Origin: Alkalibacter rhizosphaerae
GTDB taxonomy: Bacteria > Bacillota > Clostridia > Eubacteriales > Alkalibacteraceae
Length of the DNA: 64,000 nt
NCBI RefSeq assembly: GCF_017352215.1
Contig: NZ_CP071444.1
Coordinates: 1,984,001 to 2,048,000 of the forward strand
Direction of reading: 5' to 3'
In this document: one piece after another, positions 1 to 64,000 of the stretch
Numbering within the stretch: the stretch's first letter is position 1
Layout of the letters: the number at the start of each line of letters is the position of its first letter
Notes under the pieces: model-generated
What the model was told of the DNA's origin: nothing
The model's database searches: none
What the model saw: only the letters and a program-made list of their open reading frames with translations
Position numbers and translations under genes: made by a program

Positions 1-395
1 AGTGAGCAATGACAATGCTTATATTGAGTCAATGTTCCGAACGGTCAAATACATGCCATCTTTTCCCCATAATGGATTTTCAGATATTGAAACTGCCCGC
101 AGATGGGTCGATGCCTTCGTTGATTATTATAATAATGACCACCACCACAGCAGCTTGAAATTTTTGACTCCCAACCAAAGACACAATGGATCGTCCGATG
201 AGATCCTTCAAAGAAGAAAAGAAATACTGGAAACTGCAAAGGCAAAGAACCCTGAACGATGGACCGGACCGGTTCAAAACTGCACCATGGAACAAGCCGT
301 TTGGCTGAATCCATCAAAAGAAAAAAACAGTGAAAAAGCATGCTAGCATATTTGAGAAAAGCGACAACTATGTTGACAATTACCGGTACTGGGCT
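1..395 (+). mobile_element. Right end of an IS3-family insertion sequence
   Basis: The left edge of the window lies inside an IS3-type element. Its transposase reading frame ends at 346. The following bases, roughly 355-390 (AAAAGCGACAACTATGTTGA and on to ATTACCG), resemble the terminal region of IS3-group elements. Beyond that, the sequence codes for a BCCT transporter with no sensible N-terminus. The exact IS end and target duplication cannot be fixed because the left end is outside the window. Confidence 0.6.
2..346 (+). CDS. IS3-family transposase OrfB, C-terminal fragment (partial at window edge)
   Basis: C-terminal part of a DDE integrase-core (rve) transposase. The stretch SNDNAYIESMFRTVKY carries the last catalytic glutamate (E9 of the visible part). 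It is followed by the usual YYN..HHHSSLKFLTPNQRH segment of IS3 OrfB proteins. The GTG at position 2 is not a real start; the frame is open to the window edge and the gene continues upstream. About 114 residues are visible of an expected 270-300 or more. Whether the element is intact cannot be judged. Confidence 0.85.
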   Translation: MSNDNAYIESMFRTVKYMPSFPHNGFSDIETARRWVDAFVDYYNNDHHHSSLKFLTPNQRHNGSSDEILQRRKEILETAKAKNPERWTGPVQNCTMEQAVWLNPSKEKNSEKAC

Positions 396-1224
396 GTGGG
401 GATTTACGATTCTACTCATCGTAGTATTATTCATCGCATCTTCCGTTTCCGGCATCTTGAGGGGAGTTCGGATCCTGTCCAACATCAACCTGTTTTTTTA
501 TCTGGGCATGTTGGGGATGGTACTGCTGTTTGGAGGTACCGTCTTCATCTTGTCCTTTGGCATGGAGGGCATTGGAGCATTTGTACAAAACTTTGTTCCA
601 CGCGCTTTGTTTACCGGAGCCATTTCGGGTGACTCCTGGGCCCAAGACTGGCCCATGTTCTACTTTGGAAATTGGATGGCCTGGGCGCCCATCACGGCTG
701 TTTTTTTAGGTCGGATCGCCTACGGTCGTACGGTTCGGGAATTCATTTTCATGAATCTGCTTGCCACATCTCTGTTCAGCATCATCTGGTTCATGATCAT
801 TTCCGGAGCCACTATCAACATGTATTTGAATCATCCTGGCAGCGGTATCCTGGAAGCATTTCAACTGGGTTACGAAAACGTGATCTATCAACTGTTGCAA
901 AATATACCCATGTCGACAGTGATGATCCCGCTGTATCTGTTGGTGGTATTGATCTCTTTCGTCACCGCCAGCGATTCTACGACCATTGCCATTGCTGGAG
1001 TTTGCAGCAAGGGGATCACCTTGGACAGTCCGGATTCCTCCAAAGCGTTAAAGGTAGTTTGGGGAATCATCATTGCCGGACTGACCTGGGTCATGCTTTT
1101 TGCGGGAGAAGGGATCACCGGTGTCAAGATGCTTTCCAACATCGGTGGACTGCCAGCCATGTTTTTTTCCATTGCGGTGATCGTTGGTGCGATCAAGGTT
1201 GGAACACAGGGATACAGCAAGTAA
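340..1224 (+). pseudogene. BCCT-family transporter remnant, N-terminal half missing
   Basis: Membrane protein matching the C-terminal half of betaine/carnitine/choline transporters. The segment WMAWAPITAVFLGRIAYGRTVREF is the hallmark region around the BCCT substrate-site tryptophans, and several further hydrophobic helices follow. BCCT proteins usually have about 500-550 residues; only about 280 are recognisable here, starting near GLWGFTILLIVV (about nt 388). The first 16 or so residues of the open frame read through the end of the neighbouring IS3-type element, so the ATG at 340 is probably not native. Inference: the IS element truncated the gene, leaving a non-functional transporter for compatible solutes or quaternary amines. 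Confidence 0.75.
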
Positions 1225-1244
1225 ATAGATTTTTATTGTTTTTT

Positions 1245-1282
1245 GGGGACGGTGACTTTTTTGCAAAAAAGTCACCGTCCCC
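1245..1282. repeat. 38-bp perfect palindrome with GGGGACGGT ends
   Basis: Perfect inverted repeat: GGGGACGGTGAC, a T6 tract, GC, an A6 tract, then GTCACCGTCCCC. It lies between the BCCT remnant and the mscS promoter. It shares the outer GGGGACGGT/ACCGTCCCC arms with a second palindrome at 24700-24745, so it is likely one member of a dispersed palindromic repeat family. A hairpin transcript could also end transcription of the BCCT remnant. Confidence 0.8.
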
Positions 1283-1293
1283 TTTGTTTCCCT

Positions 1294-1322
1294 TTGTGTC
1301 GTCCCTTAGGGAAGGGTATAAT
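1294..1322 (+). promoter_or_regulatory. Probable sigma-A promoter of mscS
   Basis: A perfect -10 box TATAAT (1317-1322) lies 17 bp downstream of a weak -35 box TTGTGT (1294-1299) and about 39 bp upstream of the mscS start. Confidence 0.5.
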
Positions 1323-1360
1323 GGAACTACAGCAACTTCAATGGGACAGGAGGAAGTTTC

Positions 1361-2272
1361 ATGGACGAGTACCTACAAATGTTTTTAAGCGAGCCTATGG
1401 TTCGTAAACTGGTGATCGTCGTGATCGGCGCTATTGTGATCATCACGATCAAGAATTTGTTGCGCTCCCGTATTGGAAAATACGTCAAGGATCGCAACAA
1501 CTCGTACCGTTCCAAAAAAGCCGTCAACATTACCGGATATTTTTTGATCGTGATGTTTGTCTTGTTCGTTTATATCGATGATCTGCAAGGAATCTCGGTA
1601 TTTTTTGGCATTGCGGGAGCAGGAGTGGCTTTTGCCCTCCAGGAAGTTATCGTCAGTATTGCAGGGTGGATCGCCATATTGTCCAGCGACATCTACAAGG
1701 CCGGAGACCGTGTCCTTTTGGGCGGGATCAAGGGGGATGTTATTGACGTTGGTATCCTTCGGACCACCATCATGGAGATGGGCAGCTGGTCCGACGGGGA
1801 TCGATATAACGGCCGGATCGTACGCATCGGCAACAGCTTTGTCTTCAAGGAACCTGTCTACAACTATTCTTCCGATTTTCCCTTCTTGTGGGATGAGATC
1901 AAGATCCCCATCAAGTATGGAAGCGATTATCAAATAGCCAGGACCATGCTCATGGAAGTGGCGCAGGAAGTGGTCGGAACCTATGCAGAGGAAGCGGCAA
2001 CATACTGGAAAGAAATGGTTCGAAAATTCCTGATCGAAGATGCTACGACCCACCCCATGGTGACCCTTGTCGCCAATGACAATTGGGCGGAATTTACTTT
2101 GCGATATGTCGTTGATTATAAAAAGAGGATCACCACAAAAGACGAACTCTTTACCCGATTGTTGGAGCGAATTGAAAAAGAAGGAAGCAGCGTGGCGCTG
2201 GCCTCCGCAACATTCCATCTGGTGGAAATCCCGTCGGTAGAAGTACAGCTTAAAAAGGAAGATGGAAGGTGA
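1361..2272 (+). CDS. mscS: Small-conductance mechanosensitive channel (MscS family)
   Basis: Membrane channel of 303 residues that would open under membrane tension and protect against hypo-osmotic shock. An N-terminal helix (about 12-32) and a second (about 53-72) precede the glycine/alanine-rich pore helix (about 77-105; FFGIAGAGVAFALQEVIVSIAGW). The soluble beta domain follows (YKAGDRVLLGGIKGDVIDVG, about 112-132) and then a cytoplasmic domain. The ATG at 1361 has the site AGGAGGAAG just upstream. The stop codon lies just before the start of the next gene, so it is probably cotranscribed with the ModE-like regulator. There is no obvious functional tie to tungstate uptake. The family assignment is secure. 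Confidence 0.92.
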   Translation: MDEYLQMFLSEPMVRKLVIVVIGAIVIITIKNLLRSRIGKYVKDRNNSYRSKKAVNITGYFLIVMFVLFVYIDDLQGISVFFGIAGAGVAFALQEVIVSIAGWIAILSSDIYKAGDRVLLGGIKGDVIDVGILRTTIMEMGSWSDGDRYNGRIVRIGNSFVFKEPVYNYSSDFPFLWDEIKIPIKYGSDYQIARTMLMEVAQEVVGTYAEEAATYWKEMVRKFLIEDATTHPMVTLVANDNWAEFTLRYVVDYKKRITTKDELFTRLLERIEKEGSSVALASATFHLVEIPSVEVQLKKEDGR

Positions 2273-2276
2273 GAAG

Positions 2277-3380
2277 ATGGAACAATGGGAAGTGCATTTG
2301 ACATTTGGCGATAAAATATCCGGCAAGTTGCTACTTGTATTGTTGGAACAGATCCATGAAACGGGATCCATCAACAAAGCCGTCGAGGCGGCAGGCGTAT
2401 CCTATCGCAGTGGATGGAATTTGCTCAACAAAACGGAAGATACTCTGGGCAAAAAACTGATCCAGCGGCAAAGCGGCGGCCAAAGCGGTGGAGGCAGTGC
2501 ACTAACGGCAGACGGTCTCCAACTCTTGGGACACATGAAATCTTTGCAGCGGGACGTGGAAGGTCAATTCAAGTCCATTCTCAGTGAAGAGGAAAAAACG
2601 GATCGTAAACTCATGATCGCCAGTACTACTGAACCCATAACCACCGGGTTGCTGGACGTATTGGAACAAGCATTCCTGCAATCCACCGGGATCGCTGTCT
2701 TCCACATGGCGGCGGGGAGCGGCAGAGCATTGGAGATGGCAAAAGCCGGCAGAGTGGACGGGGTGTTGACCCATGCACCAGAGTTGGAAGATGCATTTGT
2801 AAAAGAGGGTTGGGGTGTGGCCAAGCGACAATTCATGGAGGATGCTTTCGTGTTGATCGGTCCAATAGAGGACCCGGCGAAGGTTTCCGTTGCATCATCC
2901 ATGGGAGAGGCACTTCTCAACATCGAACGAGCAGAGGCTCCATTCATTTCCCGGGCAGATCGATCCGGCACCCACTTGAAAGAAGAAGCGCTTTGGGATG
3001 CAGCGGGTATCGATCCAAAAAACCAAAGATGGTATGTCAAAGCCAACACCTTGTCGGGCAACGACGGGGTATTGATTTTGGCGGAACAACAAAAGGCCTA
3101 TGCATTGGTCGACATGGCCACTTTTATGGTCGCCTATAAAGGTGACGGACTTCGCATATTAAGAAAAGGGGATCCAGGATTGGAAAACGTTTTTTCTTTT
3201 ATTCCCGTATCCCGATCGAAAGCCCCCGTCAATCAGAGGGATGGAGAGATTTTTGCGCAATGGCTGATCAGCGAAGAAGCGAAAACGATCATGGAAGGGT
3301 TCTGCAAGAACGAAACAGGAGAGTCTCTGTTCAAGCCGATCCTGCAGACACCACAAGATGTGGAAGGGGAAAAAAAATGA
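2277..3380 (+). CDS. ModE-like HTH regulator with a TupA-like ligand-binding domain
   Basis: One-component regulator of 367 residues. Residues 1-100 form a ModE-type winged helix (ETGSINKAVEAAGVSYRSGW). From about residue 112 a type-2 periplasmic-binding-protein fold follows. Residues near 221 (FISRADRSGTHLKEEALW) closely match the corresponding segment of the adjacent TupA (FISRGDDSGTHKKELSLWE), and ASTTEPITTGLLD resembles the TupA anion-binding start. I infer it senses tungstate (or molybdate) and controls tupABC. The start at 2277 is chosen for its AAGGTGAG site; an in-frame ATG at 2262 inside mscS is the alternative. Its stop overlaps the next start (ATGA). It differs from classical ModE, which uses TOBE/MOP domains. 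Confidence 0.85.
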   Translation: MEQWEVHLTFGDKISGKLLLVLLEQIHETGSINKAVEAAGVSYRSGWNLLNKTEDTLGKKLIQRQSGGQSGGGSALTADGLQLLGHMKSLQRDVEGQFKSILSEEEKTDRKLMIASTTEPITTGLLDVLEQAFLQSTGIAVFHMAAGSGRALEMAKAGRVDGVLTHAPELEDAFVKEGWGVAKRQFMEDAFVLIGPIEDPAKVSVASSMGEALLNIERAEAPFISRADRSGTHLKEEALWDAAGIDPKNQRWYVKANTLSGNDGVLILAEQQKAYALVDMATFMVAYKGDGLRILRKGDPGLENVFSFIPVSRSKAPVNQRDGEIFAQWLISEEAKTIMEGFCKNETGESLFKPILQTPQDVEGEKK

Positions 3381-4342
3381 GGATCATCGACCTGCACTGC
3401 GACACTATGGCCCGTTTGCACAAGGACAAAAGTGCGACCATCCTTGCCAACGATTTCTCCGTGGATTTGAACAAGCTGAAAAAGGGACAGGTGGATACCC
3501 AGTTTTTTGCCATGTTTCTAAATCTGGAGAAAATTCAAGAAAGTGGAGAGGAACCGTATCCCTATCTGTTGGATTTTTATAAAACCGTGGACCTTGCCTT
3601 AAAATCAGCAAAGACCACATTGAATAAAGCGACAAACATGGATGACGTGGAACAAAACCGTCAAGACAATACTATTTCCGCGATCCTGACCATTGAAGAA
3701 GGGGGATTCCTTCAGGGGGATATTTGTCGATTGGATCAGGCCTATGACATGGGCGTCCGACTGATCACCCTGACGTGGAATTACGAAAACTGCATCGGAT
3801 TTCCAAACTACAAAGATCCGGCCATCATGGACAAAGGATTGAAACCTTTTGGATTTGAAGTAGTGGAAGCAATGAACGAAAAGGGGATGATCGTCGACGT
3901 CTCCCATCTCTCCGATGGTGGATTCTTCGACTGCATCCGTCATTCCAAAAAACCGGTCATCGCCTCCCATTCCAATTGTCGAGCTCTAACCAATGTAACC
4001 AGGAACATGACAGACGACATGATCCGTCTTTTGGCGGACAAGGGCGGCGTTATGGGATTAAATTTCGCACCCATGTTTCTTGGGCCGGATCAAACCTCCC
4101 GCGTGGACGACATGGTGGCCCATGTCCTCCATATGAAAAATGTCGGCGGAGAAGATGTGTTGGCCCTTGGCTCGGATTTTGACGGCATTGGGGGTGTGTT
4201 GGAAATCGACAGCAGCGGAGATTTGATGCGGCTCGTGGAAGCCTTGGGCCGTTCCGGCATGTCGGATACCACACTGGAGAAATTTTGCTGGCGGAATGCC
4301 CAACGGGTGATGGAAGACTGTTTGGGTAATGTTGAAGAATAG
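3377..4342 (+). CDS. Membrane dipeptidase-like protein (peptidase M19)
   Basis: Zinc-dependent M19 dipeptidase of 321 residues. It carries the N-terminal metal motif LHCDT (HxD), the bridging glutamate region ILTIEEGGFL, the histidine segments VSHLSD and ASHSNCRAL, and the terminal SDFDGI aspartate. No signal peptide is seen, so it is probably cytoplasmic. It begins on the ATGA overlap with the regulator gene and is therefore translationally coupled to it. A role in tungstate handling is not evident; cleavage of dipeptides or of small cyclic or D-amino-acid amides is the family expectation. Confidence 0.88.
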   Translation: MRIIDLHCDTMARLHKDKSATILANDFSVDLNKLKKGQVDTQFFAMFLNLEKIQESGEEPYPYLLDFYKTVDLALKSAKTTLNKATNMDDVEQNRQDNTISAILTIEEGGFLQGDICRLDQAYDMGVRLITLTWNYENCIGFPNYKDPAIMDKGLKPFGFEVVEAMNEKGMIVDVSHLSDGGFFDCIRHSKKPVIASHSNCRALTNVTRNMTDDMIRLLADKGGVMGLNFAPMFLGPDQTSRVDDMVAHVLHMKNVGGEDVLALGSDFDGIGGVLEIDSSGDLMRLVEALGRSGMSDTTLEKFCWRNAQRVMEDCLGNVEE

Positions 4343-4377
4343 ACCTTAAATGATGGGAATGGATCGGCGGGTTGTTG

Positions 4378-4407
4378 TTGACACCGCAAAAGTTTGCATG
4401 GTACAAT
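4378..4407 (+). promoter_or_regulatory. Sigma-A promoter of tupABC
   Basis: A consensus -35 TTGACA (4378-4383), an 18-bp spacer and a -10 TACAAT (4402-4407) lie about 40 bp upstream of tupA and directly abut the palindrome at 4408-4431. Confidence 0.75.
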
Positions 4408-4431
4408 CGTTATGCAGGGAAAAGCATAACG
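4408..4431. promoter_or_regulatory. ModE-like operator palindrome CGTTATGC-N8-GCATAACG
   Basis: A perfect 8-bp inverted repeat with an 8-bp spacer immediately follows the -10 box of the tupA promoter, a position suited to repression. Its outer CGTTAT/ATAACG halves match the ends of known ModE sites (CGTTATAT...ATATAACG). With a ModE-type regulator encoded about 1 kb upstream, it is probably its operator. Confidence 0.7.
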
Positions 4432-4445
4432 AAAGGGGAAACAAC

Positions 4446-5321
4446 ATGAAAAAATTTCTAGCTATTCTTTTGACAGTATTCATGATCTTTGCATTTGCTG
4501 TTGGCTGTACCAATGATAATGGTGGAGACCAGGGTGATGCAGGGGACAATGGAGACGGAGGAGACAATGGCCAAGTGGAAGAACCAAAAGAACTGATTTT
4601 GGTTACGACTACCAGTACGTATGATTCCGGCTTATTGGATTATTTGCTTCCTTATTTTGAAGAGGCCAACAATTATGACATCAGTGTTATCTCTCTTGGG
4701 ACTGGCGCAGCTTTGGAGCAAGGCAAAAACGGGGATGCGGATGTAGCATTGGTCCACGCAAAGCCGACGGAACTGGAAATGGTGGCGGAAGGTCATTTTG
4801 TGGACCGGATCGACGTCATGTACAATGATTTCGTCATTGTCGGACCAGCGGAAGACCCAGCAGGACTGAAAGAGGCGGCAGACGTCACTGCAGCCATGAA
4901 AGCCATTGCTGATAATGAAGCGACCTTTATTTCTCGAGGGGATGACTCTGGAACCCATAAAAAAGAGCTGTCTTTGTGGGAAGTTGCACAGATCACACCG
5001 GAAGGCGACTGGTACGTGAGTGCCGGTGTAGGCATGGGGGATACCTTGACCATGGCCAATGAAGAACTGGGATACACCATGTCAGACCGGGCAACCTATC
5101 TGTCCATGGCGGAAGATCTGGATATTGAAATCGTCTTTGAAGGTGACGAAAATCTCTTCAACCAGTACGGGATCATGGCAGTAAATCCGGAAAACTGGCC
5201 AGATGTGGATTATGAAGGAGCAAAATTGTTGATCGATTTCTTCGGTTCTGAAGAAGGTCAAGAATTGATTTCCGAGTTTAAACCATATGGGGACACGTTG
5301 TTCTTCCCGAATGCCCAATAG
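4446..5321 (+). CDS. tupA: Tungstate ABC transporter substrate-binding lipoprotein
   Basis: Extracellular lipoprotein of 291 residues. Its signal peptide ends in the lipobox AVGC (Cys21), and a Gly/Asp/Asn-rich linker follows. The mature part starts with TTTSTYDSGLL (about 53), the TupA signature for binding tungstate. FISRGDDSGTH (about 160) is a second conserved oxyanion-binding segment. The ATG at 4446 has GAAAGGGG upstream. It is first in a tupABC operon with its own promoter and palindromic operator. Tungstate would supply W-dependent enzymes such as aldehyde:ferredoxin oxidoreductase or formate dehydrogenase, none of which lie in this window. Molybdate specificity is less likely because the TTTS..DSGLL type is TupA. 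Confidence 0.92.
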   Translation: MKKFLAILLTVFMIFAFAVGCTNDNGGDQGDAGDNGDGGDNGQVEEPKELILVTTTSTYDSGLLDYLLPYFEEANNYDISVISLGTGAALEQGKNGDADVALVHAKPTELEMVAEGHFVDRIDVMYNDFVIVGPAEDPAGLKEAADVTAAMKAIADNEATFISRGDDSGTHKKELSLWEVAQITPEGDWYVSAGVGMGDTLTMANEELGYTMSDRATYLSMAEDLDIEIVFEGDENLFNQYGIMAVNPENWPDVDYEGAKLLIDFFGSEEGQELISEFKPYGDTLFFPNAQ

Positions 5322-5337
5322 AAAGGACATTTGACGA

Positions 5338-6030
5338 TTGTTTGAATTTGTAGAGGCCATCCGCCTGCTGTTTGAAACAAACAGCGGCATCGGCGAGATC
5401 ATAGCTTTGACTATTTATGTTTCAGGGAGCGCAGTCTTTATGGCTGCGCTCGTTGGCATACCTGCAGGTACTTGGCTGGGTATGAAAAAAGAGAAGAAAG
5501 TACGCTGGCTGACCCGGATCGTGTATACCTTGATGGGATTGCCTCCGGTAGTGGGAGGACTCGTGATCTATATGATCATACGTCGTCAGGGAGTATTTGG
5601 TTCATTGGGATTGCTGTATACTCCTACCGCCATGATCCTGGCACAGTTTGTTCTGGCCACTCCCATTGTCATTGGATTGACCAGCGTGGCCGTGCGAGCC
5701 AAAGGAAAAGCCATAACGGAAACCCTGGTTTCCCTTGGAGCCCAGCGGAGTCTTATTCTTCGCTCCATCATGTGGGAAGCCCGTTTCGGGATCCTGGGTG
5801 CGGTGATCGCCGGATTTGGCCGTGTCATTGCAGAAGTAGGGGCTGTCATGATGGTTGGAGGCAACATCGTTGGAAAAACCCGTGTCATGACGACCACCAT
5901 CGTTCTGGAAACGCGAAAGGGAAACTTTGAATACGCCCTGGCATTGGGGATCGTGTTGCTGATCTTGTCTTTTATTTTCAATGCGCTCTTATATCATCTG
6001 CAATCGGGAGGGGGACAAACCCATGACTAA
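5338..6030 (+). CDS. tupB: Tungstate ABC transporter permease
   Basis: Inner-membrane permease of 230 residues with about five to six hydrophobic helices. It has the binding-protein-dependent loop around ITETLVSLGAQRSLILRSIMWEARFGILGAVIAGFGRVIAEVGAVMMVGG, where the EAA-like segment docks on the ATPase. TupB family members have this length. The start is TTG at 5338, with AAAGGA about 10 bp upstream; no in-frame ATG fits better. The 3' end overlaps tupC by 8 bp, indicating translational coupling. Confidence 0.92.
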   Translation: MFEFVEAIRLLFETNSGIGEIIALTIYVSGSAVFMAALVGIPAGTWLGMKKEKKVRWLTRIVYTLMGLPPVVGGLVIYMIIRRQGVFGSLGLLYTPTAMILAQFVLATPIVIGLTSVAVRAKGKAITETLVSLGAQRSLILRSIMWEARFGILGAVIAGFGRVIAEVGAVMMVGGNIVGKTRVMTTTIVLETRKGNFEYALALGIVLLILSFIFNALLYHLQSGGGQTHD

Positions 6031-6757
6031 AGCAATCAGGATCGACGATCTTCAGATGCAATACAACAAACGCATCGTTTTGTCGGTCCCGGGCCTGGAG
6101 ATCCCGGAAGGAAGTATCACAGGGATCATCGGCCCCAGTGGAGCAGGCAAAAGCACCCTGCTTCGCATCATCAACCGACTGGAATCCCCGACGAGAGGGA
6201 AAGTCTACCTGCACGAACAGGATGTTTGGAACCAACGAAGTGAAAACATGAAATTGCAGCGGACCATGACCATGGTATTTCAAAAACCGACATTGTTGGA
6301 CAAGTCGGTGTTTCAAAATGTCGCCATTGGATTGAAGGCAAGAAACGTCGACAAAAAGATCCTGGATGAAAAAGTATTGTCCGCTTTGAAAACGGTCGGT
6401 TTGTTGGAATTAAAAGATCAAAAGGCAAAAACCCTCAGTGGTGGAGAAGCCCAGCGGGTGGCATTTGCTCGTGCCATGGTTTTGGATCCGGAGGTTCTGC
6501 TATTGGATGAGCCCACAGCAAACCTGGATCCTGCCAATGTACGTCTTCTGGAGGATTATATCCGAAACATGAATCAGAAAAAGGGCGTAACGGTCATCAT
6601 GGTGACCCACAATCTTTTTCAGGCCAAGCGCATCGCCTCTCATGTGGCATTTCTATATGAAGGGAATCTGGTAGAGTGGGGAGAGGCATCCCGATTTTTT
6701 GACGCACCAAACAAACAACAAACGAAAGACTTTCTCGAAGGGAGAATCATATATTGA
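6023..6757 (+). CDS. tupC: Tungstate ABC transporter ATP-binding protein
   Basis: ABC ATPase of 244 residues with Walker A GPSGAGKST (about 36), Q-loop FQKP, signature LSGGEAQRV (about 137), Walker B VLLLDEPT (about 157) and the H-loop MVTHN. The ATG at 6023 lies within the end of tupB and has the site GGGAGGGGG. An open frame extends to 5981, but the extra residues come from the tupB coding region. It energises tungstate import through TupB. A terminator follows directly. Confidence 0.92.
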   Translation: MTKAIRIDDLQMQYNKRIVLSVPGLEIPEGSITGIIGPSGAGKSTLLRIINRLESPTRGKVYLHEQDVWNQRSENMKLQRTMTMVFQKPTLLDKSVFQNVAIGLKARNVDKKILDEKVLSALKTVGLLELKDQKAKTLSGGEAQRVAFARAMVLDPEVLLLDEPTANLDPANVRLLEDYIRNMNQKKGVTVIMVTHNLFQAKRIASHVAFLYEGNLVEWGEASRFFDAPNKQQTKDFLEGRIIY

Positions 6758-6785
6758 GCTTTCCGAAAGGAAAGTTCTTTTTTTG
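6757..6785 (+). terminator. Intrinsic terminator after tupC
   Basis: Stem CTTTCC-GAAA-GGAAAG (6759-6774) followed by TTCTTTTTTT. Confidence 0.75.
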
Positions 6786-6850
6786 TTTGCAGGAAGCAAA
6801 TGGTATAATGATAGCAAAATACGTGGATCAAAAAATGGGAAGGTGTTGAC

Positions 6851-8053
6851 ATGGGAAGCGTAATGGATTATTTGTTGTGGCGAGGAGATTTGGAGTTTGA
6901 CCGGGATCCCGTCAATGAAGTGGACGGTTTGATCTTTTCCATTTTGTCCTACATGGATCTGGAAGGAGCTTTCGCAGGGAAAAGCAAGGAAGAAGGGATA
7001 CGCCTTAGGGATGCGATAAATAACTTGGAAGATGCCTGCCGGATCATGCGGGAAGAAGATCTTCCATTTTTGAAAGACATTCCCGACTTCCTGGGAGCAG
7101 CAGCCAAAACAAAACGTTTTGGCAACATCGTCCTTTCCCACTATGAGGAGCAAGTGGATCCTCAACGCACCAAGCAGTTTTCCGCCATCACATATACATT
7201 GAAGGATCGGCTTTGCGTCGTTGCGTTTCGCGGAACCGATGACTCTTTGGCCGGGTGGAAGGAAGACCTTGAAATGGGATTCAAGTCTGAGGTTCCGGCC
7301 CAGTTGGAAGGAAAACGATACCTCACGGAACGAGTGGAAGAGTTGGAAGGCACTTTTTATGTTGTAGGTCATTCCAAGGGTGGCAATGTGGCTATTTATG
7401 CAGGAGCCACCATACCGGAAGAACAAAAGGATCGGATCAGGGGGATCTATAATTACGACGGCCCTGGATTTCATCGGGAGTTTATCGAAAGTCAAAACTA
7501 CAAAAATGTTTTAGGCCGGGTGTCCACCATACTGCCGGAATCGTCGGTGGTGGGTGTCTTGTTGGAACAAAAGAGCAAATATAAAGCGGTACGTTGTTCT
7601 ACAGGACTGGCCCTGATGCAGCACAATCCATTTTTATGGCTCCTGGAAGGCAATCATTTTCTGGAAGCGGGGAAGTTGTCGAAGAAAAGCATGAGCATTC
7701 GTTCCACCCTCCAATCCTGGCTGCAGCAACTGACGCCGGAAGAACAGTCCAAGTTTATTGACGGGATTTTTACCGTTCTGGAAGAAGCAGGCATACAGAG
7801 TTTTGCCGATGTGACGAAAGATACCTTTTCCGTTGTCCAGGGCGTGTTGAAAGCCTATTCGAAAACGGATGAAGAAACAAAGGAACACATGAAAAAGGTG
7901 ATGGATCTGCTTTGGGATGAAGGTGGAAAAACCCTGACAAAAAGCATCGTTACGGACATCGGTGTATTTTTTACGAAGAATAGCCGAAAATTGTCGAAGA
8001 TAACTGATAAATCAGGGAAAAACGAAAAAACCAAGAGGGAGATGAAGAAATGA
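6851..8053 (+). CDS. Alpha/beta-hydrolase, DUF2974 (Mbeg1-like) family
   Basis: Protein of 400 residues with a lipase-like core. FRGTDDSLAGWKEDLEMGF is the conserved segment before the nucleophile, and the nucleophile elbow GHSKGGN (about residue 173) fits GxSxG. YNYDGPGF follows. These are the marks of the DUF2974/Mbeg1-like family found in Bacillota; its substrate is not established. The C-terminal 130 residues are charged and helical. No signal peptide. A TATAAT box lies at 6804-6809 and the site GGGAAGGTG precedes the start. The stop overlaps the next start (ATGA), so it is cotranscribed with the dehydrogenase. Confidence 0.85.
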   Translation: MGSVMDYLLWRGDLEFDRDPVNEVDGLIFSILSYMDLEGAFAGKSKEEGIRLRDAINNLEDACRIMREEDLPFLKDIPDFLGAAAKTKRFGNIVLSHYEEQVDPQRTKQFSAITYTLKDRLCVVAFRGTDDSLAGWKEDLEMGFKSEVPAQLEGKRYLTERVEELEGTFYVVGHSKGGNVAIYAGATIPEEQKDRIRGIYNYDGPGFHREFIESQNYKNVLGRVSTILPESSVVGVLLEQKSKYKAVRCSTGLALMQHNPFLWLLEGNHFLEAGKLSKKSMSIRSTLQSWLQQLTPEEQSKFIDGIFTVLEEAGIQSFADVTKDTFSVVQGVLKAYSKTDEETKEHMKKVMDLLWDEGGKTLTKSIVTDIGVFFTKNSRKLSKITDKSGKNEKTKREMKK

Positions 8054-9039
8054 AGATCCTGGTGATCGGAAACAAGGCGAGGTATGACAAGCATATGCCC
8101 CAAACAGAGTTGACCAAACAGGTGGAAATGATGTTTTTCCCTTTGGGCACCTCTGATGAAACATTGCTGGAACAGGCCATGGATGCAGATGGACTGATCG
8201 CAGACGCCATCGCAAAAGTGAGTGGAGAATTGATCCAGTCCATGCCCAACTTGAAGTGGATCCAATCGGAAGGGGTCGGTTACAATGGAATCGACTTGGA
8301 GGCCGCCATGGAGAAGGGCATTCCCGTTTGCAACAACAAAGGGATCAATTCCGATGCAGTGGCAGAACAGACCATTCTTCTTATGCTGGCTCTGCTTCGA
8401 GACTTGCCAGGCGGAGATGAAGCGGTACGGGAAGGAAGGCAGATCGAAAAGAAAGAAGAAATGATGCTCTCCGGATTCTTGGAATTGTCGGAATGCAGTG
8501 TCGGTCTGATCGGATTTGGGGACATCGGGAAAATCACAGCAGGACTCTTGCGGGCTTTTGGCGCTCGTGTCTACTATTATGAGCCGATCCCCATGCCGAA
8601 AGAGGTAGAGGAAGCCTATGGAGTGGAATATTTGGAGATGGATGAGCTGCTTGCCCGGTGCAACATGGTCAGCCTCCACGTGCCGGTGACCCCCCAAACA
8701 GAAGGGATGATCAACGATGGTTTCCTTCAAAAGATGGGAAAAGACAGTTGGCTCATCAATACCGCAAGAGGAGAACTGGTGGACAATGCCGCTCTTCGAA
8801 GAGCACTGGAGGATGGTAAGATCCGGGGAGCAGGACTGGATACGGTGGCACCGGAACCTACCCAAAAGGACAACGTGCTGGTGGACCTGCCGGAATCGAT
8901 CCGTCGAAAGGTGATTTTCTCCCCCCACATTGCCGGGGTATCATCCGGTACCTTCCGACGGGCCCATGAAAATATCTGGGAAAACATTCGAAGGGTCATG
9001 GAGTCGGAAGAACTATTGAATCGGGTCGACCGGAAATAG
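8050..9039 (+). CDS. D-isomer-specific 2-hydroxyacid dehydrogenase
   Basis: NAD(P)-dependent reductase of 329 residues. It has the Rossmann motif GFGDIG (about 155) and the catalytic residues Arg in NTARGELVD (about 236), Glu in VAPEPTQ and His in FSPHIAG. The N-terminal split substrate domain has the usual WIQSEGVGYNGID. It is a relative of phosphoglycerate, glyoxylate and hydroxypyruvate dehydrogenases; the substrate cannot be set from sequence. It starts at the ATGA overlap with the lipase-like gene. A bidirectional terminator follows. Confidence 0.9.
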   Translation: MKILVIGNKARYDKHMPQTELTKQVEMMFFPLGTSDETLLEQAMDADGLIADAIAKVSGELIQSMPNLKWIQSEGVGYNGIDLEAAMEKGIPVCNNKGINSDAVAEQTILLMLALLRDLPGGDEAVREGRQIEKKEEMMLSGFLELSECSVGLIGFGDIGKITAGLLRAFGARVYYYEPIPMPKEVEEAYGVEYLEMDELLARCNMVSLHVPVTPQTEGMINDGFLQKMGKDSWLINTARGELVDNAALRRALEDGKIRGAGLDTVAPEPTQKDNVLVDLPESIRRKVIFSPHIAGVSSGTFRRAHENIWENIRRVMESEELLNRVDRK

Positions 9040-9055
9040 AGACCAATAAATGATG

Positions 9056-9100
9056 CAGGACCGAGGCTTCTTCAGAGGCTTCGGTCCTGTTTTTATTTTT
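9056..9100. terminator. Bidirectional terminator between convergent genes
   Basis: Stem CAGGACCGAGGCTTC-TTCA-GAGGCTTCGGTCCTG (9056-9089, two wobble positions) followed by TTTTTATTTTT, placed between the dehydrogenase (+) and the serpin (-). Confidence 0.8.
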
Positions 9101-9114
9101 GATATGAACGATTT

Positions 9115-10398
9115 TCAGTCCTGTTCGATTTCTGTCAACGTGCCAAGAAAGATGGGTAGATTTGTTGATCGATCCATGATTCCGAACAGGAAGGGACGAT
9201 CCAGATCCACGATTTTTGTTTCCACATAGGATTCGTCCTTGATTTCCACTTTGGTGACTGCTCCCGCCTTGGTGCCTTTTTCATCCACTTGAATGAATGT
9301 CTTGTGGAGGACTTCTCCAACGTAGATGTTGCCCCTGCTGGAATGGCCCAACCTGGAGAAATCGGCCAGGTTATTGTCGAAAGCATCCACCATTCCCAAT
9401 GCCTTTAGAGGATCGTTCATTTTCCATTCGTATGCATAAGAAAATTTGGGCATGCTGGCGGTGACCAAGGTTTCCTGGGGATGGTTCAAAATTTCTGACA
9501 ATTCGTCCCCATCCATGGTTTCGATCAAATCTTTTAGTTCTGATCCTTCTTTGGGCAGCAAAGCAAAGAAAGCATAATCACCTTGGGCATAAAGTTTGAC
9601 AAACCCCATGGCGTGGTCGTTTTCCAAATATATGTTTTCTTCCGAATTCATGAAAGGGACTTGCTGTTCTTCTCCTTTGGCGTTGGTAAAGGTATCTTCC
9701 CGGACTTGTTCTTCCCGATAAATGGTTTCCCACTCTGCATCGAATACCATGGCATTGATCAGATACATGATGGTATCTTCTTCGATCTGTTCGATGATCT
9801 TGTCGATGAGGCCATCGGTTTTATTTTCGACCCAGTTGTTGATATCCGTTACGGTCGTCTCGTCAAAGGGAGCGGCATAGGCACTGGCGTTGTAATAGTC
9901 GGCATTGGTTTGCAAGAAAGCATCCTCCACTTGCAATCGATCCTCGTCATCCCGAAACCATATGGAATTTGCAATGGAAAGCTTGGACTTTTCATGGGTG
10001 GGCAGGTTGTTGGTATATTCAAGAAGATATCCATTCATGTCTGAAATGGTATGTTCCCGTCCCAGTAATTCTTCCATCTGATCCAGCGTGTTGCCTTGTG
10101 CTCCATTGGCGGTCATGGACAAGGCCAAATGGACCGACAACGGAGAAATAAAGACATTCTCGCCAGAAGAACTTGCTGATTTCAAAAGATCCATGTAAAA
10201 ATCGTTGCTGATGCGAAGAAAGTCCTCATCCAAAGATTTTCCGGATACAGCTTTGCCTTCAAATCCTTTCATCAGATCCGTCGCTTGCAACGGGCTGGCA
10301 GTCTTGCCGCAGGATGTCAATAAGAGCATGGCCGGAACGGCCACTACTAAAATGGCCAACAATACCAAACGTCGAAGCCATGTATGTTTTCGAATCAT
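9115..10398 (-). CDS. Serpin-family protease inhibitor, lipoprotein
   Basis: Serpin of 427 residues with a lipoprotein signal peptide (LLLTSCGK), so it should be anchored on the outer face of the membrane. Core serpin landmarks are NVFISPLSVHLALSMTANGAQGNT, VENKTDGLIDKII, INAMVFDAEW and the C-terminal DRPFLFGI. The hinge VDEKGTKAGAVTK keeps small residues at P12-P9, which favours an inhibitory serpin. Counting from the P15 glycine puts Glu at P1 and Ser at P1'. The start ATG at 10398 has AAGGGTGATTG upstream; a TTG two codons earlier is the alternative. Serpins are patchy in bacteria. The target protease is unknown. Confidence 0.92.
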   Translation of the reverse strand: MIRKHTWLRRLVLLAILVVAVPAMLLLTSCGKTASPLQATDLMKGFEGKAVSGKSLDEDFLRISNDFYMDLLKSASSSGENVFISPLSVHLALSMTANGAQGNTLDQMEELLGREHTISDMNGYLLEYTNNLPTHEKSKLSIANSIWFRDDEDRLQVEDAFLQTNADYYNASAYAAPFDETTVTDINNWVENKTDGLIDKIIEQIEEDTIMYLINAMVFDAEWETIYREEQVREDTFTNAKGEEQQVPFMNSEENIYLENDHAMGFVKLYAQGDYAFFALLPKEGSELKDLIETMDGDELSEILNHPQETLVTASMPKFSYAYEWKMNDPLKALGMVDAFDNNLADFSRLGHSSRGNIYVGEVLHKTFIQVDEKGTKAGAVTKVEIKDESYVETKIVDLDRPFLFGIMDRSTNLPIFLGTLTEIEQD

Positions 10399-10469
10399 GA
10401 TCAATCACCCTTTCATCGGTTCTCTACCCACTTAGACGACAGGAAATCAAATAAGTTCCCAAAATCGGG

Positions 10470-11849
10470 TCAGTAGATGCTGCCGCCGATAAATTCCCGC
10501 AGGATGGAATTGAAGGCTATTTTTTCCGTGGGGATGGGCTTGGCAAAAGACAGGAGATTGAGGAGCCGGTCCCTGGTAGAAGCGTGGACGCTGTCATCAG
10601 GGATCTTGTTCAAAGACGCCTCCGCATACGGGCGCAGCGCGTTGAGTTCGTAAACCAGGCTGGAATTGAACATCACATCGCTCTCCTCCTGATAGCGGAA
10701 GACATTTTCGTACTCTCCTTTTCGGACATTGGGCCATTGATCCAACGTTTCTTCCGGGGTGTTGCCGCGAAACAATTCTCCCCGGACCAATCGTCGAAGT
10801 AGTCGAACTTCCGTGGTTGGTACCCGGTTTGCCATATCCACGTTCAGAGAAAAAAGACTGCTGACGTAGATCTTGAAAAATAAATTTCTGTTGAGTTTGG
10901 GAAGCAGGTTGGGATTGAGGGCGTGGATCCCTTCCATCACCAATACTTCCGAAGGACCGACTTGCAAACGGCGTGTTTCTTTTTTTCGACTTCCGGTCAC
11001 AAAGTCAAAAACGGGGGTTTCCACCACATCTCCTCTGATGAGCCCTTTGACATGCTCACGAAGAAGTTCCAGGTCCATGGCTTGGAGACTCTCAAAATCG
11101 TAGTTGCCATGTTCGTCAAGGGGGGTCTCCTGTCGTTCCACAAAATAATCGTCCAGGGACAAGGGGACGGGTTTAACACCCAAGACCCTCAATTGAGTGG
11201 AGATCCGTTGGGCAAAAGTCGTCTTGCCGGAGGAAGAAGGACCGGAGATCAGCAGTACGCGAATGGCCCGTTGCTGCTGGAAAATCAAATCGGCAATGTC
11301 GCTGATCTCTTTTTCCTGAAGGGCTTCCGCCATGCACATCAGCTCCTGGCTGCGTTGACTTTCGATGTACTCGTTGACGTGATCGATCAGTTCCAGGCGA
11401 ATATTCTTCAGCCATTTTTGCGTCTTGATATAAGTTTCCATCAGCTTGTCCGGCGGGATCAAATAATTCTTGTGGTTGGCTGTCACATCCCCAAAATCAA
11501 TGATGAAGCCGGAAGAATAGGGAATGATCACAAATGGATCGATTCGGGAAGGCTGCTCGTTAGCAGGATAAATGGTTTTAACAAGGAGACCATCCACTTC
11601 GTACATATAGTAGCCATTTCGTTTTTCCAAAAATTTGATGGGCTGGTCTGCTTCGATCCAATTTCGAAGGGCTTTGTCGATGGCATCCACTTCCCGGATG
11701 GACAAGGCAGAGTGGACCAATTCGCAATAGATTCCTTCATGAATGCTGTAATCAGTCTTGAGCATGTCCTGTGGGAACAGATCGTGGATGACCCGAATCA
11801 GTCCCAGTTTGCTAGTTTGTCGGTGTTCCATCAAATGGGTCTCCCCCAT
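10470..11849 (-). CDS. Nucleoside (uridine-type) kinase, short form without TGS domain
   Basis: Protein of 459 residues with a C-terminal phosphoribulokinase/uridine kinase domain. It carries P-loop GPSSSGKTT (about 203), LSLDDYFVERQETP and VLVMEGIHALNPNL. The N-terminal 180 residues resemble the ThrRS-like second domain of clostridial nucleoside kinases (YSIHEGIYCE). Family members usually have about 550 residues and begin with a TGS domain, which is absent here. The ATG at 11849 is supported by GGAGGTAACGCC. It is transcribed alone, divergently from the GerMN lipoprotein. Nucleoside salvage is the expected role; the true substrate is uncertain. Confidence 0.85.
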   Translation of the reverse strand: MGETHLMEHRQTSKLGLIRVIHDLFPQDMLKTDYSIHEGIYCELVHSALSIREVDAIDKALRNWIEADQPIKFLEKRNGYYMYEVDGLLVKTIYPANEQPSRIDPFVIIPYSSGFIIDFGDVTANHKNYLIPPDKLMETYIKTQKWLKNIRLELIDHVNEYIESQRSQELMCMAEALQEKEISDIADLIFQQQRAIRVLLISGPSSSGKTTFAQRISTQLRVLGVKPVPLSLDDYFVERQETPLDEHGNYDFESLQAMDLELLREHVKGLIRGDVVETPVFDFVTGSRKKETRRLQVGPSEVLVMEGIHALNPNLLPKLNRNLFFKIYVSSLFSLNVDMANRVPTTEVRLLRRLVRGELFRGNTPEETLDQWPNVRKGEYENVFRYQEESDVMFNSSLVYELNALRPYAEASLNKIPDDSVHASTRDRLLNLLSFAKPIPTEKIAFNSILREFIGGSIY

Positions 11850-11984
11850 GGCGTTACCTCCTAAACGATCAAAAAATCATTGTAATATGTTCTTTCATTA
11901 TATCATATCCGAAAGGGCCGCTTTCAATCAGCGTTTCGTAGAACCATGGTGATCTTGTAGATATCTGTGCTCTGCGTAAATTTT

Positions 11985-12002
11985 TCGTAACAATGTTTAC
12001 GA
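11985..12002. repeat. Inverted repeat TCGTAA-N6-TTACGA in a divergent promoter region
   Basis: A perfect 6-bp inverted repeat lies in the 250-bp region between the divergent kinase and GerMN genes, about 28 bp upstream of a TATAAT box (12030-12035). It could be an operator; the only support is symmetry and location. Confidence 0.35.
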
Positions 12003-12100
12003 GCAGACAAGGACAGCGGATATGGGGTATATAATAGATGGATGACGTTTTAGTATTACGAATGCAAGGGATCAGAAACTTGAAAAATGGAGTGATGAAG

Positions 12101-13237
12101 ATGAAAAGGATAAAAATATTTGGGATATGGATGGTGGTATTGTTGCTGTTTTTGGCAGTTGGCTGCAGCAATGGCGGCACCGATCCGGGCAACGGAGACG
12201 ATAACGGCGACGGAAACAATGGCAACGGAGATGATGTTTTATTGACCGTGGAAGAATTGTTCTCCATGGAAAATGATGTTCGATATGTCTATGAAGGCAG
12301 CGGCAACGAGTACGCCTCCTTTTATACTGTTGTTGATTACCTGGAAGGAAACAAGATCCAGCGTCGAACAGACAACGGCGGCACACAAACCGTTGAAGTG
12401 ATCCAGGTGGATACCGGTGTTGTGGAGCGGCTGTACCGAAAAGGTGAAGTGTATTTTCGGGAGAACCTGTTGAAGAAAACCGATGTACGAGAAGTGCTTC
12501 TGATGGAACCCATCGAAGTCGGAACCCAATGGACGGTTTCGGGAGACGGGACACGAACTATTACCGGGATCGATGTGGAGGTGGAAACACCTTTGGGAAT
12601 TTTTGATACGGTGGAGGTGACCACGGAATTTCAGCAGCAGGATGCCTACAGCATGTTTTCCTTGGTTCAAGGGAATTATGATACTGCCATAACGGAAGAT
12701 GCCGCAGCAGAGTATTCGGGGGTGATCAAAGAGTACTATGCCAAGGATATAGGGTTGGTGAAGCGGGCCTACGTGATGGCGGAAGGGGAAGTGGTTTCGG
12801 AGCTGAAGGAGATCATCGAAGACGACAAGTTGGTACAGTCTGTGATTTTTTACTATCCGGACCAGTCGTCACAGGATTACGATGAATACCAGCAGGTCGT
12901 GAAAGAGGTTTCCTTTGCCACCAACCAAGTCACCCGAACGACGTTGGAAGAAGCGTATAAAGAAGATGCGCCCTTTACCGTTTTGACGGAAAACACCACC
13001 ATCAACCATTTGTATCTGAACGACGATGGAATGGTCTACATCGATGTGAGCAAGGCCTTTGTTGATGAGATGAACCTGGGAGCCGGTTACGAGTCCATGG
13101 TCTTGCAGGCATTGGCCAACACCATTGGCAATTACTATGGATTGGAGCGGATCTTGCTGACAGTGGACAATGGATTGTATGAATCGGGACATATCGTCTT
13201 GCAACAGGGGGAATATTTGGAAGCGGACCTGGAGTGA
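12101..13237 (+). CDS. GerMN-domain lipoprotein
   Basis: Exported lipoprotein of 378 residues. Its signal peptide ends in LAVGC (Cys22), and a low-complexity Gly/Asp/Asn linker follows. The middle part (about 50-225) is a beta-rich domain of unknown function with a repeated EVETPLGIFDTVEVT pattern. The C-terminal part (about 255-370; TTLEEAYKE...YIDVSKAFVDEM...TIGNYYGLERILLTVDNG) matches the GerMN domain found in the germination protein GerM and in LpqB. The ATG at 12101 has GGAG 8 bp upstream and is preferred over an ATG at 12095. A role in envelope or spore-wall processes is possible but unproven. Confidence 0.8.
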   Translation: MKRIKIFGIWMVVLLLFLAVGCSNGGTDPGNGDDNGDGNNGNGDDVLLTVEELFSMENDVRYVYEGSGNEYASFYTVVDYLEGNKIQRRTDNGGTQTVEVIQVDTGVVERLYRKGEVYFRENLLKKTDVREVLLMEPIEVGTQWTVSGDGTRTITGIDVEVETPLGIFDTVEVTTEFQQQDAYSMFSLVQGNYDTAITEDAAAEYSGVIKEYYAKDIGLVKRAYVMAEGEVVSELKEIIEDDKLVQSVIFYYPDQSSQDYDEYQQVVKEVSFATNQVTRTTLEEAYKEDAPFTVLTENTTINHLYLNDDGMVYIDVSKAFVDEMNLGAGYESMVLQALANTIGNYYGLERILLTVDNGLYESGHIVLQQGEYLEADLE

Positions 13238-13281
13238 TCCAAAGAAAATTCCGCAAAAAACAAATATTTTTATTTTGAATC

Positions 13282-13310
13282 TTGTAAAATAGCCAACGAA
13301 GTGCAATAAT
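13282..13310 (+). promoter_or_regulatory. Probable promoter of the tautomerase gene
   Basis: TTGTAA (13282-13287), a 17-bp spacer and AATAAT (13305-13310), about 39 bp upstream of the ATG. Confidence 0.45.
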
Positions 13311-13348
13311 AGTTGGTAGTGGAGAATCCAAATGGAGGAGGTGCCCCC

Positions 13349-13540
13349 ATGCCGGTAATAACCATTGAAGCAGGAAAGATGGACAAAGAGAAAAAACTGC
13401 AATTGGTTCAAGGGATGGTTTCTGTGGCCAGTGAGGTACTAAACATTCCGGAACAGGCTTTTACGACGATTATTCGAGAGAATGACGCGGAAAACGTCGG
13501 AGTCGGTAAAGAATTGCTTGCCGACCGACACGCAAAGTGA
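13349..13540 (+). CDS. 4-oxalocrotonate tautomerase-like small protein
   Basis: Small protein of 63 residues that starts Met-Pro-Val. Removal of Met would expose the catalytic Pro1 used by 4-oxalocrotonate tautomerase family enzymes. The pattern PVITIEAGKMDKEKKLQLV...IPEQAFTTIIRENDAENVGVG matches the family in length and layout. The ATG at 13349 follows GGAGGAGGTG. It acts on a keto-enol substrate that cannot be identified here; no aromatic meta-cleavage genes are nearby. Confidence 0.85.
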   Translation: MPVITIEAGKMDKEKKLQLVQGMVSVASEVLNIPEQAFTTIIRENDAENVGVGKELLADRHAK

Positions 13541-13577
13541 CGAAAAGCCTCAATACCATCCCGTATTGGGGCTTTCG
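13541..13577. other. Strong stem-loop after the tautomerase gene
   Basis: CGAAA-AGCCTCAATAC, a loop of about six bases, then GTATTGGGGCT-TTCG. No T tract follows, so this is either a terminator without the usual tail or an RNA-stabilising hairpin. Confidence 0.55.
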
Positions 13578-13605
13578 CGTTATATAAGGATGGGAGCTCG
13601 TTTTG

Positions 13606-14214
13606 ATGAACAACGTTTTGGACTACATTGTTGCACTGACCAACTTGTACGGTTTTGTCCACAAAGAGATGGTTGTGGATATTTATAACATGCATCATGA
13701 AAAAAAGATCAGTGCTGCTCTGGTGGAGGACTGTTATATGAATCTGCCTGTGGAATTGGAAAAAAACTACATAGAGGCATACCGGGATTGTTTTGTTCAT
13801 GAAACCATCATGGAATTTCACGAGTTTGACTACTACTCCCGGGAAAAAGCCAACAAGCCGTACTACATCCCGGAGAAAAAGGAACTGCTGCGTTATCGGG
13901 ACCGTTGTTATTTTGAAGATACGGTCTATTATCGACAGCTCGTAACCTATATCGCGACTGTTTTCTACGATGGCAATGTCAAGAAAGCGGTCATGCTTGC
14001 TGAAGACATCCAAGGGTATTGTGAAATGAACTTTGATGAAAAAAGCTATATGCAGCTCTTTTCCCATCGCGGTTTGCGCATTCAAGGTCCGGCCTGCAAA
14101 GATTGCTTGCGAACGTTGATCCGACAACTGTGCGTCAATACCAGAACTTGGAACAACAACGGTTTTACACAGGTGGAACTGGAGCAGATCATTGCAGAGG
14201 ATAAGGTGTTGTGA
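13606..14214 (+). CDS. Hypothetical protein, 202 residues
   Basis: I do not recognise this family. The protein is soluble, rich in Tyr, Asp and Glu, with no signal peptide or membrane segment. It has helical N-terminal text (DYIVALTNLYGFVHKEMVVDIYNMHH), resembling the small helical domains found next to SEC-C proteins, and a C-terminal GPACKDCLRTLIRQLCVNTRTWNNNG with paired cysteines (CKDC). The ATG at 13606 is preferred over the TTG one codon earlier. It ends at TGATG overlapping the metallopeptidase-like gene, so the two are translationally coupled. Confidence 0.6.
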   Translation: MNNVLDYIVALTNLYGFVHKEMVVDIYNMHHEKKISAALVEDCYMNLPVELEKNYIEAYRDCFVHETIMEFHEFDYYSREKANKPYYIPEKKELLRYRDRCYFEDTVYYRQLVTYIATVFYDGNVKKAVMLAEDIQGYCEMNFDEKSYMQLFSHRGLRIQGPACKDCLRTLIRQLCVNTRTWNNNGFTQVELEQIIAEDKVL

Positions 14215-14582
14215 TGGAACTGGAAGAAGTGGAAGTGTTGTTGGAAGAAATCATTGACGGATTTCCAAAAGAGCTTTTCGATAAACTCAACGGTGGGATC
14301 TTGTTGCTGCCGGAGGAAAAACGCAACCCGGATCCAAGACTCCACGACCTGTATATTTTAGGAGAGTACCACAGTGGAGGTGGACTGGGACGCTACATCG
14401 TGCTGTATCATGGATCCTTTCAAAAAGTATTTGGTGAATTCGGAAAGAGAAAACTTCGCAGGGAGTTGGAAAAAACCCTGAAACATGAGTTTGTACACCA
14501 TCTGGAAAGTCTTGCGGGAGAACGCAGTCTGGAAAAAGAAGATCGTCAATTCATCATTAATTTTTTGGAAGGGAAAAAATAG
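14214..14582 (+). CDS. Small metallopeptidase-like protein (HExxH)
   Basis: Protein of 122 residues with the zincin motif HEFVHH (HExxH). The order EEIIDGFPKELFDKLNGGILLLPEE...LYILGEYHSGGGLGRYIVLYHGSF...LRRELEKTLKHEFVHHLESLAG matches the short bacterial 'metallopeptidase family' proteins. The last residues lack an obvious third metal ligand beyond the Glu-rich tail. It overlaps the preceding gene by one base (TGATG). The true activity of this family is not established. Confidence 0.75.
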   Translation: MELEEVEVLLEEIIDGFPKELFDKLNGGILLLPEEKRNPDPRLHDLYILGEYHSGGGLGRYIVLYHGSFQKVFGEFGKRKLRRELEKTLKHEFVHHLESLAGERSLEKEDRQFIINFLEGKK

Positions 14583-14684
14583 GAGATCAACTACCCTTTC
14601 CAACCGAAAAGGGCAAAACCAGGCTTAAAAGATGCAAATTGTGGTATACTATATAAGAAAGTCGAACTTACGGGAGGAAAGAAT

Positions 14685-15302
14685 ATGAAAATAAGTTGCG
14701 TGAAAAGGGGCGAAACTGGTACCGGGGCGTCCAACAAGCTGCGAAAAGAAGACTTCATCCCCGGAGTAGTTTATGGAAAAGGTAAAGAGCCGGAGAACAT
14801 TGCGCTCAGCCGAAAAGACATGGATACCATTTTAAAGCAAATGGGATCCAATGCCATTCTTGATTTAGAAATGAATGGGAAGGCTTATCATGTAATGTTG
14901 AAAGAAATACAGAAAGACCCAATATTGGGCAATGTGGTCCACGCAGATTTCATGCAGGTTGGCAAAGACCAGAAAGTTGTTGTAGCAGTGGCAATACATC
15001 TTGAAAATGCTGATCATTTGCATAATGAAGGAGCGTTGATCCATCTTCTGGACTACGTGGAAGTGGAATGCCTTGCAGACAACATTCCAAAAAGTTTTCA
15101 TTTGGATGTAGGCGATATGAAGGTGGGAGACACCAAAACCGTTGCGGACATCGTATTGGAAAAAGGGATCGTCATCTTGAATGAAGCGGATGAACCCATT
15201 GCATCCTTGACTCATTTCCGACAAGAGGAAGAAACGGAAACAACAGACGAAGAAATCACGGAACCAGTGGTGATCGGAGAAGAAGAGGAAGAAATAGAAT
15301 AA
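14685..15302 (+). CDS. rplY: Large-subunit ribosomal protein L25/general stress protein Ctc
   Basis: Long-form L25 (Ctc) of 205 residues. The N-terminal 5S rRNA-binding L25 domain is about 1-92 (KLRKEDFIPGVVYGKGKEPENIALSRKDM) and the C-terminal TL5-like domain about 95-185. A very acidic tail (EEEEEIE) follows, typical of Bacillota members. The site GGGAGGAAAG precedes the ATG at 14685, and a TATACT box lies at 14645-14650. Transcribed alone and ended by the hairpin at 15317-15345. Confidence 0.93.
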   Translation: MKISCVKRGETGTGASNKLRKEDFIPGVVYGKGKEPENIALSRKDMDTILKQMGSNAILDLEMNGKAYHVMLKEIQKDPILGNVVHADFMQVGKDQKVVVAVAIHLENADHLHNEGALIHLLDYVEVECLADNIPKSFHLDVGDMKVGDTKTVADIVLEKGIVILNEADEPIASLTHFRQEEETETTDEEITEPVVIGEEEEEIE

Positions 15303-15316
15303 TAATAGGAAATCTG

Positions 15317-15345
15317 AAAAGCGCACCTGCGGGTGTGCTTTTTTT
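15317..15345 (+). terminator. Intrinsic terminator after rplY
   Basis: AAAAGCGCACC-TGC-GGGTGTGCTTTTTTT: a GC-rich stem followed by T7. Confidence 0.8.
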
Positions 15346-15425
15346 GTATGTTAATAATTCATTTGGATATATAATGAAATGGAAGAAACATGTAGAACAT
15401 GAAGAAAGGCCGGTGAGCAACCGCC

Positions 15426-17603
15426 ATGAAGATTGCAATCGTATACAACAGGGACAGCCAAGCCGTCATCAACATTTTCGGTAAACCCAATCGAGAAAAA
15501 TATGGATTGGACACCATTGAAAAAATCAAAGATGCCTTGGAGCAGGGCGGCCATCAGGTGGCTACATTTGAAGGCGATAAAAATATCGTTTCCGCCTTGG
15601 AAGATTTCATGCCGTCGGTGATCAGCGGAGAGCGCCCTGGCTTGGTTTTTAATTTGAGCTACGGGATCCAGGGACGAGCTCGATATACCCATATCCCCGC
15701 CATTTTGGAAATGCTTGGTATTCCTTATGTGGGATCCGGACCGGAGACCCATGCCATCGCATTGGACAAGGTTCTGACAAAAATCGTTCTGATGCAGCGA
15801 GGATTGCCTACACCCAAGTTTGCCGTTTTGGAGACCCCGGATTTCTCCCTGCCGCTGAAGGAAAACTTGTCCTATCCATTGATCGTCAAACCCAAGGATG
15901 AAGCAGTATCCTATGGATTGCGCATCGTTCGCAACGACGAGGAACTCCGGGAAGGGGTGGCAGTCATCTATGACATGTTTAAAACAGCCACTTTGGTAGA
16001 GGAGTATATCGAGGGTCGAGAAATCAACGTGGGCCTATTGGGGAATGATCCGGTTGTCAGTTTGCCTCCCTGCGAAGTCATCTTTGATGAAGGAGAAAGG
16101 ATCTATACATTCGAAGACAAAAAAGGATTGAGCGGCCGTCTTATCCGAAAAGAGGCACCTGCGGATCTGGAGGAAGGGTTGAGTCGCCGTATTTCCCAGC
16201 TGGCAATAGAAGCATTTCAGGCATTAGGCTGCAGCGATAGTGCCCGGGTGGATTTTCGGCTGGATGACCACGGGGAGCCGACGATCCTGGAAGTGAACTC
16301 CATGGCAAGTTTGACATTGGAAGGTTCTTACGTATTTGCAGCGGAAAAGATCGGTTTGGATTACGCCAAACTGGTGAACAAACTAATTGAAGTGGCCAGT
16401 TTGCGTTATTTTGGCCCATTAGTGGGAGTGGAGCATCCTTCCTATGTTCCAGAGGATCTTCCTTCCCGCGCATTTGGGTATCTGACGCAAAATCGGGATA
16501 AAATGGAAGAAGAATTGAAAAAGTGGACCAACATCCAAAGCTGGACAGGGGATCCGGTGGGGATCGGCACCATGGTTCGAAAGATGGAGGAGACCTGGAC
16601 CGACTTGGGCTTGCAACTTCGGGAAGATTATAGCAACCGGCAATCTGCATGGACCTGGCAAACGGAAGCAGGATTGGAAGGGGGAACTCTTTTTGTCATC
16701 CCCTTGGATGTTCCCCACGATGGTATGGGTGGGTACCCGGTATCCTATCGAAAAAATTTGGAGTGGCTCTATGGAGAAGGCATTGCCACCAGCAGAGCCG
16801 GATTGGTTTGTGTGATGCAGACCCTTCGAGCACTCCAAGTATATGAGGTGCTCCATCAGAAGAAGATCGGAGTTTTTCTGTACGCGGACGAAGGCAGAGG
16901 AATGCGCTACAGCAGTAAGATCTTTCATCAGGCAGCCAAAGCTGCAGGACAGGTATTGGTCATGCATCCTGGATTTCGTACTGGAAAAGTGGTGGATCAA
17001 CACAGAGGATCCAGAAAATACAGTCTTCTGCTGGACGGCGCCGTTAAACGGACCGGAGATCAAACCGGCTTTGACGACGCCATGAGCTGGTTTTTGGATC
17101 GTGCGGCAAAAATCAAAGATCTGAATGAAACACAGCAACGGGTCACTATTGCAGTCCAAGACCTTCACACGGACCGATACAGCATATTGTTGCCCCATCG
17201 GATCCGTGCAACCATCTATATCACTTATTTAAAAATAGAGATGGCAGACAAAGCGGAGAAGACCTTGTTTCAGTTGTTTGAAAGTGAGGATGAGCACATA
17301 CAAGTGAATTTTCAAAAACTGGAAGAACGACCTCCATTGAATTCATCGGAGGATACAGCTTTGATGGTGGAAAGTTTCAAGGCCGTTAGCCAGCACTGGC
17401 GCCTTCCTTTTTCTACAGAATCCAGTTTGGTACCAACGGCAGCAGGGGAAGTCCCCCTTGGGATCCCGGTGCTTTCCGGCATGGCTCCGGCAGGAAAAGA
17501 TGTGTATACCCCAAATGAGTCCGTCCATCGGGGAGAATTGTTGCAGCGAACCATGCTGTTGACCCAATGGTTGCTACAAGAAGAAGGGATAGATCCTGAA
17601 TAA
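15426..17603 (+). CDS. ATP-grasp (D-Ala-D-Ala ligase-like) fused to a degenerate M20 peptidase-like domain
   Basis: Fusion protein of 725 residues. Residues 1 to about 330 form a Ddl-like ATP-grasp ligase (LEMLGIPYVGSGPETHAIALDKVLTK, PLIVKPKDEAVSYG, LVEEYIEGREINVG, ILEVNSMASLTLEGSY). Residues about 345-725 follow the order of an M20/ArgE peptidase, but the usual metal ligands look lost. The HxD strand reads FVIPLDVPHDG, the GxxDMKGG segment reads GIATSRAGLV, and the final His region reads VYTPNESVHRGE. The Glu pair is reduced to ADEGRG. So the first half probably ligates a peptide-like amide and the second half is likely non-catalytic or uses other residues. Substrate unknown. A flavin reductase follows 62 bp downstream. 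Confidence 0.75.
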   Translation: MKIAIVYNRDSQAVINIFGKPNREKYGLDTIEKIKDALEQGGHQVATFEGDKNIVSALEDFMPSVISGERPGLVFNLSYGIQGRARYTHIPAILEMLGIPYVGSGPETHAIALDKVLTKIVLMQRGLPTPKFAVLETPDFSLPLKENLSYPLIVKPKDEAVSYGLRIVRNDEELREGVAVIYDMFKTATLVEEYIEGREINVGLLGNDPVVSLPPCEVIFDEGERIYTFEDKKGLSGRLIRKEAPADLEEGLSRRISQLAIEAFQALGCSDSARVDFRLDDHGEPTILEVNSMASLTLEGSYVFAAEKIGLDYAKLVNKLIEVASLRYFGPLVGVEHPSYVPEDLPSRAFGYLTQNRDKMEEELKKWTNIQSWTGDPVGIGTMVRKMEETWTDLGLQLREDYSNRQSAWTWQTEAGLEGGTLFVIPLDVPHDGMGGYPVSYRKNLEWLYGEGIATSRAGLVCVMQTLRALQVYEVLHQKKIGVFLYADEGRGMRYSSKIFHQAAKAAGQVLVMHPGFRTGKVVDQHRGSRKYSLLLDGAVKRTGDQTGFDDAMSWFLDRAAKIKDLNETQQRVTIAVQDLHTDRYSILLPHRIRATIYITYLKIEMADKAEKTLFQLFESEDEHIQVNFQKLEERPPLNSSEDTALMVESFKAVSQHWRLPFSTESSLVPTAAGEVPLGIPVLSGMAPAGKDVYTPNESVHRGELLQRTMLLTQWLLQEEGIDPE

Positions 17604-17665
17604 TTGTGATATAATGAGAAAGAATTGTAAATATGAATCAAAATAAAAGAAAAAGGAGAGATATC

Positions 17666-18316
17666 ATGAACGTAATAGGAATCAATGCCGGTCCGAGAAA
17701 AAAATGGAACACCCATACCTTGATCGAAAATGCACTGGAAGGAGCAAGGTCTCAAGGGGCCCAAACGGAAATGATCCACCTGTTCGATCTGGACTTTACA
17801 GGGTGTGTCAGTTGTTTTGCATGCAAACTCATCGATGGGAAAAGCTACGGAACATGTGCCGTCCAGGACGATTTGAAAGAGGTATTGAAGAAAATCGAGG
17901 AAGCCGACGCCGTTGTCTTGGGGTCTCCCATTTATTTTGGCGAGGTGACGGCGGAATTCCGAGGACTGCTGGAGCGGTTGTTCTTTCAATATCTGGTCTA
18001 CGACAAGGAGCGAACACTCTTGAATCCGAAGCGCAAACCAGTGTTGTTGATCTTTACCACCAATGCGCCGGAAGTGGCATATGAACAAGTGGGATATCTG
18101 AAAAAGTTTGATGACTATAAGGGGATGTTTGGTCGATTTATTGGAGAGACAAACTATATGTACGCTTCAGAGACACTTCAGTTCAAAGACTATTCCAAAT
18201 ACATGAGCACCATGATGGATCCGGCAGCACGAGAAAAACGCCATGACGAGATCTTTCCTATGGATTGTAAAAGAGCTTACAGCATGGGGAGTGCCTTGTT
18301 GAACAAGCAAGAATAG
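17666..18316 (+). CDS. NAD(P)H-dependent FMN reductase-like flavoprotein
   Basis: Flavodoxin-fold oxidoreductase of 216 residues. The FMN phosphate loop is GINAGPRKKWNTHTLIE near the N-terminus. The motif GCVSCFACK (two cysteines around residue 40) is shared with iron-sulfur flavoprotein-like reductases. LGSPIYFGEVTAEFRGLLERLFF is the standard flavin-binding segment. The ATG at 17666 has AAAGGAGAG; an upstream ATG at 17633 lacks a good site. A TATAAT box at 17610-17615 suggests its own promoter. Substrate unknown. Confidence 0.85.
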   Translation: MNVIGINAGPRKKWNTHTLIENALEGARSQGAQTEMIHLFDLDFTGCVSCFACKLIDGKSYGTCAVQDDLKEVLKKIEEADAVVLGSPIYFGEVTAEFRGLLERLFFQYLVYDKERTLLNPKRKPVLLIFTTNAPEVAYEQVGYLKKFDDYKGMFGRFIGETNYMYASETLQFKDYSKYMSTMMDPAAREKRHDEIFPMDCKRAYSMGSALLNKQE

Positions 18317-18354
18317 AAAAATACCATATTTGGATCGTAATACACAGTGGTTTG

Positions 18355-18386
18355 GCAAAAGAAAGGGTATCCCCTTTCTTTTTTTT
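18355..18386 (+). terminator. Intrinsic terminator after the flavoprotein gene
   Basis: AAAGAAAGGG-TAT-CCCCTTTCTTT followed by a T tract. Confidence 0.8.
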
Positions 18387-18449
18387 GAGAAATCATTTAA
18401 TTGAAGAACATTTCGATTGACTTGCCGGCAGAGTGGTATAAAAAAGGTG

Positions 18450-18478
18450 TTGGCATCCGTAAAAAAAGATGATATTAT
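18450..18478 (+). promoter_or_regulatory. Promoter of the sorC-type regulator/aco operon
   Basis: TTGGCA (18450-18455), a 17-bp spacer and TATTAT (18473-18478). No other promoter fits between here and acoA, so the whole operon probably starts here. Confidence 0.6.
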
Positions 18479-18505
18479 GTAACAAATAAGAAAATTCTCA
18501 TTGAG

Positions 18506-18519
18506 TGAGCAAATGCTCA
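18506..18519. promoter_or_regulatory. Possible SorC-type operator TGAGC-AAAT-GCTCA
   Basis: Inverted repeat just upstream of the ribosome binding site of the regulator gene, in its 5' leader. The outer bases TTGAG (18501) and CTCAA (18516) give a second, overlapping symmetry. An autoregulatory site is plausible; no second copy was found. Confidence 0.35.
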
Positions 18520-18536
18520 AAAAGGGAGGTGCACTT

Positions 18537-19511
18537 TTGACAAAAGAAGAAAAACGACGTCAGATGATCAAAGTCGCCAAGTATTATTACAATGAGCATC
18601 TTACCCAGGAAGAAATTGCAGAACGGCTCCAACTGTCTCGCCAAAAAGTGGGACGAATGGTCCAAAAGCTGATCCCGGAAGGGATCGTGAAGATCGTCAT
18701 CGACGACAGCATGGACGACTACATCGACCTGGAACAGCGAATGGAAAAGAAATTCGGTTTGAAAGAAGTCCTTATTGTAGAGTGCATGGACTCGCCCCAT
18801 CAAACCATGGACAGTTTGGGAAAAGCTGCTGCCGCATACCTGGATCGGGCGCTGAAACCGGACATGATCTTCGGTGTCGCCTGGGGCAGAACGTTGGCAT
18901 ATGTTTCCCGGCATATCAGCAAGGAAAAGCTGAATCTCAACCTGTCTGTAGTCCAATTGGCCGGTGGGGTGTTCAGTGCGGATCAATTTATCGAAGGGCA
19001 GTTGCAAAATCAGCTTTCCAGGCAATCCGGAGAAATCACCAAAGACATTGCCATTCGCCTTGGGGCCAAGCCCTATTTGATGCACAATCCGCTTTTTGTG
19101 GACAATCGGGAAACCAAGCAGGTGTTGATGCAGGAATCATCCATAGCCAATGTGTTTCAAATGGCGGCAAAATGCCACATGGCAATGGTGAGCATTGCCA
19201 GTTTGGGCAAGTCCGTTTCTCCCTTTCGGGAAGGGATGCTGGGAGAGAAGGAACTTCAATGTCTCCATGAAAAAAAAGCAGTAGGAAATTTTTTGTTCCA
19301 CTATTTTGACATGGAAGGAAACATGATCGAAACCAATTTCTACGATCGGCTCATGTGTCCGGAAATCGAAGATCTTCGACAGATCCCCATTAAGATCTGC
19401 GTTGCTGGAACAAGAGAAAAAATAAATGCCATCTATGGTGGGATCCGGGCAGGACTGGTGGATGTATTGATCACTGATTCGGAAACGGCCAAGGCGTTGT
19501 TGAAAAAATGA
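18537..19511 (+). CDS. SorC/DeoR-type sugar-binding transcriptional regulator
   Basis: Regulator of 324 residues. The N-terminal HTH (about 10-50; YYNEHLTQEEIAERLQLSRQKVGRMVQKL) is of the SorC type. The C-terminal effector-binding domain contains GVAWGRTLAYVSRHI, LAGGVF, VSIASLG and VCVAGTREKINAIYGGIRAGLVDVLITDSETAKALL, the phosphosugar-binding fold of this family. The start is TTG at 18537, supported by AAAGGGAGGT; an in-frame start at 18501 has no site. It lies 22 bp upstream of acoA and is the likely regulator of the acetoin-dehydrogenase-like operon. Acetoin operons are more often run by sigma-54 activators, so this pairing is notable. Confidence 0.88.
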   Translation: MTKEEKRRQMIKVAKYYYNEHLTQEEIAERLQLSRQKVGRMVQKLIPEGIVKIVIDDSMDDYIDLEQRMEKKFGLKEVLIVECMDSPHQTMDSLGKAAAAYLDRALKPDMIFGVAWGRTLAYVSRHISKEKLNLNLSVVQLAGGVFSADQFIEGQLQNQLSRQSGEITKDIAIRLGAKPYLMHNPLFVDNRETKQVLMQESSIANVFQMAAKCHMAMVSIASLGKSVSPFREGMLGEKELQCLHEKKAVGNFLFHYFDMEGNMIETNFYDRLMCPEIEDLRQIPIKICVAGTREKINAIYGGIRAGLVDVLITDSETAKALLKK

Positions 19512-19533
19512 AGAAAATTGGAGGTTGTAAAAA

Positions 19534-20493
19534 ATGGCTTTAACAAAAGAAATTCTCATGGAAATGTACTTGCGCATGAATCATGCCAGACACTTTGAGG
19601 AGAAAGTTGCATATTTCTTCTCACGAGGGATGGTGCACGGCACCACTCACCTGTCCGTAGGACAGGAAGCATCCGGGGTTGCTTCCGCCATGGCTTTGGA
19701 TGACGGAGATCTGGCTTCCTTGACCCACCGGGGACACTCTCAAGCTATCGGATTCGGTCTGGATATCAACCGGATGATGGCGGAGCTTCTTGGAAAAGAA
19801 ACGGGATACTGCAAGGGCAAAGGCGGATCCATGCACATAGCCGACATCGAGAACGGCAATCTGGGGGCAAACGGCATCGTTGGCGGAGGCTATTGCATCT
19901 CCACAGGTGCTGCATTGACCCAACAATACAATAAAACAGGCAAGTTGGTCCTTTGTTTCTCCGGAGACGGGTCTACCAACGAAGGGACCTTCCACGAGGC
20001 CGTCAACCTGGCGTCCATCTGGAAATTGCCGGTCATTTTCTTTATTGAAAACAACTTGTACGGCATGTCCACACATATCGAGAAATCCATGAACATCAAG
20101 GATATTGCCGATCGTGCAAAATCCTACGGCATTCCCGGGATCATTGTGGACGGCAACGATGCCATCGAAGTATACGAAACGGTAGCCAAAGCAGCAGAAG
20201 GCGTACGTGCCGGAAAAGGTCCGGTCCTCATTGAAAGCAAGACCTATCGCTGGCAAGGGCACTCCAAAAGCGACGCCCAAGCCTATCGAACCAAAGATGA
20301 AGTGGAAGAATGGAAAGAAAAAGATCCCATTGCCCGTTTGCGCAAATTCATGATCGATCAAGGCATGGCAACGGCGGAAGAAATGGATGAAGTGGAAAAA
20401 CAAGCAAAAGAAAACATGGAAAAAGCTGTAGAATTTGCCAGAGAGAGTCCGGAACCGCCGGTGGAATCCGTCACGGAAGACGTGTACGCATAA
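19534..20493 (+). CDS. acoA: Acetoin dehydrogenase-like E1 alpha subunit (TPP-dependent)
   Basis: TPP-dependent E1 alpha subunit of 319 residues from a 2-oxo acid/acetoin dehydrogenase complex. The TPP-binding motif is GDGSTNEGTFHEAVNLASIWKLPVIFFIENN (about 144-175), and the phosphorylation-loop-like HRGHSQAIG and GKGGSMH segments are present. It is closest in layout to AcoA, which cleaves acetoin to acetaldehyde and acetyl-CoA; branched-chain or pyruvate activity cannot be excluded. First catalytic gene after the SorC-type regulator; site GGAGG before the ATG. Confidence 0.85.
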   Translation: MALTKEILMEMYLRMNHARHFEEKVAYFFSRGMVHGTTHLSVGQEASGVASAMALDDGDLASLTHRGHSQAIGFGLDINRMMAELLGKETGYCKGKGGSMHIADIENGNLGANGIVGGGYCISTGAALTQQYNKTGKLVLCFSGDGSTNEGTFHEAVNLASIWKLPVIFFIENNLYGMSTHIEKSMNIKDIADRAKSYGIPGIIVDGNDAIEVYETVAKAAEGVRAGKGPVLIESKTYRWQGHSKSDAQAYRTKDEVEEWKEKDPIARLRKFMIDQGMATAEEMDEVEKQAKENMEKAVEFARESPEPPVESVTEDVYA

Positions 20494-20514
20494 TAGGAAA
20501 TGGAGGAAGAAATC

Positions 20515-21507
20515 ATGGAAATGAAAGAAATGACTTATAAAGATGCCATCAACCTGGCCATGAGCGAGGAAATGAGAAAAGATAAAAACGTCATCTTCAT
20601 GGGAGAAGATATCGGGGTCTACGGAGGAGCTTTTGGCGTTTCCGTCGGAATGTTTGAGGAATTCGGCGAAGAGCGGGTAAAAGATACGCCCATCTCGGAA
20701 GCGGTCATCGTTGGAGCAGCGGCAGGAGCGGCAGCTACCGGACTTCGACCCATTTGTGAAATGATGTTTATGGACTTTATCACCATTGCCATGGACAACC
20801 TGGTCAACCAGGCGGCAAAAATGAGATACATGTTCGGTGGAAAGGCAAAAGTTCCCATGACCCTCCGACTGCCATCCGGTTCGGGAACAGGAGCGGCAGC
20901 CCAGCACACCCAAAGCTTGGAAGCCTGGCTGTGCCACGTACCAGGATTGAAAGTAGTCACCGCATCGTCGCCGGCAGAGGCAAAAGGTCTTCTCAAGGCG
21001 GCCATTCGAGACGACAATCCGGTATGTTTCGTAGAACACAAACTTCTTTATAAAATGAAAGGAGAAGTTCCTGTAGACGACGAATATGTTTTGCCCTTGG
21101 GTCAATCCTACGTTCGAAAGGAAGGAACGGATGTGACCATTGTCACCTACGGAACCATCCTTCACCGGGTCCTGGAAGTAGTGGAAGAAGTGGAAAAAGA
21201 AGGCATCAGCGTGGAAGTGGTGGATCCAAGGACCCTTTATCCCATGGAAACACAAACCATTGTGGATTCCGTGAAAAAGACCGGAAGAGCCATTGTGGTC
21301 CATGAAGCGGCCAAGACCGGCGGATTGGGTGGAGAGATCGCAGCCATGATCTCTGAAAGCGAAGCCTTCGATTATTTGGACGCACCGGTGCTTCGGGTCT
21401 GCGGACTGGATACACCCATTCCCTACAACCGAAATTTGGAGGCAGCCGTCGTACCCAGCGTGGAAGCCATCAAGGAAGCCATCTACAAGGTAATGAATCG
21501 AAAATAA
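20515..21507 (+). CDS. acoB: Acetoin dehydrogenase-like E1 beta subunit
   Basis: E1 beta transketolase-like subunit of 330 residues. MGEDIGVYGGAFGVS, DTPISEAVIVGAAAGAAATG and LRLPSGSGTGAAAQHTQSLEAW are the conserved beta-subunit segments. The C-terminal transketolase domain (VDPRTLYPMETQTIVDSVKKTGRAIVVHEA) lies at about 200-325. The ATG at 20515 has GGAGGAAG upstream; an in-frame ATG at 20500 overlaps this site. It forms a heterotetramer with AcoA. Confidence 0.88.
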   Translation: MEMKEMTYKDAINLAMSEEMRKDKNVIFMGEDIGVYGGAFGVSVGMFEEFGEERVKDTPISEAVIVGAAAGAAATGLRPICEMMFMDFITIAMDNLVNQAAKMRYMFGGKAKVPMTLRLPSGSGTGAAAQHTQSLEAWLCHVPGLKVVTASSPAEAKGLLKAAIRDDNPVCFVEHKLLYKMKGEVPVDDEYVLPLGQSYVRKEGTDVTIVTYGTILHRVLEVVEEVEKEGISVEVVDPRTLYPMETQTIVDSVKKTGRAIVVHEAAKTGGLGGEIAAMISESEAFDYLDAPVLRVCGLDTPIPYNRNLEAAVVPSVEAIKEAIYKVMNRK

Positions 21508-21515
21508 GAACCGGT

Positions 21516-21770
21516 GAAAGGAGTCGATACAATGGCAACGGAAATCATCATGCCGAAAGCCGGCATGGACATGGTGGAAGGCACCGTGATCAAATGGCTG
21601 GTCAAAGAGGGAGACAAGGTGGATACGGGAGATCCCATCTTGGAGATCCTGACGGATAAAGTCAACATGGAAGTGGAAGCGGAAACTACCGGTACCATTT
21701 TGAAGATCCTGGCGGAAGAGGGAGAAGTCCTTCCTGTAATGACCGTCATTGGATACATGGGAGAAGAAGG
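21516..21770 (+). repeat. Copy 1 of a 255-bp direct repeat (RBS plus lipoyl domain)
   Basis: From the GAAAGGAGTCGATACA leader through the lipoyl domain of the E2 gene, this segment is nearly identical to 22931-23185 at the E3 gene. Differences are scattered and mostly synonymous. Confidence 0.85.
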
Positions 21771-22908
21771 GGATGACGTCCCTGACGGACCCGCAACAAC
21801 AAAAGAAGAAGTAGTAAAGGCAAAAGAAGATACGGGAGCAGTGTCGAAGAAAAGCGAGACCACCGTTCCGCAAAAACAGGAAACGACCACACAGGAGCTG
21901 GATCCTATTGCTGGAGACAAGGTACGTGCTACGCCAGCTGCCAGATATCTGGCCAGAGAAAGGGACATTCCACTGGGCAGGGTCACCGGATCCGGTCCAA
22001 AAGGGCGCATCCAGAAGGTGGATGTGGAGACATTCAAAGCTTTGCGCGCCACGCCCCTGGCTGCAAAGATCGCCAAGGTGGAAGGGGTGGAGCTGGACGC
22101 AGTGGAAGGAACTGGCCATGGCGGAAAGATCACCAAGGAGGATGTGGTTTCCGGTCTGAAGAAAGAAACGCCGGCTGCAGAAACAACCGCCACAACAGCT
22201 GCTGTTGAAGAAGGAAAAGACCAGAAAATCATCCCAATGAAGGGAATACGTAAGATCATTGCAGACCGCATGATCGAAAGCCAGCATACAGCAGCTACCG
22301 TTTCCTTGACCATCGAAGTGGACATGACTGCTTCCATAGACCTGCGAAGCAAGATCAAAGACATGCTGCAAGAGGAAAAAGGAGTCAAGATCACCTATAC
22401 GGATCTGCTCATTATGGCGGTCACCAAATCTTTGGTCAAATATCCCCTGGTCAATGCAACGATGACGGAAGAAGGAATTTTGGTCAACGACCACGTCAAC
22501 ATGGGCATCGCCGTCGGACTGGACAGCGGTCTCATGGTGCCGGTCATCAACAATACGGAAAAAATGAACCTGACCCAGATCGTGGAAAGCCGATCCGACA
22601 TCGTCGGAAGGACCGTCAAGGGAAAAATCAAACCCAACGAGCTCCAAGGCAGCACCTTTACCATCAGCAACCTGGGCATGTTTGACACCGTATCCTTTAC
22701 CTCCATCATCAACCAGCCAAACAGCGCCATCTTGAGTGTAGGTGCCATTTTGGAGAGAATGCGGGTCGTTGAAGGCAAACCGGAAGTACGAAATGTCATG
22801 AATCTGACCATTACTTTGGACCATCGGGTCATGGACGGAGTGGAAGGGGCCAAGTTCCTGCAATACCTGAAAGGGTTGCTGGAGGAACCTACGAGAATGC
22901 TCTTGTAG
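21532..22908 (+). CDS. acoC: Dihydrolipoamide acyltransferase E2 with one lipoyl and two E3-binding domains
   Basis: E2 component of 458 residues. The lipoyl domain (1-78) carries the lipoyl lysine in LTDKVNMEVEAE. Two tandem peripheral-subunit-binding domains follow: about 130-165 (RATPAARYLARERDI...GPKGRIQKVDV) and about 172-208 (RATPLAAKIAKVEGV...GHGGKITKEDV). The catalytic core (about 230-458) has LDHRVMDGVEG with the active-site His. The ATG at 21532 follows AAAGGAG. The double binding domain may bind both E1 and E3. It is followed by an E3 gene with a near-identical leader and lipoyl domain. Confidence 0.88.
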   Translation: MATEIIMPKAGMDMVEGTVIKWLVKEGDKVDTGDPILEILTDKVNMEVEAETTGTILKILAEEGEVLPVMTVIGYMGEEGDDVPDGPATTKEEVVKAKEDTGAVSKKSETTVPQKQETTTQELDPIAGDKVRATPAARYLARERDIPLGRVTGSGPKGRIQKVDVETFKALRATPLAAKIAKVEGVELDAVEGTGHGGKITKEDVVSGLKKETPAAETTATTAAVEEGKDQKIIPMKGIRKIIADRMIESQHTAATVSLTIEVDMTASIDLRSKIKDMLQEEKGVKITYTDLLIMAVTKSLVKYPLVNATMTEEGILVNDHVNMGIAVGLDSGLMVPVINNTEKMNLTQIVESRSDIVGRTVKGKIKPNELQGSTFTISNLGMFDTVSFTSIINQPNSAILSVGAILERMRVVEGKPEVRNVMNLTITLDHRVMDGVEGAKFLQYLKGLLEEPTRMLL

Positions 22909-22930
22909 GACCGGCCAAGTTGAAACCATC

Positions 22931-23185
22931 GAAAGGAGTCGATACAATGGCAACGGAAATCATCATGCCGAAAGCCGGCATGGACATGGTGGAAGGTACA
23001 GTGATCAAATGGCTGGTCCAAGAGGGAGACAAGGTGAGCACCGGCGATCCCATTTTGGAAATTTTAACGGATAAGGTCAATATGGAAGTGGAAGCGGAAA
23101 CCTCGGGCACCATTTTGAAGATTTTGGCGGAAGAGGGGGAAGTCCTTCCTGTAATGACCGTCATCGGCTACATGGGAGATGAAGG
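22931..23185 (+). repeat. Copy 2 of the 255-bp direct repeat (RBS plus lipoyl domain)
   Basis: Second copy of 21516-21770, now forming the ribosome binding site and first 80 residues of the E3 gene. Confidence 0.85.
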
Positions 23186-24692
23186 AGAAGCGGTTCCGGA
23201 TGCTCCCGAAGCACCAAAGGTCGAAGAAGCCCCCAAGGAACAATCGGAGGAAACTCCGAAAGAAGAACCCAAGAAGGCGGAGGCACCGGCAACAACCTCG
23301 GAAAAAGGCACTGACTCCTATGACGTCGTTGTGTTGGGTGCCGGTCCCGGCGGATATGTGGCAGCCATTCGGGCAGCCCAGCTGGGTGCAAAGACAGCCA
23401 TCATCGAGAAGCAATATTTTGGAGGGACTTGTTTGAACGTGGGGTGCATCCCCACCAAGACCTTGGTGAAAACAGCAGAGATCCTCCATCAGATCGAACA
23501 TGGAGCCCATAGGGGCATCGTAGTGGACAAACCCACCATAGACATGGCCAAAGTAAAGAAAAACAAGGACAACGTGGTCAAGACCCTTACCGGCGGCATT
23601 GGGGCCCTCCTCAAGAGCAACAAGGTGGCCATCTATGACGGACTGGGGACCGTGGAGAAGGACAACAAGGTCACCATCACGGAGGGCAAGGATCAGGGAA
23701 AAGTTGTTTCCTTTGACAAACTGATACTGGCAACCGGATCCGTTCCGGTGATCCCCCCCATTCCAGGGTTGGATCTGCCGGGTATCATGACCAGTACGGA
23801 GATTCTGGATCTGACGGAAGTGCCCAAGGAACTGATCATCATCGGCGGTGGGGTCATCGGCAGCGAGTTTGCCACCATCTACAACGCATTCGGCACCAAG
23901 GTGACCATCGTGGAAATGATGCCGAAACTGATCCCCAACATGGATGAAGACCTGTCCAAAGAGCTGGAGAAACAGTTCAAAAAAGCCGGGATCGAAGTTG
24001 CCACCGGGGCAAAAGTGGAAAAAGTGGAGCAGGCCGGAAACGGATTTGCCGTCACCGTCAGTGGAAGCAAGGAAGAGGTCTTCCAGGCAGAGAAGGTACT
24101 GGTGGCCATTGGAAGAAAAGCCAACTTTGCCGGTTTGGAGAACATGGACATCAAAAAGGACCGGGCAGTATGGGTGGACGAATATCTGCAGACCAGCAGG
24201 GACCACGTCTATGCCGTAGGAGATCTGACCGGGAAGATCCAACTGGCCCATCTGGCCAGTGCACAGGGCATGGTGGCTGCGGAAAATGCCATGGGTGCCA
24301 GGAAAAAAATGGATTATCGATTTGTGCCGGGATGCGTTTATACCATACCGGAGATCGGGTCCGTTGGATTGACGGAAGAAGAAGCGAGAAGATCTCATGA
24401 TGTGGAGATTGGCCGATTCCCCATGAGTGTCAGTGGCAAAGCCATAGCCATGGGAGAAACGGAAGGCTTCGTCAAGATCATCACGGACAAGCGATACGGA
24501 GAGATCCTGGGGGTCCACATGGTAGGCCCCAGTGCCACAGAGCTGGCGGCAGAAGCCGTGGCAGTCATGTCTTTGGAAGGAACCATCGAGGAACTTTCCA
24601 ACATGATCCACGCTCATCCCACCATCTCAGAAACCATTATGGAAGCGGCCCACGATGTACACGGGCGATCCATTCACCTACCCAAGAAGTAA
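22947..24692 (+). CDS. acoL: Lipoyl-domain dihydrolipoamide dehydrogenase (E3)
   Basis: FAD flavoprotein of 581 residues. An N-terminal lipoyl domain (1-80) and a Pro/Glu/Lys-rich linker (about 80-120) precede the disulfide oxidoreductase body. FAD motif VVLGAGPGGYVAA (about 126), redox-active disulfide GGTCLNVGCIPTK (about 161), NAD motif IIGGGVIGSEFA and C-terminal catalytic AHPTISE (about 556) are all present. It reoxidises the dihydrolipoyl groups of the complex. Lipoyl-E3 fusions are known from some Gram-positive complexes; here the fused domain derives from E2 by local duplication. The palindrome at 24700-24745 follows. Confidence 0.92.
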   Translation: MATEIIMPKAGMDMVEGTVIKWLVQEGDKVSTGDPILEILTDKVNMEVEAETSGTILKILAEEGEVLPVMTVIGYMGDEGEAVPDAPEAPKVEEAPKEQSEETPKEEPKKAEAPATTSEKGTDSYDVVVLGAGPGGYVAAIRAAQLGAKTAIIEKQYFGGTCLNVGCIPTKTLVKTAEILHQIEHGAHRGIVVDKPTIDMAKVKKNKDNVVKTLTGGIGALLKSNKVAIYDGLGTVEKDNKVTITEGKDQGKVVSFDKLILATGSVPVIPPIPGLDLPGIMTSTEILDLTEVPKELIIIGGGVIGSEFATIYNAFGTKVTIVEMMPKLIPNMDEDLSKELEKQFKKAGIEVATGAKVEKVEQAGNGFAVTVSGSKEEVFQAEKVLVAIGRKANFAGLENMDIKKDRAVWVDEYLQTSRDHVYAVGDLTGKIQLAHLASAQGMVAAENAMGARKKMDYRFVPGCVYTIPEIGSVGLTEEEARRSHDVEIGRFPMSVSGKAIAMGETEGFVKIITDKRYGEILGVHMVGPSATELAAEAVAVMSLEGTIEELSNMIHAHPTISETIMEAAHDVHGRSIHLPKK

Positions 24693-24699
24693 AATTATG

Positions 24700-24745
24700 G
24701 GGGACGGTTCTTATGATTACAGCTGTAATCATAAGAACCGTCCCC
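24700..24745. repeat. 46-bp perfect palindrome with GGGGACGGT ends
   Basis: Perfect inverted repeat with outer arms GGGGACGGTTC/GAACCGTCCCC centred on AGCT. It shares its ends with the palindrome at 1245-1282 but has a different inner part. It sits directly after acoL and may also act as the operon terminator. Confidence 0.8.
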
Positions 24746-24831
24746 TTCTTTCTCCTTCAAACCTAAGACTTGATAAATAAGGAAATAAAGGTTAGAATGG
24801 TAGGGTCAAGAAAGAGGAGAGGAACGAAAAT

Positions 24832-25647
24832 ATGCAATATAAAATGGTTGCAGTGGACATGGATGGCACTTTGCTGGACAGCAACAAGCTGATCCCCCAA
24901 GAAAACATCGATGCGCTGTTTCAATTGAAAGACAAGGGCATCAAGGTGGTTTTCTCAACCGGCAGGATCATCGAATCCGCCATGAGTTACGCTCATGCCA
25001 TCGGCTTCGAACCGGATTATGTAACGGCCAATGGAGCCACCATTGCCTACGACGATACATTTTTGCATCTTCCCATCCAATACAAGGATGTGGTGGAATA
25101 CGCATTGGAAAGCGAAGCATTGGGTGTGGGTTACAACATCATCACGGAAGACCACACCTATTATTATAAGACGTTGAAGTTTTATGACACCTATTACTAC
25201 GACAACCCCATGGTACAAAACAGCCGGATCATTTCCAAGAGCCTGTTTGACGGCATCGAAGAAATTCGGGAGCAACTGACTGGAGAAACCATCATCAAGA
25301 TGGACTTTTATTCCCAAGATCCCCATCGCTTTGAAACCATGTGGCAGAAGCTGAACCACTGCGGGTACAACATCATTCGACCGGAGGCGGATTACATCGA
25401 ACTGATGCACCGTCAGGCCAGTAAAGGCAACAGCGTCAACAAGCTGGCCCGGGTATTCGACATCGCTACCGGAGAGATCATCGCCATCGGAGACAGCGGT
25501 AACGATTTGAGCATGTTTGCCCAGTGCGGACTGAGCATTTCCATGGGAAATGCCAGAGAAGACATAAAAAAAGTCACCATGATGACAACGGACACCAACG
25601 ACAACAGCGGAGTGGCAAAAGCACTTCGCAAGCTGAAATTGATATAG
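24832..25647 (+). CDS. HAD-superfamily Cof-type phosphatase
   Basis: HAD type IIB hydrolase of 271 residues. Nucleophile motif I is DMDGTLLDS (about residues 9-17), motif II threonine is FSTGR, and motif III/IV is IAIGDSGNDLSMF (about 217-230). The cap domain lies between. Cof-type enzymes dephosphorylate sugar phosphates or nucleotide-like metabolites; the substrate is not predictable. Site GAGAGGAACG upstream of the ATG at 24832. It is followed 11 bp later by the small zinc-ribbon gene. Confidence 0.9.
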   Translation: MQYKMVAVDMDGTLLDSNKLIPQENIDALFQLKDKGIKVVFSTGRIIESAMSYAHAIGFEPDYVTANGATIAYDDTFLHLPIQYKDVVEYALESEALGVGYNIITEDHTYYYKTLKFYDTYYYDNPMVQNSRIISKSLFDGIEEIREQLTGETIIKMDFYSQDPHRFETMWQKLNHCGYNIIRPEADYIELMHRQASKGNSVNKLARVFDIATGEIIAIGDSGNDLSMFAQCGLSISMGNAREDIKKVTMMTTDTNDNSGVAKALRKLKLI

Positions 25648-25658
25648 GAGGGTTACCA

Positions 25659-25967
25659 ATGCCCAACACCAAAATGGAAGCGACGCTCTTTTGCATTCAT
25701 TGTGATGGAGATACGGATCATGTGATCCAATATAAGAATGACCACATCCATCAAATCACCTGCAAAAATTGTGGAGTGGAAGTGAAGATCGATCAAGATT
25801 ACGTGAAGAAGCACTTCAAGGAAGAATTCGTGCTGCGGGTATTGACCAAACCGGTTCGGATGACCAGGGAAATGGAACGGGATCTGACTGGTTTTCTGGT
25901 AAGCCTCCCTTTTCGCGTGGTCACCAAACCTTATCGGGTCTACAAGGAATTTCATGACAAAAAGTAA
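25659..25967 (+). CDS. Small zinc-ribbon-like protein
   Basis: Protein of 102 residues with two CxxC pairs, FCIHC (about 12-15) and CKNC (about 34-37), that can form a zinc ribbon, followed by a basic helical tail (TKPVRMTREMERDLTGFLVSLPFRVVTKPYRVYKEF). Similar short proteins of unknown function occur in Bacillota. The ATG at 25659 follows TAGGAGGG; the longer open frame from 25524 overlaps the HAD gene and is not used. Confidence 0.7.
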   Translation: MPNTKMEATLFCIHCDGDTDHVIQYKNDHIHQITCKNCGVEVKIDQDYVKKHFKEEFVLRVLTKPVRMTREMERDLTGFLVSLPFRVVTKPYRVYKEFHDKK

Positions 25968-25991
25968 AGTTTCAGGAAAAGGAAGGGTATC

Positions 25992-26482
25992 ATGAGAATA
26001 GGACACGGATACGACGTGCACCGGTTGATCCGGGGCAGAAAACTGATATTGGGAGGGGTATCCATCCCCATGAAAAAGGACTGCTGGGACATTCCGATGC
26101 CGATGTATTGGTCCATGCCATCATGGACTCTATTTTGGGAGCCTTGGGGAAAGGGGACATCGGCGGGATGTTTCCCGATACGGAGGATGCCTTTTCCGGC
26201 ATCGACAGTTTGATTTTGCTCAGTCGGGTGTATGATGCCATGGTTTCAGACGGATACCTTGTAGGAAATCTGGACACCACCATCGTGGCCCAAAAACCAA
26301 AACTGGCGCCCTACATCGAATCCATGGAGCGAAAAATCGCCGCCGTTTTGAGAACGGAACCGTCCAACGTCAACGTTAAAGCTACCACAGAAGAAGAATT
26401 GGGGCTGACCGGTCGCCAGGAAGGGATCCGGGCCTACAGCGTCGTCTTGCTCAAAAAGTCAGGGGAGGAAGAAAAAGCTTGA
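25992..26482 (+). pseudogene. ispF: 2-C-methyl-D-erythritol 2,4-cyclodiphosphate synthase with a one-base frameshift
   Basis: The first frame gives [29 protein letters not shown], a typical IspF start with metal ligands DxH. It then loses frame at 26073-26079 (AAAAAGG). Adding one base there restores [17 protein letters not shown], which joins the second frame ([19 protein letters not shown]...[20 protein letters not shown]). Total length with repair is 163 residues, normal for IspF of the MEP isoprenoid pathway. The rest shows no decay. Because this enzyme is usually essential where the MEP pathway is used, a sequencing error at the homopolymer is as likely as a real mutation. It overlaps cysS by 4 bp. 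Confidence 0.85.
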
Positions 26483-27870
26483 AATTATACAACACTTTGA
26501 CAAATCAAAAAGAGATCTTCGTACCGCTGGAAGAGGGTAAAGTAAAAATGTATGTATGCGGGCCTACGGTCTACAACTTTTTTCATATTGGCAATGCCCG
26601 GCCATTCATCGTTTTTGATGTGCTCCGGCGGTATTTTGAATACTTGGGTTACCAGGTGGATTATGTACAAAACTTTACGGACGTGGACGACAAGATCATC
26701 CAAAAGTCCAAAGAAGAAGGATTGGAAGCCCAGGACATCGCCCGGCGATATATGGAAGAGTATTTTACCGATGCAGATGGTTTGGGCGTGAGACGAGCCA
26801 CCGTCCATCCCAAAGTCAGCGACAACATTCAGGAGATCATCGATCTGATCAAGACCCTTGTGGAAAAAGGCTTGGCCTACAATGTGGATGGGAACGTCTA
26901 TTACCGGGTCAAAGAATTCCCGGATTACGGAAAACTCTCCAAGCAGGCATTGGAGGATCTGGAAACAGGAGCCCGGGTGGAAGTCAATGAAGAAAAAGAA
27001 GATCCCCTGGATTTTGCCTTGTGGAAGAAACATCGTGAGGGAGAGCCCTTTTGGGAAAGCCCTTGGGGGAAAGGACGACCCGGGTGGCATATCGAATGTT
27101 CTGCCATGAGCTGCCGTTATCTTGGGGAGACCATTGATATCCATGGCGGTGGACAGGACCTGATTTTTCCTCATCACGAAAACGAGATCGCCCAGTCCGA
27201 GGGGGCCCATGGGAAACCTTTTGCCAATTACTGGATCCACAACGGATATATCAATATCAATAATGAAAAGATGTCCAAATCGAAAGGGAATTTCTTTACC
27301 GTTCGGGACATCGCCAAAGAATTTGACTTGGAAGTGGTTCGCATGTTCATGCTCAGCGCCCATTACCGCAGCCCGGTGAATTTTTCGAGAGAACTGATGG
27401 AACAATCCAAAACAGCACTGGAACGGCTGTACAATGCCAGAAGCAATCTGGTGTTTTTATTGGAAAAGGGTACCGCGGAAGAAGGCGCGGCGTTACCTGC
27501 AGCCCTTGATATTGATGGATACCGGGATCGATTTAAAGATGCCATGGATGATGATCTGAACACGGCAGAAGCGATCGGTGTTCTTTTTGACATGATCCGG
27601 GATTTCAACACCAATTTCAACGGCAAAACACCCAAGTCGATCCTTCAACAGGCATTGGACCGGTTGGATGAACTGACGGATGTTCTGGGCTTGGTCAAGA
27701 AAGAACAGGACCTGTTGGATGAAGATGTGGAAAAATGGATACAGGAACGGCAAGATGCTAGAAAGAACAAAGATTTTCAACGTTCCGATGAGATCCGCGA
27801 CCTGTTGAAAGAGCGGGGGATCCTCCTGGAGGATACCCGGGAAGGGGTCAAATGGAAAAGAATCAAATAG
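26479..27870 (+). CDS. cysS: Cysteinyl-tRNA synthetase
   Basis: Class I synthetase of 463 residues, the usual length. HIGH-like motif HIGNARP, zinc ligands in [15 protein letters not shown] and PHHENE, and KMSKSKGN (about 264) are all present, with a C-terminal DALR-like region. The start is TTG at 26479, overlapping the ispF stop (TTGA). It overlaps the start of mrnC by 19 bp. The order ispF-cysS-mrnC is common in Bacillota. Confidence 0.96.
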
Positions 27871-28292
27871 ATCAGCGTCCTTTTTTCCCGGAGGGATTGA
27901 ACCGTCGGGAAGCAAAGAGCTTCAATCCTGTTTCACTGGCGTTCATGGGGGATGCCATCTACGAAAGCCATGTTCGCAGGTACGTGGTGTTGCACCATCC
28001 TCGCATGAAATCTGGAGATCTGCACCGGATCTGTATCCGCTACGTGAAGGCTACGGCCCAATCCATGGCAGTAGGAGTATTGCGGAGCGAATTCACGGAA
28101 GACGAAAACATGATCTTTCGAAGAGGCCGCAATGCAAGCAGCCCTTCACCACCCAAGAACACGCCCATCGTGGATTACAAGCGATCGACGGGATTGGAAG
28201 CGGTATTCGGATATTTGTTTTTGACCGGAGATTTGAACCGGTTGGAAGAGCTCATCGAAAAAACGGTCCGGATCATCGAAGGCTTGAAGTAA
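27852..28292 (+). CDS. mrnC: Mini-ribonuclease III
   Basis: RNase III-like nuclease of 146 residues lacking the dsRNA-binding domain. [17 protein letters not shown] contains the conserved catalytic acid motif, and [15 protein letters not shown] the second acidic motif (E in LEAVFGYL). It matures 23S rRNA ends in Bacillus-type bacteria. The ATG at 27852 lies within the end of cysS. Confidence 0.92.
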
Positions 28293-28337
28293 AAGCATCA
28301 AAAAAACAGGAACAAATGATAGGAGAAGAAACCAACC

Positions 28338-29429
28338 ATGGAAATAGGAATCGTGGGTCTGCCCAACGTGGGCAAAAGCACCCTTTTTAATGCAATCACC
28401 CAGGCAGGGGCAGAGTCTGCCAATTATCCATTTTGTACCATCGAGCCCAATGTGGGCGTGGTAGCCGTGCCGGATGAAAGACTGGAAAAGCTTGCGGCAC
28501 TTTATCAATCGGAAAAGATCGTCCCCACCACCATTCAATTTGTGGATATTGCCGGCTTGGTAAAAGGGGCAAGTAAGGGAGAAGGGCTTGGCAACAAGTT
28601 CCTTTCCCATATTCGGGAAGTGGACGCCATTGCCCATGTGGTCCGATGTTTCGAAGACGACAATGTGGTCCACGTAGATGGAAGCGTCGGTCCCTTGCGG
28701 GACATGGAGACCATCCATTTGGAGTTGATCTTTGCCGACCTGGACGTGGTGGAAAAACGCCTTTTGAAGTCGAGAAAGCTGGCCAAATCGGGAAGCAAGG
28801 AGCAGCAAATGGAACTGGATGTCCTTCAACGGATCAAAACCTTGCTGGAAGAAGGAAAATTGGTAAATCAAAGGCACTTTACTCCGGAAGAATGGAATCT
28901 CATCCAGTCCTTTCAACTGCTTACCACCAAGCCGGTCCTTTATGTGGCCAATGTCTCGGAAGATGACTTGGGCGCTCCCGACAACCCTTTGGTAGAGGAA
29001 TTGAAGGCCTATGCATCAGAAGAAGGGGCTCAGGTCATCGTGATCTGTGCGAAGATCGAAGAGGAGATCGCCCAACTTCCGCCGGAGGAGAAGGCGGAAT
29101 TTTTGGAGGAGATGGGTCTGGAGGAATCCGGATTAGACAAGATCATCCATGCCGGTTACAAGTTGTTGGGTTTGATCACCTATTTGACGGCGGGACCAAA
29201 AGAGACCAGGGCCTGGACCATTACGGAAGGCACCAAGGCGCCGGGTGCCGCCGGGAAGATCCACACGGATTTCGAGCGGGGGTTCATTCGGGCGGAAGTG
29301 ACGCCTTATGAAAAGCTTTTGGAAGCCGGATCCGATGTAAAATCAAAAGAAATGGGATGGACCCGGTCCGAGGGCAAGGAATATGTGGTCAAAGATGGTG
29401 ATGTGATCCTGTTCCGTTTCAACGTTTGA
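28338..29429 (+). CDS. ychF: Redox-regulated ATPase/GTPase YchF
   Basis: Obg-family P-loop protein of 363 residues, the standard length. GLPNVGKST (6-14), [30 protein letters not shown] and the NVSEDDLG region, where YchF has lost the usual NKxD motif, are all present. The C-terminal TGS-like domain ends in [13 protein letters not shown]. It is a ribosome-associated stress ATPase. Site AGGAGAAG upstream of the ATG. Confidence 0.95.
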
Positions 29430-29445
29430 TCTAGGAGGGATCGTT

Positions 29446-30027
29446 TTGGAAAACATCCGCAATGTACTACGTGATTACCCGGTGATCCCAGCATGCCGGA
29501 CCAGGGAACAGTTTGCCAATGCACTGGATAGCGAGGCAAAAGTGATTTTTGTTTTAGAAGCAAATATCGTGGATTACAAGGAGAAGATCCAGGCAGTCCA
29601 GGACCGGGGAAAATATGCATTCATCCATTTTGACCTGATCAGCGGCATGGCCCAGGACGATGCGGCATTGGAGTACTTGAAAGAGACGGCCGATCCAACG
29701 GGGATCATCACTACAAGGAAGAACCTGATCGCCAAAGCCAGAAAATTGGGAATGAATACCATCCAGCGGATGTTTCTTATTGACACCACATCCATTGCAT
29801 CGGCCATCAACATGGCAAGACAAACCAGGCCGGATGCCATGGAGATCATGCCGGGGATCGCTCCCAAGGTGATCCGTGCCATTAAAAATCGGGTGGACAT
29901 CCCCATTATCACCGGCGGGCTGATCACGGAATCGGCGGAGATCGACATGGCCATACGAGCTGGTGCAGTAGGGGTGTCTCTGTCCAAACAGCGGTTGTGG
30001 AACTACAGGTATCAGAAAGACGAGTGA
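29446..30027 (+). CDS. glpP: Glycerol-3-phosphate-responsive antiterminator
   Basis: GlpP-type protein of 193 residues with a TIM-barrel fold related to NAD-dependent phosphate-binding proteins. FIHFDLISGMAQDDAALEYLKE, TTRKNLIAKARKLGMNTIQRMFLIDTTS, EIMPGIAPKVI and ITGGLI are the GlpP signature segments. The start is TTG at 29446 with AGGAGGGATCG. In Bacillus it relieves termination upstream of glp genes when bound to glycerol-3-phosphate; no glpFK/glpD gene is in this window. Confidence 0.9.
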   Translation: MENIRNVLRDYPVIPACRTREQFANALDSEAKVIFVLEANIVDYKEKIQAVQDRGKYAFIHFDLISGMAQDDAALEYLKETADPTGIITTRKNLIAKARKLGMNTIQRMFLIDTTSIASAINMARQTRPDAMEIMPGIAPKVIRAIKNRVDIPIITGGLITESAEIDMAIRAGAVGVSLSKQRLWNYRYQKDE

Positions 30028-30100
30028 AGTATAACCGGGGATGGACCCGGTTTGAATACAAAAATTTGGCACCAAAATTAAAAAGAAATGAGGAATGAAC

Positions 30101-32077
30101 ATGACTATGAAAAATCAATCCGTCAACGCCATTCGAATGTTGGGCGTGGACATGGTCAATCAGGCCAACAGCGGACATCCGGGAATCGTTTTGGGGGCGG
30201 CACCTACCATGTATGCATTGTTTACAAAACACCTGTCCTATAATCCGGACAAGCCGGACTGGATCGACCGGGATCGATTTGTTCTGTCGGCAGGCCATGG
30301 ATCCGCCATGATCTATGCTACGCTGCACTTGGCAGGATACGATCTGCCCATGGAAGAACTGAAAAATTTTCGCCAATGGGGATCAAAAACACCGGGACAT
30401 CCGGAATACGGCCATACTCCGGGTATTGAAGCTACGACTGGACCTCTGGGCCAGGGGATCAGCATGGCTGTGGGCATGGCCATGGCAGAACGATATCTGG
30501 GGGCAACCTTGAACATGAATGAGCAAAAGGTCATGGATCATTACACCTATGTTCTTTGTGGAGACGGTGACCTGCAGGAAGGGGTCGCCATGGAAAGCAT
30601 GTCTCTAGCGGGACACTTGGGATTGGAAAAGCTCATCATCCTCTTCGACTCCAATGACATCCAACTGGACGGACCCATCGAAACCGCCACTTCCGATGAT
30701 GTTCAAGCAAAAGTTAAAGCCATGAATTGGAATTATTTGCGAGTGGAAGATGGAGATGATGTGGAAGCGATCTCCGCTGCGATAGACCAGGCAAAGGAAA
30801 ACAAGAACGGCCCCACCTTTGTAGAAGTCAAGACGATCATCGGTCACGGTTCTCCCAATCAAGGAACCAGTGCCACTCATGGAGCGCCCTTGGGTGCGGA
30901 CAACACGGCAGAAGTAAGAAAAAATCTGGGATGGGACTTGGAACCCTTTGTTATTCCCCAGGAAGTATATGACGATTTTGCAGCAACCAATGTGCAAAAA
31001 GGTACGGAAGCTTGCCAAAAATGGGAAGACCTGGCCCAGGAGTATATCAAGGCAAACGAAGAAGAAGGAAAGATCCTTCAGGCATTGATGAACAATACCA
31101 ATGTTGATATGGATTGGGAAGCCATCTTTGCCGATTATACGCCGGGGGACAATCTGGCTACCAGGGCGTCATCCGGAGAAGTGTTGACAAGACTGCAAAA
31201 GAGCAATCCCTTGATGATGGGGGGAAGTGCGGATCTGGCTTCATCCACCAAAGTAAAAGGGATCAACGGTGATTTCACCAAAGAAAACCACCTGGGACGA
31301 AACATCAATTTCGGTGTTCGGGAACATGCCATGGCGGCCATCACCAACGGATTGGTCCTCCATGGAATGAAGGCCTTTTCCGGCGGCTTTTTCATCTTCA
31401 GCGACTACATGAAACCGGCTATGCGATTATCGGCTCTTATGGGCATCGGTTCCATCTTCGCATTCACCCATGACAGTGTGGCAGTAGGAGAAGACGGCCC
31501 CACCCACGAGCCCATCGAACAACTGGCAGGGCTTCGTGCCATGCCAAACATGGACGTTCTTCGACCGGCCGATGCCAATGAAGTGAAGGCTGCTTGGAAA
31601 TTGGCTTTGGAGTCGGACAAAACACCTACGTCCATTCTGTTTACAAGACAAAACGTACCCACACTGGAAGGTGTATCCTTTGAAGGCGTAGAAAAGGGTG
31701 CGTATGTCCTGTCACCGGAAAAGAAAAAAATAAATGCGTTGCTGATTGCTACCGGCAGCGAAGTAGCTTTGGCCCTGGAAGCGCAAAAGACCCTCTGGGA
31801 CATGGACATCGACGTTCGGGTGGTCTCCATGCCTTCCATGTACCGGTTCAAAAAGCAGGACCCTGAATATCAGGAATCCGTATTGCCGAAAAAAGCCAAA
31901 AAGCGGGTCGCCGTAGAAATGGGAGCCTCTTTCGGTTGGGCGGAATTTGTCGGCAAGAAAGGGACCTGCCTGACCATTGACACCTTCGGTGCCAGTGCAA
32001 AAGGGGAAGAAGTGATCCACAATTATGGATTCAACGTGGAAAATCTGGTTGGCATCGTAAAAGAACTGGTAGATTGA
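30101..32077 (+). CDS. tkt: Transketolase
   Basis: Full-length TPP enzyme of 658 residues that swaps two-carbon units in the pentose phosphate pathway. It has GHPG near the N-terminus, GPLGQG, the TPP motif GDGDLQEGVAMES (about 153), FGVREHAMAAITNG, THDSVAVGEDGPTHEP and a C-terminal transketolase domain. Three ATGs are clustered (30095, 30101, 30107); 30101 is best placed relative to the GAGGA site. rpiB of the same pathway lies 8 kb away. Confidence 0.95.
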   Translation: MTMKNQSVNAIRMLGVDMVNQANSGHPGIVLGAAPTMYALFTKHLSYNPDKPDWIDRDRFVLSAGHGSAMIYATLHLAGYDLPMEELKNFRQWGSKTPGHPEYGHTPGIEATTGPLGQGISMAVGMAMAERYLGATLNMNEQKVMDHYTYVLCGDGDLQEGVAMESMSLAGHLGLEKLIILFDSNDIQLDGPIETATSDDVQAKVKAMNWNYLRVEDGDDVEAISAAIDQAKENKNGPTFVEVKTIIGHGSPNQGTSATHGAPLGADNTAEVRKNLGWDLEPFVIPQEVYDDFAATNVQKGTEACQKWEDLAQEYIKANEEEGKILQALMNNTNVDMDWEAIFADYTPGDNLATRASSGEVLTRLQKSNPLMMGGSADLASSTKVKGINGDFTKENHLGRNINFGVREHAMAAITNGLVLHGMKAFSGGFFIFSDYMKPAMRLSALMGIGSIFAFTHDSVAVGEDGPTHEPIEQLAGLRAMPNMDVLRPADANEVKAAWKLALESDKTPTSILFTRQNVPTLEGVSFEGVEKGAYVLSPEKKKINALLIATGSEVALALEAQKTLWDMDIDVRVVSMPSMYRFKKQDPEYQESVLPKKAKKRVAVEMGASFGWAEFVGKKGTCLTIDTFGASAKGEEVIHNYGFNVENLVGIVKELVD

Positions 32078-32096
32078 GTAGAGAAGGATGGAAATG

Positions 32097-33830
32097 ATGA
32101 AAGTCGTACTTGCAAGCTTGAATACAAAGTATGTCCACACCAACGTAGCCATCCGATCCTTGAAAACAAATTGCCACATAGACGGTATAAGCGTACAACT
32201 TCGTGAATTCACCATCAATGACCGGGAAGAGCACATTCTCGGTCGGTTGGTGGAGGAAAAGGCACAAGTGTACGCTTTTTCCATTTACATATGGAATTTG
32301 GAGCCCACCAGGAGGATCATGGGGAATCTGAAGAAGATTCGGCCGGATGCATGGATCGTGGTTGGAGGACCGGAAGTGTCTTATCTGACGGAAAGTGAAG
32401 CCTGGGAATTGGGAGCGGATCTGGTGATATCCGGCGAAGGGGAGAAGATCTTTCCCCGTGTGATGGAAGCCATAAGCAAAGGAGAAAGCCTGGAGGAATT
32501 TGCTGGTGTTTCTTACAATAAAGGGAACAAGAGCATCCGAGTTTTGACGTCCATGGAGCCCGTGGTATTGGATGAACTGAGTTTTCCTTACACGAAACAG
32601 GAATTGAATCAGCTGAAAGACAACATTCTTTACTATGAAAGCAGCCGTGGATGTCCTTATTCCTGTGCTTACTGCATGTCCAGTGTGGAAAAAGGACTTC
32701 GAAACAAGTCCATGACCAAGGTCAAGGAGGAATTGACCACTTTTTTGGAAGCGGGGGTCAAACTGGTGAAACTGGTGGACCGTACTTTCAACTGCAATAA
32801 AGAACGAGCGAAAGAGATTTTGACATTTTTATTGGATCAAGAAGGAGAAACCTGTTTTCACTTTGAAGTGGCGGCAGATCTTCTGGACGAGGAACTCTTG
32901 GAATTGCTTGGAAGAACACCTGTTGGTCGATTTCAGCTGGAAGCGGGAGTACAGAGCGTCCATCCTGAAACGTTGAAGAGGATCGCCAGAGTCAGCAACA
33001 TTCCACAAGTGAAGGAAAACATGAATCGTATCCTGCAAAAGGAAAATGTTCACGTCCACATGGATCTGATCGCCGGTCTGCCGGGAGAGGGTTTGGAACA
33101 GATCGCCAGGTCATTTAACGAGATCATGGACGTAGGACCCCACATGTTGCAGCTGGGTTTTTTAAAGATCTTGAAAGGATCTCCCATGGAGAACATGGTC
33201 GAATCTTTTGGTTATAAGTTCCAGGGACATCCTCCCTATCAGGTGTTGAAAAACAACTCCATTTCTTACGAAGAACTTTGGTTGCTCCACCTGGTGGAAC
33301 ACGTTCTGGAGAAATACTACAACAGCGGGAACTTTCCCACCACCCTGGAAATGGTGAGAAACAGCGAAGAACAGACGCCTTTTGATTTTTATTGCGGGTT
33401 GGCTGCCCATTGGGATAAAAAAGGGTTCTTTGATCGAAAGATCTCCAAAGATGCACTTTATCAAATTTTATTCGACTACTTGTGCCAAAACGGTTTTCAC
33501 CGACCCATGGTGGAACAGACCTTGAAGATGGATTATCTGCTGCAGGCGTCCTGGCCACTGCCGCCCTTTCTTCATCCTACCCCTTTGCCGAAAGAGAAAG
33601 CTTTTGCCTTGCTCCACAGCCAGGGTTTTGTGGAAGAGTATTTGAAAGACTATATGGGAAAACCTCCCAAAGATATTGTGAAGCAGGTTTATTTTGAAAT
33701 ATTTGATGGAGGTCGGGGCAATAAGCGATTGGGTCTTTTTTCGCCCAAAAAAACAGGTCTTTTTCACAGAAATATGGTACGATGGGTGGAAGATTGGTCA
33801 AGCCGTCTTGATTTGATGTTAAATAATTGA
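32097..33830 (+). CDS. B12-binding-domain radical SAM protein (DUF4080 type)
   Basis: Protein of 577 residues. The N-terminal half (1 to about 140) is a cobalamin-binding-like Rossmann domain (VGGPEVSYLTESEAWELGADLVISGEGEKIF). The radical SAM core has the 4Fe-4S motif SSRGCPYSCAYC (Cx3Cx2C, about residue 186). The C-terminal region (about 400-577) matches the DUF4080 extension. The reaction is unknown; relatives include class B methylases. Start chosen at 32097 with AAGGA 8 bp upstream; 32088 and 32094 are alternatives. It lies 20 bp after tkt and may be cotranscribed. Confidence 0.85.
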   Translation: MKVVLASLNTKYVHTNVAIRSLKTNCHIDGISVQLREFTINDREEHILGRLVEEKAQVYAFSIYIWNLEPTRRIMGNLKKIRPDAWIVVGGPEVSYLTESEAWELGADLVISGEGEKIFPRVMEAISKGESLEEFAGVSYNKGNKSIRVLTSMEPVVLDELSFPYTKQELNQLKDNILYYESSRGCPYSCAYCMSSVEKGLRNKSMTKVKEELTTFLEAGVKLVKLVDRTFNCNKERAKEILTFLLDQEGETCFHFEVAADLLDEELLELLGRTPVGRFQLEAGVQSVHPETLKRIARVSNIPQVKENMNRILQKENVHVHMDLIAGLPGEGLEQIARSFNEIMDVGPHMLQLGFLKILKGSPMENMVESFGYKFQGHPPYQVLKNNSISYEELWLLHLVEHVLEKYYNSGNFPTTLEMVRNSEEQTPFDFYCGLAAHWDKKGFFDRKISKDALYQILFDYLCQNGFHRPMVEQTLKMDYLLQASWPLPPFLHPTPLPKEKAFALLHSQGFVEEYLKDYMGKPPKDIVKQVYFEIFDGGRGNKRLGLFSPKKTGLFHRNMVRWVEDWSSRLDLMLNN

Positions 33831-33864
33831 TAAAATCATAGGGTAAATGATGAAGGAGATTTTC

Positions 33865-34692
33865 ATGAAGTCACTTAAAAATATATTGATCTACATACTC
33901 AGCATGATTTTTTTGCTGTCCCTGACTGCTTCCTTTGAGGGGGAAAAAATAATCGATCACAATTTGATGGGGCTGGACCTGTCCAGCGACCAGATGAAAC
34001 TGGCATTTTATGACAAATATTCCTTGATGGATCAGATGGATACGGAAGGCCCGGACCGGGAAGGCGAACAATATGTCATGGGCAACAGCGGAGATGTGAT
34101 CTTCTATTACCAAAGGGTATTGCGCATGCTGGGCCATATGGACAAGGAGCCGGACGGCAATTTCGATCAAACCACCAAGGACGCCGTTGTGGCCTACCAA
34201 CGGGAAAAAGGATTGGAATCCAACGGAACGCTGGATTATGCAACCTTGGAGCAGTTGGATCTGGAAGAACCCGGTTATACCACCGGACAACAAGGGGAAG
34301 AGATCCTTCAATATCAGGAAATTCTGTATTATCTTGATTATCTGGAGGAGAAACCCCAGGGAACCTATGATGTCGCAACAACAACAGCAGTTCGATCTTA
34401 TCAGCAGGACAAGGGACTGGCGGAAACCGGCATTTTGGACATGGAGACTATGGATGCCTTGTACCGGGAACCGATCACCTATGGACCGGAAAAAGAAGGG
34501 GAACCGATCCAGTTGTTGCAGGAAAAATTGATCTATCTGGAGTACCTTTTTGGAACAGCGGATGGAAAATTCGGGTCCATGACTACGGATGCAGTGACCC
34601 GTTTTCAACAAGACCAGGGTTTGGAACAAACCGGATTGTTGGATCCGGATACGGTGGAAGCTTTAAACCGCTTGGTGGAGGTAACACCTTGA
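33865..34692 (+). CDS. Exported protein with three peptidoglycan-binding domains
   Basis: Protein of 275 residues with an N-terminal hydrophobic segment (about 5-25; signal or anchor). Three successive PG_binding_1 repeats follow (about 70-130, 140-200, 212-270), each with the pattern G..G..V...Q..L...GY......G.F...T..AV..YQ....L...G.LD..T...L. No catalytic domain is present. The ATG at 33865 has AAGGAG. It lies just upstream of ftsE and probably acts as a wall-binding partner of the FtsEX/hydrolase system. Confidence 0.85.
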   Translation: MKSLKNILIYILSMIFLLSLTASFEGEKIIDHNLMGLDLSSDQMKLAFYDKYSLMDQMDTEGPDREGEQYVMGNSGDVIFYYQRVLRMLGHMDKEPDGNFDQTTKDAVVAYQREKGLESNGTLDYATLEQLDLEEPGYTTGQQGEEILQYQEILYYLDYLEEKPQGTYDVATTTAVRSYQQDKGLAETGILDMETMDALYREPITYGPEKEGEPIQLLQEKLIYLEYLFGTADGKFGSMTTDAVTRFQQDQGLEQTGLLDPDTVEALNRLVEVTP

Positions 34693-34720
34693 CAGCACGT
34701 CTAAAATTCGGAGGTTTACG

Positions 34721-35416
34721 TTGATTCGATTCGAAAATATCAATAAAATATACGATAAAACCCAACATCTGGCATTAAGTGATATCACCTTGGAAATCGC
34801 CCATGGAGATTTCGTTTTTGTCGTGGGGAAAAGCGGTGCCGGAAAATCAACGCTGATCAAAATGATCTTGAAGGAATTGGATCCGACCGAAGGGAAGATC
34901 TACATCGAAAATCGCGACATCACCCGATTGAAAAAGCGCCATATTCCCATGTACCGTCGCCAGTTGGGTGTGGTTTTCCAGGATTATCGGCTATTGTCGG
35001 ACAAGACGGTCTACGAAAACGTGGCCTATGCCATGGAGATCGTAGAAAACAAGACCAAGGACATACAGGAAAAAGTTCCAGAGGTATTGCAGCTGGTAGG
35101 ACTGGGGCACCGCATGCGCTATTACCCGGACCAACTTTCCGGAGGAGAGCAGCAGCGGGTATCCATTGCCCGTGCCATCGTCAATGATCCCAAGATCATC
35201 ATATGTGATGAGCCAACAGGAAATCTGGATCCCAGAACCTCATTGGGGATCATGAAACTGCTTCATTCCATCAATGGAAGGGGAACCACCATCATCATGG
35301 CCACCCACGATCGCGACATTGTGGACATGATGCAGGCCAGGGTCATCACTCTTCATGGGGGACGTGTAGTAAGCGACAAAAAAGGAGGGTATGACAATGA
35401 AGATTCATACCTTTAA
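34721..35416 (+). CDS. ftsE: Cell-division ABC ATPase FtsE
   Basis: ATPase of 231 residues with Walker [10 protein letters not shown] (about 36), LSGGEQQRV (about 140), Walker [13 protein letters not shown] and H-loop MATHD. FtsE forms a complex with FtsX and drives peptidoglycan hydrolases at the septum or side wall. The start is TTG at 34721 after GGAGGTTTACG. The 3' end overlaps ftsX by 20 bp. Confidence 0.94.
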
Positions 35417-36293
35417 ATACTTCTTTCGAGATACGGTGCGCAGCATTCGTAGAAACAGCCTGATGAGCATAGCATCCATAGTCAGTGTCATTGCAGCCCT
35501 GGTCATTTTGGGCATATTTTTGGTCATTGCCTTGAATATTCAGCATATCACCCAGAACTTGGAAGATGAGTTGGAATTGAAGGTTTTCCTTAAACAGGAA
35601 ATAACCCAGGAACAGCGCCAGGATCTGTTGACCCTTATGGACAATGATACCCGGATTTCCAGTTATCGATATGAATCCAAAGAAGAGGCCTTAAAAAACA
35701 TGGCAAACAGCCTGGAAAAATACCAAGGGATCCTTCAAGGGCTGGAGCAGGACAATCCCCTGCCCGAATCCTATATCATCAAGATTTATGACGCAGAGCA
35801 GATCAAGGAAGTCAATGAATCCATGACATCCTATAAAGGCGTAGATTACGTGAACTACGGAGAGGGTTATGTAGAAGCTCTGATGCGTTTCAATCGTTTT
35901 GCAAATTTGCTGAGTCTGGCCGTATTGGTGATCTTGACCGGCATATCCTTTTTTATCATTTACAACACCATCAAGTTGACGGTGTTTTCCAGAAGAAAAG
36001 AAATCAGCATCATGAAGTATGTGGGAGCCACCAACCTGTACATACGGGTGCCCTTTGTAGCAGAAGGTGCGGTACTGGGCTTGACCGGTGCCATCTTGGC
36101 TATTTTGGTGGTACGTAATCTGTACTATTACCTGCTGGGCGCGGCCATGGGACAATTCAGTCTTTTTGGAGGTTTCAGCTTTGCCAGTCCACAAACCATT
36201 TTGCCGGCCATATCCATTTACTTTCTCGTTTATGGATTGGTAGTGGGTGCTGCAGGCAGCATGTTTTCCATAACAAAATTCTTGGATGTATGA
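35397..36293 (+). CDS. ftsX: Cell-division membrane protein FtsX
   Basis: Permease-like protein of 298 residues with four membrane helices: one near the N-terminus (about 25-50), then three at about 170-195, 220-245 and 265-290. The large extracellular domain (about 55-160) contains ELELKVFLKQEITQEQ. The start at 35397 fits the GGAGG site 8 bp upstream; 35391 is too close to it. It relays FtsE ATP hydrolysis to an extracellular hydrolase, most likely the next gene. Confidence 0.94.
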   Translation: MKIHTFKYFFRDTVRSIRRNSLMSIASIVSVIAALVILGIFLVIALNIQHITQNLEDELELKVFLKQEITQEQRQDLLTLMDNDTRISSYRYESKEEALKNMANSLEKYQGILQGLEQDNPLPESYIIKIYDAEQIKEVNESMTSYKGVDYVNYGEGYVEALMRFNRFANLLSLAVLVILTGISFFIIYNTIKLTVFSRRKEISIMKYVGATNLYIRVPFVAEGAVLGLTGAILAILVVRNLYYYLLGAAMGQFSLFGGFSFASPQTILPAISIYFLVYGLVVGAAGSMFSITKFLDV

Positions 36294-36306
36294 TGGGAGG
36301 AATCTT

Positions 36307-37458
36307 ATGAAAAAGCGAAAATTTGGGTTGGCTTTGGTGATATTTCTGGTATTGTCCATGTTGTTAACCGGCGTAGCCGCTCAATCCGTCGACGATTTGA
36401 AGGAAAACCTGGATGCCATCGAAGAAAAAAAGGATGACATGCAAAAAGAGATCGACATGACCAAAGCTACCATGCAGGAAGTGATGGACGAAGTTCGACG
36501 ATTGAATGACGAGATATCCAAAATCGAGGAAACCATTGCAGAGTTGCAGGTGGAAGTGGACGACATGGAAGCCCGCCTGGTGATCATACGCCAGGAGCTG
36601 AAAGAAGCAGAACAGCAAAGAGTGGATTATAAAGGTGTTTTGGATGAACGGATCCGGGTCATGTACATGTTTGGAGATGCCAGTTATCTGGAAGTGCTTT
36701 TCAGCGCGGAAAGCTTTGGGGACTTCGTATCCAAGATCGACATGATCCGCACCATCATGGAATACGACAAGGAAGTGCTGCTGGAGCTGGAGGAGATCGA
36801 AGCCCAGATCGAGGCGAAGAAAGCAGAAGTCGAATCGGAAAGAAACAAGATCATCGCAAAACAAAATGAAGCCAGAAGACAGAAAACCAGGATGGACTCT
36901 GTGGTTGTAAGCAGAGAGAGGACCTTGGACTCCCTTCGCCAAAACCAGCGGTTGCTGGAAGAAGAAAAGCGGGCTTTGGAGCAGGAATCCCAAAAGATCA
37001 AAACGGAGATCATGTCCAAACAGACCATTAATGAAAAAATAAACGGCATTTATCTGTGGCCTGTTCCTGGAGCATCCACGATCAGCTCTCCATTCGGCTG
37101 GCGGATCCATCCCATTTTTGGCAATACACGGTATCACTCGGGGATCGATATCCCAACAGGAAGACGCACGGGATTCAATGCCATTGCTGTAGGATACGGA
37201 GAAGTCATCGAATCCAGATATTCATCCAGTTACGGCAACCTGATCACGTTGGATCTCGGTTTGGATGACAATGGAAACCGAGTATCCGCTGTATATGCCC
37301 ATATGGCCAGACGTTATGTGAGCGTAGGCCAGAAGGTGACCCCTGGGACACCTATTGGAGAGGTAGGCACTACCGGTTGGTCCACTGGGATCCATCTTCA
37401 TTTTGAAATAAGGATCAACGGAAATCCCGTCAATCCACTAAGTTATGTATCTCCTTGA
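36307..37458 (+). CDS. EnvC-like M23 peptidoglycan hydrolase with coiled coil
   Basis: Secreted protein of 383 residues. A signal peptide (LALVIFLVLSMLLTGVAA) is followed by a long coiled coil (about 28-245) and a LytM/M23 domain (about 250-383). The zinc ligands are intact: YHSGID (H and D, about 277-281) and HLHFE (about 363), so this is predicted to be an active endopeptidase rather than a degenerate EnvC activator. The coiled coil is the expected FtsX contact. The ATG at 36307 follows GGGAGG. Terminator at 37470-37507. Confidence 0.92.
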   Translation: MKKRKFGLALVIFLVLSMLLTGVAAQSVDDLKENLDAIEEKKDDMQKEIDMTKATMQEVMDEVRRLNDEISKIEETIAELQVEVDDMEARLVIIRQELKEAEQQRVDYKGVLDERIRVMYMFGDASYLEVLFSAESFGDFVSKIDMIRTIMEYDKEVLLELEEIEAQIEAKKAEVESERNKIIAKQNEARRQKTRMDSVVVSRERTLDSLRQNQRLLEEEKRALEQESQKIKTEIMSKQTINEKINGIYLWPVPGASTISSPFGWRIHPIFGNTRYHSGIDIPTGRRTGFNAIAVGYGEVIESRYSSSYGNLITLDLGLDDNGNRVSAVYAHMARRYVSVGQKVTPGTPIGEVGTTGWSTGIHLHFEIRINGNPVNPLSYVSP

Positions 37459-37469
37459 TCGAAAGTCAG

Positions 37470-37507
37470 CGATCGGCCAGCGAATGGATGCAGGCCGATC
37501 GTTTTTT
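37470..37507 (+). terminator. Intrinsic terminator after the ftsEX-hydrolase operon
   Basis: CGATCGGCC, a loop of 14 bases, GGCCGATCG, then TTTTTT. Confidence 0.85.
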
Positions 37508-37575
37508 AATTGGATTTTAAGTTTTTGTGATACAATAAGACCTATCTTAATGAAAAGCGAGGACCAATTGCCTAT

Positions 37576-38802
37576 ATGAATAAAAAATATCAAAAAAAAT
37601 GGATCGTGATCCTGGTGGTACTGTTGCTCATCGTCTCCAACGTAGCCACTTTCGTATTCAGCAATTTAATCACCATCGCCATTGGAGACAAAGTGGTGAT
37701 CCAGGCGAGAGATGCCCATACGGCAGATTTTATCCATAAATTTCTGTACCTGAAAAATCAAATCAGGGATTCCTACTATCAGGAGTTGGACGAAGATATT
37801 CTGATGGAGGGTGCGTTAAAGGGCCTCTTTGAAGCAGTTGGAGATCCCTACACCATGTATTACGACCGGGAACAATTTCAAAGTTACGTGGAGCAAATGG
37901 AGAACAGCTACGTAGGCATCGGAGTGGTGGTTTCCATGGATGAGGATGACCGGGTCACCGTGGTATCGCCTATTGAAGGATCACCTGGTCAAAAAGCGGG
38001 ATTGATGCCGGGAGACAAGATCCTTCAGGTGGACGGCGCCGATATTTCCGGGTTGTCCCTGGAAGAAGTCGTTGGCTTGATCAAAGGGGAAGAGGGCACG
38101 GAAGTGACCTTGACCATTTTGAAAAAAACGGATGAAAACATTGTGGAAAAAGTGTTGGTCCGGGAAGAGATCATCATGACCAGCGTGGACTCCCAAGTGA
38201 TCGATGGCATCGGTTATATCTCCATCAATCAGTTCGAACCCTACACCTATGATGAATTCGAAAAGCAACTGAGTGAATTGTTGGAACAAAATGTTCAGGG
38301 GATGGTATTCGATCTGCGGGACAATCCTGGAGGCATGATGGATTCGGTCGTGGCTGTTTTGGATGAGATCATGGGAGAATCGGTGATCGTCTATACGGAA
38401 GACCGGCAAGGGAACAGGGAATACGAGCGGTCTACGGACCGGGATCAGTTGGACATGCCCATTGCGGTGCTCATCAATGAAGGTTCTGCCAGCGCTTCGG
38501 AAATTTTTGCCGGTGCACTTCAGGATACTGGAGAGGCCGTCATCATAGGAACTACCAGTTTTGGCAAGGGGATCGTTCAGAGGATGAGCGATTTGCAGGA
38601 TGGGACCGGCTATAAGATCACCGTTTCCGAGTATTTTACGCCCAATGGGCGAAATATTCAGGGGATCGGCATCGTACCGGACATCGAAGTGGAGATCGAT
38701 GAAGAATTTTACTATGGAACAGACTACACCATGGAAGAGGATCCCCAACTCCAAAGGGCTTTGGAAGAATTGAATAAAGAGGTAGAAGCCATCACTCTCT
38801 GA
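37576..38802 (+). CDS. ctpA: S41 carboxyl-terminal processing protease
   Basis: CtpA/CtpB-type protease of 408 residues with an N-terminal membrane anchor (about 10-32), a PDZ domain (about 105-185; GIGVVVSMDEDDRVTVVSPIEGSPGQKAGLMPGD) and a catalytic domain with Ser in EGSASASEIFAGAL (about 304) and Lys in TTSFGKG (about 330). It cleaves exported substrates from the C-terminus. A TACAAT box is at 37531-37536. Its last 11 bp overlap the convergent rlmA-like gene. S41 proteases near ftsEX are common in Bacillota. Confidence 0.93.
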   Translation: MNKKYQKKWIVILVVLLLIVSNVATFVFSNLITIAIGDKVVIQARDAHTADFIHKFLYLKNQIRDSYYQELDEDILMEGALKGLFEAVGDPYTMYYDREQFQSYVEQMENSYVGIGVVVSMDEDDRVTVVSPIEGSPGQKAGLMPGDKILQVDGADISGLSLEEVVGLIKGEEGTEVTLTILKKTDENIVEKVLVREEIIMTSVDSQVIDGIGYISINQFEPYTYDEFEKQLSELLEQNVQGMVFDLRDNPGGMMDSVVAVLDEIMGESVIVYTEDRQGNREYERSTDRDQLDMPIAVLINEGSASASEIFAGALQDTGEAVIIGTTSFGKGIVQRMSDLQDGTGYKITVSEYFTPNGRNIQGIGIVPDIEVEIDEEFYYGTDYTMEEDPQLQRALEELNKEVEAITL

Positions 38803-39673
38803 GTAGCTTGCTTCTACCGATCAGGATCTCATAATCCAGGCTGACCGCCTGGATTTTTTTTAAGGCTTCCTTTTGCGCTGCATTTGGATCTTTGTTCAGC
38901 AACATGGGTGTCATGGATATGAGATCATGGAGCTGTTTTTCATTTGGTGTGATGGTATAGTGGATATTTTGAGTCTCCAGGACATCCATCCGGCGTTGAA
39001 AATGCTCTTTGGTTTGGTTGTTGGTATACGTTTCCTTGACTTGATCTGCATAAAAGATCTCCCGAAATTCCTTCAAATATCCGGTGCCGGGTAAAACCTT
39101 TATCAAGATCCCGTCATCACCCAAAATTCGTTGAAATTCACCGTAATTGGCGGGAGACAGCACATTCAACACTACGTTGAAAGCCTTGTCTTGGAATGGA
39201 AGATCCGCCAAGTCACCTACGATCCACAAGATATCGGACTCAGATTTTGTTGCTAGCTGGATACCGTCTTTGGAAATGTCGACCCCGCAGCAATAGGCGG
39301 TCCGTTGTGATAAAGACTGGCAAATGTTGAGGGCAAGGCTTCCTTCTCCACATCCGGCGTCCACCATTTTTATCCAGGAGTCTTCCTTCACGTATGAGGA
39401 GATCATTTCGGTGATGATCTGTATCAAGGGTGTGAAAAAACCGGAATCCGCCGTCCGCTTTCGGGCGTCGAATAAAGCGGCATCGTAAACAGAACGGACC
39501 GGATGCAAGAGCAGATGGACCGATCCTCTTTTGGATAGATCATAGGAATGTCCATTGTCACATACCAGGCTGGATTCCTGAAAAGAAAATCCCTGGTGGC
39601 ATTTTGGGCATCGCAGCAGGGAGGGATTGTTTTTGAGCGTCTGAAGCATGACATCTCGCTTGGATTTTTTCAT
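38792..39673 (-). CDS. rlmA: 23S rRNA (guanine) methyltransferase, RlmA type
   Basis: SAM-dependent methyltransferase of 293 residues. The N-terminal zinc finger is RCPKCHQGF...CDNGHSYDL, the SAM motif I VDAGCGEGSLAL (about 104) follows, and VLNVLSPANYGEFQRIL is the family loop. RlmA-type enzymes methylate G745 or G748 of 23S rRNA and can affect macrolide sensitivity. The start at 39673 (MKKSKRDVM) is preferred over an upstream ATG at 39742 that lacks a site. Confidence 0.88.
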   Translation of the reverse strand: MKKSKRDVMLQTLKNNPSLLRCPKCHQGFSFQESSLVCDNGHSYDLSKRGSVHLLLHPVRSVYDAALFDARKRTADSGFFTPLIQIITEMISSYVKEDSWIKMVDAGCGEGSLALNICQSLSQRTAYCCGVDISKDGIQLATKSESDILWIVGDLADLPFQDKAFNVVLNVLSPANYGEFQRILGDDGILIKVLPGTGYLKEFREIFYADQVKETYTNNQTKEHFQRRMDVLETQNIHYTITPNEKQLHDLISMTPMLLNKDPNAAQKEALKKIQAVSLDYEILIGRSKLLRE

Positions 39674-39754
39674 GGAAGTGGTCCTCGTTTCATTTGTTGT
39701 TTTTAGTATTCTCAGTATACAAAAGGACGCCTTGTTGTGCAAGGCGTCCTTTGA

Positions 39755-40300
39755 TCACAGCAGTTCTCGTATGGAATCGGCCATGGAATCCGGAGTCTCC
39801 CAGGGTTCAAATCTCTTGACGACATTTCCTTGTCGATCGATCAGGAATTTGGTGAAATTCCATTTGATGCTTTCGTCGTTGCTAAATTCCGGATAGTTCT
39901 CTTCGTTGATTTTGTAAAACTTTTCTTGCACTGGATCCGAAAAATTCCAACCGGGGAAAGGGGCTTTTTTTGTCAATTCCACAAAGATCGGATGGGCGTT
40001 TTCTCCCCTGACATCCACCTTTTCAAACAAGAGGAAGGTGACTCCATAATTCAACTGACAGAAGCTTTTGATTTCTTCGCTGGAACCTGGGTCCTGCTCC
40101 TTGAATTGATTGCATGGGAATCCCAAAATTTCAAGGCCTTCCGAGGCGAAAGTTTTATATAGGGATTCCAGCCCTTCGAATTGAGGGGTGAATCCGCATT
40201 TACTGGCTGTATTGACCACCAGCAACACTTTTCCTTTATAGTTGTCCATAGAGATGGTATCTCCATCAATGGTATTCGCTTTGATCTCGTAGAAGTTCAT
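39755..40300 (-). CDS. Glutathione peroxidase-family thiol peroxidase
   Basis: Gpx-like protein of 181 residues. The peroxidatic Cys is in NTASKCGFTPQF (about residue 35), the second motif is LGFPCNQF, and a third Cys in FCQLNYGVTF is the resolving cysteine position of thioredoxin-dependent Gpx. WNFTKFLIDRQGNVV completes the active site. It is thus probably a thioredoxin-dependent cysteine peroxidase. The ATG at 40300 follows AAAGGA; a longer start at 40318 is possible. Confidence 0.92.
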   Translation of the reverse strand: MNFYEIKANTIDGDTISMDNYKGKVLLVVNTASKCGFTPQFEGLESLYKTFASEGLEILGFPCNQFKEQDPGSSEEIKSFCQLNYGVTFLLFEKVDVRGENAHPIFVELTKKAPFPGWNFSDPVQEKFYKINEENYPEFSNDESIKWNFTKFLIDRQGNVVKRFEPWETPDSMADSIRELL

Positions 40301-40384
40301 GCAAACACATCCTTTCAAATTAAAAATATTTTGTTAATAATACATGTATACCCTCGTGGATGGAGCATAACCAGAAATCTTGTC

Positions 40385-40413
40385 TTGTTTGATCGAAGAC
40401 GACATGGTATAAT
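40385..40413 (+). promoter_or_regulatory. Promoter of rpiB
   Basis: TTGTTT (40385-40390), 17-bp spacer, perfect TATAAT (40408-40413). It gives a 5' leader of about 105 nt before rpiB. Confidence 0.65.
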
Positions 40414-40452
40414 TAAACAAAAGAATACATGCCCATGTGAAAATAGTGATGG

Positions 40453-40491
40453 CCGTAAATGATCTGGAAGCAGATTTTTTACGGTTTTTTT
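40453..40491 (+). terminator. Hairpin plus T7 in the rpiB leader (possible attenuator)
   Basis: CCGTAAA-TG-ATCT, loop GGAAGC, AGAT-TT-TTTACGG, then seven T. It lies between the rpiB promoter and the ribosome binding site, so it should stop transcripts before rpiB unless overridden. Confidence 0.6.
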
Positions 40492-40526
40492 GTTCAACAG
40501 GAGGCATGTACAAAGGAGGAGTCGTC

Positions 40527-40982
40527 ATGAAAATTGCTATTGGCTGCGACGAAGCAGGTGTTCGCTTGAGAGACGCATTGAAAGCTTTTGCAGAAGAGAA
40601 AGGTCATGAGTTGACGGATTTTGGTGTAAAGGAAGGAGAATCGGTCCTTTATCCCATGATTGCTGAAAAAATTGCCGCATCCGTTGCGGCAGGGACCCAC
40701 GAAAGAGGCATCATCATCTGCGGTACCGGGATAGGCATGGCCATCACCGCCAACAAGGTGCCGGGGATCCGGGCGACCGTTGCCCATGATGTCTATTCGG
40801 CAGAGCGTTCCATCAAAAGCAACAACTGCCAGATCATAACCATGGGGGAGAGGGTCATTGGCGTAGAGAACGCAAAAACCGTCCTCAGCGCATGGTTGGA
40901 ATCGGAGTTTGCCGGCGGCAGCTCCCAGCCAAAAGTGGATAAAATGGTGGAGATCGACCAGCAGTATCGAAGCCAACGATAA
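40527..40982 (+). CDS. rpiB: Ribose-5-phosphate isomerase B
   Basis: RpiB/LacAB-family isomerase of 151 residues. GCDEAGVRLRDALK, ICGTGIGMAITANKVPGIRA (phosphate- and ring-opening loop with the catalytic Cys) and HDVYSAERSIKSNNCQIITMGERVIG are all present. It interconverts ribose-5-P and ribulose-5-P. The ATG at 40527 has AAAGGAGGAG. The frame stays open upstream to a GTG at 40437, across the leader hairpin, but that start has no site. Terminator follows. Confidence 0.92.
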   Translation: MKIAIGCDEAGVRLRDALKAFAEEKGHELTDFGVKEGESVLYPMIAEKIAASVAAGTHERGIIICGTGIGMAITANKVPGIRATVAHDVYSAERSIKSNNCQIITMGERVIGVENAKTVLSAWLESEFAGGSSQPKVDKMVEIDQQYRSQR

Positions 40983-40998
40983 GCTCCATCAAAAAAAC

Positions 40999-41020
40999 CG
41001 GTCTTAAGACCGGTTTTTTC
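40999..41020. terminator. Bidirectional terminator between rpiB and the URO-D gene
   Basis: Perfect 16-bp palindrome CCGGTCTTAAGACCGG flanked by A7 on the left and T6 on the right, between convergent genes. Confidence 0.85.
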
Positions 41021-41908
41021 TTGCATCCGTTTCCTGGTGAATGCGGCGGAGCATGTCCAAATCCATTCCTTTGAACAGTCCGCTGTTGGTACCAAGTATA
41101 AATCCCTTGAATTCCGTATTGCTTTCGATGTCATCTACGATCTGTTTAAGGCCGGATTCCGTCTGGGCCAGTTCCATGTCGTATACGTCCAGATGCCCCA
41201 GAGGCACAGGTCCTTGCCATAAGGCTTCAAATCTTCCAGTGTGACATCACATTTTTTATCGATGCAATGGAGCCCGGTAAAACCGGCATTGACGATGTCA
41301 TCCAGGATGGCCAGATAGTTGCCGTCGGAATGAAAGAAAGGGACCAGACCCAGTTTGTCCATGAGTTCTACCTGCCGCTCGATGGAGGCCATGAAATGAT
41401 CTTTGAACATTTCCGGTCGAACGATCAGCCCGCCCTGGAAGGCCACATCATCGGCGAAAATGATACCGTTGGATCCCAAATCTGCCAATTTTCGAATGTT
41501 TTCCATGTTCATGCGTTCCATGTGGAGGACGAAATCTTCCAATTCTTCATCGTCGGTCATCACCATGGAGCAAAACTCCCCAAATCCATAGTGGGCCAGC
41601 CCTGTTTCAAAGGCGCCGTCCAAAACATAAAAGTGAAAAAAATCCGTATTGATGGTCCACTTTTTTAATTCCAATGGATCCATGTTTAAAAGAGGCAGGG
41701 CCTCTTCCTTGTTATAGGTGGGAAAGTGGGTGACCAGATCCATTTCCATTTCTTTGGCGAAATCCCATCGGTGTTCAAATTTTACTTCCGGTACATGATA
41801 ATGGGAGGCGATCACCGTGTCGTCCAGGACCAGTTCTCCCTTTGCCACTTTTGGTACATCCATATGACGGATGGTATTCAGAATCAATGCTTGTGTTTCC
41901 GTTGCCAT
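41004..41908 (-). pseudogene. URO-D-family methyltransferase-like protein with a one-base frameshift
   Basis: Starting at 41908 (site AAGGAG), the frame encodes a uroporphyrinogen decarboxylase-superfamily TIM barrel: FEHRWDF, GSNGIIFADDVAFQGGLIVRPEMFKDHF, GLVPFFHSDGNYLAILDDIVNAGFTGLHCID. After LEDLKPYGKDLCLWG it leaves frame at the C4 run (41196-41199). Restoring one base gives LWGHLDVYDMELAQTESGLKQIVDDI...GFILGTNSGLF, the expected C-terminus. Repaired length is 301 residues. It has HSDGN at the active-site strand, unlike the three island paralogues. Either a recent null mutation or a sequencing error; the rest is intact. Confidence 0.75.
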
Positions 41909-42202
41909 TGCCGATCTCCTTTTTACTTCATGTCGTCTTATTGTGATTTTGACATTTATTATAACATATTTTGCACCATGAGAAACCACCTTGTTGAAAG
42001 GGGATACATGAAATATTGCAAGACTGTTGACCTATTCGTTCAAGTTGTGATATTTTAGACTCGAAATCTGTTTTAGACGATGGCTAATTTACAATTTATA
42101 TGAAAATTGGATAAACTAATTTTGTAAACAGACAAATTTACTATGATATAATAATAAAAAACTTTGAATTCTTCGACATAATGAAAAAATGGGAGTGATT
42201 GG

Positions 42203-44137
42203 ATGAAAAAAAAGTGGATCGTGAGCATATTGGTAGTAGTTGTAGTAGCGGTTGTAGGAACGGTTGTTTTTGCAACGGATCTGTTTCGAAGCGTGGAGTT
42301 GGGAGATTACACCTATCGCTTTCGAGGAGGCGACGGAGTTATCGCCAAGTATGGAGGAACAGAAACGGTGTTGGAGATCCCCGAATCCTTTGAGTGGGAA
42401 GGTGAAACATACAGGGTTTCCTATATAGGGGAGAATGCTTTTGCCGAAGCGACGAATCTGAAGACCGTGATCGTTGGCGAACATGTCCTTACTGTGGAAA
42501 GTGGCGCATTTTCCGGTTGCGCCAGTTTGAGTCGCGTCGAATTTTTAGGAAATGCACCCGAGATGGGAGAAGGTGTCTTTGAAGGAACACCTGCTGCACT
42601 AAAATTGCTGTATGCCCACGACATGACCGGTTACGATGAAAACTTTGGATACGCCATAGAACCATTTTATTATGTGGAGTACCTGGACTATTTGAGTGAA
42701 GCTGGTACCTTGCCCCAGGACGACAACCATTACGCCTACGGAGATGTGATCCAGGCTATGGAAAATATCGGCCACCTGGAACGGGTCGGTCACACATTCA
42801 AAGGCTGGACCACGGATCCGACCGGGGAAGGGACAGTCATCGAAGCAGGAAGTGAATTTGAACTGACAGAAGCTACGGCTAAACTCTACCCATTCTGGGA
42901 AAAAAACAAGTACAAGATCACATTTGAAACCAAGGGAGGCTCCGGGGTGGAAGAAGTGATCGTGGAACACGGAGATTTGTTGAAAGCTCCGCAAGAACCG
43001 ACAAAAAAAGGTGCTATTTTCATCTCCTGGACAGGAGATGAAAATGGACAGAAACCATGGAAATTTACAACGGAAACAGTAACAGAAGACCTGATCCTGT
43101 ATGCAAAATGGTTGACCATTCCAGCTGCGCCAGGGGGAACCCAAGCTTCGGCGGATGGATACGATCAAATCAAAGTTCGGTGGAACAAGACTTCTCATGC
43201 TACGTCCTATGCCGTTTATCGGAGCGATGGAGCCAAAGGGAATTATACGAAAATCGGGGAAACGAGTTCTACTTCCTACACCGACAAGAATCGACCATAT
43301 CAAACCGTATTTTATTACAAAGTGCAGGCACTGGCTTCGGAAGGCAGCATAAAAGCGGAAAGTCCCATGTCCGGGTATGCATCTGCAAAGGCTGAATTGA
43401 TCGTGCCGCCATCTTACAGTGCTGTTCGAAAAGAAACTCAAGGAGTGTCCCTGACGTGGAATGGGACTCCTGGGGCCGGTGGGTATGAAGTGTATCGAGC
43501 ATCCAGCGCCGGCGGGAATTTTGAATTGGTGGATCGGACCACATCAACAAGTTATGTGGATTCTTCCGCCAAGTGGACCGAAGGGAATTTTTATAAAGTT
43601 CGCGCTTATCGCAATGTGAATGGAACGGACCTGTATAGCGGTCATACGAACGTCAAAGGATTTTACCGGGTGGGGGATCAACTGGCAGATTACATGTCCA
43701 GTCTCTCCAATCGGAACAGCGTCAATGCAGAGGCCAAAAGGTTGCGGGGAGGGCATTTGCACAACGCCTGTGTATATTTCACGGCGGAAGCACTGCGAAG
43801 AGTTGGAGTGCCGATCCGAAGTTCCATGGGAAGCATCGATTATCTGATGCCCTATCTCAGCAACAATGGATGGGTGAAGGACAGGGATTATACCCAGCTT
43901 CGAAAGGGCGACATTTGTTTTACGACAGATGCTGCCGGAGATCCCAATGGACGTCCAACCCATGCATTTATTTTCATGGGTTGGGTGACTCCAGGCGATT
44001 ACAGCATGGCGTATATTTGCGACAATCAATCGCCCTATTACGATGATCAAGTCCTCCACACCAGACACATGCTGGAAAAACATGAACACAACGGATCTGA
44101 AAAAGAAGCATTTAGTTTCTTTATGAGATTGCGATAA
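42203..44137 (+). CDS. Multidomain surface protein: LRR, InlB-type repeats, two Fn3, C-terminal cysteine amidase-like domain
   Basis: Exported protein of 644 residues. Signal peptide (about 1-28, ending VVFATDLF), then BspA-type leucine-rich repeat text (about 70-140; YIGENAFAEATNLKTVIVGEHVLTVESGAFSGCASL). Two InlB B-repeat-like segments (about 150-235 and 236-302; FKGWTTDPTGEGTV, FISWTGDENGQ) and two fibronectin type III domains (about 310-400, 405-490) follow. The C-terminal 150 residues resemble a papain-like amidase: NACVYFTAEAL (Cys about 523), LRKGDICF, THAFIFMGW (His about 587). It could be a wall hydrolase or adhesin. GGGAGTGATTGG precedes the ATG. No sortase motif was seen. Confidence 0.75.
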   Translation: MKKKWIVSILVVVVVAVVGTVVFATDLFRSVELGDYTYRFRGGDGVIAKYGGTETVLEIPESFEWEGETYRVSYIGENAFAEATNLKTVIVGEHVLTVESGAFSGCASLSRVEFLGNAPEMGEGVFEGTPAALKLLYAHDMTGYDENFGYAIEPFYYVEYLDYLSEAGTLPQDDNHYAYGDVIQAMENIGHLERVGHTFKGWTTDPTGEGTVIEAGSEFELTEATAKLYPFWEKNKYKITFETKGGSGVEEVIVEHGDLLKAPQEPTKKGAIFISWTGDENGQKPWKFTTETVTEDLILYAKWLTIPAAPGGTQASADGYDQIKVRWNKTSHATSYAVYRSDGAKGNYTKIGETSSTSYTDKNRPYQTVFYYKVQALASEGSIKAESPMSGYASAKAELIVPPSYSAVRKETQGVSLTWNGTPGAGGYEVYRASSAGGNFELVDRTTSTSYVDSSAKWTEGNFYKVRAYRNVNGTDLYSGHTNVKGFYRVGDQLADYMSSLSNRNSVNAEAKRLRGGHLHNACVYFTAEALRRVGVPIRSSMGSIDYLMPYLSNNGWVKDRDYTQLRKGDICFTTDAAGDPNGRPTHAFIFMGWVTPGDYSMAYICDNQSPYYDDQVLHTRHMLEKHEHNGSEKEAFSFFMRLR

Positions 44138-44173
44138 AAGAAACGGGGATCGTAGAAACGATCCCCGTTTCTT
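44138..44173 (+). terminator. Intrinsic terminator after the surface protein
   Basis: AAGAAACGGGGATCG-TAGAAA-CGATCCCCGTTTCTT followed by GAATTTTT; also marks the left edge of the AT-rich island. Confidence 0.85.
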
Positions 44174-44215
44174 GAATTTTTAAGCTCAAAAGCTAAAACA
44201 ATGTAACATACACAA

Positions 44216-44255
44216 CCTTAAAAACTTGACATTTAAGGTTGCAATCAATTAAAAT
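44216..44255 (+). promoter_or_regulatory. Island promoter P1 with inverted-repeat operator
   Basis: Operator CCTTAAA-N3-TTGACA-TTTAAGG (44216-44238, extended to perfect 9-bp arms at 44214-44240) has the -35 TTGACA in its centre. An 18-bp spacer leads to TAAAAT (44250-44255). Drives the first URO-D-like gene. Confidence 0.8.
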
Positions 44256-44391
44256 TGTAATTGTACAAAAGTTTAAAGATTTAGTGCAGATTGTAAAAAT
44301 GTAAATTGTGAATAGAGGTGATTCGGCGAGAAATGCAAACGCATCGTATGAAAATCTTATGTTTAGTTCACTTTTTAAAGGAGGATGTGTA

Positions 44392-45537
44392 ATGACAAAT
44401 CAACAAGAGCAACGTAATCAATTATTTAGAGACATTTGGCAAGGAAAGCGCCCGGCAAGAGTGCCGATTCAAGCTGGTGTAACAGAAGATTTTGCAGTTG
44501 ATTATCTTGGATATAATGCTAAAAGAGATTTATACAATCCCAAATTGACTTATGAAATGGCTGATAAGATGGCAGAATTGATTGATGCGGATACGCTTCC
44601 GATGGCACCTTTTTCACAGGCGGCTATTTACAGGTATGTTAAGCAAGCATTTATGGTACCTGGAGCAGATGGCTTCTTTCAACATCCAAATATTGCGCCA
44701 ATGGAGTATAATGAGTATCCTGAGTTCATTAAAGATCCATTTGAGTTTATTGTTAAAAAGATCCAACCCAGAGTTTTTGGAATACTTCAAGATGATCCTG
44801 AATTTGGACAATTAAAGATTAATGTGGCTCGCACTGTACTTAAATCCAAATTTATAGGGCTTGGACCGAATCTCGCGGATAAACATCAACGAGCAAATAT
44901 TCTTCAATCACCAATAATATTATGGGCTCCATTTGATTTCATTGCAGATTATATTCGAAGTTTTTCTACCATTTTATCCGATATCAGAAGAAATCCTGAG
45001 TGGGTAATACAAGCTTGTGAAGCTGCATGTGACTATCAAATCGAACAAGTGAAGATGCTTCCAAAACCAGATCCAGATAAGATTACTACTTTGTTGATGC
45101 CGCTACATATGGCACCCTTCATGAAACCTAAGGATTTTGAAAAATTTTATTGGCCTTCGTATCGAAGATCAGTTGAAGAATTTCAAAAACTGGGTTTTAA
45201 TATCTCGACGTATGCTGAAGAAGATTGGACTCCACACCTAGATGCATTTAATGATCTTCCGGGTAGGTGCTGTATCCAATTTGAATATCCGCATCCTCAA
45301 GATGTGGTTGACAAAATCAGCAAAAAACATATATTTTCTACCATGTATCCTACAGCATTATTAAGAGAAGGAACAAAACAGCAATGCATTGACAAAGCGA
45401 AAGAGTATCTTGATATTTTGATGCCTGGCGGAAATTACATTTTTGCGCCACAAAAAGTACCGCTAAGAAGGAATGATATAAAAATTGAGAATTTACAATC
45501 AGTTATAGAATTTGTTAGAGTATATGGCGAGTATTAA
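44392..45537 (+). CDS. URO-D-family corrinoid methyltransferase-like protein 1
   Basis: TIM-barrel protein of 381 residues in the uroporphyrinogen decarboxylase/MtaA/CmuA superfamily. Features: RPARVPIQAGVTEDFAVDYLG near the N-terminus, SPIILWAPFDFIADYIRSFSTILSDIRRNP in the middle, FMKPKDFEKFYWPSYRR, then the active-site strand with AEEDWTPHLD. At this strand MtaA-type enzymes have a zinc HxC motif; here it is ExDW-TP. I infer a substrate:corrinoid methyltransferase (MT-I) of a demethylase system. Start 44392 has AAAGGAGGATG; an upstream GTG at 44308 has none. Its own transcription unit with the downstream microprotein. Substrate unknown. Confidence 0.75.
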   Translation: MTNQQEQRNQLFRDIWQGKRPARVPIQAGVTEDFAVDYLGYNAKRDLYNPKLTYEMADKMAELIDADTLPMAPFSQAAIYRYVKQAFMVPGADGFFQHPNIAPMEYNEYPEFIKDPFEFIVKKIQPRVFGILQDDPEFGQLKINVARTVLKSKFIGLGPNLADKHQRANILQSPIILWAPFDFIADYIRSFSTILSDIRRNPEWVIQACEAACDYQIEQVKMLPKPDPDKITTLLMPLHMAPFMKPKDFEKFYWPSYRRSVEEFQKLGFNISTYAEEDWTPHLDAFNDLPGRCCIQFEYPHPQDVVDKISKKHIFSTMYPTALLREGTKQQCIDKAKEYLDILMPGGNYIFAPQKVPLRRNDIKIENLQSVIEFVRVYGEY

Positions 45538-45570
45538 ATTAAATCCAACAATTGATTATGGAGGTGTATC

Positions 45571-45714
45571 ATGGATAAGGAATTTAAACCTGTTCTTACA
45601 AGAGAAGAATTGATCGAAAGATATAATTTGTCTGAGGATGACCAAGTTTATTTGCTGGATCTTTTTGTTGAAGTTGAGCAAGCAGTGTACAGACATCTAT
45701 CGTATCATCTATAA
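45571..45714 (+). CDS. Microprotein of 47 residues after methyltransferase 1
   Basis: ATG at 45571 with the strong site GGAGGTG; encodes MDKEFKPVLTREELIERYNL followed by SEDDQVYLLDLFVEVEQAV and a short tail. Acidic, predicted helical, no cysteines, no membrane segment. It lies 33 bp after the methyltransferase gene and before a clear terminator, so it is cotranscribed. I do not recognise the family. A subunit or regulator of the methyltransferase is possible. Confidence 0.6.
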   Translation: MDKEFKPVLTREELIERYNLSEDDQVYLLDLFVEVEQAVYRHLSYHL

Positions 45715-45721
45715 ATAGAAT

Positions 45722-45775
45722 AGAGAATTAGCATGATTGCAATAAGTAGATGTCATGTTAATTCTCTTTCTTTTG
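45722..45775 (+). terminator. Intrinsic terminator after the microprotein gene
   Basis: AGAGAATTAGCATG, loop, CATGTTAATTCTCT followed by TTCTTTT; one bulged base in the stem. Confidence 0.75.
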
Positions 45776-45875
45776 GCTAATCATTTCGAAAAAAACTAGC
45801 ATTTAAACATTAGAGTCTATCCGCTTTTTAAACTTATAGCGTTGCAACAAACAACTCCACAATCATTAAATAAAA

Positions 45876-45905
45876 TTGCACTTTCACAAATACTTATGTT
45901 AAAAT
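45876..45905 (+). promoter_or_regulatory. Probable promoter of the tetR gene
   Basis: TTGCAC, 18-bp spacer, TAAAAT. It has the same spacing as the other island promoters but lacks the CCTTAAA/TTTAAGG repeat. Confidence 0.5.
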
Positions 45906-45931
45906 AGAGTAAATTAGTGGAGGAAAAATAG

Positions 45932-46615
45932 ATGGCAAAAACATCGCAGGGAATCGAAACAAAGCGTTTACTTTTAAAAAGTTCTAGCAAATTGTTTTGC
46001 AAATATGGTTATAATAAAACAAAAATGCAATTAATAGCTGACAATACTGGTATAACTATAGGAAGTATAGGATATTATTTTAGAAAAAAGGAAGACATTG
46101 CTGGAGAATTGTTAAAAAGATATATTTCAAAAATTTATCGATTTATTTTACAGCATAGCGACGGACCAATCGACAGCTTTACCTTGCATGTAACAGCCAG
46201 TTTGCCTTATTATAAAAATATTTACAAAAATAAAGCGACTCGAAAATTTTACTATGAATTGATAACAAGTGGATCTTTACACTCAGATGTGAATTCTAAT
46301 AATTCATTTAGAAAAATGATGGATAATTTGAATCGAAAAATTATTAAGGAGAATGGCGTTGTTTTAGATGATTTCAGAAAAACTGCTGTTACAATTTTTA
46401 ACTCAGGTGGACGTAACGCAATGATCTTAAAACTTATGGAAAATTATTTTGATGTTGATGAAATCGATGAAGCAATCAACTATATTGGAGTAGGTACTGG
46501 TTCAGTTTTGGGTGTACCTCAAGATAAGATAGGTATAGCCATAGATTATTGTAATTCTTTTTACAAAATACATCAACAGGAGTTAGATGGATTTTGTGTT
46601 TTGGAAAAATATTAA
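45932..46615 (+). CDS. TetR-family transcriptional regulator
   Basis: Regulator of 227 residues. The N-terminal HTH (about 10-55; TKRLLLKSSSKLFCKYGYNKTKMQLIADNTGITIGSIGYYFRKKEDI) is a clear TetR domain. The C-terminal ligand-binding region is helical and family-specific. The gene sits between the first methyltransferase unit and the methyl-THF methyltransferase, with its own promoter and terminator. It is the only regulator in the island, so it is the best candidate for binding the inverted repeat that overlaps four promoters here. Its own promoter has no such repeat. Site GGAGGA before the ATG. Confidence 0.88.
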   Translation: MAKTSQGIETKRLLLKSSSKLFCKYGYNKTKMQLIADNTGITIGSIGYYFRKKEDIAGELLKRYISKIYRFILQHSDGPIDSFTLHVTASLPYYKNIYKNKATRKFYYELITSGSLHSDVNSNNSFRKMMDNLNRKIIKENGVVLDDFRKTAVTIFNSGGRNAMILKLMENYFDVDEIDEAINYIGVGTGSVLGVPQDKIGIAIDYCNSFYKIHQQELDGFCVLEKY

Positions 46616-46665
46616 ATTATTAAATGCTTGATAACAAAAAATAGATTGTTCGTTAAATTATTTGT

Positions 46666-46700
46666 AACCGTCTCTGTTTAGGGCGGTTTTTTGTTTTTTT
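46666..46700 (+). terminator. Intrinsic terminator after tetR
   Basis: AACCGTC, loop, GGGCGGTT followed by a T-rich tract. Confidence 0.65.
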
Positions 46701-46720
46701 GATAGTCGTCACAAGAATTA

Positions 46721-46760
46721 CCTTAAAATCTTGACATTTACGGCAAAAGAAGGTTAAAAT
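46721..46760 (+). promoter_or_regulatory. Island promoter P2 with inverted-repeat operator
   Basis: CCTTAAA-N3-TTGACA-TTTACGG (46721-46743; one mismatch in the right arm), 18-bp spacer, TAAAAT (46755-46760). Drives the methyl-THF methyltransferase gene. Confidence 0.75.
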
Positions 46761-46804
46761 TATAAAAAGAGTGATAATACAAAAAACACTAAAGGAGAAG
46801 AGAA

Positions 46805-47617
46805 ATGATTATTATTGGTGAAAAAATTAATGGTGCTATACCGGTTGTAAAAGAGGCTATCGTAAAGCGGGATGCTGAATTTATTAGAAACAGAGCATTG
46901 AAGCAAGCAGAAGCTGGTGCTGATTATATTGATATATGTGCCTCCACAGATCCTGAAGTAGAAGTTGAAACATTAAAATGGTTGATTGAAATTGTTCAAG
47001 ATGCAGTTGAAATAGCAATTTGCATAGATAGTCCAAATCCTTTATTTATTCAAGAAGTTATACCAATTGTAAACAAACCGGGGATTATAAATTCTGTGAG
47101 CCTAGAAACAGTTGAAGGGACCAATAAAGATAAATGTGAGATCGTATTTCCTTTAATACAAGGAACTGAGTGGCAGGTTATAGCTTTAACATGTGATAGT
47201 GTTAACGGAACCCCTAAAGACGTTGAAACCAGAGTGCAGATTACTCGAGGCATTATTGAAAAAGCAAAAACTTATGACATCAAACTGGAAAACATACACA
47301 TTGACCCTCTAGTTATGGCCTTGGCTACGGATCTGAAATCTCTAACGAATTTTGTTAAAACGATGAATATTATTAAAAGCGATTTTCGAGAAATCAAATT
47401 TACTTCTGGTCTTAGCAATATCTCTTTCGGAATGCCTAAAAGAAAAATTATCAATCAAAACTTCATGACTATAGCAATATATGAAGGAATGGATTCAGCG
47501 ATTATTGATCCACTAAACAAGGAAATAATGGGAGCGATTTTTGGTACAGAGGCTCTTCTAGGTAGAGACAAATTCACTCGAAGATATAATTCAGCTGTGC
47601 GAAAAGGGATTATTTAG
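46805..47617 (+). CDS. Methyltetrahydrofolate:corrinoid methyltransferase (MT-II-like)
   Basis: Pterin-binding TIM-barrel protein of 270 residues, related to AcsE, MtvA and the MetH pterin domain. GEKINGA at the start, GADYIDICASTDPEVE, ICIDSPNP, INSVSLE, THIDPLVM-like IHIDPLVMALATD and the FTSGLSNISFGMPKR signature followed by N-F..A...G.DSAIIDP are the family landmarks. It would move methyl groups between the corrinoid protein and tetrahydrofolate, feeding catabolic C1 flow. It is monocistronic: own operator-type promoter P2 and terminator at 47626. Site AAAGGAGAAG. Confidence 0.88.
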   Translation: MIIIGEKINGAIPVVKEAIVKRDAEFIRNRALKQAEAGADYIDICASTDPEVEVETLKWLIEIVQDAVEIAICIDSPNPLFIQEVIPIVNKPGIINSVSLETVEGTNKDKCEIVFPLIQGTEWQVIALTCDSVNGTPKDVETRVQITRGIIEKAKTYDIKLENIHIDPLVMALATDLKSLTNFVKTMNIIKSDFREIKFTSGLSNISFGMPKRKIINQNFMTIAIYEGMDSAIIDPLNKEIMGAIFGTEALLGRDKFTRRYNSAVRKGII

Positions 47618-47625
47618 TGCCTAAT

Positions 47626-47663
47626 ATAAAAAGCAATCTGGAAAAATCCAGATTGCTTTTTAT
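47626..47663 (+). terminator. Intrinsic terminator after the methyl-THF methyltransferase
   Basis: ATAAAAAGCAATCTGG, A-rich loop, CCAGATTGCTTTTTAT; A/T-tailed on both sides. Confidence 0.85.
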
Positions 47664-47744
47664 ATAACCTTAATCATATTAAGTTCGTAAATATCTTCAT
47701 ATTGTGACAACAAACAATAAAAATAAACAAAATTTAAAAACTTG

Positions 47745-47784
47745 ACTTAAAATATTGACATTTAAGGCCAGTATAGTGTAATAT
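47745..47784 (+). promoter_or_regulatory. Island promoter P3 with inverted-repeat operator
   Basis: ACTTAAA-N3-TTGACA-TTTAAGG (47745-47767; one mismatch in the left arm), 18-bp spacer, TAATAT (47779-47784). Drives methyltransferase 2, a microprotein and the symporter genes. Confidence 0.78.
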
Positions 47785-47914
47785 TGCAATAAATACAACA
47801 TTTATAATATTGTAAAATAAAATGTAATATAATAAAAAAGAGGTGATAGATGTTGGTATAGATTCGAGCTTAATTATTCATCAATGAATATTGAATTTTG
47901 GGAGGATGATCAAA

Positions 47915-49123
47915 TTGCTAAAGCAAGAAATAAAAGTGAAATATGACAAGAAACTAAAATTGTTTTCAGATATTACTAGTGGGAAAACACCAGAAAGAGT
48001 CCCTTTGTGTCCATTCATAGAAACGTGGGCATTTCATTACGCAGAAATCAGTGTTAAGGAAGCGTTTTTGAAAAATAATGAATTACTGTTTCAAGCATAT
48101 AAAAAGATTTGTGATGACATTGAAATCGATGCAGTAGCAAGTATTTCAAACACAGTACCGTTTAAAGCGGGGCTGAATTTTGCAAGTAAAAATAATTCGA
48201 ATAGTGATGGTTTTATTGGAGCAGGCCTATACACGGTTTCAGATGATGGCGTGCAAATCAGAGGATCACATGGACATTTGATGGAGGGAGAAGAGTTAAA
48301 AGAGTTAGCCAAAGATGCAAAAACATATTTTGCAAATGTGATTGCGCCCAAAAAATTTCCGATATTGAATCAGAGTTTAGAGAAAAATGTTGAATTAGTG
48401 CAAGATGCACTAAAAGATATTAAGGATTGGATGGCATACAACGGAGAAGTCATTAATCGATTGGAAACAGAAGTTGGGATACCAGTAATTATTAAAATGA
48501 CAAATTACAATCCCATGGATGTAGTATTAGATTATTTGAGAGATTTCGTTGGAATTTCAAGAGATATCCGTAAACGTCCAGATGAGTTATACGACGCTTG
48601 TGAAGCTATTTATGATTTTGTCAGCGAAATGTTTTTTGATTCTAAAGTTCCGGTAGATGATAAGTGGCTATTCTCCCCACTTCATATTCCAACATATATG
48701 CGGCCTAAAGACTTTGAGAAGTTATATTTTCCCTTCATGAAAAGATATGTAGAAGAATTTGGGGTGAAGAGAGGCTACACATTGCATTTCTTTATGGAAA
48801 ACGACTGGACGCCTTATCTTGATATTCTTCAAGATCTTCCTAAAACAAGCAAAGTAATCGGTTTATTTGAACTGGGCGATCTTAAATACATTAAAGAAAA
48901 GATGAAAGATCGAATGATTTTTCATGGTGGCTTGTCAGCAAATGAACTAAAGTTTCTAAGTATTCCAGAGCTGAGAGATAGTGTCAAGAAAACGTTTGAT
49001 GACTTGGCTCCAGGAGGTCAGTTTATTTTTGGAACAGATTACAGTTTGATGAATTTAAATGATGGAAAACCCGAAAATTTAATCGAAGCAATGGCATTCG
49101 CGAAAGATTATGGAAAATATTGA
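47915..49123 (+). CDS. URO-D-family corrinoid methyltransferase-like protein 2
   Basis: TIM-barrel protein of 402 residues in the URO-D superfamily. It contains GKTPERVPLCPFIETWAF, VVLDYLRDFVGISRDIRKRPDEL, PTYMRPKDFEKLYFPFMKRYVEEF, the active-site strand FMENDWTPYLDILQDLP and FGTDYSLMNLNDGKPENLIEAM. It shares the ExDWTP motif and the LPxx...FE pattern with proteins 1 and 3, and lacks the HxC zinc motif. TTG at 47915 is chosen because GGGAGG lies 9 bp upstream; an in-frame ATG at 47906 is too close. A longer frame from TTG 47891 is unlikely. Candidate substrate-specific methyltransferase. Confidence 0.72.
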   Translation: MLKQEIKVKYDKKLKLFSDITSGKTPERVPLCPFIETWAFHYAEISVKEAFLKNNELLFQAYKKICDDIEIDAVASISNTVPFKAGLNFASKNNSNSDGFIGAGLYTVSDDGVQIRGSHGHLMEGEELKELAKDAKTYFANVIAPKKFPILNQSLEKNVELVQDALKDIKDWMAYNGEVINRLETEVGIPVIIKMTNYNPMDVVLDYLRDFVGISRDIRKRPDELYDACEAIYDFVSEMFFDSKVPVDDKWLFSPLHIPTYMRPKDFEKLYFPFMKRYVEEFGVKRGYTLHFFMENDWTPYLDILQDLPKTSKVIGLFELGDLKYIKEKMKDRMIFHGGLSANELKFLSIPELRDSVKKTFDDLAPGGQFIFGTDYSLMNLNDGKPENLIEAMAFAKDYGKY

Positions 49124-49140
49124 AAAAGTTTTAGATTTTG

Positions 49141-49156
49141 TTGATTAATTAATCAA
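49141..49156. repeat. 16-bp perfect palindrome TTGATTAATTAATCAA
   Basis: Located just after the methyltransferase 2 stop codon. AT-only apart from the outer G/C; possibly a weak terminator stem or a binding site. Confidence 0.4.
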
Positions 49157-49233
49157 TAAACGAAACACAGTTTTTACTTATCATTAGAGTGCCGTGTTTA
49201 TAATCCTAATGAGTTAAGGAGGTGAAATAACTT

Positions 49234-49359
49234 ATGGAACATAGCTTTATGGATGCACTGCAAATAGTAGAAGAAAATTTAGTCAGAAAGGGGATTTCTA
49301 AAGAGGAAGCAAAGGGACTAATAAAAAAACTGATTTGGATTTTGGTATGTAGATTATAA
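49234..49359 (+). CDS. Microprotein of 41 residues after methyltransferase 2
   Basis: ATG at 49234 with the strong site AAGGAGGTG; encodes MEHSFMDALQIVEENLVRKG followed by ISKEEAKGLIKKLIWILVCRL. Amphipathic helix, basic at the C-terminus. It lies in the P3 unit between methyltransferase 2 and the small membrane protein (16 bp downstream). Not homologous to the microprotein at 45571, but in the same position relative to its methyltransferase. Function unknown. Confidence 0.6.
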   Translation: MEHSFMDALQIVEENLVRKGISKEEAKGLIKKLIWILVCRL

Positions 49360-49375
49360 GATGGGAGGATCAAAA

Positions 49376-49615
49376 ATGTCAAGTGAACCTAACAAAAGAT
49401 TCTTAAAAAGCAGTGCTGGTAATGTGTTACTTGCAGTTGTTCTTTTGGTGGTTTTTCAAGTAATTCTCCATAATGATTTTTGGAATTGGACAGATCCAAA
49501 AATTTATTTTGGGTGGTTGCCAAGTAATGTACTGTATCGAATTGTCATGGTAGGTATAGTTATTCCAATAACAATGCATATTGTAACAAAAATATCTTGG
49601 CCAATTCCAAAATAA
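49376..49615 (+). CDS. Small membrane protein paired with the sodium:solute symporter
   Basis: Protein of 79 residues with two membrane helices (about 20-37; about 55-74) separated by FWNWTDPKIYFGWLPSN. Small two-helix proteins (for example DUF997/YhdT or DUF3311) often precede SSS symporters and are thought to be accessory subunits. It lies 21 bp upstream of the symporter start. The ATG at 49376 has GGGAGG. Exact family not assigned. Confidence 0.7.
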   Translation: MSSEPNKRFLKSSAGNVLLAVVLLVVFQVILHNDFWNWTDPKIYFGWLPSNVLYRIVMVGIVIPITMHIVTKISWPIPK

Positions 49616-49636
49616 AAATTTGAAAGGAGATAAGAC

Positions 49637-51133
49637 ATGGATGCAACTGTAGTTTTAACTCTTATTATCGTATTCATTTATCTAATAGGCACAGTAGCTA
49701 TTGGGATTCGAGCTGCAAGTGCTTCAAAGGTAACAACGATTGGTGACATTTTTACGTCAAGTCGATCTCTTGGAATACTAGCTCTGGCTTTTGCTATATT
49801 TGGGTCCCAAATTACAGCTTTTGGTATTCTAGGCGGTCCTGGAGTTTCGTATAATCTTGGATACACGACTTTAGGTTATTTATTAGGGGTTTCCATTACG
49901 GCGCCGATCGGATTTTGGATATTTGGTAGCAGGGCATGGATGCTTTCGTCGAAATTTGATTATGTTACCCCAGTACAATTCTTTAAAGATCGATTCAATG
50001 ATAATAATGCATCACGATATGTTGTAGCAGCAGCTCAAATTATTTTAATGGTACCGTATGTTTTAATTCTTGGAATAGGAGCGGGAAATGTCTTAAATTC
50101 TGTAACGAATGGTGTTGTACCGTATTGGTTGGGTGCCTTGATCATATTGATCGTTTGCACGTTTACAGCTTACTCCGGTGGGATGAAAGGCACAGCTTGG
50201 ACAAACATATTTCAAGGTTTTATCATGCTCCTTGCAATGCTGGTGTTAACAGTCATCGTTTATTATGCATTAGGTGGCGGTGCAGCTATAACAGCACAAC
50301 TTCCTGAGAATATGATCAGCTTAGGTGGTCAAGGTGTTCAGAACTGGAAACAATGGACTTTCTATAGTATGTTGGCAACCGGGATGTCGAATGGTGTTTT
50401 TGGCCATCTATTAATTAGAAATATGTCAGCGGCCCATCCACGTACGCTTCAGCTTAACCAAAAAGTTTATCCAATTTTATCAATTATATTTTGGGTTTTT
50501 GCAGTTTGTTTGGGAACTTGGGGATCTATTGCTATCAAAGGTCTGGTTGGCGCTGAAACGGAAAGCATTGTCCCATTGTTAGCGGCTAGGTTTGCACCCC
50601 CATGGATGATCGGATTGCTGGCGGCTGGTATTTTATCCGCGATCATGTCTACTTGGGATGGAATGATTTTGGTTATGTCTTCAATTTTCTCTGAAGATTT
50701 TTACAAACCAATTGTATTAAGAAGCAAAAAACTTGAATTGAAAGAAGACTTAAAAATCAGTAGGTTTTTCATATTGGTAATATCCGTATTGATATATATA
50801 TTGGTATTACTCAGACCCGGAAGTATATTAGCGATTGGTACGTTTTCATTTGCAGGTATGGCTACCATGTTGCCACCCTATTTTGGGTGCATGTATTGGA
50901 AGAGAACGACTAGTTTAGGCGTTATTTTATCATCGATTGTTGGAGTAGGTTCTGCAGCGCTCTGGGCATTCGGTGTTCTACCTGCATCTTCCACATTAGG
51001 ATTTTTCTATGGATTGCCAGCGTTTTTGTTGTCTGCAATTACAATGGTAGTGGTTTCCCTATTAACAAAACCAGCAAAGCAAGAAACTATAGATGTGTTC
51101 TTTTCGGCATTTTCAGATGTTTATGAGGATTGA
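49637..51133 (+). CDS. Sodium:solute symporter (SSS family)
   Basis: SSS transporter of 498 residues with about 13 hydrophobic helices. TFTAYSGGMKGTAWTNIFQGFIMLLAMLVL is the SSS signature helix pair, and GILSAIMSTWDGMILVMSSIFSEDFYK is the second conserved block including Na+ ligands. It is in the PanF/ActP-like range, so the substrate may be a carboxylate. It lies in the P3 unit behind methyltransferase 2, suggesting it imports the methylated substrate. Site AAAGGAG. Confidence 0.9.
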   Translation: MDATVVLTLIIVFIYLIGTVAIGIRAASASKVTTIGDIFTSSRSLGILALAFAIFGSQITAFGILGGPGVSYNLGYTTLGYLLGVSITAPIGFWIFGSRAWMLSSKFDYVTPVQFFKDRFNDNNASRYVVAAAQIILMVPYVLILGIGAGNVLNSVTNGVVPYWLGALIILIVCTFTAYSGGMKGTAWTNIFQGFIMLLAMLVLTVIVYYALGGGAAITAQLPENMISLGGQGVQNWKQWTFYSMLATGMSNGVFGHLLIRNMSAAHPRTLQLNQKVYPILSIIFWVFAVCLGTWGSIAIKGLVGAETESIVPLLAARFAPPWMIGLLAAGILSAIMSTWDGMILVMSSIFSEDFYKPIVLRSKKLELKEDLKISRFFILVISVLIYILVLLRPGSILAIGTFSFAGMATMLPPYFGCMYWKRTTSLGVILSSIVGVGSAALWAFGVLPASSTLGFFYGLPAFLLSAITMVVVSLLTKPAKQETIDVFFSAFSDVYED

Positions 51134-51193
51134 TTTAATGATTGTGTCACCGTGATTCTGGATCACTTTTCGAAAATAATATAAATAAACTAA

Positions 51194-51239
51194 TTCTAGC
51201 CTTAAATACTTGACATTTAAGGCTAGAATAGCGTAATAT
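51194..51239 (+). promoter_or_regulatory. Island promoter P4 with the longest inverted-repeat operator
   Basis: CCTTAAA-N3-TTGACA-TTTAAGG core (51200-51222) is extended to perfect 13-bp arms (TTCTAGCCTTAAA at 51194-51206 and its complement at 51216-51228). 18-bp spacer, TAATAT (51234-51239). Drives MFS transporter, methyltransferase 3 and corrinoid protein. Confidence 0.85.
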
Positions 51240-51396
51240 TATAAATGTAATGAGATTATAATATTTTATATATGGCCATATATATAAAAAAGTTTAAAAA
51301 GGAGGAATGCGATCAGAAATGGAAAAACTAATTTCATCATTTTGAACTAGTCGTGAGTTAGAATTAAAAAATTACAAATTAGGGAGGGAATTTTAA

Positions 51397-52674
51397 ATGT
51401 CGGAAAATACGAACAACAAGAAAACGACCGAAGAAGTGGTTCAAGTAACAGCGTATAGCGTTCTTATAGCTTTTCTTTGCATGATGACGTTTGGCGTATC
51501 TTTTGTCTCAAGAAATGTGTGGTCTTCAACGATAGCTTCGGAAAGTGCATTAGAAGCGCTGGGAATAACTTTAGTCCAAGCCGGCGGTATCGCCTCAGCA
51601 TTCTACATTGGTTACGTGGTGTCAAACTTTTTCTCCGGATTTTTTGTTGATAAATTGGGTCCAAGAATTACGTTGGCGGCAACAGCTTTAGGTACTGGCT
51701 TGTTTACAGTGCTTATTCCATTAGTTTCTGGATACTGGGCGATTTTTGCACTACGTGTTTTAGCAGGAGTTGCAGCGGGCCCATTGTTCGCAGGAATCTC
51801 AAAAATGAACTACGGATGGTTTCCGGATCGAGTAAGAGCAACTGTGGTCGGTTTCATGATGTCAGGACCAGCCGTTGGTATGGCATTTGCGTCCATCGTA
51901 TTTACACCCATGGTTGCAACGAGAGGATATAAAACTGCATTTGTTTATGCAGGGATATTGACTATAATCGTAGGCGTAATAGTATTAATTTTCATGAAAG
52001 AAAAAGGATTATCAAGAGGCTCAAGAGGAGTCGAGAAAAGTACAGAAGAAAAAGCAGCAGAAGTAAAAAATGCCATTAAAGTTTTCACAACCAAAGACTT
52101 TATGATAAACACAGTAATGCATACAATTCTAGTTGGTGCTGGACAAGGTCTTCAGACATGGATTTTAGCTTACTTGATTATTGGAAAAGAAATGACTCCA
52201 GCGGTAGCAGGGATGATTTTTGGTAGTGCTTCATTGGTATCTCTTGTAACCAATATACTTTCAGGTACTGTATCGGATATCTTAAAGACTAGAAAATGGA
52301 TTGTTATAATCGCTTCTGTAGTTACATTTATCTTTATGTATATGTATCGAGCTTCTACATCGGTGACAGCTCTGACTGCTGTTACTATACTAATGACGAT
52401 TGCAAGAGGTTTCCAAGGAACTGCCAGCAATGCAATGCAGACAGAGAGAGCTAAAGGTCCAAACGCAGGTAAAGTTATGGGTTGGTACAACGCGGTTTGT
52501 CAATTGGGATCCATCATCTACCCTATTATAACCGGAGCGGTTTTGGCAGCTACACAAAACTATTTTGCAGTTATAATGATTTTGGCTGGCTCATTCTTGG
52601 CAGTTGGTGTGTTAGGATTGTTTATAGATGATACTTACGTTTCGAGACCTAAAGAGATAAAGAAAACAGCTTAG
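51397..52674 (+). CDS. MFS transporter
   Basis: Major facilitator of 425 residues with 12 predicted helices in two halves. The loop motif GFFVDKLGPRI between helices 2 and 3 is the MFS signature, and RVLAGVAAGPLFAGISKMNYGWFPDRVRATVVGFMMSG resembles anion:cation symporter (ACS) members that move organic acids. It is first in the P4 unit with methyltransferase 3 and the corrinoid protein, so a second uptake or efflux route for the substrate or demethylated product is likely. The ATG at 51397 follows AGGGAGGG; the 5' leader from P4 is about 150 nt. Confidence 0.9.
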   Translation: MSENTNNKKTTEEVVQVTAYSVLIAFLCMMTFGVSFVSRNVWSSTIASESALEALGITLVQAGGIASAFYIGYVVSNFFSGFFVDKLGPRITLAATALGTGLFTVLIPLVSGYWAIFALRVLAGVAAGPLFAGISKMNYGWFPDRVRATVVGFMMSGPAVGMAFASIVFTPMVATRGYKTAFVYAGILTIIVGVIVLIFMKEKGLSRGSRGVEKSTEEKAAEVKNAIKVFTTKDFMINTVMHTILVGAGQGLQTWILAYLIIGKEMTPAVAGMIFGSASLVSLVTNILSGTVSDILKTRKWIVIIASVVTFIFMYMYRASTSVTALTAVTILMTIARGFQGTASNAMQTERAKGPNAGKVMGWYNAVCQLGSIIYPIITGAVLAATQNYFAVIMILAGSFLAVGVLGLFIDDTYVSRPKEIKKTA

Positions 52675-52708
52675 TATAACAATATATCAAGAAAATGGAG
52701 GATAGAAG

Positions 52709-54082
52709 ATGTTTAAATCAAAAGAAGTAGAAGAACTTTACAACAGAAGATTAGACAGGTACATGGCTGCGATCAGAATGCAGCCAACCGATCGGGTACC
52801 AATTGTTTTTAACACGACCTATTTTGCAGAAGAGTATTCTGGTTCAACCATTCAAGAGATCGTTTACAGTCAAAAGCACTGGTATGAGTGCGATGCAAAA
52901 TTTGCGAGAGATTTTCCAGAAGTCGATACTTTTCGATCTAATATTGCATATGCCCCCATGTGGGATGCAATCGATAACCGGCTTTACAAGGTACCTGGTA
53001 GAGAAATTCCTCCCAAATCACTTCAGCAATTCGTAGAAGCAGAGCATCTGAAGGTGGACGAGTATCGCGAGTTTATTGATGATCCTGTAGGCTGGAGGTT
53101 CAATAAATATTTCCCAAGAATTTTTGGAGAGTACGATGGTAAAGGTGCCATTCGATCACATGTTGCTTTCTTGAAAATGGGATTTTTACAGGGTATCTTT
53201 GGCGGTATATTGCGAGAAAATGCAGTAAAACTGAAAGAAGAGTATGGTGTAATACCAACCACAAGAGGAGCTTTAACTGCACCTTTTGATATCCTATCCG
53301 ATAATTACCGCGGTTTGCACGGGATTATGCGAGACATGTTTAGAAACAAAGAAGAAGTGAAAGAAGCATGTCAAAAAATTATGGAAATCAATGTGGCTAA
53401 CTGTGCAACAATGGTGGACCCGACGAAACAGCTGCCGATTTTTATTGCAACGCACAAACCGTGTTTTATGTCTCCGAAACAATTCGATGAATTTTATTGG
53501 CCAACTTTCTATGAAGGTATGATGATGTTCATCAATGCTGGCTATAAGTTCAGAGTTTTTTTGGAAGGCGATTGGTCGCCGCATTGGCATCACTTGGCAG
53601 ATTTCCCGAAAGGTTCTGTAATTTTCGATGTGGACAACGAGGCAGATATTTTTAAAGCCAAGGAAGCATTCGGACATAAAAATTTCATTACTGGCGGAAT
53701 TCCAACAGACTTGTTTATCTTTGGAACTACCGAGCAAATGCGAGAAAGGGTAAAATTGCTTTGTGAAACTGTTGGTAAAGATGGTGGTTGGGGACCACTC
53801 GGTGGAGGACATATACCTAATGATGCGAAACCAGAAAACTTGCAAGCAATGATCGATGCAATCAATGAGTTTGGAGTATATGAAGGTCAACAAACACCAA
53901 AGGCACAACCAGCATATGATCAAGATTTGAAACTAGAAATCCCATTTGAACTTCCTGTTATAACACCATGGGAAGAATTCAGAGATGAACACAATTGGGA
54001 CATCGTTGGCAATGAAGAGATGATAAAAGAAACATGGGATAAATACGAGCGAATGGCGTTTTCGTGGGTTTACTTTAAATAA
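52709..54082 (+). CDS. URO-D-family corrinoid methyltransferase-like protein 3
   Basis: TIM-barrel protein of 457 residues, the longest of the three. RMQPTDRVPIVFNTTYFAEEYSG, GALTAPFDILSDNYRGLHGIMRDMFRNKEEV, PCFMSPKQFDEFYWPTFYEG, then the strand FLEGDWSPHWHHLADFPKGSVIFDVD and GGHIPNDAKPENLQAMI. The E-x-D-W-[ST]-P motif is kept. A C-terminal extension of about 70 residues (from TPKAQPAYDQ) is absent in the other two. It lies 17 bp upstream of the corrinoid protein, so it is the best candidate for the partner methyltransferase. Site GGAGGATAGAAG. Confidence 0.75.
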   Translation: MFKSKEVEELYNRRLDRYMAAIRMQPTDRVPIVFNTTYFAEEYSGSTIQEIVYSQKHWYECDAKFARDFPEVDTFRSNIAYAPMWDAIDNRLYKVPGREIPPKSLQQFVEAEHLKVDEYREFIDDPVGWRFNKYFPRIFGEYDGKGAIRSHVAFLKMGFLQGIFGGILRENAVKLKEEYGVIPTTRGALTAPFDILSDNYRGLHGIMRDMFRNKEEVKEACQKIMEINVANCATMVDPTKQLPIFIATHKPCFMSPKQFDEFYWPTFYEGMMMFINAGYKFRVFLEGDWSPHWHHLADFPKGSVIFDVDNEADIFKAKEAFGHKNFITGGIPTDLFIFGTTEQMRERVKLLCETVGKDGGWGPLGGGHIPNDAKPENLQAMIDAINEFGVYEGQQTPKAQPAYDQDLKLEIPFELPVITPWEEFRDEHNWDIVGNEEMIKETWDKYERMAFSWVYFK

Positions 54083-54099
54083 GAATAAGGAGGACTAGC

Positions 54100-54726
54100 A
54101 TGTCAAAATTAGTAGATGCTATAAGAGAATTAGAAGAAAATTTAGTATATAAGATTGTTGATGAAGAAATTGAAAAAGGTGTATCACCAGTTGATATTGT
54201 AGAAGATTGCAATAAAGGATTAGTCGAAGTTGGGAATTTGTTTGCAAGTGGCGAATATTTTCTAACAGAATTAATGTTTTCTGTTGAGATCATGGAAGTG
54301 GTAATGGAAAAAATCAAACCATTGCTTACTGCCAGTGGAGATGGTGTTTCCAAAGGTAAAGTGATAATTGGAACCGTTGAGGGAGATATCCACGATGTAG
54401 GTAAAAACATAGTTGTAAGTTTGCTACGCAGCCATGGATTTGAAGTAATCGACTTGGGAATAGATGTTTCCGTTCAAAAATTTGTAGATGCCGTGAGAGA
54501 ATCTGATGCTAAGATTCTAGGGTTGAGCGCTTTGCTCAATACTACATATCCAGTTATGAAGAATGTTGTTGACGCTTTAAAAGAAGCGGGATTAAGAGAT
54601 AAGGTGAAAGTAATAATCGGGGGTACAATCACGTCTGAGCAAGTCAAAGACCACACAGGTGCCGATGAATTTGCAACACAAGCTATGAAGGGAATTGAGT
54701 ATTGCAACAAGATTTACGGTCATTAA
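54100..54726 (+). CDS. Corrinoid protein (methyl carrier)
   Basis: Cobalamin-binding protein of 208 residues like MtbC/MttC/MtaC. The N-terminal helical cap domain (about 1-85; FASGEYFLTELMFSVEIMEVVMEKIKPLL) precedes the B12-binding Rossmann domain. EGDIHDVGKNIV (His about 98) is the DxHxxG motif supplying the lower cobalt ligand, and GLSALLNTTYPVMKNVVDALKEAGLRDKVKVIIGG completes it. It carries the methyl group between methyltransferases and the methyl-THF enzyme. It is the only corrinoid protein of the island, so it may serve all three. No reductive activator gene was seen. Confidence 0.93.
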   Translation: MSKLVDAIRELEENLVYKIVDEEIEKGVSPVDIVEDCNKGLVEVGNLFASGEYFLTELMFSVEIMEVVMEKIKPLLTASGDGVSKGKVIIGTVEGDIHDVGKNIVVSLLRSHGFEVIDLGIDVSVQKFVDAVRESDAKILGLSALLNTTYPVMKNVVDALKEAGLRDKVKVIIGGTITSEQVKDHTGADEFATQAMKGIEYCNKIYGH

Positions 54727-54821
54727 TTTTTGTGAAATTAGTGGCAAGAATTTGCAAAAAAATGTATAAAAAATTATTAATTGTTTACCGAAAGAAAAGT
54801 ATTGTCGGAAAACTGCCAAAA

Positions 54822-54854
54822 CAAACAGTACCCTCGTTGATAGGGTACTGTTTG
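54822..54854. terminator. Intrinsic terminator at the island end
   Basis: CAAACAGTACCCT-N7-AGGGTACTGTTTG, a 13-bp perfect stem; placed between the corrinoid protein gene (+) and the oxidoreductase gene (-). Confidence 0.75.
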
Positions 54855-54933
54855 TGTCTGCTGATAATTTTATGTTTTTACTGAACCATTAGGCTAAAAT
54901 CTGTTGATCTTCAATCCCCGTTTTTTAATTACA

Positions 54934-56118
54934 TCAGGACTTCAGGCCGTCCAGCAATTCCGGTACGGTTTGGGTGCTTTTCAACAGATCCGTACAGTCT
55001 GTACCCATGGCCTTTTTCAATGTGACAGCGGAAGAAATGTCGTGGATCAAAATGGCTCCCGATAACACACCGTCCTGGAAGAAAAGTTTGATGAACCGGT
55101 CTTTTTCCTTCAGCGTGCGAGTTTCCGTGGAATTTTCCAGATCTCCCAGTGAAAATGCCTTTACGTTCAATATTTGCAACATGTTGGATGGGGTGATGGC
55201 TTCATAGGTTTGCTTTTCTCCCAACATGTTCTGCCCGGCGATTTTTCCCTGTTCCATGGAAATGGGCCAAATATTGAAGGACATTCCTTTGAATTCCGCC
55301 ACATCTCCTGCAGCATAAATGTTTTTCATGCTGGTTTCCAAATACTCGTTGACGATGACGGCTCGATCCGTCTCGATCCCCGCATCTTTCGCCAGTTGGA
55401 TGTTGGAGCGGACTCCTGCGGAAAACAGCACCATGTCTGTATCGATGACATCTCCGTTTTTCAATACACAGGATTTGACCGGATCTCCCTTGATCTCGGC
55501 TATTTGTGCATCCAACAGCAACTGGATCCCTTGGTTTTCCACGATCTCTTTGACGACCAAAGATGCTTCTTCGTCCATTTGTCGAGGCAGCAGTCTGGGG
55601 GCAAATTCTACCACAGTGACATCCAGACCCAGTTTCAGTAAAGCATTGGCACTTTCCAGTCCCAATAACCCGCCGCCGACGACCACAGCTTTTTTACTTT
55701 CTTTGGCTGCTTGTTGAATGACTTTGGCATCTTCAAGGCTGCGCAAGGAGAATACGTTGCCTTGTTCAGATCCCTTTACTGGGGGGACGAAACTGCTGGA
55801 TCCATTGGCCAGCAGAAGCTTGTCGTATTCCAATGTTGAACCGTCGTCCAATTCTACGGTGTGAAGATCTGCATTGATGTGCAAGACTTTCTTATTTAAA
55901 AGTACTTGAATGTTCTTTTCTTCATACCACTCAGGCGGGTGGACCAATACCTCTTCGTTGGTGAAGTCCTTGGCCAAAAAGTGGGACAGTTTGGTTCTAT
56001 AGTACGTATGGATTTTTTCCTCGGAGATCATGACGATGGATTCCAGCTGGTCCAATTTCCGAATTTCTTCTGCAGCAGTCAATCCTGCGATCCCGTTACC
56101 TATAATTAAAATTTTCAT
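54934..56118 (-). CDS. FAD-dependent NAD(P)H oxidoreductase (rubredoxin/nitrite reductase-like)
   Basis: Flavoprotein of 394 residues. FAD motif IIGNGIAGLTAAEEIR at the N-terminus, NAD motif VVGGGLLGLESANALLKLG (about 145), and IYAAGDVAEF for the flavin ribityl site. It matches NADH:rubredoxin oxidoreductase and the NirB N-terminal domain; no C-terminal Fe-S domain is present. The ATG at 56118 follows AAGGAGGG; the frame upstream to 56265 has no good site. Likely electron donor in oxidative stress defence or to a small redox protein. Composition matches the bulk chromosome, not the island. Confidence 0.9.
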   Translation of the reverse strand: MKILIIGNGIAGLTAAEEIRKLDQLESIVMISEEKIHTYYRTKLSHFLAKDFTNEEVLVHPPEWYEEKNIQVLLNKKVLHINADLHTVELDDGSTLEYDKLLLANGSSSFVPPVKGSEQGNVFSLRSLEDAKVIQQAAKESKKAVVVGGGLLGLESANALLKLGLDVTVVEFAPRLLPRQMDEEASLVVKEIVENQGIQLLLDAQIAEIKGDPVKSCVLKNGDVIDTDMVLFSAGVRSNIQLAKDAGIETDRAVIVNEYLETSMKNIYAAGDVAEFKGMSFNIWPISMEQGKIAGQNMLGEKQTYEAITPSNMLQILNVKAFSLGDLENSTETRTLKEKDRFIKLFFQDGVLSGAILIHDISSAVTLKKAMGTDCTDLLKSTQTVPELLDGLKS

Positions 56119-56208
56119 AACAAACCCTCCTTGTTGTTTACCTATCTTGCTATTTATATCCGAATTTGGGTTCCATGAAACAGACTGGAAATACTTTATG
56201 AAGTTTTC

Positions 56209-56237
56209 TTGCAATTGACAGGATCCTGTGATACAAT
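56209..56237 (+). promoter_or_regulatory. Promoter of the riboswitch-transglutaminase unit
   Basis: TTGCAA (56209-56214), 17-bp spacer, TACAAT (56232-56237). Transcription would start about 30 nt before the first aptamer. The 385-bp gap between 56118 and 56504 is filled by this promoter and two riboswitch aptamers. Confidence 0.6.
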
Positions 56238-56273
56238 GTGCGTGTAATTCTATGTACATAAACAAGGCATTCG

Positions 56274-56369
56274 CTTTTCAGCGATAAAGGCAAACCAATC
56301 GAAAGGTTGGGACGCAAAGCCAAGGGTCTTCCCCGGAAACGGGATGACAGCCGGTTACCGAAAGAGAAG
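56274..56369 (+). ncRNA. GEMM-I cyclic-dinucleotide riboswitch aptamer 1
   Basis: Matches the c-di-GMP-I aptamer: GGCAAACC, the GAAA tetraloop stem CCAATCGAAAGGTTGG, GACGCAAAGCC, the GGGTCTT...GGATGACAGCC receptor arm and GGTTACCG. By Vc2 numbering (A47 is the first A of CGCAAAG), position 20 is G, the c-di-GMP type. P1 pairs CTTTTC (56274) with GAGAAG (56364) and is followed at once by T7, so ligand-stabilised P1 could act as a terminator. Confidence 0.9.
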
Positions 56370-56400
56370 TTTTTTTATTGTTTCGCAATAGGGTGCAACA

Positions 56401-56494
56401 CTCTTCAGCGACAATAGCAAACCAATCGAAAGATTGGGACGCAAAGCCAAGGGCCTACCCCCGAAAGGGAAAGGCAGCCGGTTGCCGAAAGGAG
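56401..56494 (+). ncRNA. GEMM-I cyclic-dinucleotide riboswitch aptamer 2 (A20 variant)
   Basis: Second aptamer in tandem, with AGCAAACC, stem CCAATCGAAAGATTGG, GACGCAAAGCC, GGGCCTA...AAGGCAGCC and GGTTGCCG. The residue equivalent to Vc2 G20 is A, the change that marks GEMM-Ib aptamers responding to 3',3'-cGAMP. P1 pairs CTCTT (56401) with AGGAG (56490-56494), which is the Shine-Dalgarno region of the next gene, so ligand binding could hide it. Confidence 0.88.
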
Positions 56495-56503
56495 GGTTTT
56501 TTC

Positions 56504-57433
56504 ATGAAAAAAATGATAGCGATATTTGCTGTGATCATGATTTTCGGCTTTGGAGCAGGTGTATTTGCCAGTGACCTGTTTACGATGGATAAAAGCAATT
56601 TGATCAATGACGAGCTGGTTCCTTTGGGAAGCAGTGCAGGCATCTACGATCGATTCGATATGGAAGCGGAAACCGACAAGATTTCTGCAAGCGAGGAAAG
56701 AAGCGGTGGGCTGGATTTGGACGAAAGTCGTGTCAACCAGGGCGTTGTTGCCGTCAAGTTCGATTACAATGGCGAAAACAAAATAAAGATCTCCATTAAA
56801 ATGGGAGAACAACAAGTATACTACAACTATTTGGAAAAAGGCGAGTACGAAGCCTTCCCTTTGGTGTTTGGAAACGGTACCTATGAGATCGCCGTATTGG
56901 AAAATACCACTGGAAACAGCTATCGAGTTTTGCAGCGATGGAACACCAAGGTCGGCCTGGAGGATGAAAATCTACCATATCTCCACTCCGTTCAACCGAT
57001 CCAATGGGAGCGGTCCGATAACGGCAGCAGGATAGCATTGGAATTGACAGAGGGATTGAAAACGGACTCCGAAAAATTTATGGCAGTTTATCGATATGTA
57101 GTGGAAAACCTCCGTTATGATGAGAAGAAGATCCAAGGTTTGGATCATACATACGTTCCCAACAACATAGAAACCATGACCACAAAAAGCGGGATCTGTT
57201 ACGACTATGCATCCCTGACGGCTTCCATGCTGCGCAGCATCGGAATTCCCACAAAACTGGTCAAGGGATATGGAGAGTTTCAACCAGAAGTGTATCATGC
57301 ATGGAATGAAGTTTTACTGGACGGACAATGGATCCTTGTGGACACATCCTTTGATTCCCAACAACTGGAAAACGGAAAAACTGTTGACGTCGTCAAGAAT
57401 TTGGAAGACTATCATCCCGTGTCGGTTTATTAA
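56504..57433 (+). CDS. Exported transglutaminase-like protein under riboswitch control
   Basis: Secreted protein of 309 residues. Signal peptide about 1-23 (IFAVIMIFGFGAGVFASDLF). The C-terminal transglutaminase-like core has the Cys-His-Asp triad: SGICYDYASLTASMLRS (Cys about 232), YHAWNEVLLDGQW (His about 266) and VDTSFDS (Asp about 281). The middle region (about 60-160) is beta-rich. The start lies 10 nt after GGAGG, which is part of the second aptamer's P1. Cyclic dinucleotide control suggests a role in surface adhesion, motility or wall modification. The catalytic fold could be a peptidase. Confidence 0.85.
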   Translation: MKKMIAIFAVIMIFGFGAGVFASDLFTMDKSNLINDELVPLGSSAGIYDRFDMEAETDKISASEERSGGLDLDESRVNQGVVAVKFDYNGENKIKISIKMGEQQVYYNYLEKGEYEAFPLVFGNGTYEIAVLENTTGNSYRVLQRWNTKVGLEDENLPYLHSVQPIQWERSDNGSRIALELTEGLKTDSEKFMAVYRYVVENLRYDEKKIQGLDHTYVPNNIETMTTKSGICYDYASLTASMLRSIGIPTKLVKGYGEFQPEVYHAWNEVLLDGQWILVDTSFDSQQLENGKTVDVVKNLEDYHPVSVY

Positions 57434-57460
57434 AAAATGAATATAATGATCCACCCGATC

Positions 57461-57484
57461 AGAAATCCGCAGTAGCGGATTTCT
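57461..57484 (+). terminator. Intrinsic terminator after the transglutaminase gene
   Basis: AGAAATCCGC-AGTA-GCGGATTTCT followed by a short T-rich tail. Confidence 0.7.
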
Positions 57485-57560
57485 TTGCGTTTGCGTTGAT
57501 TTTAAATTGATAAAATATGCTATAATAATTAAGATCGAGTCAACGCTTGGAGGGGTTATC

Positions 57561-59009
57561 GTGCTGATTGCAACATCCTATGGATTGAGTTTAGTTCTTG
57601 TCATCAACATCATACTGACTTTCATCATCATTTTTCTGGAAAGGAAAAATCCTCAATCCACATATGCCTGGTTGTTGCTGTTATGGATGATCCCGGCAGT
57701 CGGGTTTGTTTTTTATCTGTTTTTTTCACAGAATCTGACGAGAAGGAAGATCTTCAAGATCAGTTCAACGGAACGGGCATTGACCAATACCATCATACAA
57801 CAGCAAAAGCGAGATTTGACGGAACAGGACAAGGAAATGAACGACATCACCTGGGACAATTACGGTGATATGATCCAATTCCATCAAAATCTGAGTGACG
57901 CCATTTATACCGATGACAACCGAGTCGAAATATTTACGGATGGGGAAGAAAAGTTCTCCACATTGTTGAAGGATATCGCAGAAGCAAAAGATCACATACA
58001 TATGCAATATTTCATATTCAAAAGCAGTTCTCTGGCCGATCGGATCATGGAGGCACTGAAAGCAAAGGCTCTCCAGGGAGTGGAGGTGCGTCTGCTTTTC
58101 GACGATATGGGTGCTATATTTTTAAAGCGCATCGACTTTCAAGATCTGAAAGATTCCGGCGTAAAAGTGGCGCGGTTTTTCCCGTCCAGGATCAAATACA
58201 TCAACTTGAAAGCCAATTATCGAAATCATCGAAAAGTTACGGTCATTGACGGAAAAATTGGATATATCGGCGGATTCAATGTTGGTGACGAGTATCTGGG
58301 CCTGGATCTAAAAATGGGGTACTGGAGAGATACCCATTTGCGCTTGGAAGGTTCCGCCGTTTACGAATTGCAGGTCCGCTTTTTCATGGACTGGCGGGCT
58401 TCTCATGGGGAAGAGTTGGTTTTAAACAGTCACTTCATGCCGGATATAGAGAAAAACGGCGAAGTGGGACTTCAGATCGTCTCATCGGGGCCGGATGATC
58501 CCAATGAGCAGATCAAACAAGGATATCTGAAGATGATCCATGCAGCAAAGTCTTATATTTTCATCCAAACTCCTTATTTTGTTCCGGATCAGTCCATTCT
58601 GGAAGCCTTGCGCATTGCCGCCAAATCTGGAGTGGATGTCCGCATCATGATCCCCAACAAACCGGATCACCTATTTGTCTACTGGGCAACTTTTTCCTAT
58701 GTTGGCGAATTGCTGGGATATGGCGCCAAGATCTATGTTTACGACAATGGATTTCTGCATGCCAAAACCATTGTGGTGGACGATCAGGTGGCATCTGTCG
58801 GTACCTGTAATTTTGATATCCGCAGCTTCAGCCTGAATTTTGAAGTGAATGCTTTTATTTACGATCAGAATGTCTGTTATAAATTGAAGGAGATCTTTAT
58901 CGAGGATATGAAAAAATCCATTCGGATCAATGAAAACAGATACAAAAGCAGACCTGTTACCATGAAAATAAAGGAGTCCATTTCCAGGTTGTTTTCACCG
59001 ATCTTGTAA
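57561..59009 (+). CDS. cls: Cardiolipin synthase
   Basis: Phospholipase D-superfamily synthase of 482 residues. Two N-terminal membrane helices (about 5-25, 35-55) and two HKD motifs: HRKVTVIDGKIGYIGGFN (about 222) and HAKTIVVDDQVASVGTCN (about 400). It joins two phosphatidylglycerol molecules in the membrane. The start is GTG at 57561 with GGAGGGG 5 bp upstream; the longer frame from 57507 lacks a site. Followed 23 bp later by the patatin gene, a lipid-linked pair. Confidence 0.94.
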   Translation: MLIATSYGLSLVLVINIILTFIIIFLERKNPQSTYAWLLLLWMIPAVGFVFYLFFSQNLTRRKIFKISSTERALTNTIIQQQKRDLTEQDKEMNDITWDNYGDMIQFHQNLSDAIYTDDNRVEIFTDGEEKFSTLLKDIAEAKDHIHMQYFIFKSSSLADRIMEALKAKALQGVEVRLLFDDMGAIFLKRIDFQDLKDSGVKVARFFPSRIKYINLKANYRNHRKVTVIDGKIGYIGGFNVGDEYLGLDLKMGYWRDTHLRLEGSAVYELQVRFFMDWRASHGEELVLNSHFMPDIEKNGEVGLQIVSSGPDDPNEQIKQGYLKMIHAAKSYIFIQTPYFVPDQSILEALRIAAKSGVDVRIMIPNKPDHLFVYWATFSYVGELLGYGAKIYVYDNGFLHAKTIVVDDQVASVGTCNFDIRSFSLNFEVNAFIYDQNVCYKLKEIFIEDMKKSIRINENRYKSRPVTMKIKESISRLFSPIL

Positions 59010-59032
59010 AATGTTCCCGAGGAGGAGTCGTT

Positions 59033-59803
59033 ATGTGGGGTATTGTCTTGGAAGGCGGCGGTGCGAAAGGTGCATACCAAATGGGCATCTGGAAGGCTGT
59101 CCGAGAATTGGGGATCGCCTACGATGCTGTAGTTGGGACCAGTGTAGGTGCCTTGAATGCAGCCATGATGGTGCAAGGTGATTTTGAGATTGCCATGGAT
59201 CTGTGGCGATCCATTACACCGGAAAAGATCTATCTCGATCCGGATGGAATCGTGGAAAAATTGATGAACTATGAATTCCAGGCCCAGCACTATGGGGATC
59301 TTCATGATGAAATGGTGAACAACCTGCACACGGATGGATTGGATCCATCTCCATTCGTCGATTTGATCCAAAAGCATGTGGATGAAGATCGAATACGAAA
59401 AACGTTTGTAGATTTCGGATTGGTAGCCATCGACATGGACAAGGAGCAAGGGTTGGAATTGTTTAAAAAGGATATTCCAAAAGGCCAGTTGGCAAATCTT
59501 TTGCTGGCCAGTTGTTATTTGCCTGTTTTTAAAGATCGGACCATCGGCGGGAAGTGCTACATGGATGGAGGGTTTTATAATAATTTGCCGGTGAACATGC
59601 TGGTGGAAGCTGGTTGGAAAAACATCATCGTCGTCAAATTACGGCAACCCCCAGATGATTTGGAGGTACCTAAAGACGTCCAAGTGATCCAGTTGGTGCC
59701 AAGCGAGGATTTGGGACGCACTCTGGATTTTGACAACCAACGGATCCTCGACAACATTCGGTTGGGCTACCTGGATGGGATGAAGGCTTTGGCTGTGTTA
59801 TAA
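59033..59803 (+). CDS. Patatin-like phospholipase
   Basis: Patatin-family acyl hydrolase of 256 residues. The oxyanion motif GGGAKGAY, nucleophile GTSVGALN (Ser about 38) and DGGFYNNLP (Asp about 178) form the Ser-Asp dyad. No signal peptide. It probably hydrolyses phospholipids or neutral lipids at the inner membrane face; its place after cls supports a membrane-lipid role. Site GAGGAGG before the ATG. Confidence 0.92.
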   Translation: MWGIVLEGGGAKGAYQMGIWKAVRELGIAYDAVVGTSVGALNAAMMVQGDFEIAMDLWRSITPEKIYLDPDGIVEKLMNYEFQAQHYGDLHDEMVNNLHTDGLDPSPFVDLIQKHVDEDRIRKTFVDFGLVAIDMDKEQGLELFKKDIPKGQLANLLLASCYLPVFKDRTIGGKCYMDGGFYNNLPVNMLVEAGWKNIIVVKLRQPPDDLEVPKDVQVIQLVPSEDLGRTLDFDNQRILDNIRLGYLDGMKALAVL

Positions 59804-59839
59804 TAAGAGTAAATCGCATAAGGATTTGGAGGAAATACT

Positions 59840-60880
59840 GTGTCAAAAATTAAAGTGGGTATTATTTTTGGAGGAAATTCCAAAGAACATGAAATATCGT
59901 TGTTGTCCGCTTCCAATGTGATGGCGGCCATGGACTTGGATCGCTACGAAGTGGTAGGGTTGGGGATCGATAAAACCGGGAAATGGTATATCTATTCTGG
60001 ATCGAAAGATCGTATCAAAGATGGCACCTGGCTCGAAGACAAAGACAATTTGACCAGTGATGTCAATCTGTTTCAACATCCCGTAATAAATGACATCCAG
60101 GTCTTTTTCCCGGTCCTTCACGGACCAAACGGGGAAGACGGCGCCGTTCAGGGTCTGTTGCGATTGCTGAACAAACCATTTGTCGGGTGTGATGTGCTGG
60201 CAAGTGCAGTGGGTATGGACAAAGTGATTTGTAAACGAATTTTCCGCGATGCTGGGATCCCCCAAGGTCCTTTTATGGATACGGACCACAACCAATGGGA
60301 AAAAGATCCCAACGGATTCATAGAATCCGTGCAAAGAGATATTGGCTATCCCTGTTTTGTAAAGCCTGCCAACATGGGAAGCAGCGTCGGGATCACCAAA
60401 GCCCACAACCGCCAGGAGCTGATCGACGGAATAAAGGACGCGCTGACCTACGATCGGAAGATCCTGGTGGAAGCCAACATCGACTGCCGGGAAATCGAAT
60501 GTGCCGTTCTAGGAAACGAAGAGCCCAAGGCATCTGTATTGGGAGAGATCATACCCTCCAAGGAATTTTATGACTATCAGTCAAAGTATGAAGACGGAGA
60601 CAAATCCACCTTGATCATACCTGCACAGCTGCCGGAGGAGACCACCACCCAGATCCGTAAATATGCCATTGATGCCTTTCGTGCCATAGATGGTCGAGGA
60701 CTCTCAAGGGTCGACTTTTTTGTGGAGAGATCTACCGGAGAAGTATTTATCAATGAGATCAATACGTTGCCCGGATTTACCAATATCAGCATGTATCCAA
60801 AACTTTGGGAAAAAACGGGAACCAACTACCACGATCTTATCGTGGAATTGATCGAACTGGCACTGGACCGATCCTGGTAA
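59840..60880 (+). CDS. ddl: D-alanine--D-alanine ligase
   Basis: ATP-grasp ligase of 346 residues. FGGNSKEHEISLLSASNV, VFFPVLHGPNGEDGAVQGLLRLLNKPFVGCDVLASAVGMDK, PCFVKPANMGSSVGITK, EIECAVLG and FINEINTLPGF are the Ddl signatures. It makes the D-Ala-D-Ala dipeptide of peptidoglycan. The residue in the F/Y-type position reads as YDYQSKY (Y-type, D-Ala specific rather than D-Lac). Start GTG at 59840 with TTGGAGGAAA. Paralogous in fold to the N-terminal half of the 15426-17603 fusion. Confidence 0.95.
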   Translation: MSKIKVGIIFGGNSKEHEISLLSASNVMAAMDLDRYEVVGLGIDKTGKWYIYSGSKDRIKDGTWLEDKDNLTSDVNLFQHPVINDIQVFFPVLHGPNGEDGAVQGLLRLLNKPFVGCDVLASAVGMDKVICKRIFRDAGIPQGPFMDTDHNQWEKDPNGFIESVQRDIGYPCFVKPANMGSSVGITKAHNRQELIDGIKDALTYDRKILVEANIDCREIECAVLGNEEPKASVLGEIIPSKEFYDYQSKYEDGDKSTLIIPAQLPEETTTQIRKYAIDAFRAIDGRGLSRVDFFVERSTGEVFINEINTLPGFTNISMYPKLWEKTGTNYHDLIVELIELALDRSW

Positions 60881-60994
60881 AAAGGTTGTTTTTAGGGCTT
60901 GCAGTATGGGTGGAAGACGAATATAATCGTATCTACACAGAAGTTGGAAGGCTGGATCGAAGCATAAAAAACGATCGGTCGGAAAGGAATCACT

Positions 60995-61423
60995 ATGGAA
61001 AAGAAAAAAATTTGGTTGTCCATCACCGGTCGAACCAAGCACCGGGAAGGGATGGAGGACGTTATCGAGTTGGTGACGCAGGGGGAATTATACCGAAAGT
61101 CCAACAGCGATTACATTATTTACGATGAGACGGAGGTTTCCGGTTTGGAAGGCACCACCACTACGTTGGAAATCGACCGTCAGAAAATGTCCATCATGCG
61201 GTTGGGATCCACCAACTCACACATGACATTTGAAACGGGAAAAAAGAAATTCAACACCTACACCACTCCTTATGGAGATATGGTCATGAGCATCTATACC
61301 AGAAATCTGGCAGTGGATTACGACAAAGACGACCAACCGGTAGACATCCGGGTAGATTACAATGTGGAGATCCAGGGACTGATGGAGACCACAAATGAAC
61401 TGAACATACATGTGAAGCAGTAG
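60995..61423 (+). CDS. DUF1934 (YwiB-like) beta-barrel protein
   Basis: Protein of 142 residues matching the DUF1934/YwiB family: ITGRTKHREG..DVIELVTQGELYRKSNSDYIIYDETEVSGLEGTTTTLEI at the start and MSIYTRNLAVDYDKDDQPVDIRVDYNVEIQG at the end. Lipocalin-like fold, function unknown. It lies 11 bp upstream of argS, the same pairing as in Bacillus (ywiB-argS). Site GGAAAGGAATC. Confidence 0.88.
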   Translation: MEKKKIWLSITGRTKHREGMEDVIELVTQGELYRKSNSDYIIYDETEVSGLEGTTTTLEIDRQKMSIMRLGSTNSHMTFETGKKKFNTYTTPYGDMVMSIYTRNLAVDYDKDDQPVDIRVDYNVEIQGLMETTNELNIHVKQ

Positions 61424-61434
61424 GAGGATCATAA

Positions 61435-63111
61435 ATGACATATACGTTGGAAAAGGTACAAGTACAAATCATAGACGAAATTCAACAGAGCCTGAAACGA
61501 TGCATGGAGCAAGGCCTGTTGGATCTGCCGGAACTACCGGTTATCGAACTGGAAACACCAAGAGAAAAGCAGTTTGGAGATTTTTCTACCAATATTGCCA
61601 TGCAGCTGCCGAAGATCACAAAAAAAGCACCTCGTTTTATTGCCGAGACCATCGTCGGACAGTTTGACAAAAGCAATACGAAAGTTGCTTCCGTCACCAT
61701 TGCAGGTCCGGGGTTTATCAATTTTACCCTGGAAGAAGACTGGATCTATGGTATTTTGCAAGATGTGAAACACCTGGGAGCGGGCTACGGAAAAACGAAA
61801 CTTGGTGCCGGCAAAAAAGCAAATGTGGAATTTATCAGTGCCAATCCCACAGGCCCCATGCATATGGGAAATGCCCGGGGCGGTGCCATCGGGGACGGCA
61901 TGAGCCAGGTTTTATCCTGGGCCGGATATGAAGTGGTAAAAGAGTTTTACATCAACGACGCCGGCAACCAAATCGAAAAATTCGGACAATCTTTGGAAGC
62001 CAGATATCTTCAAATCAATGGAGTGGAAGTCGAATTTCCGGAAGATGGATACAAAGGGGAAGACATCACCATCCACATGAACGAGTTCACAAAAAAACAC
62101 AAGGACAAGTATGTGGATTACGACAGCAGGGAGCGAAGAGAGGTCCTTATTGCTTACGCCCTGGAGAAAAACATCAACAAGATCAAGCAAGACTTGAAAA
62201 GCTACGGCATTGAATACGATGTATGGTTTCACGAAAGCTCACTCCATGAGGAGAATGCTGTTTTGGCTGTAGTGGAAGAATTGACCCAGCGAGGTCATAC
62301 CTATGAAAAAGACGGCGCCACATGGTTCAAAGCCACGGAATTCGGATGCGACAAGGACGATGTCCTGATCCGCAACAACGACATCCCCACCTATTTTGCA
62401 GCGGACATCGCATACCATGTGAACAAGTTGCGTGCTCGAAAGTTTGATTGGGCCATCAATGTGTGGGGTGCGGACCATCACGGACACGTTGCCAGAGTGA
62501 AAGCCGCCTTGGACGCCATCGGACTTTCCGGCGACCAGCTGGATGTGATCCTGATGCAATTGGTCCGATTGGTTCGCAAAGGGGAAACGGCCCGCATGTC
62601 CAAGCGGCAGGGTAATATGGTCACCCTTTCCGACTTGATCGAAGAAGTGGGTCGGGATGCCGCACGGTTCTTCTTTAATCTGCGGGCACCGGAGAGCCAT
62701 TTTGATTTCGACTTGGACCTGGCGGTGGAACAATCCAACGAAAACCCGGTTTTTTATGTTCAATATGCTCATGCAAGAATCTGCAGCATCCTGCGTCAAA
62801 TGGAAGAAGATCTAAGCAAGGTGGAATTGGACTATACCCTTCTCAAGGAAAAGGAAGAGCGGGAATTGATCCGCATCCTAGCGGAGTTGCCGGTGGAGAT
62901 CGACGCAGCCGTTGAAAAGATGGACCCCAGCAAGATCACCAGGTACGCCATGGATGTCGCCTCCGGTTTCCATACATTTTACAATGCCTGTCGGGTACGG
63001 ACCGATGACATGCCTTTAATGAAAGCAAGAGTAGAACTGGTTCGCAGTGTACAACGAGTATTGAAGAACGTTACAACGATTTTGGGGATCGAAGCTCCGG
63101 AACGGATGTAA
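61435..63111 (+). CDS. argS: Arginyl-tRNA synthetase
   Basis: Class I synthetase of 558 residues. N-terminal Arg-tRNA recognition domain, HIGH-like HMGNARGG (about 143), FYINDAGNQIEKFGQS, NVWGADHHGHVARVKAA, the ARMSKRQGN signature in place of KMSKS (about 386), and a DALR anticodon-binding domain (PVFYVQYAHARICSILRQ onward). Slightly longer than average but complete. Site TAGGAGGATC. Terminator follows. Confidence 0.96.
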   Translation: MTYTLEKVQVQIIDEIQQSLKRCMEQGLLDLPELPVIELETPREKQFGDFSTNIAMQLPKITKKAPRFIAETIVGQFDKSNTKVASVTIAGPGFINFTLEEDWIYGILQDVKHLGAGYGKTKLGAGKKANVEFISANPTGPMHMGNARGGAIGDGMSQVLSWAGYEVVKEFYINDAGNQIEKFGQSLEARYLQINGVEVEFPEDGYKGEDITIHMNEFTKKHKDKYVDYDSRERREVLIAYALEKNINKIKQDLKSYGIEYDVWFHESSLHEENAVLAVVEELTQRGHTYEKDGATWFKATEFGCDKDDVLIRNNDIPTYFAADIAYHVNKLRARKFDWAINVWGADHHGHVARVKAALDAIGLSGDQLDVILMQLVRLVRKGETARMSKRQGNMVTLSDLIEEVGRDAARFFFNLRAPESHFDFDLDLAVEQSNENPVFYVQYAHARICSILRQMEEDLSKVELDYTLLKEKEERELIRILAELPVEIDAAVEKMDPSKITRYAMDVASGFHTFYNACRVRTDDMPLMKARVELVRSVQRVLKNVTTILGIEAPERM

Positions 63112-63129
63112 AGCAAAGTGAAAAATATG

Positions 63130-63153
63130 GAGAACCGCGAGGTTCTCTTTTTT
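63130..63153 (+). terminator. Intrinsic terminator after argS
   Basis: GAGAACC-GCGA-GGTTCTC followed by T6 or more. Confidence 0.85.
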
Positions 63154-63212
63154 CTGTCACCAGGATGGAATTCATGTATAATGAAAGTATAAAATTATGG
63201 AGGTGGATGACG

Positions 63213-64000
63213 ATGCGAGAACTATTTGAAGGATTGGAGCCTGGAAAGGTAATGGCTTTTTTTTACGATATATCCCAGATACCAAGAGGAAGCGGACATG
63301 AACTGAAAATCAGCAACTATCTTGTGAATTTTGCGAAAGAACGGGGATTGGAATGTCATCAGGATCGGCTGAACAACGTCTGGATCCGAAAAGAAGCCCA
63401 TGAGAGCAAGAAAGATCGCCCTGCCGTTATTCTGCAAGGTCATATGGATATGGTTTGGGAGAAAAACAACGATACGGTGTTTGACTTTATAAAGCAACCC
63501 CTGGATCTTTACGTGGAAGATGATTATATCAAAGCCAGGGGAACCACCTTGGGTGCGGACAATGGCATCGCCGTTGCCATGATCATGGCTGTGTTGGATG
63601 ATGAGACCTTGGAGCTTCCCTGCATTGAAGGAGTTTTTACCGTAGATGAGGAGAGAGGCTTGACTGGAGCCTTGGGCTTTGACGCATCTGATTTGAAAGG
63701 CCAAATTTTGATCAACCTGGATTCGGAAGACGACGACGAAATTTTAACCAGTTGCGCAGGCGGAGTTCGACTGAATTATCACTTGCCGGTCCGACCGGAT
63801 CGAAAAAAAAGGGAAGGACGCTTTTGCAGAGTCTCCGTGAAAGGATTGCTGGGAGGTCATTCCGGCATGGACATCAACAAAGGCCGGGCAAATGCCAATC
63901 ACTTGCTTGGTCGTCTTCTATATTCGATCCATGAAGAAATGGACATGGCCATCGTATCGGTGGAAGGTGGATCCAAGGACAATGCCATCCCCAGAGAAGC
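63213..64000 (+). CDS. pepD: Aminoacyl-histidine dipeptidase (M20C), cut by the window edge
   Basis: The first 262 residues of a PepD-type zinc dipeptidase. MRELFEGLEPGKVMAFFYDISQIPRGSG, LQGHMDMVWEKN (metal His about 77), RGTTLGADNGIA (bridging Asp), FTVDEERGLTGA (Glu pair) and GLLGGHSGMDINKGRANAN are all in the family order. Hydrolyses Xaa-His and other dipeptides in the cytoplasm. The ATG at 63213 follows GGAGGTGG. The gene runs beyond 64000. Confidence 0.92.
   Translation, partial: MRELFEGLEPGKVMAFFYDISQIPRGSGHELKISNYLVNFAKERGLECHQDRLNNVWIRKEAHESKKDRPAVILQGHMDMVWEKNNDTVFDFIKQPLDLYVEDDYIKARGTTLGADNGIAVAMIMAVLDDETLELPCIEGVFTVDEERGLTGALGFDASDLKGQILINLDSEDDDEILTSCAGGVRLNYHLPVRPDRKKREGRFCRVSVKGLLGGHSGMDINKGRANANHLLGRLLYSIHEEMDMAIVSVEGGSKDNAIPRE

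Follow-up and report, generated by a model that had tools for sequence, protein, structure and literature searches.

TetR-family repressors such as QacR, MtrR and TtgR share a TetR_N helix-turn-helix, an all-helical fold and a palindromic operator lying over promoter elements. TetR proteins are usually repressors, and many of them autoregulate, a habit that is typical of the family and not defining; QacR-like proteins bind as two dimers per site. The O-demethylase and chloromethane (Cdm) systems of Acetobacterium are built from an MT-I methyltransferase of the URO-D superfamily, a corrinoid protein and an MT-II methyltransferase. The mec cassette of dichloromethane fermenters likewise clusters several MT-I genes with a corrinoid protein, an MT-II and a transporter, and a PocR-type two-component system is its proposed regulator (PMC9768040). 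For A. dehalogenans, which has 26 methyltransferase systems, regulation was called largely unexplored in a 2026 paper (PMC13222342). Our search of the open literature, with subscription journals outside its scope, found no TetR regulator of O-demethylases.

Here we describe an island of Alkalibacter rhizosphaerae (GCF_017352215.1, contig NZ_CP071444.1) within a window of 64,000 nucleotides (1,984,001-2,048,000, forward strand), in which four palindromes are, we predict with high confidence, the operators of a TetR protein that would repress four units until a ligand releases it. Unlike QacR, MtrR and TtgR, this protein is encoded by a gene that is not divergent from its targets and carries no operator of its own, would serve four separate units, and has a ligand domain without a close solved structure (best TM-score ~0.5). 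In contrast to the Acetobacterium systems, a single corrinoid protein and a single MT-II gene here serve three MT-I enzymes, with four promoters among them, and a TetR protein would stand where a PocR-domain two-component system was proposed for the mec cassette (PMC9768040). The mechanism would be ordinary; its setting is new to the literature covered.

Genes of the island

The predicted regulon comprises three MT-I enzymes, one corrinoid protein, one MT-II and two transporters (Table 1). MT1, MT2 and MT3 all match PF01208 above its cut-off, and CdmB, the chloromethane methyltransferase of Acetobacterium, is the sole solved relative of the three at E <1e-3. Judged by these domain assignments, the genes together cover three components of an O-demethylase-type system, namely MT-I, MT-II and the corrinoid protein. 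The genes of the regulon do not include an activating enzyme (RACE/AE).

Table 1. Features of the island, in positions of the 64,000-nucleotide window
Feature	Position	Strand	Description
Putative operator P1	44213-44241	+	Core 44216-44238; -35 TTGACA 44226-44231, -10 TAAAAT 44250-44255; drives MT1
MT1	44392-45537	+	URO-D superfamily corrinoid methyltransferase (MT-I); PF01208 2.3e-9; nearest solved structure CdmB (9rui), PDB 3.3e-16
47-aa small ORF	45571-45714	+	Directly 3' of MT1; Shine-Dalgarno-like site
TetR-family regulator, probable repressor	45932-46615	+	PF00440 1.7e-8, 34.6 bits (cut-off 24); between P1 and P2
Putative operator P2	46721-46743	+	-35 46731-46736, -10 TAAAAT 46755-46760; drives MT-II gene
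MT-II	46805-47617	+	Pterin-binding methyl-THF:corrinoid methyltransferase; NF005719 318 bits (cut-off 259); PF00809
Putative operator P3	47745-47767	+	-35 47755-47760, -10 TAATAT 47779-47784; drives MT2, small ORFs, symporter
MT2	47906-49123	+	URO-D superfamily methyltransferase; PF01208
41-aa small protein	49234-49359	+	Kept after MT2 orthologs
79-aa predicted membrane protein	49376-49615	+	Precedes symporter
Sodium:solute symporter (SSF)	49637-51133	+	PF00474 6.9e-40
Putative operator P4	51193-51229	+	Core 51200-51222; -35 51210-51215, -10 TAATAT 51234-51239; drives MFS-MT3-corrinoid
MFS transporter	51397-52674	+	PF07690 2e-44
MT3	52709-54082	+	URO-D superfamily methyltransferase; PF01208
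Methyltransferase corrinoid protein	54100-54726	+	TIGR02370 4.6e-51, 173 bits, below curated cut-off 215

Small ORFs accompany several of these genes. In five genomes, the gene for MT2 or its ortholog is followed by one for a protein of ~41 aa with the conserved ending A-x2-LI-x-K-x-IW-x-L-(I/V)-CR-(L/I), and more distant small ORFs, including the 47-aa ORF after MT1, trail other URO-D methyltransferases. Neither the 41-aa nor the 47-aa ORF has a Pfam match; the 41-aa type is possibly an accessory microprotein of MT-I. Further downstream, tandem c-di-GMP-I riboswitch aptamers (56279-56362 and 56406-56489; 78 and 77 bits) lie upstream of a secreted transglutaminase-like gene.

Four palindromes centred on the -35 hexamer

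A scan with the pattern CCTTAAA-N3-TTGACA-TTTAAGG, allowing up to three mismatches and using the reversed pattern as control, recovered P1, P2, P3 and P4 with 0, 1, 1 and 0 mismatches, respectively. These are the positions at which the preliminary description had read a shared repeat, and the 18 bp that it counted between each -35 box and a TAAAAT or TAATAT are exact at all four. The perfect pairing that it reported for the first and last copies also stands, but the arms are longer than the 9 and 13 bp given there: counted outward from the 7-bp core, they measure 10 bp in P1 and, around a 7-base loop, 15 bp in P4. P2 and P3 have one mismatch each within their 7-bp core arms. At all four promoters the palindrome has the same 7-9-7 geometry, centred on the -35 hexamer, with half-site centres 16 bp apart, a distance that, by comparison with QacR-like proteins, suggests two dimers per palindrome.

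Such repeats might arise by chance in A+T-rich sequence, or as by-products of the promoter consensus, of duplication or of a terminator, and, read on the minus strand, the P4 repeat does score as a hairpin of the terminator type. However, 100 dinucleotide shuffles of the window gave no match to the pattern at up to three mismatches, and in the whole home genome (one contig, 2,449,552 bp) the only matches at this threshold are the four sites, all at promoters of the one island, with none for the reversed control. This genome-wide scan, which the preliminary description had proposed, agrees with its remark that promoters outside the island show no such repeat, and it yielded no copies at unrelated genes. 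The CC/GG ends of the repeat are foreign to the promoter consensus. The copies are 83-96% identical over the operator and just 26-34% over the 80 bp upstream (P3 and P4, and only these, also have a spacer in common, 83% identical), so the repeat is not the trace of a recent promoter duplication. The terminator reading founders on the position of the site, 5' of the transcription start, and the duplication reading on the unrelated flanks. Uniqueness in the genome, together with conservation of the palindrome in other genomes (see below), refutes an origin by chance or as a by-product, and we give this whole set of explanations practically no weight.

The four promoters have a perfect -35 and a good -10 (10-11 of 12 consensus positions) and should thus be active unless blocked. 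This bears on whether the palindrome is bound by an activator, or by the TetR protein acting as one, with polymerase recruited from a site overlapping the -35. It is general knowledge that some regulators activate from such sites, and no result here points there; the -35 hexamer itself forms the centre of the palindrome, and promoters this close to consensus should need no help. We therefore hold activation to be very improbable and favour repression.

In the P3 operator region (47720-47767), ACTTGAC occurs a second time 15 bp upstream (AAAACTTGACTTAAAATATTGACATTTAAGG); this may be an overlapping copy of the operator or promoter that has decayed. The leaders of the P1, P4 and P3 units are ~130-155 nt long and hold short ORFs with Shine-Dalgarno-like sites (44333-44392, 51307-51345 and 47843-47887, respectively), which may be due to chance; the ORF in the P1 leader terminates in a TAATG that overlaps the MT1 start. 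A search of the island's leaders for riboswitches found none.

The TetR protein

The protein encoded at 45932-46615 contains the TetR_N DNA-binding domain (PF00440 over the cut-off). Its AlphaFold model is all helical (pLDDT 87.8), and Foldseek matches to the model are TetR proteins (e.g., MtrR, AmtR and QacR), with TM-scores of ~0.5 at most. At the promoter of tetR itself we found no comparable operator, the best match having 8 mismatches; the gene is probably expressed steadily. Within the order, the closest homologs of the protein are 31-34% identical, and a phylum-wide TetR profile search yielded no further close ortholog.

The same arrangement in other genomes

We surveyed 67 genomes of the order, including the home genome. 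An MT3 ortholog (66-67% identity) is present in two of the 66 others, G027 and G037, which belong to one genus of a family other than that of the home genome and so amount to about one independent lineage. In both, an MFS-MT3-corrinoid operon is divergent from a TetR gene whose product matches the island's TetR better than any other protein of that genome does (33-34% identity), and the operon promoter carries CAGTAAATACTTGA(T/C)ATTTACGG with the -35 central, the 7-9-7 geometry and a spacer of 17. By sequence comparison, the arrangement of TetR gene, operator and MT3 is conserved across two families. In G037 (4.3 Mb), the window pattern, which was fixed before the G037 site was known so that the scan is not circular, matches once at up to three mismatches, in the ~450-bp gap between the TetR gene and the operon; the chance of the sole match landing there is ~1e-4. 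Shuffled TetR/operon gaps equalled the observed match in 6 of 3000 cases for G027 and 0 of 3000 for G037. A pattern built from the G027 and G037 sites, circular as a test, returns these same sites: in G027 nothing else comes close, and in G037 every other match is far more distant. With one close site per genome, the operator type is limited to one unit in each of the two. Across the six orthologous sites, the half-site CC(T/G)TAAA has T4 and A5-A7 invariant in all 12 arms.

A paralogous TetR group (G040, G027 and G033) also faces a methyltransferase unit, with a 7-9-7 palindrome over the -35 (CCGGAAAAACTTGACTTTTCAGG in G040; the one-base variant TCGGAAAAACTTGACTTTTCAGG in G027 and G033) and a second copy of the palindrome upstream. 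Among 101 relatives, the window pattern has about as many matches outside G000 as the reversed control, and only that of G037 adjoins a TetR ortholog. No such operator was seen with MT3 relatives of 50-57% identity (Thermovorax and MAGs); Thermovorax has the MFS-MT3-corrinoid operon, and the stretch examined there holds no homolog of the island's TetR.

The preliminary description had proposed one repressor covering the four -35 boxes, with this TetR protein as candidate. The TetR ortholog-operator-MT3 operon arrangement in G027 and G037 argues for this assignment, and so do the paralogous group with its matching geometry and the restriction of the operator, within the home genome, to the island. 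The palindromes could instead serve a regulator encoded elsewhere, e.g., another TetR homolog, with the island's TetR controlling something else: the genome has ~25 other TetR homologs and the tetR promoter has no site. The modest identity of the orthologs and a TetR-MFS pair without the 7-9-7 operator in G026, of a third family, also count against the link. The orthologs in two genomes nevertheless directly adjoin the same operator and MT3 operon, and the island's tetR lies between two of the four sites; we consider control by another regulator improbable and retain the island's own TetR as the predicted repressor.

TetR genes and methyltransferases across the genome

Orthologs of MT2, ~70% identical, occur in four other genomes (G003, G049, G027 and G016). 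In the three whose upstream regions were read (G003, G049 and G027), the ortholog is preceded by an MFS gene, which is divergent from the gene of a different TetR (24-29% identity), and no 7-9-7 operator was found upstream. Because these orthologs face other TetR genes without the operator and the home MT2 has that of the island, MT2 probably joined the island's regulon, the direction of the change being read from few genomes.

The home genome has 37 URO-D and 26 TetR matches. For 11 of the TetR matches, a URO-D match is no more than 3 kb away; the expectation is 1.9, and 5000 random placements, which ignore gene clustering, never gave more than 9. Five copies of a different palindrome, AATTAGAY-N4-RTCTAATT (8-4-8), occur in a second island (1478924-1501964 of the genome), where they lie downstream of -10 boxes and near the TetR genes at 1479151 and 1498704 and several methyltransferases. 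Another divergent TetR-methyltransferase pair, at 801-803 kb, has a palindrome with TTGACA on the methyltransferase strand. We give even chances to a general scheme in which the genome assigns methyltransferases to TetR proteins by private palindromes, islands share one operator, and units such as MT2 have switched regulons by gaining a new one.

Predicted mechanism and its implications

In the mechanism that we propose, the TetR protein would, without inducer, bind each palindrome and keep RNA polymerase off the -35 hexamer; once a methylated substrate or demethylation product had released it, all four units would be transcribed together. Near-consensus promoters, a palindrome placed on the -35 and the usual role of TetR proteins lead to ligand-relieved repression by occlusion as the economical reading, in which we infer the binding, the choice of repression over activation, the effector and the substrate. 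A complete pathway for harvesting methyl groups is probably switched on in one step by a single protein. Acetogens and related anaerobes have dozens of methyltransferase systems. A named candidate repressor, four defined operators and a conserved counterpart in another genus offer a direct way in, and the ligand that induces the units should help to pin down which methylated substrate the three enzymes use.
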